Positions 1 to 40,154 of a stretch of DNA of 40,154 nt are shown here, piece after piece. The position numbers and the translations under genes were made by a program. Under the pieces are notes generated by a model. The model made no database searches and was not told the origin of the DNA. It saw only the letters and a program-made list of their open reading frames with translations. Each line of letters opens with the position of its first letter. Within the stretch, counting starts at the first letter, position 1. Origin of the DNA: Actinomycetota bacterium (lineage in GTDB: Bacteria > Actinomycetota > Actinomycetes > Nanopelagicales > Nanopelagicaceae); assembly GCA_015660815.1 (NCBI GenBank), contig JACSDF010000009.1, positions 1 to 40,154 on the forward strand, written 5' to 3'.

Positions 1-363
1 ATGAGAGCGACTTTGACCCAAGTACTAACCCAAGAAAATTTCAATCGAATGATTGAACTGGGAACTCGTTGGTCTGATGGTGTTAATGCTTCAATTAAAG
101 AGTTTGACCTGCCTTGGACCGTGAATCGCCTTGGTGCGCGTGGGGAATATATGTTCGCAACCAAAGCACCTACAACAGGAGCCGAAGCGAACGCCGCTGG
201 AGATTTTGAATTAGAACAGTACATTCACTTACGAATGCTCAATGATGGTTTTTTGATAACGCCATTCCATAACATGGCCCTGATGTGTCCCGATACAACC
301 GCGGCCGATGTCGATGCTCACACTAAAGCCTTTCGCACAATGTGCGCCGAACTAGTTTCTTAA
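1..363 (+). CDS. Class III PLP-dependent aminotransferase, C-terminal part (partial at left edge)
   Basis: Only the last 120 residues are inside the window. The family (glutamate-1-semialdehyde aminomutase / aspartate aminotransferase-like, fold type I) is usually 400-460 residues, so the ATG at base 1 is almost certainly internal. The tail has the usual small C-terminal domain: a segment reading LGARGEYMF, then an acidic helix and LRMLNDGFLITPFHNMALMCP, which resembles the substrate-side strand-loop of this group. The PLP lysine lies upstream, outside the window. The reaction would be amino-group transfer or migration; the substrate cannot be read from this piece. A terminator-like hairpin follows directly. 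Family assignment is from residue pattern only. Confidence 0.75.
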   Translation: MRATLTQVLTQENFNRMIELGTRWSDGVNASIKEFDLPWTVNRLGARGEYMFATKAPTTGAEANAAGDFELEQYIHLRMLNDGFLITPFHNMALMCPDTTAADVDAHTKAFRTMCAELVS

Positions 364-369
364 AAGGCG

Positions 370-415
370 AAGGCCCAAGCGATTTAGCTTGCGCTAGGGA
401 TCTCTCTTGGGCTTT
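370..415 (+). terminator. Probable terminator after the aminotransferase
   Basis: The arm AAGGCCCAAG (370-379) pairs with CTTGGGCTTT (406-415) over 10 bp including one G-T pair. The loop contains a smaller hairpin TAGC/GCTA. It starts 7 bases after the stop codon. The T-run is short, so termination may be weak. Confidence 0.55.
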
Positions 416-499
416 GACTAAATACTAGTTGATATGTCTGACGAAATCAAATGTGTACAACTCAGATTAGATGTCAGTTGGTAAGTTCATGATTGGAAT

Positions 500-1027
500 A
501 TGACTTCGGTAAAAGATTACTTAGAGTTACATAAACAGTTTGAATTTTCATATTTTCTGATTGGATTACTCGAAGTTAGCTTACGTAAACAAATCCCCGT
601 AGCTCTTACCAAGAAATTTATCGGAAGTGACAGATTGAAATGGCACTCTGGGCTGCAATTGAACGAACAAGGCCAGAAATCGCTTAAATACGCTTTAAAG
701 ATGAATAGGGAATCTCCAGAAAACTATCTTCCACTCTCATTTTGGCGTTTCCTACTCAGCAAAAGGAACTATGGGCCATTGTGGTTGCCCAGTTTGCATA
801 CGGTTTTTCCCGGAATTTCTCTACCTAAAAGAATCGATAGTTTCAAAACTGTTGACAAGAACATGGATACAGCATTGAGGCTTCGGAATAATGTTGCTCA
901 CTTTAACTTGGATTCGGTGAGACATATGCCCTTTTCTCAAGAAAAAACTAAATGGCTACTGATTAACTTGGGTATAGACCATCAATTGCTTGTTCAATCT
1001 GGCCAGTTTTATAGGAAAATGACTTAA
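500..1027 (+). CDS. Abi-like protein with a HEPN-type R-x4-H motif
   Basis: The 175-residue protein resembles the Abi_2 (AbiD/AbiF-like) abortive-infection family, whose members carry a HEPN ribonuclease fold. Near the C-terminus it has RLRNNVAHF, which places R129 and H134 in the R-x4-H arrangement typical of HEPN RNases (R127 also fits R-x6-H). The protein is rich in Lys, Leu and aromatic residues and has no signal peptide or membrane helix. It stands alone between two metabolic genes, with no adjacent antitoxin (MNT or similar) gene visible. The start is the ATG at 500; there is no clear Shine-Dalgarno, and CATGAT six bases upstream is a weak -10 candidate. Likely role: RNA cleavage in phage defence or growth arrest. 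This is inference from motif and family resemblance. Confidence 0.6.
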   Translation: MTSVKDYLELHKQFEFSYFLIGLLEVSLRKQIPVALTKKFIGSDRLKWHSGLQLNEQGQKSLKYALKMNRESPENYLPLSFWRFLLSKRNYGPLWLPSLHTVFPGISLPKRIDSFKTVDKNMDTALRLRNNVAHFNLDSVRHMPFSQEKTKWLLINLGIDHQLLVQSGQFYRKMT

Positions 1028-1046
1028 GTAATCACCACCATCCTGC

Positions 1047-1052
1047 TAGCCT
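1047..1052 (+). promoter_or_regulatory. Leaderless-type -10 (TAGCCT, 7 nt before ATG 1060)
   Basis: TAGCCT is followed by 7 bases and the ATG of the desulfurase-like gene. No Shine-Dalgarno is present, so transcription probably begins at or next to the start codon. Confidence 0.5.
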
Positions 1053-1059
1053 GCCGCAC

Positions 1060-2265
1060 ATGACTTACGACGTTGACAGAATTCGCTCCCATTTTCCCTC
1101 ACTAAATACTGGCTTAGCTTTTTTTGATGGCCCTGGTGGAAGCCAAGTACCGGATGTTGTTGGTGCAGCGATTGCCGCTGCAATCACAAGGCCGATTTCC
1201 AATAGAAATGTAAACACTGAATCTGAAAAAAATGCCGAAGAGATTGTTGTTGAATTTCGCAAAGCGGTAGGCGATTTAATTGATGTGGATCCCGGTGGCG
1301 TTGTCTATGGTCGCTCATGGACACAACTGAGTTATGACTTCTCGCGCACCTTAGCCAAAAACTGGGGGCCAGGAGATGAAATCGTAGTAAGTCGCCTCGA
1401 TCATGATTCAAATATTCGTCCCTGGATTCAGGCTGCCGAAGCTGTTGGCGCAACAGTGCGTTGGGCAGAATTCGATGTTCAAACATCAGAGGTAACTGTT
1501 GAGGCAGTTGAAGCTGTTTTATCTAGCAGAACAAAGTTAGTCGCAATAACAGGTGCCGGAAACACAATTGGTACACGCCCAGATTTAAAGGCGATTGGTA
1601 TAGCCATTCATAAAGTTGGCGCGCTTTTCTATGTGGATGGCGTGCATTTAACTCCTCACGCTGCAGTTAGTGTTAAAGAAATTGGAGCCGATTTTTTCGG
1701 TTTTTCTTTTTATAAATTAATGGGTCCGCACTGCGCCGTATTGGCGGCGGCTCCGGCACTTCTTGACTCACTTAACAATGACAAATTACTACCTTCAACG
1801 AGTAATGTTCCAGAGAAATTTGAATTCGGAACACTGCCATATGAAATAATGGCAGGTTGTATAGCTGCTGTAGATTTCATAGCCGAAATGGCACCGGGTG
1901 CAGGAGTAACTCGACGTGAGAAAATAGTTAACTCTATGAATGCCTTGGAAAAGTACGAAGAGGAACTTATGGAATATCTTGAAAGTGCGATCAAAGCACT
2001 GCCTGGTGTAACGCTCTACGGCCACGCAGCACACCGCACACCTACTATCTATTTTTCCTTTGCCGGCCATAACAGCACTGATATATATCTGGCACTAGCG
2101 GAAAAGAAAGTGAATCTTCCAGCACACAACTTCTATGCCTTAGAAGTATCAAGAAAACTCGGTTTGGGTGATGCGGGAGCCTTACGGGCAGGTCTTGCGC
2201 CATATTCAACTCGAAACGATGTAGATCGCTTAGTTTCAGGCCTTCAAGCGCTAGTCGGTAAGTAA
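1060..2265 (+). CDS. Cysteine desulfurase-like aminotransferase class V protein
   Basis: This 401-residue fold type I PLP enzyme resembles the SufS/NifS-related 'cysteine desulfurase-like' subfamily. The N-terminus reads AFFDGPGGSQVP, like the LDNAAGG segment that closes the active site. VDGVHLTPH supplies the PLP-ring aspartate and histidine region, and FSFYKLMGPH contains the Schiff-base lysine, K219. The C-terminal domain (about 300-401) ends with a normal HNFYALEVSRKLGL segment. I see no obvious mobile catalytic-cysteine loop, so true desulfurase activity is uncertain; a lyase or other PLP reaction is possible. No suf or isc genes are adjacent. The start is the ATG placed 7 bases after a TAGCCT hexamer. 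Confidence 0.75.
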   Translation: MTYDVDRIRSHFPSLNTGLAFFDGPGGSQVPDVVGAAIAAAITRPISNRNVNTESEKNAEEIVVEFRKAVGDLIDVDPGGVVYGRSWTQLSYDFSRTLAKNWGPGDEIVVSRLDHDSNIRPWIQAAEAVGATVRWAEFDVQTSEVTVEAVEAVLSSRTKLVAITGAGNTIGTRPDLKAIGIAIHKVGALFYVDGVHLTPHAAVSVKEIGADFFGFSFYKLMGPHCAVLAAAPALLDSLNNDKLLPSTSNVPEKFEFGTLPYEIMAGCIAAVDFIAEMAPGAGVTRREKIVNSMNALEKYEEELMEYLESAIKALPGVTLYGHAAHRTPTIYFSFAGHNSTDIYLALAEKKVNLPAHNFYALEVSRKLGLGDAGALRAGLAPYSTRNDVDRLVSGLQALVGK

Positions 2266-2361
2266 TTCACAACTAACGCACAAAAAACCTTGAGGGTTTA
2301 CACCAGAGAGAGCTCTACTTTTTGCTTATCCGCAAGAGCTTGTGGTGAATCGGAGGGGATA

Positions 2362-2478
2362 ATGAAACTATTACAGCGAAGCATTGCAGCCGCCACTATG
2401 GCTGGCCTCTTTGCTCTTGTGGGTAATTCAGGCATAAAGGCAAATCCGGCAAAGCCAATAAAACCTGTCAATTCTTAA
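2362..2478 (+). CDS. Small secreted peptide (38 aa, unknown)
   Basis: ATG 2362 follows a strong Shine-Dalgarno (GGAGGGG, 2352-2358). The 38-residue product has a positive N-terminus (MKLLQR), a hydrophobic stretch (about residues 8-24) and a short tail ending KANPAKPIKPVNS. This looks like a Sec signal peptide with almost no mature part; cleavage after SGIKA would leave about 11 residues. A strong terminator follows 17 bases after the stop. A longer reading from 2290 in the same frame has no ribosome site and looks non-coding. Function unknown; it could be a peptide signal or only a leader. The ribosome site plus terminator support it being a real transcription unit. Confidence 0.55.
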   Translation: MKLLQRSIAAATMAGLFALVGNSGIKANPAKPIKPVNS

Positions 2479-2488
2479 TGAGGAGAAT

Positions 2489-2522
2489 TAAAAAAGGAGT
2501 CAGTCCCCCTGGCTCCTTTTTT
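2489..2522. terminator. Bidirectional rho-independent terminator
   Basis: The stem GGAGTCAG (2496-2503) pairs with CTGGCTCC (2509-2516) through a TCCCC loop. It is preceded by a run of A and followed by TTTTTT, so it can serve the peptide gene on the plus strand and mshD on the minus strand. Confidence 0.85.
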
Positions 2523-2534
2523 AATGCCTGCGCT

Positions 2535-3008
2535 CTAGCTAAATCCTAAAGATTCGTAGAGTTTCAATCCTTTTTCATTGTCGGCATCGACATACAGCAT
2601 GGCTTCATTGATGCCTTGTGAAAATAGATAGTTCATTGCAGCGATGGAAACTGCGCGTCCAATTCCATGGCCGATATATTCTGGATCAACTCCAACGACA
2701 TAAAGCTCGCCAACTGGTGCTTGATTTACAAGGTCATGATGAATCTTTGTCCAGCAGGTACCGACTAGGCGTTCATTTTCTACCGCTAAGAAAAATCCAT
2801 TGGAATCAAACCACGGTTCGGCCATTCGGTTCTCAAAGTCTTGCATGACCCAGTTTCCCTGATCGGGGTGGTCAATAAAAATCTTATTGTTGAGTTCTAA
2901 CCAGGCAGATTTATCCAGTACAGGATTGAAAACTTTAATTGTGAAGGCATGGTCAGTGTCGGGTATCCGCCCATGCAGTGATCGGTGAATCTTTAATATA
3001 TGGCGCAT
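2535..3008 (-). CDS. mshD: Mycothiol synthase, single-domain form (GNAT acetyltransferase)
   Basis: MshD transfers acetyl from acetyl-CoA to Cys-GlcN-Ins, the last step of mycothiol synthesis. Known MshD proteins are about 300 residues with two tandem GNAT domains; this one is 157 residues and matches only the C-terminal, catalytic half. Recognisable segments are WLELNNKIFIDHPDQGNW, AEPWFDSNGFFLAV, GELYVVGVDPEYIGHGIGRA (the acetyl-CoA pyrophosphate loop) and LYVDADNEKGLKLYESLGF. Its ATG directly follows the glnR stop codon (TAA then ATG), so the two are co-transcribed and there is no room for the missing N-terminal domain. The glnR-mshD pairing matches Rv0818-Rv0819 of M. tuberculosis as I remember it. 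A general GNAT role is the alternative, but the residues fit MshD well. Confidence 0.82.
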   Translation of the reverse strand: MRHILKIHRSLHGRIPDTDHAFTIKVFNPVLDKSAWLELNNKIFIDHPDQGNWVMQDFENRMAEPWFDSNGFFLAVENERLVGTCWTKIHHDLVNQAPVGELYVVGVDPEYIGHGIGRAVSIAAMNYLFSQGINEAMLYVDADNEKGLKLYESLGFS

Positions 3009-3722
3009 TTATATGCGTTCGTTAATGGAGCTCTCTTTACCACCAGTTGGCATAGTGAAGCGATAGCCAACATTTCGTACCGTCCCGATGATGGCTTCAA
3101 ACTCTGGGCCAAGTTTTGAACGCAAGCGACGGATATGCACATCGACCGTACGCGTTCCACCAAAATAGTCATAACCCCAGATCTCTTGTAACAACTGAGC
3201 TCGGGTAAATACTCGGCCAGGATGCTGAGCTAAGTATTTGAGAAGTTCGAACTCTTTAAAAGTTAAATCTAGGACATTGCCTTTTAGACGCGCGGTATAA
3301 CTAGATTCATCTATAACAACATCACCAGTACGAATTTCACCCGAGTGTGGATCACTCAAAGCAATTACCGCATGATGCTTACCAACGGCGATTCGGATTC
3401 GAGCATCAACTTCGGCTGGCCCGGATGTATCTAGCAAGACATCGTCAATGCCCCACTCTGCGCTGACTGCAGATAAGCCACCTTCAGTTGCAATAACAAT
3501 GATGGGGCAGCCAAGTCCAGTTGTTGCTAATAAGCGTGCAAGTGATTTTGCACCAGGCAAATCGCGACGAGCATCAACCAGAATGACATCTACATCTGGA
3601 ACATCGACTAGAACGCTAGCCTCTGCGGGTAATATGCGAACGTTGTGCGCAAGCAAACCGAGTGCAGGTAGAACTTCTGCGCTCGCGCCAGATGTGTTTG
3701 TAAGTAGCAACACCTTGGACAT
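3009..3722 (-). CDS. glnR: GlnR-type orphan OmpR-family response regulator
   Basis: GlnR is the global nitrogen regulator of Actinobacteria. The protein (237 aa) has an atypical receiver domain (1-115) and a C-terminal winged-helix domain (about 130-228). The receiver keeps D50 (ILVDARRDL) but lacks the usual N-terminal acidic pair (LLLTNTSG instead of a DD motif), as expected for GlnR, which works without classical phosphorylation. The DNA-binding half has [20 protein letters not shown], the [19 protein letters not shown] recognition region and [10 protein letters not shown], all very close to mycobacterial GlnR. The start is ATG 3722, six bases after a TAGTCT hexamer. It is divergent from a thioredoxin gene and followed by mshD with no gap. 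No histidine kinase gene is nearby. Confidence 0.88.
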
Positions 3723-3728
3723 TGGTAC

Positions 3729-3734
3729 AGACTA
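3729..3734 (-). promoter_or_regulatory. Leaderless-type -10 of glnR (TAGTCT, 6 nt before ATG)
   Basis: On the minus strand TAGTCT is followed by GTACCA and the ATG of glnR. There is no Shine-Dalgarno. The same few bases must also hold the start region of the divergent thioredoxin gene. Confidence 0.55.
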
Positions 3735-3739
3735 CTCTC

Positions 3740-4150
3740 GTGAAATCATTGCTTCCACTCGTCATCGTCCTTGGCTTAGCCAGCATCTATGGTCTCTGGT
3801 ATCAGCGATCCAGAGGTACCGTTAAGGAGAAATCTGGCCAGTCAATTATCACTCAATCTATGATTGGTGCTGACTTTGGGTCTAAGGCAACACTGGTGCA
3901 GTTCTCCTCGGCCTTTTGTACCCCATGTAGAGCTACGCGAACCTTGCTCGAGAATATTGTGGCTCAGATGGAGGATGTAAAGCATGTCGAAGTCGATGCC
4001 GAAGCGAATTTGGAGCTTGTCCGAGAGTTAAATATCTTAAGCACTCCAACCACCCTCATCCTTGATTCAAAAGGGCGGGAAGTTGGCAGAGCAGTGGGTG
4101 CACCCAAACGAGAGCAGGTAATTCATGCTCTGGCCGCTTTACGCGAATAG
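3740..4150 (+). CDS. Membrane-anchored thioredoxin-like protein
   Basis: From the GTG at 3740 the 136-residue protein begins MKSLLPLVIVLGLASIYGLW, one N-terminal membrane helix, then a thioredoxin fold. The active site is FCTPCRATR (C60 and C63), and the cis-proline segment reads ILSTPTTLIL. The domain probably faces the outside and may reduce or oxidise envelope thiols. It corresponds in position to ThiX (Rv0816c) next to a DUF4395 gene and glnR in M. tuberculosis. A TTG at 3722 is an alternative start but would overlap the glnR start codon; GTG 3740 gives the usual Lys-then-hydrophobic N-terminus. Neither has a good ribosome site. Confidence 0.8.
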   Translation: MKSLLPLVIVLGLASIYGLWYQRSRGTVKEKSGQSIITQSMIGADFGSKATLVQFSSAFCTPCRATRTLLENIVAQMEDVKHVEVDAEANLELVRELNILSTPTTLILDSKGREVGRAVGAPKREQVIHALAALRE

Positions 4151-4268
4151 TTTGCAACTCGCGTTAACTTCAATAACTCTTTATTATTTCGCTATGTCTC
4201 CAGCCAGCAATTTCACCAAGCGCCGAGTAATTGATTTTGGTCGCCTTGCTGGTTCTTTGTGTCGAATG

Positions 4269-4294
4269 TAATTGTTGTAACTTAAAAACAATTA
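4269..4294. promoter_or_regulatory. Perfect 8-bp inverted repeat upstream of the DUF4395-fur operon
   Basis: TAATTGTT (4269-4276) and AACAATTA (4287-4294) form a perfect dyad with a 10-bp AT-rich spacer, ending 27 bases before the DUF4395 ATG. Size, AT-richness and position suit a dimeric regulator, possibly the Fur-family protein of the same operon (autoregulation). The rest of the 170-bp gap (4151-4321) shows nothing clear. Confidence 0.4.
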
Positions 4295-4321
4295 TCCATT
4301 CAACTAACAAAGGAATAGTTC

Positions 4322-4771
4322 ATGACTGAAGTTTTAGTAAAAAAATTATCGGAAGTATCAATTGATGCACGCGGACCTCGATTTTCTGCAGTGCTGACGA
4401 CAATAGTTTTAGCCGTGGCACTTGTGACATCAAATCTATGGGTTGTAATTGCGCAAGCAATAGTTTTTGCTATTGGCGCGATTAAAGGTCCACAGTTCAC
4501 ACCGTACGCATATATTTTTCGAAGCATTATTAAACCTCGGCTTAAAGGTAAGGCCATCACCGAGGATGTTCGACCACCACAGTTTGCACAAAGCGTTGGA
4601 CTTCTTTTTGCACTCGTAGCCATCAGCGGATCTATCGCCAATTTAGACGTTGTTTTCGTCGTGGCAGTGAGTTTTGCCCTTGCTGCAGCGTTCTTAAATG
4701 CTGCTTTTAACTTCTGCCTAGGGTGCGAACTCTATTTACTACTTCTTCGCGTACGATTGACACATGGTTGA
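4322..4771 (+). CDS. DUF4395 membrane protein
   Basis: The 149-residue protein matches the actinobacterial DUF4395 family: an N-terminal IDARGPRFSAVLT segment, two hydrophobic hairpins (about residues 23-52 and 92-128) and the C-terminal motif FNFCLGCELY with two cysteines. The cysteines and the adjacent membrane thioredoxin suggest a thiol-redox partnership at the membrane, but the family has no proven function that I know of. ATG 4322 is preceded by AAAGGA. Its stop overlaps the fur start by 8 bases, so the two are translationally coupled. Confidence 0.82.
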   Translation: MTEVLVKKLSEVSIDARGPRFSAVLTTIVLAVALVTSNLWVVIAQAIVFAIGAIKGPQFTPYAYIFRSIIKPRLKGKAITEDVRPPQFAQSVGLLFALVAISGSIANLDVVFVVAVSFALAAAFLNAAFNFCLGCELYLLLLRVRLTHG

Positions 4772-5168
4772 TAAACACGAGCTTCACGAAAAGGGTCTAC
4801 GACTGACTCCTCAACGTGAGCTTGTTTTATCTGCCGTTCGAGAGCTCGGCCACTCCACCCCCGAAGAGATAGCCGAAAAAGTTCGACTTGCCCATCCAGG
4901 CATCAATCTCTCCACGGTCTATCGCAACCTTGAAACTCTTGAAAATGTTGGCTTGGTAGTGCATACACATTTAGGCCACGGTGGAGCCACGTATCACGCC
5001 GCTGAAGAGTTAACTCATTTGCATCTAGTCTGCGAGAAATGCGGGGTTATCGGTGATGCGCCAATTGAAGCGGCAGCTAGCTTTGTTAACACACTTGCCG
5101 ATGACTATGGTTTTAAGACCGATGTCACGCACTTTGCAATCTACGGAACCTGTTCTGCTTGTCAATGA
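4764..5168 (+). CDS. Fur-family metalloregulator (Fur/Zur type)
   Basis: The 134-residue protein has the Fur layout: a winged helix (1-80) with LTPQRELVLSAVRELGHSTPEEI and the recognition helix NLSTVYRNLETLE, then a dimerisation/metal domain. It keeps both CxxC pairs of the structural zinc site (C90/C93 in CEKCG and C130/C133 in CSAC) and a regulatory-site segment HHAAEELTHLHLV-like in character (YHAAEELTHLHLV). Whether it senses Fe or Zn cannot be told from sequence. It overlaps DUF4395 at the start and ygfZ at the end (ATGA), so all three form one operon. An inverted repeat upstream of DUF4395 may be its operator. Confidence 0.85.
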   Translation: MVDKHELHEKGLRLTPQRELVLSAVRELGHSTPEEIAEKVRLAHPGINLSTVYRNLETLENVGLVVHTHLGHGGATYHAAEELTHLHLVCEKCGVIGDAPIEAAASFVNTLADDYGFKTDVTHFAIYGTCSACQ

Positions 5169-6064
5169 GCGCTGTACTTGTCGAAGACGGGGTTGATAAG
5201 GGTGCCATCTGGCACTTTGGTGAACCCTCTAAAGAGCAACGCGCTCTTCAAGCAGGTAGCGCTTGGGCCGATCTCTCACATTTAGAGGTTATTGCAGTAA
5301 GTGGAGAAGATCGCTTGAAGTGGTTACATGATTTAACAACCCAGTTCCTTAAGGATTTAGGCGTTAATCTCTGGAAGTCAGCGATGATTCTGGATCCGCA
5401 GGGTCATATCGAGTATCAATTCAATCTGGTAGATGATGGTTTAACAACGTGGTTAGTCGTAGATCCTGGATATTCCGAGGCTCTGTGCTCATATCTTACG
5501 AAAATGAAATTCATGCTTCGTGTTGATGTTCGCATCGCCACCGATGAGATAGCAGTGCTTCGCGCCCCGGGTTTATCAACTGAAATTGGTGGTCCATTTG
5601 CGTTAGTTCCACGCAAGGAACTCGCTCAGATGAGTGCACACTTTAACTCCGTCGCAACTCAAGTTGGAACATGGGCATTAGATGCTGAGCGCGTAGCTGC
5701 ACAGCGTCCGCGAATTGGATTTGAAACCGATCACAAATCAATTCCTAATGAAATTGGTGTTTTAAACGGTGCGGTACATATGAATAAGGGCTGCTACCGC
5801 GGACAAGAAACTGTTGCCAAGGTATTTAACTTAGGTAACCCACCACGACGCCTAGTGATGTTGCACTTAGATGGAAGCGATGTCGCATTTCCAGCTAAAG
5901 GCACAAAGATTGAAAATAACGGCGTGGTTGTTGGCTTTATCGGTACCGTTGCACGCCATTTTGAGCTTGGCACAATCGCATTGGCAATAGTTAAGAGAAA
6001 TACTCCGACTGATGCAACTCTTTCTGTCGATGGAGTTCCGGCCTTACAGGAACCCGTACTTTAA
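5165..6064 (+). CDS. ygfZ: YgfZ-like folate-binding protein (GcvT fold)
   Basis: The 299-residue protein has the GcvT/YgfZ fold and the family signature KGCYRGQETVAKV (around residues 216-228), including the conserved cysteine. YgfZ helps maintain or repair certain Fe-S enzymes using tetrahydrofolate. The start is ATG 5165, which overlaps the fur stop in an ATGA; a TTG at 5159 in the same frame lies inside fur and is less likely. The pairing of a Fur-type regulator with an Fe-S maintenance factor is logical for metal homeostasis. Confidence 0.87.
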   Translation: MSAVLVEDGVDKGAIWHFGEPSKEQRALQAGSAWADLSHLEVIAVSGEDRLKWLHDLTTQFLKDLGVNLWKSAMILDPQGHIEYQFNLVDDGLTTWLVVDPGYSEALCSYLTKMKFMLRVDVRIATDEIAVLRAPGLSTEIGGPFALVPRKELAQMSAHFNSVATQVGTWALDAERVAAQRPRIGFETDHKSIPNEIGVLNGAVHMNKGCYRGQETVAKVFNLGNPPRRLVMLHLDGSDVAFPAKGTKIENNGVVVGFIGTVARHFELGTIALAIVKRNTPTDATLSVDGVPALQEPVL

Positions 6065-6092
6065 AACCACTCGACTCTAAAATTAAGCACGA

Positions 6093-6098
6093 TAGGCT
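6093..6098 (+). promoter_or_regulatory. Leaderless-type -10 (TAGGCT, 6 nt before GTG 6105)
   Basis: TAGGCT followed by TTGCCG and GTG. There is no Shine-Dalgarno, so a transcript starting at the GTG is expected. Confidence 0.45.
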
Positions 6099-6104
6099 TG
6101 CCGG

Positions 6105-6233
6105 GTGGAGCTTTTTACATCTATCTTTCTTGGCATTTCCGCTATAGCCCTTGGCGTAGCGCTCATTATTTACGCCTTCCGAGGCCGTCAAAGCGAGACC
6201 AGGCGATCATCTAAATTTAGAGAGCGGCCATAA
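6105..6233 (+). CDS. Small single-span membrane protein (42 aa)
   Basis: From GTG 6105 the reading frame gives a 42-residue protein: a short N-terminus (MELFTS), a hydrophobic helix of about 18 residues (IFLGISAIALGVALIIYA) and a basic tail with FRGRQSETRRSSKFRERP. This is a typical small membrane protein with its tail in the cytoplasm. Its TAA is immediately followed by the nitrobindin ATG (TAAATG), so the two would be translationally coupled. A TAGGCT hexamer lies exactly 6 bases before the GTG. The family is not recognised. Support is the membrane profile, the tight coupling and the promoter position. Confidence 0.6.
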   Translation: MELFTSIFLGISAIALGVALIIYAFRGRQSETRRSSKFRERP

Positions 6234-6731
6234 ATGGTTTTTACAATCCCTGAGGGTTTACATCCTGACTTGAATCCAGTGGCATGGATGGTTGGAACAT
6301 GGCGCGGTAAGGGACGAGGAGAGTATCCAACCGTAGCGCCATTCGAATTTGCTCAAGAGGTTGTCTTTAATCATGATGGACGACCATTTCTTAATTACTT
6401 TTCACGTTCATGGATTTTAGATAGCGAGGGTGAAATTATGCGCCCGGGCGGATCTGAAACTGGCTTTTGGCGCATTAAACCAAATAACGTTCTAGAAGTT
6501 GTACTCTCGCATAACACTGGAATTGCTGAAGGTTGGGTCGGAACATTTGATGGACCAAAGATTCAACTTGTTTTAGACCAAGGTTATTCAGCACCAACTG
6601 CAAAAATTGTTACCGCCGGAGTCCGGCTGTATGGATTAGTTGCAGGTGAGCTTTTCTTTGCCTATGACATGGCGGCAGAAGGACAAGAGTTGCAAGCACA
6701 TATCTGGTCATCACTCGAACGTCAGAGCTAG
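6234..6731 (+). CDS. Nitrobindin-like heme-binding beta-barrel protein
   Basis: The 165-residue protein matches bacterial nitrobindins (DUF1794/THAP4-like, FABP-related barrel). It has the signature GTWRGKGRGEYP (residues 21-32, pattern GxWxGxGxGxYP) and a histidine near the end (H156 in LQAHIWSSLER) that serves as the heme-iron ligand in the family. Known nitrobindins bind ferric heme and NO and can isomerise peroxynitrite to nitrate. It lies between ygfZ and an asparaginase; M. tuberculosis Rv0813c holds a similar place in the same neighbourhood, from memory. Confidence 0.87.
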   Translation: MVFTIPEGLHPDLNPVAWMVGTWRGKGRGEYPTVAPFEFAQEVVFNHDGRPFLNYFSRSWILDSEGEIMRPGGSETGFWRIKPNNVLEVVLSHNTGIAEGWVGTFDGPKIQLVLDQGYSAPTAKIVTAGVRLYGLVAGELFFAYDMAAEGQELQAHIWSSLERQS

Positions 6732-6734
6732 TAA

Positions 6735-7661
6735 TTGATCTCTCTTGACGTGGGCGAAGTTCTCGCCGAATTAACTAGAAACGATGTTGTGGAATCACAG
6801 CACGTGGGACATTTTGTCGCTCTAGATACTGATGGTTCAATTCTTTTACAAAGAGGTGATCCAACACAGTTAATTTATCCACGCTCATCGTATAAAGCTG
6901 TTTTGGCATCGGCAATGGTTCGCAGTGGAGTCACATTAGATCCACGTTTATTAGCCCTTACGTGTGCATCTCATTCCGGTCTTCTCATGCATCAAGAAGG
7001 TGTTTTGGAAATTTTGAGATTAGCGGGTTTAGATGAGAGCGCTCTGCAGAATGTCAAAGGCAAACCATTAGATGAAGCCGCAGCGCTAGCAACTTTCGAG
7101 CCGACGCGCCTTGCAATGAACTGCAGTGGCAAGCACGCAGGAATGCTTTTGGGTTGCTCGGTCAATGGTTGGCCCACCAGTAATTATTTAGAGCCAGCAC
7201 ATCCGCTTCAACAAGCATTCAAAAGCGAACTTGAAAACCTATCTGGTGAAAGAGTTTCACACACTGCAGTAGATGGCTGCGGTGCGCCTTTATTTTTAAT
7301 CTCCCTACTTGGATTAGCTCGTGCAATTAGAGCGATGACAATCTCCACCGACCCCGTACATCAGAGCGTTGTTGATGCTTGTAGAAATTATCCAGATATG
7401 GTTGCAGGACCAGAGCGAATGACCTCAATCTTAATGTCCCAACACCCGGGGTTATTTATGAAAAGTGGCGCAGAGTCGGTCATGGTCGCCGCCGTCGCAG
7501 ATGGTAGAAGCTTCGCATTCAAAGTAAATGATGGAGGACTACGCCCACGGAGCGTAATTTCCCTTGCAGGGCTGCGCCTTTTGGGTATAAATGCCCCTGA
7601 TACGTTAGAAAAAACCTACGGAGGCGATCACATAGTGGGCTCCATTCGCGCAACCTTCTAA
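6735..7661 (+). CDS. L-asparaginase II family protein
   Basis: The protein (308 aa from TTG 6735) belongs to the Asparaginase_II family known from Rhizobium and many Actinobacteria, unrelated to the E. coli AnsA/AnsB fold. Family segments are VESQHVGHFVALD, YPRSSYKAVLASAMV (with the Ser-x-x-Lys pair), LTCASHSG, LAMNCSGKHAGML and VDGCGAPLF. It should hydrolyse asparagine to aspartate and ammonia. TTG 6735 lies 3 bases after the nitrobindin stop; GTG 6750 is an equally plausible start that gives a typical N-terminus (MGEVLAELTRNDVVES). The divergent GlnR a few genes away could link it to nitrogen control, but no GlnR box was identified. Confidence 0.83.
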   Translation: MISLDVGEVLAELTRNDVVESQHVGHFVALDTDGSILLQRGDPTQLIYPRSSYKAVLASAMVRSGVTLDPRLLALTCASHSGLLMHQEGVLEILRLAGLDESALQNVKGKPLDEAAALATFEPTRLAMNCSGKHAGMLLGCSVNGWPTSNYLEPAHPLQQAFKSELENLSGERVSHTAVDGCGAPLFLISLLGLARAIRAMTISTDPVHQSVVDACRNYPDMVAGPERMTSILMSQHPGLFMKSGAESVMVAAVADGRSFAFKVNDGGLRPRSVISLAGLRLLGINAPDTLEKTYGGDHIVGSIRATF

Positions 7662-7668
7662 CTATCCG

Positions 7669-7674
7669 TACCCT
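7669..7674 (+). promoter_or_regulatory. Leaderless-type -10 of mshA (TACCCT, 6 nt before ATG)
   Basis: TACCCT then TAAGAA and ATG 7681, with no Shine-Dalgarno. Confidence 0.5.
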
Positions 7675-7680
7675 TAAGAA

Positions 7681-8937
7681 ATGAACGGCCGCATTGCAAC
7701 AGTAATGGTGCATACATCCCCTCTGGATCAGCCAGGAATTGGCGATGCTGGAGGTATGAATATCTACGTTCTTGAATCTGCTCAGCGCATGGCAGCCATG
7801 GGAGTTGAAGTCGATATTTTTACTCGCCGCACTGAAGCAAAATCACCAGACATTGTTGAAATCTCTAAGGGTGTAAGAGTCTGCTACTTTGATTGTGGGC
7901 ATGGCCACTTAACTAAAGAGCAGTTACCAACACACATTCTTGGACTTTCAAAAGAGTTTTTGCGCATAATCAAAGATGGTAATTACGATGCTATTCACTC
8001 CCATTATTGGATCTCTGGAAAAGTTGCAATGCCAGCGGCAGCACAATTAGGAATTCCACTCATTCATACTATGCACACAATGGCACGAGTTAAGAATCTC
8101 AATCTTGCCGAAGGCGAAAGCCCTGAACCAATGATTAGAGTCCAAGGCGAAACTCAAGTGGCAGCAGCAGCTCAAGCCCTGATTGCAAATACTGATTCAG
8201 AGGCGGCCAGTCTTGTTTCTCTTTATGATGCATGCCCAGACAATGTGCATGTAGTAAATCCCGGTGTGGATCTCTATACATTTACACCCGGTCAAGGCCG
8301 CAAAGCTGCACGTGAGTTTACTGGAACGGCCCAAGATGCATTAGTTGTAACTTTTGTCGGACGAATTCAACCGCACAAAGGCCCAGAAGTTTTAATTCGT
8401 GCAGCATCACAACTTGTTAAACACTCACCACATATGCGCCCGAGATTAATCGTCAATATTATCGGAGGCGCATCAGGTGCTAACACCGAAGAAGTTGAGC
8501 GCCTTAAAGAGTTAGCCACATGGTTGGCCATAGATGATGTTGTTCATTTTGCTCCGCCCGTGCCTCGAGCTGAACTGGTCCAGTGGTATCGCGCCGCCGA
8601 CTTGGTCTGCGTGCCCAGTTACTCTGAAAGTTTTGGCTTAGTTGCACTTGAAGCCCAAGCCTGTGGCACACCCGTTATTGCTACAGCTGTTGGTGGCTTG
8701 CGTACTGCCGTCGCCGATGGAATTTCAGGTGTTTTAGTTGACGGTCACGATCCAAAGGCATGGTCGTCGGTAATCGCGCGATTATTGCAAGAGCCACAAC
8801 GCCGAGTACTGCTTTCAATGGGAGCAATCGAGCATGCATCACACTTCGGATGGGATGCTACTGCGCGCGGTACTTTGGATATATACGATCAAGTTATTTC
8901 AGAGAATAATGCCGCTTCAAAAATATCAGGCCATTAA
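7681..8937 (+). CDS. mshA: D-inositol-3-phosphate glycosyltransferase MshA
   Basis: MshA joins GlcNAc from UDP-GlcNAc to inositol-3-phosphate, the first committed step of mycothiol synthesis. The 418-residue GT-B, GT4-family protein has the diagnostic start VHTSPLDQPGIGDAGGMNIY (donor and inositol-phosphate loop), IHSHYWISG, HTMHTMARVKN, VVNPGVDLYTFTPG, FVGRIQPHKGPEVLIRA and the C-terminal PSYSESFGLVALEAQACGTP segment with the ExxxxxxxE pattern of retaining GT4 enzymes. The stop overlaps the ybjN start by one base (TAATG). mshD is 5 kb away on the other strand, so two of the four mycothiol steps are in this window. Confidence 0.93.
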   Translation: MNGRIATVMVHTSPLDQPGIGDAGGMNIYVLESAQRMAAMGVEVDIFTRRTEAKSPDIVEISKGVRVCYFDCGHGHLTKEQLPTHILGLSKEFLRIIKDGNYDAIHSHYWISGKVAMPAAAQLGIPLIHTMHTMARVKNLNLAEGESPEPMIRVQGETQVAAAAQALIANTDSEAASLVSLYDACPDNVHVVNPGVDLYTFTPGQGRKAAREFTGTAQDALVVTFVGRIQPHKGPEVLIRAASQLVKHSPHMRPRLIVNIIGGASGANTEEVERLKELATWLAIDDVVHFAPPVPRAELVQWYRAADLVCVPSYSESFGLVALEAQACGTPVIATAVGGLRTAVADGISGVLVDGHDPKAWSSVIARLLQEPQRRVLLSMGAIEHASHFGWDATARGTLDIYDQVISENNAASKISGH

Positions 8938-9419
8938 TGGCAGCAATTGACCCACGAATCATTATTGAGGAGTTTTTAGACTCGCATGATTTGGAGTTTG
9001 AAAAAAAGAATTCTGATACTTATTTAATAACCTTACCTGGCGAGAAGAAATTGCAGACACATTGCGCCCTGATTGTTGGAACTCATTCACTGAGCATCAA
9101 CGCCTTTGTGATTAGGAGGCCAGATGATAATGAGGCCGCAGTGCATGCATGGTGTTTAGCCAAAAACGCATCTCTATATGGTGTTGCTTTTGCAATCAAC
9201 GAACTACATGACATCTTCTTAGTCGGGCGGTTACCTTTATCGGCCGTAACTGATCGCGAAATTGATCGTTTAGTTGGAGCAGTGCTTCAAGTTTCAGACT
9301 CCTCATTCAACCCGTTACTTGAACTTGGTTTTGCAAACGCTATCCGTCGAGAATGGGCTTGGCGCATCTCACGTGGCGAATCACTCGCCAATTTAGAGGC
9401 TTTTCACCATCTGGTTTAG
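8937..9419 (+). CDS. YbjN-domain protein
   Basis: A 160-residue YbjN-like (type III secretion chaperone-like fold) protein with the alternating strands LITLPGEKKLQTHCALIV and the region NELHDIFLVGRLPLSAVTD typical of the actinobacterial YbjN family. The same gene follows mshA and precedes gpm1 in M. tuberculosis (Rv0486-Rv0487-Rv0489, from memory). The function is unknown. The ATG overlaps the mshA stop by one base, so it is translationally coupled. Confidence 0.82.
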   Translation: MAAIDPRIIIEEFLDSHDLEFEKKNSDTYLITLPGEKKLQTHCALIVGTHSLSINAFVIRRPDDNEAAVHAWCLAKNASLYGVAFAINELHDIFLVGRLPLSAVTDREIDRLVGAVLQVSDSSFNPLLELGFANAIRREWAWRISRGESLANLEAFHHLV

Positions 9420-9422
9420 GAT
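9417..9422 (+). promoter_or_regulatory. -10 of gpmA (TAGGAT) overlapping the ybjN stop codon
   Basis: TAGGAT is followed by GGAGCC and ATG 9429. The first three bases are the TAG stop of ybjN. The GGAG in the spacer could also act as a short Shine-Dalgarno, so the gene may be read both from the operon and from its own leaderless start. Confidence 0.45.
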
Positions 9423-9428
9423 GGAGCC

Positions 9429-10178
9429 ATGAGCAATTTTGAATTAATCCTGCTACGTCATGGTGAATCTGAGTGGAATGCTAAGAATCTTTTCACGGGT
9501 TGGGTCGATGTAGCGCTATCGAGCAAGGGCGAAGATGAGGCCCGTAGAGGTGGCCTACTCCTCGCCGAGCGAGATCTCCTTCCCGACTTACTCCACACAT
9601 CTTTACTGCGTCGGGCAATCCACACATCACAATTGGCTTTAGATGCGTGCGAACGGCATTGGATACCAGTGCAGCGCTCTTGGCGCTTAAATGAACGCCA
9701 CTATGGTGCCCTGCAGGGAAAAGATAAGGCCCAAACCTTGGCACAGTATGGTGAGGCGCAGTTCCAACTGTGGCGCCGCTCATTTGATGTTCCACCTCCA
9801 CCAATTGATGACAATGATGAGTTTTCACAGAGCAATGATCCACGTTATGCAGGGATTACAGCGCCGAAGACTGAGTGTTTAAAAGATGTTATCGATCGAA
9901 TGTTGCCCTATTGGCATGAATCCATAGTTCCAGATTTGAAACGTGGAAAGCGTGTTCTTGTCACTGCACATGGAAACTCTCTTCGAGCTCTTGTAAAGCA
10001 TTTAGATGGAATCAGCGATGCCGATATTGCTGGACTCAATATTCCAACAGGAATCCCTTTGTACTACAAACTCAACTCCGATTTAACACCAGTCACTAAA
10101 GGTGGAGAGTATTTAGATCCAACTGCAGCCAAAGATGCAATTGCAGCAGTTGCAAATCAAGGAAAACGAGAAAATTAG
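9429..10178 (+). CDS. gpmA: 2,3-bisphosphoglycerate-dependent phosphoglycerate mutase
   Basis: This 249-residue glycolytic enzyme interconverts 3- and 2-phosphoglycerate. It shows the histidine-phosphatase signature [10 protein letters not shown] with the phosphorylated His11, the family segment [27 protein letters not shown] (acid residue and substrate loop), and the second catalytic histidine H181 in [15 protein letters not shown]. Length and motifs match E. coli GpmA. It closes the mshA-ybjN-gpmA run. Its stop codon overlaps the stop codon of the convergent lipoprotein gene. Confidence 0.95.
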
Positions 10179-10651
10179 GCGGTAACGCCTGCAAAATCAT
10201 CGCGCTGGTCTCGAACAATTGCCAAAACAGTGATTTCACCTGCGCGAGCGAAAAACATTGTTACCGGAACATGTTGTCCAGCTTTCACATTAAGCCCTGG
10301 GACAATTGCTTTTGCATTTGCGCTATCACCTTCGAAATAAATAGGTGAGTTTTGAGGTAGAGAGTTTGTTCCTGTTACCGTTGCAACAACTCCATTTACT
10401 GCAACTCCAAGAAGTGCATCCTCGGCGGCCAAAGAGTTAATAACAGTTCCAACAAGAACTCCCGTGCCATCTGCAGTTTCAACGACAACAATATTGACTA
10501 GCTTGATGAGATTGCCGTTAGTTGAAATCGAAGCTTCAACGCCATCAGTCACCTGTTTCATTTCGCGTGTGGATGCATTTAAGCCTGCCCCACATGCAGT
10601 TAGTGAGAGAACGAGAGTTAAAGTCAAGAGTGCAATTCCAGTGCGGCGCAT
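10175..10651 (-). CDS. LpqE-like lipoprotein
   Basis: A 158-residue protein with a lipoprotein signal peptide: MRRTG, a hydrophobic core, then lipobox LTAC with Cys20 as the lipid-bearing residue. The mature part is a beta-rich, Val/Ala/Gly-rich domain resembling mycobacterial LpqE. Position supports this: in M. tuberculosis lpqE is divergent from carD-ispD-ispF-cysS, the same order as here (from memory). The function is not known; a copper-chaperone-like fold has been suggested for related proteins, but no Met/His metal motif is obvious. Its stop overlaps that of gpmA, so no terminator separates them. Confidence 0.72.
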
Positions 10652-10715
10652 GGGGCATATTCTCTCACATGAAATTAGTAGTGAAATACACTGGTTTTGC
10701 GCTTACAGTGACGTG

Positions 10716-10744
10716 GTGACTCGTATCTGAATCGCTGGTACAAT
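10716..10744 (+). promoter_or_regulatory. Promoter of carD
   Basis: GTGACT (10716-10721) and TACAAT (10739-10744) are separated by 17 bp. Transcription would begin near 10751, leaving a short leader with GAAGGG just before ATG 10768. The rest of the 116-bp gap to the divergent lipoprotein gene shows nothing else. Confidence 0.5.
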
Positions 10745-10767
10745 TGTCCTCTAGCGAAGGGCAACAC

Positions 10768-11250
10768 ATGACATTTAAGGTCGGCGAAACCGTTGTTTAT
10801 CCCCATCACGGAGCAGCTCTTATAGAAGCAATTGAGATGCGAGTGATCAAAGGTGAAGAAAAGACCTATCTAGTGTTGAAAATCGCGCAGGGAGATCTCA
10901 CTGTTCGAGTACCTGCAGAGAACGTAGATCTAGTTGGAGTTCGTGATGTTGTTGACTCTGCCGGCTTAGATCGAGTATTTAATGTTCTACGCCAGCCATA
11001 CACTGAAGAGCCAACTAACTGGTCGCGTCGCTACAAAGCCAATCTTGAAAAATTAGCATCAGGTGATGTTATTAAAGTTGCTGAAGTGGTCCGTGATTTG
11101 TACCGTCGCGATTTGGACCGAGGCCTATCAGCCGGTGAAAAGCGCATGCTCGCCAAGGCGAAGCAGATTCTTATCTCAGAGCTTGCTCTTGCCGAGCGAA
11201 CCGATGAGGAGAAAGCTGCAACGATCCTTGACGAGGTTCTCGCTTCATAA
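10768..11250 (+). CDS. carD: CarD-type RNA polymerase-binding transcription factor
   Basis: CarD binds the RNA polymerase beta subunit and promoter DNA, stabilising open complexes; it is essential in mycobacteria. The 160-residue protein has the N-terminal Tudor-like interaction domain ([20 protein letters not shown], 1-55) and a helical DNA-binding domain with the conserved tryptophan W85 in [18 protein letters not shown] 10768 was chosen because it gives the standard CarD N-terminus and follows GAAGGG; a TTG at 10744 would coincide with the -10. It heads carD-ispDF-cysS-rlmB, a conserved actinobacterial order. Confidence 0.94.
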
Positions 11251-11255
11251 TTTAA

Positions 11256-12374
11256 ATGTCTGTAAGCGCCATCATCGCTGCCGCTGGCAGTGGTGAACGA
11301 TTCGGTGCAGGCTTTCCAAAGGCATTAATTCAATTAGGTGATCGCACCCTCTTAGAGCATGCCGTTGCATGCCTCGCCCCAATCGCAGATCAGATAATCA
11401 TTTCGGCTCCCGCGGGCTTTGAAGCCCAGATTAGTGAGCTAGTGGGCGAAGGAGTCGATGTTGTTACTGGTGGCGCTACACGTTCGGCTAGCGTCCGTAA
11501 TGCATTGGCAATAACAACTGGAGATTACGTTCTGGTTCATGACGCCGCACGTGCCTTGGCGACGAGTGATTTAGCCCAACGAATAGTTGCAGCTTTGAAG
11601 AATGGCGAGAGCGCGGTTATTCCGGCCATTGCAGTAATTGACACCGTTAAAGTAATTAATGCCGATGGCTATGTTGCATCAACTCCTGATCGGCGCTCAC
11701 TTGTAAGCGTTCAGACCCCACAAGGCTTCACAACAAGCGCGCTTCGTCAAGCACATGCCGCACATGCAGATGCAACCGATGATGCTGCTCTAATTGAAAA
11801 CGGTGGCGGCAGAGTAAAGGTCATTGAGGGCGAAGCTCGCGCACTTAAAATTACAACACAGGCAGATTTGCATACGGCACTGGCTTTTCTTGGGTTTAAT
11901 TCTACGTATCGAACAGGTGTTGGCATCGATGCCCACGCATTTGGAATTGGCCGAGCACTGTGGCTAGCTGGGTTGCATTGGCCCGATGAAATTGGAGTCG
12001 ATGGCCATTCCGATGGAGATGTTGCAGCTCATGCAATGTGTGATGCGATTTTGGCAGCAACACAACTCGGCGATTTAGGAAGCAATTTTGGCGTCGATCG
12101 CCCAGAGTATGCAGGTGCATCTGGCGTTCAACTTCTTGAAGAAACGCTTTTAAAGATTACAGAAGCTGGATATTTTATTTCTAATGTAACGGTTCAAGTA
12201 ATCGGGAATCGCCCGAAAATAGGTAAGCGACGAGCAGAAGCAGTGAGTATTCTTTCGCAAGCCCTTGGTGGGGCCGACGTTTCATTATCTGCAACAACAA
12301 CCGACGGCATGGGCCTGACAGGCGAGGGCAAAGGTATCGGCGCAATAGCCTCGGCTCTTGTTTTCAAGCAGTAG
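11256..12374 (+). CDS. ispDF: Bifunctional IspD/IspF isoprenoid enzyme
   Basis: A fused MEP-pathway enzyme of 372 residues. IspD (about 1-212) forms CDP-ME from MEP and [23 protein letters not shown] (CTP loop), VHDAARAL and VQTPQGF. IspF (about 217-372) forms the cyclic diphosphate: metal ligands D225 and H227 in GIDAHAF, then [28 protein letters not shown] and [16 protein letters not shown]. The IspE step in between is not in the window. ATG 11256 lies 5 bases after the carD stop with no ribosome site. Separate ispD and ispF genes are found at this place in M. tuberculosis. Confidence 0.94.
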
Positions 12375-12377
12375 AAT
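12372..12377 (+). promoter_or_regulatory. -10 of cysS (TAGAAT) overlapping the ispDF stop codon
   Basis: TAGAAT is followed by CACACA and ATG 12384. The TAG is the ispDF stop. There is no Shine-Dalgarno, which points to a leaderless cysS transcript inside the operon. Confidence 0.5.
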
Positions 12378-12383
12378 CACACA

Positions 12384-13781
12384 ATGCCAAGCCTGAACTT
12401 GTATGACACCGCTACACGCGAGGTTGGCGTTTTCACTCCCCTTGTAAAGGGTGAAGTTTCAATCTATGTCTGTGGTGCAACGGTGCAGTCCTCACCGCAT
12501 ATTGGACATATTAGAAGCGCGATAAATTTCGACATTTTACGTCGCTGGCTTACAAAAAACGGCTATACAGTAACGTTGATCCGAAACGTCACAGACATAG
12601 AGGACAAAGTTTTACAGAAGGCCTTGCAAGAAAAAACTCATTGGTGGGAACTTGCGATGAAGTATGAACGTGAGTTTACGGCGGCTTTTTCTGCAGTTAA
12701 TGTTATTCCACCAACGTACGAACCCCGTGCCACTGGCCATATCACTCAGATGATTCAATTAATGCAGATTCTTATTGAAAATGGCTCGGCATATGCCCCT
12801 GGAAACGGTGATGTCTACATAGAAGTCCGGCGATTAAAACACTACTTAACTCTCTCCGGTCAACGTATTGATGATTTACAACCTGCAGCTGACACCGATG
12901 AAACATATAAAAAAGATCCGCGCGATTTTGCTTTATGGAAGGCGGCAAAACCTGGCGAACCATCATGGCCAACACCTTGGGGTGCAGGTCGCCCAGGTTG
13001 GCACTTAGAGTGCTCGGCAATGGCATTTGAATATCTCGGCGAAAGCTTTGATATTCACGGTGGCGGATTAGATTTAATTTTCCCTCACCATGAAAATGAG
13101 AAGGCTCAATCTGAGGCGGCTGGGTATGGATTTGCTCAGCGCTGGTTACATAATGCGTGGGTTACGCAATCTGGTGAAAAAATGAGTAAGTCGCTAGGTA
13201 ACTCACTTCTTGTCGAAGTTATTTTAGAGCGAGTGCGTGGAATTGAACTTCGATGGTACTTAGGCAGCGCGCATTACCGTTCAATGCTCGAGTACTCAGA
13301 AGCAGCACTCGATGAATCTGCCGTAGCATTTCGCAGAATAGAAAGTTTCTTGAAGCGGGCCACACAAATTACTGGCTCACAGATAGAGGGCACTATTAGC
13401 TCCGAGTTTGAAGCTGCGATGAATGATGACTTAGCAGTTCCGGCGGCACTTGCAACAATTTCAGAAAACTTACGACGTGGAAATCAATCAATTACCGATG
13501 GTGATATTCCGATGATTACTAAGAATGCCGGTGAAATCCGCGGCGCATTGCAGATCTTGGGCTGCGATCCCTTTGATTCACACTTTGCCGGCGGCAGTTC
13601 ATCCGAGCTCAGAGATGTTATGGATGGTGTGATTTCGTTGGCACTTCAAGAGCGCGCCTCAGCGCGTGACCGCAAGGATTTTTTAACCTCCGATGCTATC
13701 CGTGATGGGTTGCTTGCTTTAGGAATTACAATTGAGGACACCGCACAAGGGCCACGCTGGTCGATTATGGAAAAGAGTTAA
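12384..13781 (+). CDS. cysS: Cysteinyl-tRNA synthetase
   Basis: This 465-residue class Ia synthetase charges tRNA-Cys. The HIGH motif is HIGH at 39-42 ([10 protein letters not shown]), the KMSKS motif is at 266-270, and zinc ligands are C30 (YVCGATVQ), the cysteine of WHLECSAM and the histidine/glutamate of [10 protein letters not shown]. The DALR-type anticodon-binding helices fill the last 120 residues. It matches M. tuberculosis CysS segment by segment (for example [11 protein letters not shown] and EPSWPTPWG). MshC, the related mycothiol ligase, was excluded because CysS-specific length and segments fit and the gene sits in the carD-ispD-cysS cluster. Confidence 0.96.
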
Positions 13782-13783
13782 TA

Positions 13784-14785
13784 ATGGCCGGTAATTCATC
13801 CCGTAAGGGCGCAATCCGTGCCTCAAAAAAAGGACCGACCGGCGGAACCGGTGGGAAAAATAAAAAGCGTCTAACGGGAAAAGGTCCGACTCCTAAGGCA
13901 GAGGATCGTCCATATCACGCGGCGGCAAAGCGCAAGAAAGCCGTGGCTAAAAAGAGTTCAAGTAAAACTACAGCTCGTGGTGCGGGCACAGTGACAACGG
14001 GCAGAAGTGATGGCAAGGAGATTAGACCAGCGCGTGCACCGCGAGGAGATCGTCCACGAGGTGAAATTGTTGCAGGGCGCAATGCAGTTTTAGAGGCGCT
14101 TCGCGAGAGCGTCCCATCGACCGAACTATTGGTGGCACGAAGTATTGAAGTAGACGATCGCGTAGCTGAGTCCTTGAAGTTAGCGCTTCACTTAGGTTTA
14201 CCAATTCGTGAGGCCCATCGCGCAGAGGTAGAAGGAATATCACCCAATAGCCAGGGAATCATTCTCGCAATAAAGCCGTATCAGTACTCAAGCTTTGAAG
14301 AGATTATGCAACGAGCAAAGTATCCAGCGCTCGTGGTCGCATTGGATGGAGTAACTGATCCACGAAACTTAGGTGCAATTATTCGTAGTGCAGCGGCCTT
14401 TGGGGCAGCAGGTGTGATCATGACTGAGCGTCGCGCAGCATCTATGACGGCATCGGCGTGGAAATCATCGGCTGGGGCAGCGGCGCGCTTGCCGATTGCA
14501 CAGGTAACAAATCTCGCACGCACAATCGATGCCGCCAAAAAAGAAGGACTTTTCGTCGTCGGCCTAGATGGAGAGTCTGATGAGTTAATTAGTTCGATGA
14601 AGATTGCAGCAGAAGCAATCATGATTGTCGTAGGTAGCGAAGGCAAAGGTCTAGCGCGCTTAACACGCGAAAAATGCGACCTTGTGATTTCCATTCCTAT
14701 TAGCGCAACCACTGAATCACTCAATGCAAGTGTTGCAACGGCAATCGCACTTTTCTTCGTGGATCAGGCTCGCCGAAAGGCCTAA
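13784..14785 (+). CDS. rlmB: 23S rRNA (guanosine-2'-O-)-methyltransferase, SpoU/RlmB type
   Basis: A SPOUT methyltransferase of 333 residues. Residues 1-90 are a Lys/Arg/Gly/Ser-rich basic tail (repeated KKGP, KKRL, KRKKAV patches), probably rRNA-binding and disordered. The substrate-binding domain starts at GEIVAGRNAVLEAL (about 90), followed by the catalytic domain with VALDGVTDPRNLGAIIRSAAAFGAAGV (motif 1), VVGSEGKGL (motif 2) and ISIPISATTESLNASVATAIAL (motif 3, the AdoMet knot). It starts 2 bases after the cysS stop. Exact target base (G2251 or another) is inferred from the family. Confidence 0.9.
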   Translation: MAGNSSRKGAIRASKKGPTGGTGGKNKKRLTGKGPTPKAEDRPYHAAAKRKKAVAKKSSSKTTARGAGTVTTGRSDGKEIRPARAPRGDRPRGEIVAGRNAVLEALRESVPSTELLVARSIEVDDRVAESLKLALHLGLPIREAHRAEVEGISPNSQGIILAIKPYQYSSFEEIMQRAKYPALVVALDGVTDPRNLGAIIRSAAAFGAAGVIMTERRAASMTASAWKSSAGAAARLPIAQVTNLARTIDAAKKEGLFVVGLDGESDELISSMKIAAEAIMIVVGSEGKGLARLTREKCDLVISIPISATTESLNASVATAIALFFVDQARRKA

Positions 14786-14790
14786 TAACC

Positions 14791-15579
14791 GTGGTTTATT
14801 CGCGTTTTATAGCGCTAGGCGACTCGTACACCGAGGGCATGTGTGATGAAAAAAAGTATGGTCACTATCGAGGTTGGGCAGATCGCGTTGCAGATGTCAT
14901 GGCGAAATTCCACCCAGATTTTACTTATGCCAATTTAGCAGTCCGAGGAAAACTTGTGCGCCAAGTTGTAGATGAGCAGATTGAAGCGGCGATTTCACAA
15001 GTCAGCGGTCCTGAGACGCTTTTGTCTTTTCACGCTGGGGCAAATGATGTGATTAGACCTGGTTACAAACCAGAGTTAGTGCTTACCTTGTACTCCGATG
15101 CAGTAAGGCGGTTGGCGGCATCTGGTGCCACCATAATGTTATTTACAGTTTTAGAAAAAACCGGAAACACTGGGCGATCGGCAAAAATGTGGGAGAAACG
15201 CTTTGGTGAATTCAATCGGAATGTTCGAGCTGTGGGTTTTGAAGTTGGTGCAATAATCGCAGATGCAAACGAAGAAGCGGCATTTAGCGACCGACGCTTT
15301 TTGGCATTTGACCGTCTACATTTAAATGCGAAGGGTCACGAGCGAGTTGCTCAGGCGGTCCTTGAGCTTATTAATCTACCTTTTGATGCGAGATGGCGCG
15401 ATCACCTTCCGCCAGCAAGAAAAAAACCAAAGATTATCCGTGCCATGATTACTTCACTGTGGTTTATTACTTTTGCGCTACCTTGGATGTGGCGGCGCGC
15501 AAGGGGTAAATCATCTGGAGATGGTAGAAGCTGCAAATATCCAATTGCAATTCATTGGCCACTTTCACACTTGGATTAA
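14791..15579 (+). CDS. SGNH/GDSL-family hydrolase
   Basis: The 262-residue protein has the SGNH blocks: RFIALGDSYTEG (nucleophile Ser), a conserved Gly-region, FHAGANDVIRPG (Asn block) and DRLHLNAKGHERVAQ (catalytic Asp and His). Members are esterases, lipases or deacetylases; the substrate is not predictable. There is no signal peptide, so it is likely cytoplasmic, although residues about 225-240 (ITSLWFITFALPWMWRRARG) form a hydrophobic patch that could touch the membrane. GTG 14791 is used because it starts 5 bases after the rlmB stop and directly before the GDSY strand. The last 20 residues look like a divergent tail. It is convergent with lacZ. Confidence 0.82.
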   Translation: MVYSRFIALGDSYTEGMCDEKKYGHYRGWADRVADVMAKFHPDFTYANLAVRGKLVRQVVDEQIEAAISQVSGPETLLSFHAGANDVIRPGYKPELVLTLYSDAVRRLAASGATIMLFTVLEKTGNTGRSAKMWEKRFGEFNRNVRAVGFEVGAIIADANEEAAFSDRRFLAFDRLHLNAKGHERVAQAVLELINLPFDARWRDHLPPARKKPKIIRAMITSLWFITFALPWMWRRARGKSSGDGRSCKYPIAIHWPLSHLD

Positions 15580-15599
15580 TTTGTAAGGGATTAATTACT

Positions 15600-18500
15600 T
15601 TAAATTGTAGTTACAACCCATTCCCACGTATGAAGTCCAGATTTGATTAAGTACTGTGGCAAAGTATCGGGACCGCATGCAGCAGTACCAACACCACGGT
15701 GAGCGGCATCAATATGTACAACCGTATTTCCACACGGCTTTATTTCAACATCATGAGTTGCATCGGCTAAATCAACTGCACGGTTTGGCGTGATAGATAC
15801 CTGCAAAGGTTTAGTTAATTGGACACGAAGGCCATTCCCGAAAGCGTTAGTTAGTTCAAACCATCGCACTCCATTGTGACCACCATTTTCCTGAGGGCGA
15901 ACATAAGGGATGTATTGCTCAGCGACTGTGGAAATGTAACGACCTATTCGGGCAATTTTCCTATCTGGGTAAGTTTCATGAGGGCCACTGCCAAACCAAG
16001 TTAGATCAGAAAGCTCTCCGCTGAGTTCAAAGTTAGTACCGACACGGGCTACGTCAACAAAGGATTTTGGAAGAGTGACGCTTTCTTTGACTCTAAAACC
16101 ATTAGCAACAGGCGTGACGGTTTGAATGTGCTTAAGTTCAACACCAGTACTTGTTAACCAAATATTTGTGATTATTACTCTCTTGGAAGTTTGGGAAACA
16201 ACACAGTCACTACGTTCAAGATCGCGTAGTCCCCACCGATTCCATTTTGTCGCGATGTGTCCGATTCGATCATTATCAGTAGGTGCGCGCCACAGGGATA
16301 GTACGGGTGCAAGCACGCCGTAAGGCAAAATAATTTGACCATAATCGTCTACGACGTTGCTGAATAAATCTGATTGCGTCGAAGCTTTAACGCTCAAACT
16401 TCGAGATGGTAGCGATAATTGACTCCAACCAACTTCACTCATTGTTGGTGACCAGACGGTGCTCGCAGTTTTTACAACAGTGAAATTAATAAAGCGCTCT
16501 CCCGCACCATCTGCTTTACTTAGCAACGTTGATTTCACGGTGAAGGCCACAGTCTTTCTTGGTCCAACCTTTGGTAATTTCACTTTTCCGCTATCGGAAA
16601 TAATTCCATCACGGGTAATTGCCCAGTGGAGCTCATACTCACTTAAGTCCTTAAAGAAATTCTTATTAAAAATCTTAAAATTACCAGTTGAGGCTTTAAT
16701 TGAAGTAACTTTCGCAGGCGCAGCAATCGCTTTAAATTCGTGCATGGCAGGTTTTGCCGTCCTATCAGGAAAGACCATTCCATCGCAGCAGAAGTTTCCA
16801 TCATGCTTGACTTCGCCATAATCGCCGCCATAGGCATTTCGCGTACTTCCATCGGGCATAGTTTGAACTGGCCCGTGATCCCAAAACTCCCAAATAAATC
16901 CACCCTGTAATCCATGAGTAGATTCAATGACCTCCCAATACTCGGCAAGAGTTCCATTGGCATTTCCCATTGCATGGGAGTACTCGCACATAATCAGTGG
17001 TCGATCAGCCTTGCTGGAAACCGCATACTCTTTTATGGCGCTAATCGCGGGATACATTGGTGCGATTACATCGGTGAGGGAGTGACTTCCCATCCAATTC
17101 CCGCGAATTCCACCCTCATAATGAAGCGGTCTTGATGGATCAAAATTTCGAGCATAAGCAGCGGCCGCTTCATGGTTTGTTCCTGCACCGGATTCATTGC
17201 CTAGGGACCACATCACCGCGGCAGGATGGTGAATATCCCGCTGAATCATTCTTCCAACACGGTCGACGAAGGCAGTTAAATACTTCGGGTCATCACAGAT
17301 TGAAGCGATGAATGCATGGGATTCGATGTTTGCCTCACCAATAACATAGAAACCAAGTTCATCGCATAGATCTAGGAATGCGGCATCATTTGGATAATGC
17401 GATGTGCGCACCGCATTAAAATTCCATCGCTTGAGCTCGAGCAGATCTTCGCGCATGTCATCACGGGTCAGTGCTCGTCCAGTAAATCTATTGAAATCAT
17501 GTCGATTAATTCCGTAAAACATTACAGGTTGGCCATTAAGTAACAGCTCTTGACCTTTAATTTCTACCGAACGGAAGCCGATTTTTTGTTGGGAAACTTC
17601 CACAACATTTCCAGTGGGATCGATTAACTCAATATTGAGGGTGTAGAGATGAGGGTTTTCAGCTGACCAGGGCTGAATTTTCGGAATTTTGGTATTGAAT
17701 TCAACCTTTCCAACTGGCCACGGTTCGTTTTCTGTAATTGCGCGCCTGGCATCTTCGGGCATATTTCCATGCCAAAACTTGCCGTGGAAGTACTCATCAC
17801 TTCTGAGCTTGAGCGCTTCATCGCGTTCTGTCCAAAGCGGTGCGGAAAAGTGCTTGATGGTAGCCTCTAATTTAGCGGACTTAACTTTCGAAAGCTCTTC
17901 AATCGATGTTCGCAAGGTATAGCCATCACTCGACAGGTTATCTATCGAAGCGATGTACGCACGAATATTTAGAGTTCCGGTTGTACGGTCTTTTTCAAGC
18001 CCTGCAGTTGTGTAGAAACGTTCAATGAAAACCTTATTGGTTGCAAATAACTTTACCGAACGTGTGATTCCACCATGCCACCACTGGTCTTGATCTTCAA
18101 TAAAAGTTGCATCTGACCACTTCGTCACATCGATACGAAGGACGTTGCTGCCACGTCGTATAAATTGAGTAACGTCAAACTCAGCGGCTAGCCGGGAGTC
18201 TTTAGTTAACCCAACTTCAATCCCATTAACAGTTACAAGAGCTACGGATTCATATCCTCCAAGGTGCAAAACTATGCGCTTATCTTTCCAACTGTCTGGG
18301 ATTTCAAAATCTCGCTCATAAACACCATGAGGATTCTCAGCGGGGACTTGCGGTGGTTGCTCATCAAAAGGCATCTGTACATTTGTATAGATTGGCTTGT
18401 CGAAAAAGACATCGCTCTCAGGTTGCATGGTCCACAATCCAGGAACGGGAATTGTCGCCCATTTTTTGCCGATTCGATCAAGTGGTGAATGAAGTAGCTG

Positions 18501-18608
18501 GAATCGCCATCTACCATCGAGTGAAATCTTCTCGATATGCTCAATATTGAGCATAGGCAATCGATTAATCGAAGTTGTCTCAGGGCTCATCCAGTAATTC
18601 GTAATCAT
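15600..18608 (-). CDS. lacZ: Beta-galactosidase, GH2 family (LacZ type)
   Basis: A 1002-residue GH2 enzyme with full LacZ architecture: sugar-binding jelly roll (about 40-215), immunoglobulin-like domains, TIM barrel (about 335-620), linker and C-terminal beta-sandwich (Bgal_small_N, about 740-1002). Catalytic residues are E472 (WSLGNESGAG, acid/base) and E542 (MCEYSHAMGN, nucleophile), aligned with E461 and E537 of E. coli. The N-terminus (NYWMSPETTSINRLPM) is typical and has no signal peptide, so hydrolysis is cytoplasmic and needs imported galactosides. There is no permease or LacI-type regulator next to it. ATG 18608 lies 100 bases from the divergent ppk start. Confidence 0.95.
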   Translation of the reverse strand: MITNYWMSPETTSINRLPMLNIEHIEKISLDGRWRFQLLHSPLDRIGKKWATIPVPGLWTMQPESDVFFDKPIYTNVQMPFDEQPPQVPAENPHGVYERDFEIPDSWKDKRIVLHLGGYESVALVTVNGIEVGLTKDSRLAAEFDVTQFIRRGSNVLRIDVTKWSDATFIEDQDQWWHGGITRSVKLFATNKVFIERFYTTAGLEKDRTTGTLNIRAYIASIDNLSSDGYTLRTSIEELSKVKSAKLEATIKHFSAPLWTERDEALKLRSDEYFHGKFWHGNMPEDARRAITENEPWPVGKVEFNTKIPKIQPWSAENPHLYTLNIELIDPTGNVVEVSQQKIGFRSVEIKGQELLLNGQPVMFYGINRHDFNRFTGRALTRDDMREDLLELKRWNFNAVRTSHYPNDAAFLDLCDELGFYVIGEANIESHAFIASICDDPKYLTAFVDRVGRMIQRDIHHPAAVMWSLGNESGAGTNHEAAAAYARNFDPSRPLHYEGGIRGNWMGSHSLTDVIAPMYPAISAIKEYAVSSKADRPLIMCEYSHAMGNANGTLAEYWEVIESTHGLQGGFIWEFWDHGPVQTMPDGSTRNAYGGDYGEVKHDGNFCCDGMVFPDRTAKPAMHEFKAIAAPAKVTSIKASTGNFKIFNKNFFKDLSEYELHWAITRDGIISDSGKVKLPKVGPRKTVAFTVKSTLLSKADGAGERFINFTVVKTASTVWSPTMSEVGWSQLSLPSRSLSVKASTQSDLFSNVVDDYGQIILPYGVLAPVLSLWRAPTDNDRIGHIATKWNRWGLRDLERSDCVVSQTSKRVIITNIWLTSTGVELKHIQTVTPVANGFRVKESVTLPKSFVDVARVGTNFELSGELSDLTWFGSGPHETYPDRKIARIGRYISTVAEQYIPYVRPQENGGHNGVRWFELTNAFGNGLRVQLTKPLQVSITPNRAVDLADATHDVEIKPCGNTVVHIDAAHRGVGTAACGPDTLPQYLIKSGLHTWEWVVTTI

Positions 18609-18708
18609 GGGCTTTAGTCTGCCATTTGCAGCTCATAAGTGCGAAGTTCAGGCCCGTTTGCTAGAAATCCACCTGCCAGACACCCACGGTTTACCAAAAA
18701 AGTGGAGA

Positions 18709-20778
18709 ATGAGAGGTGTGAAGTTCCAGAATGTTACAGACCGCGAGCTCAGTTGGCTCGCCTTTGACCAACGCGTACTTGAGTTGGCTGAAGATGAGCG
18801 AATTCCTCTCCTAGAGCGAGTCCGCTTTCTGGCTATTTTCTCATCTAATCTTGACGAGTTTTTTATGGTGCGAGTTGCAACACTCATGAGCAAAATTGAA
18901 AATGATATGAATGCACCCAATGTTGCTGGGATAGCTCCAAAGGAGTTAATGAGCCAAATTTCTTCAATTACGAGGGCATTAATCGAGCGTCAATCAAAGG
19001 TTTTTCATGAGGATATTATTCCGAAATTGCATGACGAAGGAATTGAGTTTTTGCATGTAGATGATTTGAATGAGGCCGAGCGAACATATGTAGATAAGTT
19101 ATTTCGAGATCGAATCTTTCCAGTGCTAACTCCGCTTGCGGTAGATCCATCACATCCTTTTCCATACATTTCAGGACTCTCTCTAAATCTCGCAGTTATA
19201 GTAAAAAACGAAGAAACACATGAAGAGTTTTTTGCTCGGGTAAAAGTTCCAGAGATTCTTCCCCGTTTTATCGCTACAGCAAAGAGCGGCTCCACTAGAT
19301 TTATAGCGATTGAATCGCTGATCGCAAGTAACTTGCAAGAGCTCTTCCCTGGAATGGTAATCGAAGAGCATTATTGTTTTCGAATTACGCGAAACCAAGA
19401 CTTGGAGTTAGATGAAGAAGAGTCGGAAGACCTTCTGCTATCCCTTGAACAAGAGTTGTCGCGACGTAGATTTGGTCCGCCTGTCCGGCTGGAAATTGAA
19501 AATGGTGTTGATGTAAGTCTCGTGGAGCGATTGGCGAATGAACTTGGAATAAGTGAAGAGAATATTATTCATACCTCACTACCACTTGACCTAACTGCAC
19601 TCAACAAAATTGCAGATCTTGGATTTCCAGCGCTTAAATTTGAAAAATTTAGATCACGAACGGCTCATGCATTATCTGAAGTTGATTCAGAGGACACCGA
19701 TTTATTCTTCGCAGCAATTCGACAGGGCGAGATTTTGCTCCATCACCCCTATGAATCCTTCACCTCATCAGTGGTGCGCTTTCTTCAATGTGCAGCCCAA
19801 GATCCACACGTGCTAGCGATTAAGCAGACGTTATACCGAACTTCGGGAGACTCGCCTATTGTCGAAGCGCTCATAGAGGCCGCTGAAGCAGGCAAACAAG
19901 TCTTGGCGGTGATTGAAATTCGCGCTCGCTTTGATGAGCAGGCAAATGTGCGCTGGGCAAGAAAGCTTGAAGCGGCTGGGGTGCACGTTGTTTACGGTTT
20001 GATGGGGTTGAAGACTCATGCAAAACTCTCTTTAGTTATTCGTGATGAGCCTCAAGGATTACGGCGTTACTGCCATATCGGTACGGGAAACTACAATCCG
20101 AAGACGGCACGAATGTACGAGGATTTAGGAATTCTAAGTAATGACACCGAACTAACCGAGGATCTAACAAAACTCTTCAACCAACTTTCGGGCTTTGCAC
20201 CTCAATCAACTTACTCACGACTTTTAGTTGCGCCAAGAACGCTTCGCTCCGGAATCATGGAGCGAATCGATCGAGAGATTGAAAATGTGAAGTCAGGTCG
20301 ACCTGCCGGTATTCAATTTAAACTTAACTCTATTTTGGATGAGAGTTTTGTTGAAAAGCTTTACGAGGCATCTCAAGCAGGGGTAAAAATTGAACTTGTA
20401 ATCAGAGGTATTTGCGCTGTCCAACCAGGGCTCAAGGGAGTCTCTGAAAATATTACAGTGAAATCAATTCTTGGGCGTTTCTTAGAGCACTCTAGAATCT
20501 TCCATTTTGTAAATGGGGGTGAAGATGAGTACTGGATAGGGAGTGCAGACTTAATGGGTCGAAATTTAGACCGACGCGTTGAAAGCTTAATTCGTGTAGA
20601 TAAAAAAGACCATCACCAGAGATTGCAAGCGATTATTGATCTTGGACTTTCAGATCAAACCTCCAGTTGGCAACTCACAGGCACCGAGTGGACAAGAAAG
20701 AGTTTGGATAGCAACGGAAATTCACTTATCGATGTTCATGCAACGATGATTAAACACTATGCAAAAGGTAGGCAGTAA
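18709..20778 (+). CDS. ppk: Polyphosphate kinase 1
   Basis: Ppk1 makes long polyphosphate chains from ATP reversibly. From ATG 18709 the protein is 689 residues, the family length. Domains: N (NVTDRELSWLAFDQRVLELAE), head, and two C-terminal phospholipase-D-like catalytic domains. H437 (LKTHAKLSLVIR) is the phosphorylated histidine and H594 (LEHSRIFHF) the second, matching H435 and H592 in E. coli. The frame is open back to 18607 but that part (rich in His/Pro) is unlike any Ppk, so ATG 18709 was chosen. The stop is followed at once by the NUDIX gene (TAAATG), so the two form an operon as ppk1-mutT1 does in mycobacteria. Confidence 0.95.
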   Translation: MRGVKFQNVTDRELSWLAFDQRVLELAEDERIPLLERVRFLAIFSSNLDEFFMVRVATLMSKIENDMNAPNVAGIAPKELMSQISSITRALIERQSKVFHEDIIPKLHDEGIEFLHVDDLNEAERTYVDKLFRDRIFPVLTPLAVDPSHPFPYISGLSLNLAVIVKNEETHEEFFARVKVPEILPRFIATAKSGSTRFIAIESLIASNLQELFPGMVIEEHYCFRITRNQDLELDEEESEDLLLSLEQELSRRRFGPPVRLEIENGVDVSLVERLANELGISEENIIHTSLPLDLTALNKIADLGFPALKFEKFRSRTAHALSEVDSEDTDLFFAAIRQGEILLHHPYESFTSSVVRFLQCAAQDPHVLAIKQTLYRTSGDSPIVEALIEAAEAGKQVLAVIEIRARFDEQANVRWARKLEAAGVHVVYGLMGLKTHAKLSLVIRDEPQGLRRYCHIGTGNYNPKTARMYEDLGILSNDTELTEDLTKLFNQLSGFAPQSTYSRLLVAPRTLRSGIMERIDREIENVKSGRPAGIQFKLNSILDESFVEKLYEASQAGVKIELVIRGICAVQPGLKGVSENITVKSILGRFLEHSRIFHFVNGGEDEYWIGSADLMGRNLDRRVESLIRVDKKDHHQRLQAIIDLGLSDQTSSWQLTGTEWTRKSLDSNGNSLIDVHATMIKHYAKGRQ

Positions 20779-21678
20779 ATGGAAAGTGAAAATCCGGTTA
20801 TCTATGCCGCTGGCGCAGTCCTATGGCGCTTTGGCGCAAAAAAGAGAGTTGAGATTGCCCTAATCCACCGGCCACGGTACGGAGATTGGTCACTTCCGAA
20901 AGGTAAGTTAGATGCTAATGAAACCATGATTGGTTGTGCCTACCGTGAAGTCATGGAAGAGACCGGCCACGCAGCGATTTTTGGACCTGAAATTGGCGAT
21001 GCAACATATGTAGTTGATGGTGTGACAAAACTTGTTAAATACTGGTCGGCCCAGGCTGTTGGTGAGCCAACTGGAAAGCCGAATCCCACGGAAATAGATC
21101 AGATTTTGTGGTTATCTCCTGCTGAGGCCCGCAAGAAATTAACTTTAGATGACGATAGATCAATCGTAGATTTTTTTCTTGAGTTTGGCACTGGAACAAC
21201 AGCGCTTGTATTGCTAAGGCACGCTAAAGCAATCAAACGTGAGGATTGGGATGGCGATGACGGCGATCGACCTTTGGGAAATGTTGGTCAGTTACAGGCC
21301 AAGCGTCTTCTTTCAAAATACTTACCTTATGCAATAAAGGAAGTGCACTCTTCAGATGCGATGCGATGCATTGAAACTATTGAACCGATGACACGTGCAT
21401 TACAAATGCACCCAATTTTCTCTACTGATTTAAGCGAGTATAGATTTGCAAAAGACAAAGAGGTTGCTCTCGATTATGCGCAAGACTTAATGCTTCGAAA
21501 CCAGAGCGCGATAATTTGCAGCCATAATCCAATTCTTCCAAAGGTTTTGAAGAAATTGATTGGAAAGAAGAATTTTAAAGAGTTAGATCAAAAATTGGAG
21601 CCGGCCGAGGCTTGGGTGCTGCATCATCGAGATGGAGAAATCATTGCAATTGACTGGGTTAGCGCTCCAAATACTTAA
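20779..21678 (+). CDS. mutT1: MutT1-like NUDIX hydrolase fused to a histidine phosphatase
   Basis: A 299-residue two-domain protein. Residues 1-130 are a NUDIX domain with a perfect box: G42, E48, R56-E57, E60-E61 and G63 (GKLDANE...REVMEETG). Residues about 140-299 are a SixA/phosphoglycerate-mutase-like histidine phosphatase with LLRHAKA, a second basic motif at DAMRCIET and the late histidine in ICSHNP. Mycobacterial MutT1 has this same fusion and cleans 8-oxo-dGTP, 8-oxo-GTP and diadenosine polyphosphates. Coupling to ppk is conserved. It ends one base before the convergent ppx stop. Confidence 0.88.
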   Translation: MESENPVIYAAGAVLWRFGAKKRVEIALIHRPRYGDWSLPKGKLDANETMIGCAYREVMEETGHAAIFGPEIGDATYVVDGVTKLVKYWSAQAVGEPTGKPNPTEIDQILWLSPAEARKKLTLDDDRSIVDFFLEFGTGTTALVLLRHAKAIKREDWDGDDGDRPLGNVGQLQAKRLLSKYLPYAIKEVHSSDAMRCIETIEPMTRALQMHPIFSTDLSEYRFAKDKEVALDYAQDLMLRNQSAIICSHNPILPKVLKKLIGKKNFKELDQKLEPAEAWVLHHRDGEIIAIDWVSAPNT

Positions 21679-21679
21679 A

Positions 21680-22597
21680 TTACCCTTGAAGCCAATCTAA
21701 CCTGCGCAAAACAATTCCTTCACGTAATGCCCAGGGGCAGATTTCAACTCGCTCGATATCTAAAACTTCCATCACTGAGCGCGCAACTACCGCACCAGCA
21801 ACAATTTGTTGGGCTCTACTTGCTGATACTCCGGGTAAATCAGCACGCATTTTGTTCGGCATTTCAGCTAGCCTAGAAGTCATTGCCTTTAGATTTGTAA
21901 CTTCAAGATATTTAGGGTTCTCGTTAAACCAATGTCCGGACAGGCGAGCAAGTGTTCGAAACGTTTTGCTAGTTGCAACAAAATGATTTGCATCATGCAC
22001 CCGAAGAATTGAAGGGAGTTCTCTCTCTAAGTTATCTGCAACGAAACTCTCTAAGAATTTCACCTCTTTTGCCGAGTGTGGGTCGCCGCTTAAGAAATCT
22101 CTAGTCAAACGTGCAGCTCCTAGAGGCAGAGAAATCGTTGCCTCGGGATTTTCATCAATTCCAGATGCAATCTCTAAGGACCCCCCACCAATATCAAGAA
22201 CTAATAACTTTCCCGCTGACCAACCAAACCAGCGGCGCACCGCTAGAAAAGTCATTCGAGCCTCTTCATCACCCGTGAGGATCTGTAAATCAATCTGATG
22301 TTGTTCATTAATCTCTTGAATTATCTGAGTACCGTTTTTAGCTTCTCGGATAGCAGAAGTAGCAAAGGCGATAATTTCATCGGTATTACTTTCTTGGGCG
22401 TGTGAAACTGCACCGGCAATCGCTTCATGAAGCAAGTTGATACCTTCAATTGAAATCGAGCCAGTTTTATCAAGGTACTGAGTCAACCTAAGCTCAACTT
22501 TATAATTGGTCGTTGGAGCTGGACGAGCCCCAATATGAGCATCCATTACTTGCAAATGGATGGTATTTGATCCGACATCCAAAACACCTAATCTCAC
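21680..22597 (-). CDS. ppx: Exopolyphosphatase (Ppx/GppA family, short form)
   Basis: A 305-residue member of the ASKHA-fold Ppx/GppA family, which removes terminal phosphate from polyphosphate or hydrolyses pppGpp. Motifs are LDVGSNTIHL (phosphate-1), FATSAIREAKNG, and VLDIGGGSLEIA (phosphate-2). It lacks the C-terminal HD domain of E. coli Ppx (about 510 aa), as is normal for actinobacterial Ppx1/Ppx2. GTG 22597 was chosen over GTG 22603 because a TAGGTT hexamer lies exactly 6 bases before it and the family begins MRLGVLDVGSNT. It is convergent with ppk-mutT1, placing polyphosphate synthesis and breakdown side by side. Confidence 0.9.
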   Translation of the reverse strand: MRLGVLDVGSNTIHLQVMDAHIGARPAPTTNYKVELRLTQYLDKTGSISIEGINLLHEAIAGAVSHAQESNTDEIIAFATSAIREAKNGTQIIQEINEQHQIDLQILTGDEEARMTFLAVRRWFGWSAGKLLVLDIGGGSLEIASGIDENPEATISLPLGAARLTRDFLSGDPHSAKEVKFLESFVADNLERELPSILRVHDANHFVATSKTFRTLARLSGHWFNENPKYLEVTNLKAMTSRLAEMPNKMRADLPGVSASRAQQIVAGAVVARSVMEVLDIERVEICPWALREGIVLRRLDWLQG

Positions 22598-22603
22598 AGG
22601 CAC

Positions 22604-22609
22604 AACCTA
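22604..22609 (-). promoter_or_regulatory. Leaderless-type -10 of ppx (TAGGTT, 6 nt before GTG 22597)
   Basis: On the minus strand TAGGTT is followed by GTGCCT and GTG. This spacing supports the second GTG as start. Confidence 0.5.
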
Positions 22610-22686
22610 CCCTTTGCCTCGCCCTTGCCTCTCGATTTCAAGTTTTTGCAACTCACTGCCATAATTGCCGCTGGTCGCAAGACCGG

Positions 22687-22702
22687 TACGTGCTCGCACG
22701 TA
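22687..22702. repeat. 16-bp palindrome just before tRNA-Thr
   Basis: TACGTGC (22687-22693) and GCACGTA (22696-22702) form a perfect 7-bp dyad around TC. It ends one base before the tRNA 5' end. It may be part of the tRNA promoter, a hairpin in the pre-tRNA leader, or chance. No clear -35/-10 pair was found in the 22604-22686 stretch. Confidence 0.5.
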
Positions 22703-22703
22703 G

Positions 22704-22775
22704 GCCTCTCTAGCTCAGTGGTAGAGCAGCGCACTTGTAATGCGCAGGTCGTCAGTTCAATCCTGACGGGGGGCT
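22704..22775 (+). tRNA. tRNA-Thr (anticodon TGT)
   Basis: A 72-base cloverleaf is complete: acceptor GCCTCTC with GGGGGGC (two T-G pairs), D stem GCTC/GAGC, anticodon stem GCGCA/TGCGC with loop CTTGTAA (anticodon TGT at 22736-22738), variable AGGTC, T stem GTCAG/CTGAC with loop TTCAATC, and discriminator T. CCA is not encoded. It reads ACA codons and by wobble others. The carbonic anhydrase gene begins 25 bases downstream with no terminator between, so they may share a transcript. Confidence 0.95.
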
Positions 22776-22800
22776 CGTACTAATTATTTGAAGGGAAAAA

Positions 22801-23313
22801 ATGCCTCACTTTCCGCATGATGAATTCGCTGATGCTTTAAAAGCAAATGATGAGTACATCAAAGAATTTAAATACTCCGGGTTAACTGGAGTTGCCCAAC
22901 AAGGTATAGCCATAGTCACCTGCATGGATTCGCGCATTAATCCCTTGTCGGTTGTCGGTATGCGATCTGGAGATGCAAAGATTCTCCGTAACGCGGGTGC
23001 TCGCGTAACTGAGGATGTTCTTCGAACACTAGTTTTGGCCACATACTTACTCGGCGTACGGCGTATTTTGATTATGCCGCACACTAACTGCCGAATGGCT
23101 ATGGTTGAAGAGGCCGATATCCATGCACATATTCAAAAAGAGTTTGGAGTTGATACTAGAAGCCTTGAGTTCCGAACTGTCTCTGATCAGACTAAGGCTC
23201 TAATTACTGATGTAAATCGGGTTCGCTCGTATCCATTACTCAATGATGGGGTTGTCGTTGGCGGAGCGATTTACGATGTTGCAACTGGGAAAATCACTCC
23301 GATTGATTGTTAG
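22801..23313 (+). CDS. Beta-class carbonic anhydrase
   Basis: Hydrates CO2 to bicarbonate. The 170-residue protein has the beta-class zinc ligands C41 (CMDSRINP, with D43-R45 as the catalytic dyad), H94 and C97 (MPHTNCRM), and the segment KILRNAGARVTEDVLRTL. It is short, as in the small beta-CA clade found in Mycobacterium (Rv1284-type). ATG 22801 follows GAAGGGA. Its 3' end overlaps that of the convergent hydrolase by 20 bases. Confidence 0.9.
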   Translation: MPHFPHDEFADALKANDEYIKEFKYSGLTGVAQQGIAIVTCMDSRINPLSVVGMRSGDAKILRNAGARVTEDVLRTLVLATYLLGVRRILIMPHTNCRMAMVEEADIHAHIQKEFGVDTRSLEFRTVSDQTKALITDVNRVRSYPLLNDGVVVGGAIYDVATGKITPIDC

Positions 23314-24070
23314 TTCTTCTAATTGGCATTCGCGTCGCTGGATAATTTAAATCTTCAAGGAACTGAACTATCACTGCGTTCATGAGATCGGGTTTTTCTT
23401 TCACAACAGCGTGTGATGTTCCCGGAATAACTGCCAACTGTCCCAAAGGCAACGCCTCAAAAAGTGCCACAGTGTGCGAGTGGGAAATAATGTCATCGTC
23501 ACCAACTAGAACAAGCACCGGGCATTGAATTGTGGCGATTTCCTCAAGCGTAAGTGTGGGTTCACTCTCCCAAATTTCCTGCATTCGAATCGTTTTTTCA
23601 AGCAACGTGTGTGGTGCATCGGGTGAAATCAAGTTGTACTCTGCTTGATCCTCTTCAGAAATCTCAGGGTTATCAAATGTTTGCATTACGCCGGAGTGGT
23701 GGAAATTTGCACCAATTGCAACGATAGATTTAACGAGGTCGGGACGCGCTATTGCAGCCATTAACGCGATATTTGCACCATCGCTCCAGCCAATTAAATG
23801 TGCAGGCTCCTTAACAATATCTTCAAGGAATGCGATTGCCTCACGAGTTTGAAAGTCAAAGTGCAAGCTATCGTCTTGATCTCCGGTGAAGCCATGTGCA
23901 GTGCGATCATAAGCAAAAATATGGAACTCATCTTCAAGCGGAGGAACCAAGATGTAGTCCCAGCTCGATGTCTTACTTAAGCCACCGTGCAGTAAAACAA
24001 CGGCCTCACCATCATTTTCCCACTCATAACTATAAATTTGATGCCCTCGAAGGCTCACGTAATCTGGCAT
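23294..24070 (-). CDS. Alpha/beta-fold hydrolase
   Basis: A 258-residue cytoplasmic hydrolase. Oxyanion strand LLHGG (26-30), nucleophile elbow GWSDGAN with S96, an acid in LVLVGDDDIIS and the late histidine in PGTSHAVV complete the triad. The substrate is unknown; esterase or C-C hydrolase are possible. Its ATG overlaps the NDH-2 stop (TAATG), so it is co-translated with ndh. There is no signal peptide. The last residues (MPIRRTNNQSE) are read from DNA that also encodes the end of the carbonic anhydrase on the other strand. Confidence 0.85.
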   Translation of the reverse strand: MPDYVSLRGHQIYSYEWENDGEAVVLLHGGLSKTSSWDYILVPPLEDEFHIFAYDRTAHGFTGDQDDSLHFDFQTREAIAFLEDIVKEPAHLIGWSDGANIALMAAIARPDLVKSIVAIGANFHHSGVMQTFDNPEISEEDQAEYNLISPDAPHTLLEKTIRMQEIWESEPTLTLEEIATIQCPVLVLVGDDDIISHSHTVALFEALPLGQLAVIPGTSHAVVKEKPDLMNAVIVQFLEDLNYPATRMPIRRTNNQSE

Positions 24071-25305
24071 TACATTGAATCCATAATATGTCGGTTGCCA
24101 CGGTCAAAAGTTAAGTAATTCCACGTCCAATCGGCCACAGTTCCAATCTTGTTGCGCCCACCTAAGAGATAGAACAAGTGAAGAAATAGCCATGCATACC
24201 AAGCTGGAATGCCCGCAAATTTAAAACCCTTCACTTCAACAATTGCCTTATGGCGTCCAATCGTTGCCATTGATCCTTTATCGCGATATGCGAATGGCAG
24301 TAAGGGTTTTGTTTCAGATACTCTCCGTATCTGCTGGGCTACGAATTTTCCTTGCTGCAAGGCAACAGGTGCGACCATCGGCAAAAGGCGTCCGTCTTTA
24401 CCTTTTATTCCCGCAATATCACCAATCGCCCACACATAAGGGTAGTTTTTAACTTGAAGAGAATGTTCAACATCTATCCGTGAATTTACTAGCGGGAGGT
24501 TTAGTAGCGCTGCAGTTGGTTCTCCCTGTACTCCAGCGGCCCAAATTATTACCTGCGCTGGAATTGAAGCCCCATCTTTAATCTCGATTACTCTCGATTT
24601 AATCTGTGCGACTGCGGTATCAAGGTGAACTATTACGCCAAGCTTTTCGAGATCTCGCTTTGTTCGCGCTGAAAGGCTCTCTGAGAAGCTAGGCAACAAT
24701 CGCGCACCAGCTTCAATTAAATGGATTTCAATGTGGGCCGCTGCATGTGCTTGGTCATTTTTTAGTGGCCCTCGTACAAGTTCAGCAAATGCTCCAGCCA
24801 TTTCAACTCCTGTAGGTCCACCACCAACTACTGCAATTGAAAAAACAGTTTCATCCTCGAATCGACAGAGATCTTCAAATCGGCGCATTACTTCGGCGCG
24901 TATTGTGATTGCCTCATGAACACTCTTCATTCCAAGGGCATGCTCATTCACACCTGGGACGCCAAAGTCGGCAGTTACTGATCCCAGTGCGACTACAAGA
25001 TGATCGAATTCAAGGGTTTCGCTGCTATCTAACTTTATAGTTTTGTTTTTATGGTCAACTGAAATCGGAGAACCCATTCGAAAAGCGACTCCCGTCTTAC
25101 GAAGTGCCCCGCGGACTGGGTGTGCGACATGATCGGCGGCAAGACCGGCAGTTGAGACTTGGTACAAGAGCGGGAGAAAAGTTTGGAAGTTGTGTCGGTC
25201 AACGAGAGTGACATTGGCAAATTCGGCCATGGCTTTTGCAGCAGTTAAGCCTCCAAAACCGGCACCAAGAATAACCACTCGTGGTTTTTCAAGTTTCTTT
25301 TGCAT
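24070..25305 (-). CDS. ndh: Type II NADH dehydrogenase (NDH-2)
   Basis: A 411-residue flavoprotein that passes electrons from NADH to quinone without proton pumping. FAD site: VVILGAGFGGLTAA (G14, G16, G19) near the N-terminus, with the second glycine motif VVGGGPTGVEMAG for NADH and the FAD-closing segment YVWAIGDIAG. TFLPLLYQVSTAGL is typical of NDH-2. The C-terminal part (about 350-411) carries the amphipathic membrane-binding region with WLFLHLFYLLGG. The start ATG 25305 lies 7 bases after TAGACT, and that -10 interlocks with the one of the divergent epimerase gene. Confidence 0.92.
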   Translation of the reverse strand: MQKKLEKPRVVILGAGFGGLTAAKAMAEFANVTLVDRHNFQTFLPLLYQVSTAGLAADHVAHPVRGALRKTGVAFRMGSPISVDHKNKTIKLDSSETLEFDHLVVALGSVTADFGVPGVNEHALGMKSVHEAITIRAEVMRRFEDLCRFEDETVFSIAVVGGGPTGVEMAGAFAELVRGPLKNDQAHAAAHIEIHLIEAGARLLPSFSESLSARTKRDLEKLGVIVHLDTAVAQIKSRVIEIKDGASIPAQVIIWAAGVQGEPTAALLNLPLVNSRIDVEHSLQVKNYPYVWAIGDIAGIKGKDGRLLPMVAPVALQQGKFVAQQIRRVSETKPLLPFAYRDKGSMATIGRHKAIVEVKGFKFAGIPAWYAWLFLHLFYLLGGRNKIGTVADWTWNYLTFDRGNRHIMDSM

Positions 25306-25312
25306 GCGCCTG

Positions 25313-25322
25313 AGTCTAGGCT
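25313..25322. promoter_or_regulatory. Interlocking divergent leaderless -10 boxes
   Basis: On the minus strand TAGACT (25318-25313) lies 7 bases before the ndh ATG. On the plus strand TAGGCT (25317-25322) lies 7 bases before the epimerase ATG at 25330. The two hexamers share the TA pair 25317-25318, so both promoters cannot be bound at once. Confidence 0.5.
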
Positions 25323-25329
25323 TTCAAGC

Positions 25330-26808
25330 ATGAGTGCTCCAACCCAAATCCGCAAATACCTAATAACCGGCGCATCTGGATACGTAGGGGGGAGATTAGT
25401 TCGCTCACTGGTCGATGAAAAATTTGATATTCGAATTCTCGTGCGTGATCGAAAAAAGGTCATAGGCCAGCCGTGGGCAGAGGCCGTTGAAATTTGTGTA
25501 GGCAGAGCCGAAAACCGAGCCGATTTGGATGCAGCTTTAGCTGGAGTTCACACCGCTTATTACTTGCTTCACTCAATCAATCTTGGCAAAAACTTTCAGG
25601 ATATCGAAGCCGAGATGGCACGCAACTTTGCACAAGCTGCAGAGGCAGCTGGTGTTGCACAGATTGTTTATCTTGGTGGTATCGCAAATGATGCAAATAT
25701 AAGCAAACATTTAGCTTCACGCGTTCGCACCGGTAAAGAGCTAGCCAGTACATCGGTACCAGTGATGGAGTTACGAGCAGGCATCATAATTGGTTCGGGT
25801 TCGGCTAGTTTTGAAATGTTACGTCACTTAACTCATCGCCTACCAATCATGACAACGCCTAAATGGGTTACGAATAAAACCCATCCGATTGCTATTCGCG
25901 ATGTTTTGTACTATTTAAAAGCCGCTGCGACTTTAAAGGAACCAGTCGGAAGAGTCTTTGATATCGGCGGTCCCGAGGTTTTGACATATGCCGACATGAT
26001 GCAAAAGTTTGCCAAACTATCTGGTTTAAAAAAACGTTGGATAATTAAAGTTCCAGTTCTGACTCCAGGGCTTTCAAGTTTATGGATTGGATTGGTTACC
26101 CCAGTCCCAACGGCTTTGGCAAGGCCACTTGTCGGTTCTCTCATAAGCGAAGTTGTTGCCGACCCTGCAAAAAGTATTAACGATCTTATTGCGCCACCAC
26201 CAGAAGGTTTATCCGATGTTGCAACGGCGATTACTTTGGCACTTTCAAAAATTACTGATCATGGTGTTGAAACCCGTTGGTCAGATGCGACGCCGACAAC
26301 AGCGCCATGGCAAAAAGCCCAAGGAGATCCTGAGTGGGCAGGCGAGATGGTATTACGTGATCGCCGTGAAGCACTGACCGATATTTCAATTGAAAAGATC
26401 TGGCGCCAAATTGAAGGAATTGGTGGAGATCATGGCTGGTTTGGCGTTGGCTTTCTATGGTGGATACGAGGATTACTTGATCGACTCGTTGGCGGTGTGG
26501 GCTTGCGTCGCGGCCGCCGCGATCCCGATTTTTTGCGTGTGGGAGAGAGTCTAGATTTTTGGAGGGTAGAAGAGTTAGATCGAGGTCACCATCTAAAACT
26601 CTATGCCGAAATGGTCCTGCCAGGTAAAGCCTGGCTGGAGTTCACGGTAACGACAGCAAACGGGAAAACCCGAGTAGTTCAAGAGGCGGTTTTTAAACCG
26701 CGTGGACTTGGCGGTCAGTTATATTGGTATGCAACCTCCCTATTTCATCTCTTTGTTTTTCCAACGATGCTTCGAAATATAATTAAAAAGGCGGCAATTG
26801 ATGCATGA
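25330..26808 (+). CDS. NAD(P)-binding epimerase-like protein with C-terminal DUF2867 domain
   Basis: A 492-residue fusion. Residues 1-310 form an atypical short-chain dehydrogenase (NmrA-like) with ITGASGYVGGRLVRSL as the nucleotide-binding loop, YLGGIANDANIS instead of the usual YxxxK, and ELRAGIIIGSGSASFEMLRHL. Residues about 335-485 match DUF2867, a START-like domain with LRDRREALTDISIEKIWRQIEGIGGDHGW. The whole architecture is common in Actinobacteria but its substrate is unknown. ATG 25330 (MSAPTQIRKYL) gives the correct N-terminus. It overlaps the decarboxylase start by 8 bases. Confidence 0.82.
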   Translation: MSAPTQIRKYLITGASGYVGGRLVRSLVDEKFDIRILVRDRKKVIGQPWAEAVEICVGRAENRADLDAALAGVHTAYYLLHSINLGKNFQDIEAEMARNFAQAAEAAGVAQIVYLGGIANDANISKHLASRVRTGKELASTSVPVMELRAGIIIGSGSASFEMLRHLTHRLPIMTTPKWVTNKTHPIAIRDVLYYLKAAATLKEPVGRVFDIGGPEVLTYADMMQKFAKLSGLKKRWIIKVPVLTPGLSSLWIGLVTPVPTALARPLVGSLISEVVADPAKSINDLIAPPPEGLSDVATAITLALSKITDHGVETRWSDATPTTAPWQKAQGDPEWAGEMVLRDRREALTDISIEKIWRQIEGIGGDHGWFGVGFLWWIRGLLDRLVGGVGLRRGRRDPDFLRVGESLDFWRVEELDRGHHLKLYAEMVLPGKAWLEFTVTTANGKTRVVQEAVFKPRGLGGQLYWYATSLFHLFVFPTMLRNIIKKAAIDA

Positions 26809-28147
26809 ATTTACGGCCGAAGTAGAGGCGTTAGCCCACGAGGTTTTGGCCTACAGTCTGGATCGTTTGAAAAATGACCCACCCCTTGATGGTCCACGAA
26901 CTGCAGAAGATTTGTATTCAGAAGTTGGAAACACAATCACAGCACGCGGACTTGGCGGACATGAAGCACTTGAACTCTTCACAAGCGTCCTAGCAAAAGC
27001 ATGCATTTCAACGGATCACCCACGAAACTTGGCGTTTATCCCATCAGCACCAAGTGAGTATGCAAACTTATTTGATTTGGTTGTTGGTGCAAGTGCGCTT
27101 TACGGCGGCTCTTGGCAAGAAGGTGCTGGCGCAGTTTTTGCTGAAAATCAAGCGCTGCGCTGGATATCGAATTTAGCTGGCCTTCCACAATCAGCTGGTG
27201 GAGTTTTTGTGCAAGGCGGAACAGTCGGGAATCTCTCCGCACTTGTAGTAGCTCGCGCCGAAGCACGCAAGAAATATCACGATGCAACACGTTGGGTGAT
27301 TGCATGTAGTGAAGAAGCGCATTCATCCATTGTTAGCGCTGCAAATGTTATGGATGTTGATGTACTCAAGGTGCCAGTTGGCACAGATGGAAAACTCATG
27401 GGTGATTCTTTAGCCCAAGCAATTGACGAACTGCATGCAACAACTACACATCGCGTATTTGTTGTGGTTGCAACTTCAGGCACAACTAATTTAGGAATCA
27501 TTGATGATTTAAAGGGCATTGGGAGCGCAGCACATGAACGCGATATTTGGTTTCATGTCGATGGCGCATATGGATTGGCAGCGCTATGTGCGCCTTCCGT
27601 ACGCGCAAAGTTCGATGGTGTCGAAGCCGCCGACTCTTTGATAGTAGATCCGCATAAATGGTTGTTTGCTCCATTTGATGCATGTGCACTTATCTATCGC
27701 GAACCCGAGCTTGCGCGGGCGGTACATTCACAGCATGCATCATATTTAGATACGCTGAAAGATGGTGCATGGTCGCCTTCTGATTACGCTGTCCAACTAA
27801 CACGTCGGACTCGAGGTCTGCCTTTTTGGTTTTCATTAGCTGCACATGGCACAGATGCATATACCGATGCCATGGAACATACACTCACTGTGGCATATGC
27901 CGCGGCTGACTTAGTGCGAGCACATCCTAATCTTGAACTTGTTTGTGAACCTGAACTCTCCATTGTTGCCTTCAAACGAAGAGGATGGACTTCCAAAGAT
28001 TACGAAAACTGGTCCAATACATTACTAGCCGATCAAGTTGGATTTATTCCACCATCATCACATCAGGGCCAACCAATTCTTCGATTCGCAATTGTTAATC
28101 CATGGACAAAAATCAGCGATATTGAAATTATTCTAAACCGGCTCTAA
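26801..28147 (+). CDS. Group II PLP-dependent amino acid decarboxylase
   Basis: A 448-residue fold type I enzyme of the AADC/glutamate/diaminobutyrate decarboxylase group. Segments: GAGAVFAENQALRWISNLAGLP, FVQGGTVGNLSALVVAR, the PLP-stacking histidine in CSEEAHSSIVSAA, FHVDGAYGLAAL (PLP aspartate) and VDPHKWLFAPFDACAL with the Schiff-base K286. The substrate could be an aromatic amino acid, aspartate or diaminobutyrate; it cannot be fixed from motifs. ATG 26801 overlaps the upstream stop by 8 bases, so the epimerase-DUF2867 and decarboxylase are one translational unit. A TTG one codon upstream is unnecessary. Confidence 0.85.
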   Translation: MHEFTAEVEALAHEVLAYSLDRLKNDPPLDGPRTAEDLYSEVGNTITARGLGGHEALELFTSVLAKACISTDHPRNLAFIPSAPSEYANLFDLVVGASALYGGSWQEGAGAVFAENQALRWISNLAGLPQSAGGVFVQGGTVGNLSALVVARAEARKKYHDATRWVIACSEEAHSSIVSAANVMDVDVLKVPVGTDGKLMGDSLAQAIDELHATTTHRVFVVVATSGTTNLGIIDDLKGIGSAAHERDIWFHVDGAYGLAALCAPSVRAKFDGVEAADSLIVDPHKWLFAPFDACALIYREPELARAVHSQHASYLDTLKDGAWSPSDYAVQLTRRTRGLPFWFSLAAHGTDAYTDAMEHTLTVAYAAADLVRAHPNLELVCEPELSIVAFKRRGWTSKDYENWSNTLLADQVGFIPPSSHQGQPILRFAIVNPWTKISDIEIILNRL

Positions 28148-28173
28148 ATCCCACACTTTTACGCTTGTCTCGA

Positions 28174-28179
28174 TACGAT
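28174..28179 (+). promoter_or_regulatory. Leaderless-type -10 (TACGAT, 7 nt before ATG 28187)
   Basis: TACGAT then TTACATC and the ATG of the DUF3263 gene, with no Shine-Dalgarno. Confidence 0.45.
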
Positions 28180-28186
28180 TTACATC

Positions 28187-28459
28187 ATGTCTGCACAGGA
28201 AGAACCAACGGAAGTAAGCGGACACCTCGGATTAAGCGATTTAGAAGTTCGAATTCTGGATTTTGAGGGTAGTTGGTGGAGATATGCAGGGGCAAAAGAG
28301 TCGGCAATAAAGGAGCTTTTCGATGTTAGCGCCGCTCGCTACTACCAACTTCTCAATGATCTGATCGATCGAGATGACGCCCTTCTAGCCGCGCCGATGC
28401 TGGTAAAACGCCTTCGCCGCCTGCGCGAGGCCCGCATGTCCACCCGCATCACCCGCTAA
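28187..28459 (+). CDS. DUF3263 protein (small helix-turn-helix-like)
   Basis: A 90-residue actinobacterial protein. It carries the DUF3263 pattern: [20 protein letters not shown] (first helix with the WW pair), [26 protein letters not shown] (helix-turn-helix-like) and a basic C-terminal helix [10 protein letters not shown]. It is probably DNA-binding, but no target is known. It has its own probable leaderless start and precedes groEL by 136 bases. Confidence 0.85.
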
Positions 28460-28471
28460 AACCCCCTCGTT

Positions 28472-28500
28472 TTGCGCAGCGGAAATAACTCCTCTAGATT
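28472..28500 (+). promoter_or_regulatory. Promoter of groEL
   Basis: TTGCGC (28472-28477) and TAGATT (28495-28500) are 17 bp apart. The CIRCE operator begins 6 bases later, at the expected transcription start. Confidence 0.65.
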
Positions 28501-28505
28501 TGGCG

Positions 28506-28532
28506 TTAGCACTCTCGGGGTGCGAGTGATAA
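28506..28532. promoter_or_regulatory. CIRCE operator (HrcA binding site)
   Basis: TTAGCACTC (28506-28514), a 9-base spacer, then GAGTGATAA (28524-28532). The consensus is TTAGCACTC-N9-GAGTGCTAA, so only one position differs. HrcA should repress groEL here until heat shock. The site overlaps the predicted transcript start. Confidence 0.92.
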
Positions 28533-28586
28533 AGCCCCCCGCCGACAAAAGATAGCCAACAAAGGAAAGCCAACCTAGGAAAGTGA

Positions 28587-30215
<1,629 letters not shown>

Positions 30216-30242
30216 AGCCATATTTAACTAACAGTTACGCAT

Positions 30243-30282
30243 AACGCCGCCGCCGATTAACATCGGGGCGGCGTTCTGCTTT
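30243..30282 (+). terminator. Hairpin terminator after groEL
   Basis: AACGCCGCC (30243-30251) pairs with GGCGGCGTT (30267-30275), with an inner CGAT/ATCG pairing, followed by CTGCTTT. The T-run is short and merges with the -10 of the next gene. Confidence 0.75.
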
Positions 30283-30287
30283 ATCCT
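30282..30287 (+). promoter_or_regulatory. Leaderless-type -10 (TATCCT, 6 nt before ATG 30294)
   Basis: TATCCT follows the groEL terminator directly and lies 6 bases before the DUF3027 ATG. There is no Shine-Dalgarno. Confidence 0.55.
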
Positions 30288-30293
30288 TCTGGC

Positions 30294-31028
30294 ATGGCAA
30301 AGAAGTCGCTGCTCAAGAGAGCATCTAAAGTAAAGCAATCAACTGGTGAAATCCCATTTGATGCAACTGATCTTGCCCGCAATGCAATAATCGATGAGCT
30401 CCATGGCGCATCCGAAGTCGGAAGTTTTGTATCGGTTGAGTTTGATGATGAGGATCGATTAGCCACATATTTATTTGAAGCCAAACTTGCAGGATATAAA
30501 GGCTGGCGCTGGTGCGTTACAGTTGCAAAAGTTGATTCAGATGCGCAGCCAACAATCTGTGATGTAGTTGTTCTTCCTGGTCCCACTGCGCTTATTGCGC
30601 CGGACTGGATTCCATATCGCGATCGAATTCAACCAGGTGATGTTGGAGTTGGAGACATTGTTCCTAGCTCACTCGATGACACACGTTTAGTATCAGGTTC
30701 AGAGGCGCTTCTCGCCGATGAGGATTTAGATACTGCAATGGCTATTGAACTTGGTTTTGGTCGTGCGCGAGTTATGTCTATCGAGGGTCGCGACCAAGCC
30801 GCTAAACGTTGGTATGACGGAGATCGTGGACCTAAATCGCCCATGGCAGAATCTGCTCCAAAGCCTTGTCATTCATGCGGATTTTTTATTCAAATCGCCG
30901 GTTCTCTGCGCTCAACTTTTGGCGTCTGTGCCAATGCTATTTCTCCTGAAGATGCTCGCGTGGTTTCGGTAGATCACGGATGCGGGGCGCATTCGGAAGC
31001 GACCTTCACCGCTCCTCTGTTAAACTAA
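30294..31028 (+). CDS. DUF3027 protein
   Basis: A 244-residue actinobacterial protein with the DUF3027 pattern: GASEVGSFVSVEFDDEDRLATYLFEAKLAGYKGWRW, an internal WIPYRDRIQPGDVGVGDI, and a C-terminal cysteine-containing region PCHSCGFFIQIAGSLRSTFGVCANA then DHGCGAHSEA. The four cysteines plus histidine could bind a metal. The function is unknown. In M. tuberculosis (Rv0883c, from memory) it lies near serC and citA, both of which also occur a few kb away here. Confidence 0.83.
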   Translation: MAKKSLLKRASKVKQSTGEIPFDATDLARNAIIDELHGASEVGSFVSVEFDDEDRLATYLFEAKLAGYKGWRWCVTVAKVDSDAQPTICDVVVLPGPTALIAPDWIPYRDRIQPGDVGVGDIVPSSLDDTRLVSGSEALLADEDLDTAMAIELGFGRARVMSIEGRDQAAKRWYDGDRGPKSPMAESAPKPCHSCGFFIQIAGSLRSTFGVCANAISPEDARVVSVDHGCGAHSEATFTAPLLN

Positions 31029-31085
31029 TCACCTGCCCGCAGCCCGCGGCTACACACGTACGCTTAAACCTTAAGGAGTCACCCC

Positions 31086-31469
31086 ATGCCTACAGGCCGC
31101 GTTAAATGGTTTTCATTAGAAAAAGGTTTTGGCTTTATTGCAAACGATGAGGGCGAAGATGTTTATTTAGCTGCATCATCGCTTCCTGCTGGTATTTCAA
31201 CTGTTAAACCCGGAACTAAACTTGAATTTAGTGTTGCTGACAGTCGTAAAGGACCACAAGCGATGTCAGTTCATATCGTTGATGCACCACCATCATTGGC
31301 TGAAAATTCACGCGTTAATCCAGATGATTTAGCTGCGATGATCGAAGATACAATTAAGATTCTAGATCGAGTTGGAAATGGTCTTCGTCATGGTCGCCAT
31401 CCCGCTGGTCCAGAAGCTGAACGCTTAGGACGAGTATTGCGTGGAATCGCGTCGGCTTTAGAAGCCTAA
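31086..31469 (+). CDS. Cold-shock protein with C-terminal extension
   Basis: A 127-residue nucleic-acid chaperone. The cold-shock domain covers about 1-66: GRVKWFSLEKGFGFIANDEGEDVYL holds RNP1 (KGFGFI) and RNP2 (DVYLAAS, with Tyr-Leu instead of the usual Val-Phe-Val-His). The remaining 60 residues are a helical extension (NPDDLAAMIEDTIKILDRVG...EAERLGRVLRGIASALEA), as in the longer actinobacterial CspB-type proteins. It starts after a strong AAGGAG (31074-31079). Its stop overlaps the convergent DUF2530 stop. Confidence 0.88.
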   Translation: MPTGRVKWFSLEKGFGFIANDEGEDVYLAASSLPAGISTVKPGTKLEFSVADSRKGPQAMSVHIVDAPPSLAENSRVNPDDLAAMIEDTIKILDRVGNGLRHGRHPAGPEAERLGRVLRGIASALEA

Positions 31470-31654
31470 ATACCCGTTCGTCGTGCGCGACGTATTGAGT
31501 AACGAATTCCATTTACACCCAATACTGCTCCAGCAGCGCATGTCCAGATGGTTTTTGCATCGGCATTCATTGCCAGTGCAACTACGCCGGCAACGAGCCA
31601 GCAGATCGTTCCGATTGCTACTAAGGTTACAACTGATCGGATATTTGATTCCAT
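31466..31654 (-). CDS. DUF2530-like small membrane protein
   Basis: A 62-residue protein with two membrane helices (SVVTLVAIGTICWLVAGVVALAM at about 7-29 and WTCAAGAVLGVNGIRYSI at about 37-54) and a basic RRARRTGI tail, the pattern of actinobacterial DUF2530 proteins. ATG 31654 lies 6 bases after a TATCCT hexamer on the minus strand, strongly supporting the start. A different minus-strand frame over the same bases is longer but has no such support. The function is unknown. Confidence 0.72.
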   Translation of the reverse strand: MESNIRSVVTLVAIGTICWLVAGVVALAMNADAKTIWTCAAGAVLGVNGIRYSIRRARRTGI

Positions 31655-31660
31655 GAGAGA

Positions 31661-31666
31661 AGGATA
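31661..31666 (-). promoter_or_regulatory. Leaderless-type -10 of DUF2530 (TATCCT, 6 nt before ATG)
   Basis: On the minus strand TATCCT then TCTCTC then ATG 31654. On the plus strand the same bases read AGAAGGATA and form the Shine-Dalgarno of the MFS gene. Confidence 0.55.
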
Positions 31667-32950
31667 ATGCGGATTTCGGCTGCAGAGCCCAAAGGCGAGA
31701 ATTGGCGTTCATTTCGCCACCGAAACTTCCGAATTCTCTTTCCAGCTAATGCGATTTCCAACATCGGCAGTTGGGCTCAGCGAATTGCACAGGACTGGCT
31801 TGTACTAGAGCTAACTAATAACAATGGCACATATTTAGGTCTAGTAACGGCCGTTCAATTTGCGCCTGTTTTACTTTTCTCACTTCATGGCGGAGCACTA
31901 GCCGATCGTTTAGATAAACGCAAAGTTTTAATTGCGACAAATATCGTCGGTGGCGCAGCATCTATTGGACTTGGTTTTTTAGTGATTGCCGATGTGGTTC
32001 AACTCTGGCATGTATTTGTTCTGGCAGGTGTTCTTGGAATAGCTACGGCAATAGATGCACCTGTACGTCAGGCATTTACAAGTGAGATAGTTGGTGCGGA
32101 GGATTTGCCAAATGCAGTAAGCCTTAATTCTGCAAACTTTAACGGCGGTCGACTTGTCGGACCCGCAATTTCTGGGCTATTGATAGCCGCCTTTGGTACA
32201 GGTCCCTCATTTCTAATTAATGGAGCCTCCTACTTTTTCGTAATCTTTGCACTTATTAAGCTCAACCCAACTGAGTTTTTTCATCAGGATCAGCCTAAGA
32301 GCTTGGGAAATATCCGCGAAGGCATCGCCTACGCAAAGGCTAGACCTGATATATATGTAGTAATGATTATGGTTTTTGCCCTAGCAACTTTCGGTCTCAA
32401 CTTTCAAATCTTTAATGCGCTTATGGCAACCCAAGAGTTTGGATTAGGACCAGCCAGCTTTGGCTTAATGGGAACCTTTATCGCTATTGGATCGTTGTCG
32501 GGGGCTATTGGCTCTACACGGCTAGAACGTTTTAGGACCACACGTTTTGTGATCAAAGGAGGGATGCTATTTTCGATTTCGATCATGGTTCTTTCAGTAC
32601 TTCCAACGTACGCAACCTATATTGCTTGGCTTCCGATTTGTGGCCTCACTGCACTTACTACCTTAATTTCAGCTAATTCGATTGTTCAAACAGGTACGGA
32701 CCAAGTCATTCGAGGTCGCGTAATGGGTCTTTATTTACTTATATTTATGGGTGGAACACCTTTCGGCTCGCCACTCATTGGGTTAGCTACAGAAACAATT
32801 GGAATCAGAGGGACAATTGCATTGTGCGGAGCAATCTCATTATGCGCTTCACTCTTTGTCTGGATTAAGTACCGCAACAAAGTTGGAACTCCAGAAGATA
32901 TAAGCGTTGCGGCGGTATTAAAGACCGCTGATGGCAACCAAAACAATTAA
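31667..32950 (+). CDS. MFS transporter (DHA3/EntS-like)
   Basis: A 427-residue, 12-helix major facilitator. The N-terminus WRSFRHRNFRILFPANAISNIGSWAQRIAQDWLVLEL is characteristic of the DHA3/enterobactin-exporter-like group, with the loop 2-3 motif GGALADRLDKRKVL and the first-half segment EDLPNAVSLNSANFNGGRLVGPA. It probably exports small molecules or drugs. It starts at ATG 31667 after AGAAGG. The start is only 12 bases from that of the divergent DUF2530 gene, so its promoter must lie inside DUF2530. Confidence 0.88.
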   Translation: MRISAAEPKGENWRSFRHRNFRILFPANAISNIGSWAQRIAQDWLVLELTNNNGTYLGLVTAVQFAPVLLFSLHGGALADRLDKRKVLIATNIVGGAASIGLGFLVIADVVQLWHVFVLAGVLGIATAIDAPVRQAFTSEIVGAEDLPNAVSLNSANFNGGRLVGPAISGLLIAAFGTGPSFLINGASYFFVIFALIKLNPTEFFHQDQPKSLGNIREGIAYAKARPDIYVVMIMVFALATFGLNFQIFNALMATQEFGLGPASFGLMGTFIAIGSLSGAIGSTRLERFRTTRFVIKGGMLFSISIMVLSVLPTYATYIAWLPICGLTALTTLISANSIVQTGTDQVIRGRVMGLYLLIFMGGTPFGSPLIGLATETIGIRGTIALCGAISLCASLFVWIKYRNKVGTPEDISVAAVLKTADGNQNN

Positions 32951-32998
32951 GCCAATGAGCACCACAAGGGTAACTATTCTGCGTGTTTTATAGTTCAT
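32918..32998 (-). CDS. Very small membrane peptide (26 aa)
   Basis: Just 4 bases after the stop of the minus-strand MFS gene an ATG opens a 26-residue frame: a basic N-terminus MNYKTRR, then one hydrophobic helix (IVTLVVLIGLIVLVAISGL). AAGGA lies 10 bases upstream, inside the MFS 3' end. It overlaps the end of the convergent MFS gene by 33 bases. Positive-inside helix, ribosome site and operon spacing support expression with serC-MFS. The family is not recognised; it may be a transporter-associated subunit. Confidence 0.5.
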   Translation of the reverse strand: MNYKTRRIVTLVVLIGLIVLVAISGL

Positions 32999-33002
32999 GA
33001 AT

Positions 33003-34157
33003 TTAATTCCTTACTTGGTGCGATGGGACTAACTTTACAATCACAAAAGCGATCGCAATTAATAATGGAACCATAATGTAGGCACGTGAAATTCCAAAAC
33101 TATCTCCGAGGACCCCAAGTAGGAACGGCGCAACCGCAATTGCAATTCCAGCGGCAAGAGATGTTCGACCAATTGCAAGATCTGGGCGGCCATCACTGAA
33201 TCCAATGAGTCGAATTGACGCCAGAGCAAATTGGATGGAAATTCCGAGACCGATAGCGAAGAGAGATATGAGACTTATAGCCATTGAATGCGAAAACCAA
33301 AATGCTGCAAAGCCAATGAACTGAACCGCAATCACTATAAGTAGTTGGGTATCGAGTGCTAGGCGCTTTAATACCAAACCGCCATACCAGCGTCCAATCC
33401 CCATTCCGGTGCCGAGGGCAACAATGGCAACGGTCGAGATTGCTGCGCTCGACCCAACGCGCTCTTTTAGCAACGCTGCCGCCCAGAAAGAGATTGCAAA
33501 TTCACTAGATATACAGGCAACAAAGCCAACCCAGGAAATCCAGAAAGAACGTGAGAGTTTTCCAGTTTGAGGACCTGACTCATCCGGAATATATTCTTCA
33601 ACATCTTTTTCGCGACCCAGTAAAAAAAGCGCAATTGCAACTGGCACGGCAAAGAGAAGGCCGATGCGCCAAAAGCTAGGAAAAATAATTGCGATAGAGC
33701 CAATGAGCGCGGTTCCAGTTACGAAACCAGCTGAGGCAATTCCATTTGCTTGTGGGATTGCAACTTCGGCGGCTTTGCCAAAGTGGTGGGAAAGTGATGT
33801 GAGCATTGTGTTAATTACAATAGAAACTCCAAAGCCTGTTATTAACGTTGCTGGCAGAGTTAGAAAAACTGGAGGAGAAAGGACAAACATTGTTATGCCA
33901 ATACTAAAGATGGTAAGTCCGATCCAACTTGCCCGAGTGCGACCAAAACGATGCGCAATATGGGGATTGGCATAGCCTGCAAAAATTGATGCGATTCCCA
34001 TCGCAGTGCCATGCAGGCCGGCAACGGTAAGCGAGGTACCTTGGTCGGCGCGTAGAAGTGATTGTGCTGGTCCAAAGCCACCGAGATAAAAGTTAACTAT
34101 CGCTGTTTGGGTTGCAATTACCCAGAAAAAACGATCGCGGTGAAAGGTTTTTGGCAT
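33003..34157 (-). CDS. MFS transporter
   Basis: A 384-residue, 12-helix MFS protein with an N-terminal FFWVIATQTAIVNFYLGGFGPAQSLLRADQGTSL, the loop 2-3 motif as HIAHRFGRTRASWIG and a central cytoplasmic loop GREKDVEEYIPDESGPQTGKLS. The substrate is unknown. It begins one base after the serC stop (TAG G ATG), so it is co-transcribed with serC. A 26-residue membrane peptide follows. Its pairing with serC may hint at amino acid or related export, but this is only positional. Confidence 0.85.
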   Translation of the reverse strand: MPKTFHRDRFFWVIATQTAIVNFYLGGFGPAQSLLRADQGTSLTVAGLHGTAMGIASIFAGYANPHIAHRFGRTRASWIGLTIFSIGITMFVLSPPVFLTLPATLITGFGVSIVINTMLTSLSHHFGKAAEVAIPQANGIASAGFVTGTALIGSIAIIFPSFWRIGLLFAVPVAIALFLLGREKDVEEYIPDESGPQTGKLSRSFWISWVGFVACISSEFAISFWAAALLKERVGSSAAISTVAIVALGTGMGIGRWYGGLVLKRLALDTQLLIVIAVQFIGFAAFWFSHSMAISLISLFAIGLGISIQFALASIRLIGFSDGRPDLAIGRTSLAAGIAIAVAPFLLGVLGDSFGISRAYIMVPLLIAIAFVIVKLVPSHQVRN

Positions 34158-34158
34158 C

Positions 34159-35286
<1,128 letters not shown>

Positions 35287-35289
<3 letters not shown>

Positions 35290-35979
35290 TGGGTAGTAGC
35301 GGTTCAACTCCCAATCAAGGCCACTGGAGCTGCGCTCATAACGTAATCGATCATGCATTCTTGAATATCGGCCTTGCCAGAATTCAATTGCCAGCGGTGT
35401 AACTCGATATCCACCCCAATTTGGAGGGCATGGGACAGGAGTTCCCTCTGGCCATTTTTCAGAGGCACCGTGAAATCTTAATTCCAACTCTTCGCGTGAG
35501 GTCAAAGGTGCAGATTGATGACTTGCCCAAGCACCAATCTGCGAGGACCAAGGGCGAGTGGCAAAATAACTAGCTGACTCATCGGCGCTAACTTTCTCAG
35601 CCAGACCACTTATTGAAATCTGACGCTCCATTGGATACCAAGGAAATAAAAGACTAACTTGCGGATTCGCATCTATTGCATGTGCCTTTCGAGATGAATA
35701 ATTAGTAAAGAATGTAAATCCGCCCAAAGAGATATCTTTAAGAAGCACCGTGCGCGTTGTAATAAATAGGTCAGAATCTAACGTTGAAAGAACCATTGCA
35801 TTAGCCTCGACAATAAGGGGATTGTCTCTGGCTTGCCGTAGCCAATCGGCAAAGGCGACAAATGGGTCAGTAGCTAATTCACCAATTCCAGATTGACCAT
35901 AAGAAAGGCGCATCGCCCTGATTTCTTCTCGACTGACATCTCCATTGCTCATAGATGTATCGAACCTCACTTTGGCCAT
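35287..35979 (-). CDS. pdxH: Pyridoxine/pyridoxamine 5'-phosphate oxidase
   Basis: PdxH oxidises PNP or PMP to PLP with FMN and oxygen. The 230-residue protein has the N-terminal helix REEIRAMRLSYGQSGI, DPFVAFADWLRQA, ITTRTVLLKDISLGGFTFFTNYSSRKAHAI (FMN phosphate site), ASHQSAPLTSREEL and the C-terminal substrate/FMN segment PLAIEFWQGRYSRMHDRLRY with the RxH pair. ATG 35979 has no clear ribosome site; ATG 35949 (the internal MSNGD) is a less likely alternative. It is divergent from citrate synthase with an 88-base gap. Confidence 0.94.
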
Positions 35980-36055
35980 GAGTGCATCCTCTTGGCTATG
36001 TGGTCGCTAGCACCCCTTATCTAGGTGCAGAATTAGGCAATTGCACACCGCACAA

Positions 36056-36061
36056 AAGGAG
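36056..36061 (+). promoter_or_regulatory. Shine-Dalgarno setting the GTG start of citrate synthase
   Basis: AAGGAG lies 6 bases before GTG 36068. It rules out the upstream TTG at 36041. The 88-base gap to pdxH contains TTGGCT and TATCTA, but their spacing is poor, so no promoter is called. Confidence 0.7.
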
Positions 36062-36067
36062 CCCAAC

Positions 36068-37183
36068 GTGTCTGAAGATTTTAAGCCTGGTCTTGAAGGT
36101 GTCATCGCTTTTGAATCTGAAATCGCCGAACCTGATAAAGAAGGCAGTGCCCTCCGTTACCGCGGTGTTGATATCGATGAGTTAGTAGGTCGAGTCTCTT
36201 TTGGAAATGTATGGGGTCTACTTGTAGATGATGAGTTCAACCCTGGTCTTCCTAATGCAGAAAAGTTTCCGCTTCCTGTTCACTCAGGAGATGTTCGAGT
36301 AGATGTGCAAGCTGCAATTTCAATGTTGGCTCCGGCTTGGGGATTCAAACCACTGTTAGATATCGATGATGCAGAAGCGCGCAGTAACCTTGCACGAGCA
36401 TCAGTGATGGTTCTTTCATACTTGTCACAAGCTGCACGCGGAGTTTCAGCACCTCCCGTTCCAGAATCTGAAATCGATAAGGCACATACAGTTGTCGAAC
36501 GAATGATGATTCGCTGGCGTGGAGAGCCTGATCCACTTCATGTACGAGCAATTGATGCATACTTTGTATCAGCTGCCGAGCATGGAATGAATGCATCAAC
36601 ATTTACCGCACGAGTCATTGCATCAACTGGTGCCGATGTTGCCGCTGCACTATCAGGTGCAATCGGTGCAATGTCTGGTCCTTTACATGGTGGAGCACCA
36701 TCTCGTGTATTACACATGATTGATGAAGTTGAAAAAACTGGTGATGCAACTGCATATGTAAAAGATTTGCTCGACCGCAAAGAGCGCCTTATGGGATTTG
36801 GTCATCGCGTGTATCGCGCTGAAGATCCACGTGCGCGCACATTGCGTCGCACTGCAAAGGAACTTAATGCACCACGATATGAAGTTGCAGAAGCGTTAGA
36901 AAAAGCTGCATTAAAAGAGCTACGCGAACGTCAACCAGATCGGGTTCTAGAAACTAACGTTGAGTTCTGGGCTGCAATTATTTTGGATTTTGCGGAAGTT
37001 CCATCTCACCTATTCACGTCGATGTTTACTGCGGCTCGTACTGCAGGTTGGTCGGCACATATCCTTGAGCAAAAGCGAACAGGTCGCTTGATTCGTCCAT
37101 CGGCTCGATACATCGGTAAGGCCCCTCGCACGGCTGAGTCGGTTTCAGGGTGGGATTCAACGGTCGAACAGCTCCATAAGTAA
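36068..37183 (+). CDS. citA: Citrate synthase 2 (actinobacterial type)
   Basis: A 371-residue citrate synthase. It condenses oxaloacetate with acetyl-CoA. Substrate and catalytic residues are H172 (AEHGMNAST), H207 (SGPLHGGAPSRV, equivalent to E. coli H264) and H246 (GFGHRVYRAEDPRA, equivalent to H305). The usual catalytic aspartate (NVDFY in most enzymes) is E299 here, in TNVEFWAA; I recall this substitution in the mycobacterial CitA (Rv0889c) subfamily. The start is GTG 36068 after a strong AAGGAG. It may therefore be a secondary citrate or methylcitrate-type synthase, though it is the only one in the window. Confidence 0.9.
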   Translation: MSEDFKPGLEGVIAFESEIAEPDKEGSALRYRGVDIDELVGRVSFGNVWGLLVDDEFNPGLPNAEKFPLPVHSGDVRVDVQAAISMLAPAWGFKPLLDIDDAEARSNLARASVMVLSYLSQAARGVSAPPVPESEIDKAHTVVERMMIRWRGEPDPLHVRAIDAYFVSAAEHGMNASTFTARVIASTGADVAAALSGAIGAMSGPLHGGAPSRVLHMIDEVEKTGDATAYVKDLLDRKERLMGFGHRVYRAEDPRARTLRRTAKELNAPRYEVAEALEKAALKELRERQPDRVLETNVEFWAAIILDFAEVPSHLFTSMFTAARTAGWSAHILEQKRTGRLIRPSARYIGKAPRTAESVSGWDSTVEQLHK

Positions 37184-37192
37184 AGTCTGCAA

Positions 37193-37266
37193 GCGGGTTA
37201 TGTAACCGCAGGGCTTTATAACAATTTAGTAAATGCTGCTAGAAAGAGGGTAAAAACCCGCCTTTT
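37193..37266 (+). terminator. Hairpins after citrate synthase (weak terminator candidate)
   Basis: GCGGGTT (37193-37199) can pair with the nearby AACCGC (37204-37209, one bulge) or with AACCCGC (37255-37261). A small GGGT/ACCC hairpin at 37248-37259 precedes GCCTTTT. None is a strong terminator alone. Confidence 0.35.
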
Positions 37267-37269
37267 GGT

Positions 37270-37298
37270 TTGCTTACCTACCCATACACGTGTGGAAT
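37270..37298 (+). promoter_or_regulatory. Probable malE promoter with palindromic operator
   Basis: TTGCTT (37270-37275) and TGGAAT (37293-37298) are 17 bp apart. The spacer and -10 edge contain the perfect palindrome ACACGTGT (37286-37293), a good place for a repressor of LacI type. Confidence 0.4.
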
Positions 37299-37308
37299 GA
37301 GGCTACTA

Positions 37309-37328
37309 ACGCATACCCTCGTATGCGT
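37309..37328 (+). repeat. Perfect 8-bp inverted repeat in the malE leader
   Basis: ACGCATAC (37309-37316), loop CCTC, GTATGCGT (37321-37328). It lies 14 bases before the malE Shine-Dalgarno, at or just after the predicted transcript start. It could be a DNA operator or an RNA hairpin that stabilises the 5' end. Confidence 0.6.
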
Positions 37329-37352
37329 ATTTTCCATCCATGGAGGATATAC

Positions 37353-38612
37353 ATGAATACAAAGCGTCTTGGCTTTGCTGGCGTAATTGCAGCAGCCGCG
37401 CTCGCAGTTTCAACACTTGTCGCACCATCAGCAAGTGCTGTCACCGAAATCGTCGTGTGGGCAGATGAATCTCGCGGGCCAAATCTAACTAAGGTAATTG
37501 CTGCAAAAGGTGACTGGGTTCCTGGTTACACAGTTAAGGTTGTAACTTTCTCAAGCTTCGATGCACTAAAAGATGCATTTGATAAAGCAACTGATGCATC
37601 TGGTCCAGATGTAGTTGTTGCAGCTAATGACTGGGTTCCATCTGGAGCAAAGAGCGGAAAGTTAGCTCCACTGGTACTAACTGCCGCTGTTAAAGCTCGC
37701 TTCAACCCAACTCAGTTCCTTGATTTAACTTATAAGGGCAAGTTGTATGGCGTACCAGTTGATATCAACAACGTTGCAATGATCTACAACACGAAATTAG
37801 TTTCATCAGCACCAACTTCATTTGGTGAAATGGTTAACTATTACAAAGCTAACAAAGCCTCTAAGGGCTTGAAGGCTGGACTATGTATTGCAGGCGGCGG
37901 AATGTCATGGGGAGCTCACTCAGTCTTCTCAGCACTTGGCGCAGATGCATACCAGTTCAACTCACGTGGTGGTGTCGTCTACGGACGTTCATTTAGCGCA
38001 GTAACTTTCGGAAAGAACGTTCGTACGTATCTTTTGGATGGCAAGAAGAGCAATGGCTTCTTCCCTGCAACAGATACTGGCTGCAAGGATAACTTCCTAG
38101 CCGGAACCGTTCCATTTGCCGTAATTGGTAACTGGGAGTGGAAAGATTACGTTGCTAAGGGATTCACAATGAATCTCATGCCAGTACCAGGAGTTGCTGC
38201 GGGAACATATGGCCGCATGTTTGGAAGCGTAAGTGGCGCACTTCTTACTACCTTTGCTACAAAGCATGGAGTAGAAGCTGGTGCTAAATCACTTCTTACT
38301 AACTTCTTCGCATCAACTGATGGACAGGTTCGTTACCAAACTCTCGAACTACGTCCACCAGCTGAAAAGGGTGCACAAGCTGATGCTTCAGTATCTGCAG
38401 GACAGCGTGGCTTCGGCTCAGCTGCAAGCCTTGCGGGTATTCCACAGATCGGCGCATTCCTAAACAGCAATAAGGGTGGCGCTAACTACTGGGATTCAGC
38501 TCCAGCATATTGGACTGCAGTCTTAATCGATGGCAAAGATGCTGTTTCTGAGGCTTCAAAGCTTGCTGCAATCTGGCGTGTAAACACTGATGGTGGCAAG
38601 GGTGACCTCTAA
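37353..38612 (+). CDS. malE: Extracellular solute-binding protein, maltose/maltodextrin type
   Basis: A 419-residue binding protein of the family 1 (MalE-like) fold. The signal peptide is residues 1-29 with cleavage after SASA (APSASA|VTE). No lipobox cysteine is present, so it may be free or held by the membrane partner. It has EIVVWADESRGPNL, DVVVAANDWVPSGAKSGKLAPL, YGVPVDINNVAMIYNT and a C-terminal region with TGCKDNF and the helix TDGQVRYQ, all typical of MalE homologues. ATG 37353 follows GGAGG (37342-37346). The codon use is biased toward common codons, fitting high expression. A strong terminator separates it from malF. Confidence 0.9.
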   Translation: MNTKRLGFAGVIAAAALAVSTLVAPSASAVTEIVVWADESRGPNLTKVIAAKGDWVPGYTVKVVTFSSFDALKDAFDKATDASGPDVVVAANDWVPSGAKSGKLAPLVLTAAVKARFNPTQFLDLTYKGKLYGVPVDINNVAMIYNTKLVSSAPTSFGEMVNYYKANKASKGLKAGLCIAGGGMSWGAHSVFSALGADAYQFNSRGGVVYGRSFSAVTFGKNVRTYLLDGKKSNGFFPATDTGCKDNFLAGTVPFAVIGNWEWKDYVAKGFTMNLMPVPGVAAGTYGRMFGSVSGALLTTFATKHGVEAGAKSLLTNFFASTDGQVRYQTLELRPPAEKGAQADASVSAGQRGFGSAASLAGIPQIGAFLNSNKGGANYWDSAPAYWTAVLIDGKDAVSEASKLAAIWRVNTDGGKGDL

Positions 38613-38646
38613 TTAATTTGCGAAATTCAAATTAATATCTGAATGT

Positions 38647-38685
38647 GAGTAATGCGGGCGAATTTTTCGCCCGCATTACTCTTTT
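38647..38685 (+). terminator. Strong terminator/attenuator between malE and malF
   Basis: A perfect 15-bp stem (38647-38661 with 38667-38681, GC-rich core GCGGGCGA/TCGCCCGC), loop ATTTT, then TTTT. It should end most malE transcripts, allowing more binding protein than permease. Confidence 0.88.
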
Positions 38686-38745
38686 CAAGAGTATAAGTTA
38701 AGAATATATTGGGACCAACAATAAACGAGTGAGGATATTTAAGCG

Positions 38746-40154
38746 ATGATGTATTTCATGAGGGGAAAGGTTGCCCTCGCTTTTAAAATCGTAATCCTGA
38801 GCCTCATTATTGCGATTTTGCTCATGCTTACGCAAAGCGCTTTTGCTCAACGAGAGTATGTCATTGCGGCGTTTTTAGCGTTAACAATTTTTGCATTAGC
38901 TATTACTTATCTAACTAAAATATCGATTCCTCTGAAATTTTTCATTCCAGGAATCTTGCTGTTGACCGCATTTGTTATAGGACCGATTCTATACACCGTT
39001 ACAATGTCCGGTTTTAACTATAAAACAGGCAACATTATCTCAAAAGAAGAGGCAATACTTCTGATTGAGGCAAGGGGTATAGAGGCCGATCCAGCTGGAA
39101 TTTCTTTTGATATTAAACTTGGCAGATCCGATGGAACTGAAGCAATTCTTGTATCAGACATAGCTAATCTGAAATACTTTATTTCAACTACAAGTTCAAG
39201 GATTGCCATTGATCCGCGCGACATCACACTCAATGAGTTCGGTGTTGCAATTACTGCACCGAACTTCACAGCCCTAACTGATTCAGAACTAGCACAAGCC
39301 GATGCTTTGTTTTCGAAAAAACGTTTTGTTTATGAGGGAGAGTATTTCATAGCTCTCGAAGGTTTTGAGGCTGGGATAGTATCTCGCCAGGTTCTAGAAT
39401 ATGTTGCTACAACTGACCAGTTCAAGAATTTAGTTACTGGACAGATGTATGGTGATAATGGTCGAGGTAATTATTCACTTCCAGATGACTCTGCTTCAAT
39501 TCTTGAACCCGGCTGGCGCGCACCAATCTGGTTTGAAAACTACACCAAAATATTTACCGATGCCCGTGTTCGTGAACCGCTTGTAAGAGTCTTTATCTGG
39601 ACCATTATCTTTGCGACTGCCGCAGTGCTGACACAATTTGCTCTAGGCCTATTGCTCGCTCTTGCACTTAATAAACCTATTCGTGGCCGTCGTATCTACC
39701 GGTCAATTTTGGTGCTGCCCTATGCGATGCCAAGTGTTATGAGTATTTTAATCTGGGGCGGTATGTTTAATACTGAATTCGGCGCGATAAATACACTATT
39801 GGGTACAGATATCGCGTGGTTTTCTGACCCCAACTTTGCACGGCTAGCTGTAATTCTGGTCAACCTTTGGCTCGGCTTTCCCTATTTTTATCTTGTTTCA
39901 AGTGGCTCACTTCAAGCAATTCCAAGTGAACTTCTTGAGGCTGCGGCAATTGATGGGGCTAATCCCCGTCAGATCTTCCGAAAGATTACGCTTCCATTGC
40001 TCCTTCAGATTCTCTCCCCACTATTAATCGCTTCTTTTGCATTCAATTTCAATAACTTCAATTTGATTTTCTTACTTACAGGTGGTGGGCCACGTAACGA
40101 ACTTGATGGTGAAATTGCTGGTGCTACGGATATTTTGATCAGTTACACGTACAA
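38746..40154 (+). CDS. malF: Maltose-type ABC transporter permease MalF (partial at right edge)
   Basis: The frame runs open from ATG 38746 to the end of the window (469 residues visible). Three N-terminal helices (about 13-35, 40-57, 65-88) are followed by a long extracytoplasmic part (about 90-275), in the position of the E. coli MalF P2 domain. Then come helices with FIWTIIFATAAVLTQFALG, ILVLPYAMPSVMSILIWGGMF, TEFGAINTLLG, and the EAA loop beginning E398 (EAAAIDGANPRQIFRKITLP) that contacts the ATPase. SFAFNFNNFNLIFLLTGGGP matches E. coli MalF closely. GAGGAT lies 9 bases before the ATG. malG and the ATPase probably follow outside the window. Confidence 0.93.
   Translation, partial: MMYFMRGKVALAFKIVILSLIIAILLMLTQSAFAQREYVIAAFLALTIFALAITYLTKISIPLKFFIPGILLLTAFVIGPILYTVTMSGFNYKTGNIISKEEAILLIEARGIEADPAGISFDIKLGRSDGTEAILVSDIANLKYFISTTSSRIAIDPRDITLNEFGVAITAPNFTALTDSELAQADALFSKKRFVYEGEYFIALEGFEAGIVSRQVLEYVATTDQFKNLVTGQMYGDNGRGNYSLPDDSASILEPGWRAPIWFENYTKIFTDARVREPLVRVFIWTIIFATAAVLTQFALGLLLALALNKPIRGRRIYRSILVLPYAMPSVMSILIWGGMFNTEFGAINTLLGTDIAWFSDPNFARLAVILVNLWLGFPYFYLVSSGSLQAIPSELLEAAAIDGANPRQIFRKITLPLLLQILSPLLIASFAFNFNNFNLIFLLTGGGPRNELDGEIAGATDILISYTY

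Follow-up and report, generated by a model that had tools for sequence, protein, structure and literature searches.

In the bacterial bidirectional promoters described by Warman and Grainger, -10 elements of opposite strands overlap. The definition given for the class takes in transcription starts on opposite strands that lie 7-25 bp apart (PMC10268837), and distances of 18, 10 and 23 bp are reported as common (PMC12825309). Another useful point of reference is M. tuberculosis. According to Cortes et al. (2013, PMC3898074), its promoters have a TANNNT -10 element without a -35 motif, and transcripts are leaderless in 26% of the genes with a primary start. The same paper calls closely juxtaposed divergent promoters common and describes prpD and its divergent regulator as both leaderless. 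For the actinobacterial group to which the present locus belongs, our literature search found no promoter or leaderless study.

The locus lies in a stretch of 40,154 nucleotides (the window) from a Nanopelagicaceae assembly of 1.59 Mb. Two genes diverge there. The one on the minus strand, ndh (24,070-25,305), encodes a type II NADH dehydrogenase-like protein of 411 aa; the one on the plus strand (25,330-26,808), which we will call the epimerase gene, encodes an SDR/NmrA-like protein with a DUF2867 domain, 492 aa in length. Both frames are real genes, each with Pfam matches (Pyr_redox_2 at 1.1e-48 and NDH2_C at 1.3e-7 for ndh; DUF2867 at 4.4e-35 and NmrA at 1.4e-14 for the epimerase). Directly downstream of ndh, and touching it at 24,070, is an alpha/beta hydrolase gene (23,294-24,070, minus strand), which probably shares one transcript with it.

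The start codon of ndh is the ATG at 25,305 (CAT at 25,303-25,305 on the plus strand) and that of the epimerase is the ATG at 25,330 (25,330-25,332), which leaves a gap of 24 bp. Read along the plus strand, 25,303-25,332 consists of CAT, 7 nt, the 10-bp AGTCTAGGCT at 25,313-25,322, another 7 nt and ATG. The predicted -10 of ndh, TAGACT (25,313-25,318, minus strand), and that of the epimerase, TAGGCT (25,317-25,322, plus strand), have the TA step at 25,317-25,318 in common. An earlier, sequence-only reading of the window had pointed to this gap, these hexamers and their overlap, and it was exact in coordinates as well as in letters. The list of open reading frames would start the epimerase at a TTG at 25,300. 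This start was rejected, as the conserved in-frame start sits 6-8 nt past the element.

We suggest, with a probability of roughly 0.8, that the junction is a minimal leaderless bidirectional promoter. RNA polymerase holoenzyme, presumably with the housekeeping sigma factor, would engage AGTCTAGGCT in either orientation through TAGACT or TAGGCT. Transcription would begin about 7 nt past each hexamer, at the first base of the respective start codon, with predicted starts at 25,305 for ndh and 25,330 for the epimerase. Both mRNAs would then be leaderless, the two 7-nt stretches between -10 and ATG (25,306-25,312 on the minus strand for ndh, 25,323-25,329 on the plus strand for the epimerase) would be discriminators, and the 24-bp gap would contain the promoter alone.

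The spacing on which this suggestion relies can be judged against the rest of the genome. In 293,665 sampled bases (20 stretches together with the window; 262 called frames, 255 usable starts), TANNNT stands 6-7 nt ahead of the first ATG or GTG in 49 of 255 called genes and ahead of 24 of the 1874 internal in-frame ATG or GTG codons that served as a control. The commonest hexamers at this spacing are TAGACT and TAGGCT, six each out of 58, one of each being that of the present junction. On both sides of the junction TANNNT ends 7 nt from the start codon, as expected of leaderless actinobacterial genes and at a spacing enriched genome-wide. Findings of this kind suggest that many genes of this actinobacterial group are transcribed without a leader, leaderless initiation being common there.

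A -35 element was also sought. An E. coli-type sigma-70 scan returned 0 sites in 24,300-26,300, where shuffles yield 2.3, as would be expected if -35 elements are absent. Where a -35 would be expected on either side, visual inspection gave only TTG-like partial matches, and the profile of related junctions has no conserved hexamer at that distance. Because no -35 is recognisable, the match is limited to the -10-only actinobacterial type; this and the empty scan weigh against the bidirectional promoter. With a motif as weak as TANNNT, one might even suppose that the true promoter of one gene, or of both, lies elsewhere and that the hexamers match by chance.

Such a coincidence would hardly survive comparison with relatives, a check that the sequence-only reading had itself proposed. 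Among the collected loci (L001-L201), 186 have both genes in divergent orientation and 15 are without one of them by tblastn. Removal of 10 duplicates leaves 176 distinct ndh-epimerase junctions, which span 12 of the 17 sampled Nanopelagicaceae genera. AGTCTANNNT, with the TA common to both hexamers, is present in 176 of these 176 junctions, which are linked by descent and were counted without a tree-based test. Since the element is kept in every junction across 12 genera while the flanks vary, it is, on this comparison, beyond chance, and the supposition that the hexamers are accidental was rejected; we regard it as scarcely credible. The automatic spacing filter had found no 10-mer in four rows and had made a wrong pick in at least two, and the recount was anchored on AGTCTA. 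AGTCTANNNT also occurs in four further junctions outside the 176 (L332-L335). One of the 15 dropped loci (L111) has AGTCTAGGCT, but it lies at the end of a contig and its ndh is limited to about 12 residues.

In a 60-base profile of the 176 junctions, positions 1-6 and 10 of the element carry 2.0 bits each and, the epimerase start codon excepted, every other position carries at most 0.91 bits. AGTCTAGGCT is the form found in 95 of 106 junctions in the window's genus, AGTCTACTGT is the most frequent form in 7 of the other 11, and the remaining junctions have AGG, GAG, TTG or GTG as middle bases. Thus the TA and the final T of the epimerase hexamer are invariant and its three free positions vary, as TANNNT permits. 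If starts are placed conventionally, the general form ANNNTANNNT has T at -7 and A at -11 for both directions, and these bases (A1, T5, A6 and T10) are invariant in 176/176. As to the genes themselves, the family sample of 121 genomes includes 119 with an ndh match (in some just a weak paralogue), and the genus sample of 135 genomes includes 119 with an epimerase match, which is weak or partial in a few.

The -10 of ndh is conserved beyond what TANNNT requires. All six bases of TAGACT are the same in the 176 junctions, and the middle three vary elsewhere in the genome. An excess of this kind counts against the bidirectional promoter. A different suggestion is that the 10-mer is read by a dimeric regulator and that its role as two -10 elements is at most secondary. 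It has in its favour that AGTCTAGGCT comes close to a palindrome, that the element AGTCTAGACT of locus L324 is a perfect one, and that the AGTCTA half does not vary. A dimeric regulator, however, sits poorly with invariance of one half only, the other half varying at just the three free positions of TANNNT. It also sits poorly with a nearly fixed spacing to the start codons, at which TANNNT is enriched in the genome, and with the recurrence of the design, in other letters, at unrelated gene pairs. On one-half invariance, fixed spacing and recurrence we rejected the operator and consider it very improbable.

We return to the bidirectional promoter and to the question of leaders. In 173 of 176 junctions the epimerase has an in-frame start 6-8 nt from the element (at 7 nt in 162), the exceptions being L028, L030 and L140. 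On the other side, ndh has an in-frame start at 6-7 nt in 112 junctions and at other spacings only in 61, and none was found in 3; where a second start was available, in 8 of the 112, the one nearest 7 nt was preferred. The 61 junctions and the three epimerase exceptions are further points against the proposed promoter. A Shine-Dalgarno-like 4-mer precedes 39 of 46 ndh genes with a leader of at least 20 nt, about 15% being expected by chance from simple arithmetic. It precedes 0 of 111 leaderless ndh genes, a figure that we did not count as evidence because the -10 fills that space and the absence is for the most part a matter of room. These two groups leave aside 9 junctions with an uncertain ndh start, 4 unassigned ones and 6 with a start at 10-14 nt. 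As judged from start spacing, ndh is predicted to be leaderless at most but not all junctions, and the leadered lineages retain the shared element. The sequence-only reading had claimed two divergent leaderless promoters with overlapping -10 hexamers; comparison supports this with leaderless starts in most cases, and both promoters stand as predictions.

Since the overlap persists where ndh has gained a leader, shortness of the gap alone does not account for it. It could be that selection keeps the overlap, with no switch involved, because the ratio in which the two genes are expressed is thereby fixed or noise is reduced; divergent activity is reported to have cut noise at one E. coli promoter (PMC12825309). 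But a leader placed between -10 and ATG leaves the overlap untouched, and entanglement alone also predicts persistence. Retention is probably aided by such entanglement, the shared bases serving two genes, because most changes within the element would harm at least one promoter. Moreover, the pairs have come apart in several lineages. Selected coupling of this sort is a suggestion that we find unlikely, if worth keeping in mind.

The lineages in which the pairs came apart are informative about the two halves. Eleven ndh loci have no adjacent epimerase; the epimerase-side T is kept in 5 of them and TAGACT in 6, so that the epimerase half has decayed in 6 of 11. For the T, a Fisher test of 176/176 against 5/11 gives 8e-9, a raw value that ignores relatedness. 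In L186, L189, L190 and L191 the homologous position was placed by eye. Survival of the T in five of the eleven loci is held against the bidirectional promoter. The converse loss, of ndh beside the epimerase, is seen in three members of the genus. In two of them (L037 and L055) TAGGCT stays 7 nt ahead of the epimerase start and TAGACT is gone, L037 retaining a formal TANNNT, TAACTT, on the lost ndh side. In the third (L039) the element is gone and a co-directional carbonic-anhydrase-like gene lies upstream of the epimerase. Among 12 epimerase loci of the family that lie away from ndh, about 600 bases of each being read, AGTCTA is absent in 11, and the exception is L324. In sum, when a partner is lost its half often decays; the decay is partial and seen in few lineages, and on comparison it supports the bidirectional promoter and is not decisive.

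Partners have also been exchanged. In L324 (G070:C44), whose genome has only a weak ndh-like match, it is a hydrolase that faces the epimerase, across the perfect palindrome. The same is seen in L037 (G136:C15) and L055 (G200:C49); the hydrolase is the next gene of the ndh operon.

How would the two directions affect each other? With predicted starts 25 bp apart, two polymerases probably could not bind simultaneously, as far as geometry tells. The sequence-only reading had gone further: polymerase bound one way would exclude the other, and the junction would act as a built-in either/or switch, with respiration on one side and the neighbouring pathway on the other. Exclusion stands, as something that geometry alone suggests. 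The switch, in which occupancy one way shuts off the other and ndh and epimerase are expressed alternately, fares worse. The overlapping hexamers and close starts would suit it, and strengthening one direction can repress the other in E. coli (PMC12825309). However, five of five E. coli promoters are reported to work in vitro without substantial competition at basal activity, competition being seen only once one direction was strengthened (PMC12825309), and here no recognisable -35 would make either side strong. In the analyses made here, no sign of a regulator or operator came up. A switch may exist, but it is not what one would expect by default, and we think it quite unlikely. Activity of both promoters independently is the likelier basal state, because basal activity in the five E. 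coli bidirectional promoters was too low for substantial competition. The most likely behaviour of the proposed promoter would be constitutive, low-to-moderate expression in both directions with little interference.

The shared-TA layout is not confined to this gene pair. In 45 genomes of the genus, CAT-N6-ANNNTANNNT-N6-ATG occurs 133 times and the reversed pattern 16 times, counts that are not independent as orthologous sites recur; it is above the control in 40 of the 45. In the window's own genome, the form with 7 nt on both sides is found at 5 places against 1 in the control, and the form with 6 nt on both sides, ATG or GTG being allowed, at 10 against 3; the 7/7 search left out GTG starts. 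The 6/7 form is without excess (2 against 4 in the control), another point against the bidirectional promoter. Together these searches give 17 distinct places, and six of them have frames of at least 80 aa with Pfam matches on both sides: ndh/epimerase, DAO-GCV_T/choline kinase-like, EPSP synthase/SRAP, polyprenyl synthetase/MTHFR, ThiS-like/TauE and MgtE_N-CBS/EamA. Pfam was run only where frames of at least 80 aa lie on both sides, and on locus L342. With AT in place of TA there are 7 places, one of them with two frames of at least 80 aa, neither with a Pfam match. The five pairs other than ndh/epimerase are leaderless-like and correspond to L345, L346, L347, L348 and L350 (around 1501-1528 in each).

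Sharing comes in several arrangements. Seven divergent leaderless-like pairs in the 293,665-base sample have several hexamer offsets, and overlap by just the TA is found in the window's pair alone. On this evidence the shared-TA layout is one design among several in this genome. Two loci of the same sample (L208 and L221) have TAGACT and TAGGCT in divergent orientation, side by side without overlap, at offset 7; sharing is consequently not obligatory. At L342 (about 1501-1600; G000:C1:43546-43573), a SpoU-type methylase gene has a shared-TA element opposite it that is aimed at an eight-codon frame, MATINTPR. Close behind this comes what seems to be the frame of a secreted protein, and similar elements are present in several genomes of the genus.

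The epimerase reaches well beyond the family, with a match in 134 of 148 genomes of the class, 123 of them outside Nanopelagicaceae. At the 20 best-scoring non-family loci, taken from the 123 such genomes (tblastn 1e-5, about 1.5 kb of flank), ndh beside the epimerase was found in none. The ndh-epimerase junction thus looks, by these comparisons, like a family-specific invention. Several metagenome bins in which Planktophila-like loci occur bear the name Bifidobacterium breve, Streptomyces griseus or Clavibacter sp. in their titles, which looks like misassignment.

A more speculative suggestion can be made about the meaning of all this. Selection may have held a doubly leaderless promoter throughout the family, exclusive occupancy tying the amounts of NADH dehydrogenase and of the SDR-DUF2867 enzyme to each other, with a fixed ratio or lower noise as the outcome. 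The junction would then be one of a genome-wide class in streamlined freshwater actinobacteria, where overlap replaces regulators that small genomes may lack. We offer this tentatively and think it improbable as a whole. If correct, promoter overlap would do the work of regulators in these bacteria.

Compared with described systems, the overlap, spacing and conservation seen here, which sequence and comparison establish, would place the junction in a known class, that of bidirectional promoters. The likeness to the promoters of Warman and Grainger lies in the overlap of -10 elements of opposite strands, here TAGACT and TAGGCT in 176/176 junctions. Sharing of only the TA would give 23 bp between starts with 6-nt discriminators, by simple arithmetic, and gives 25 bp with the 7-nt discriminators of this junction; the predicted distance fits the 7-25 bp of the definition (PMC10268837) if both starts are the ATGs. 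Unlike those promoters, this one is predicted to make two leaderless mRNAs, has no recognisable -35 and would occupy the whole intergenic region. It has been followed through 12 genera and, in contrast to theirs, is known from sequence alone. With M. tuberculosis it shares TANNNT, the absence of a -35 motif and predicted leaderless starts (PMC3898074). Leaderless mRNAs are, however, described as almost absent from the respiration genes of that species (PMC3898074), whereas ndh is predicted to be leaderless here; a shared TA is not known to be described in that paper. What is unusual is how complete the conservation is, together with the collection of natural variants. In effect, nature has run a long experiment with one 10-bp element in 12 genera, with partner losses, a partner swap and the gain of a leader on one side. 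These variants allow one to ask by comparison whether competition between polymerases is favoured by selection or simply put up with, a matter that has been studied with five E. coli promoters (PMC12825309).
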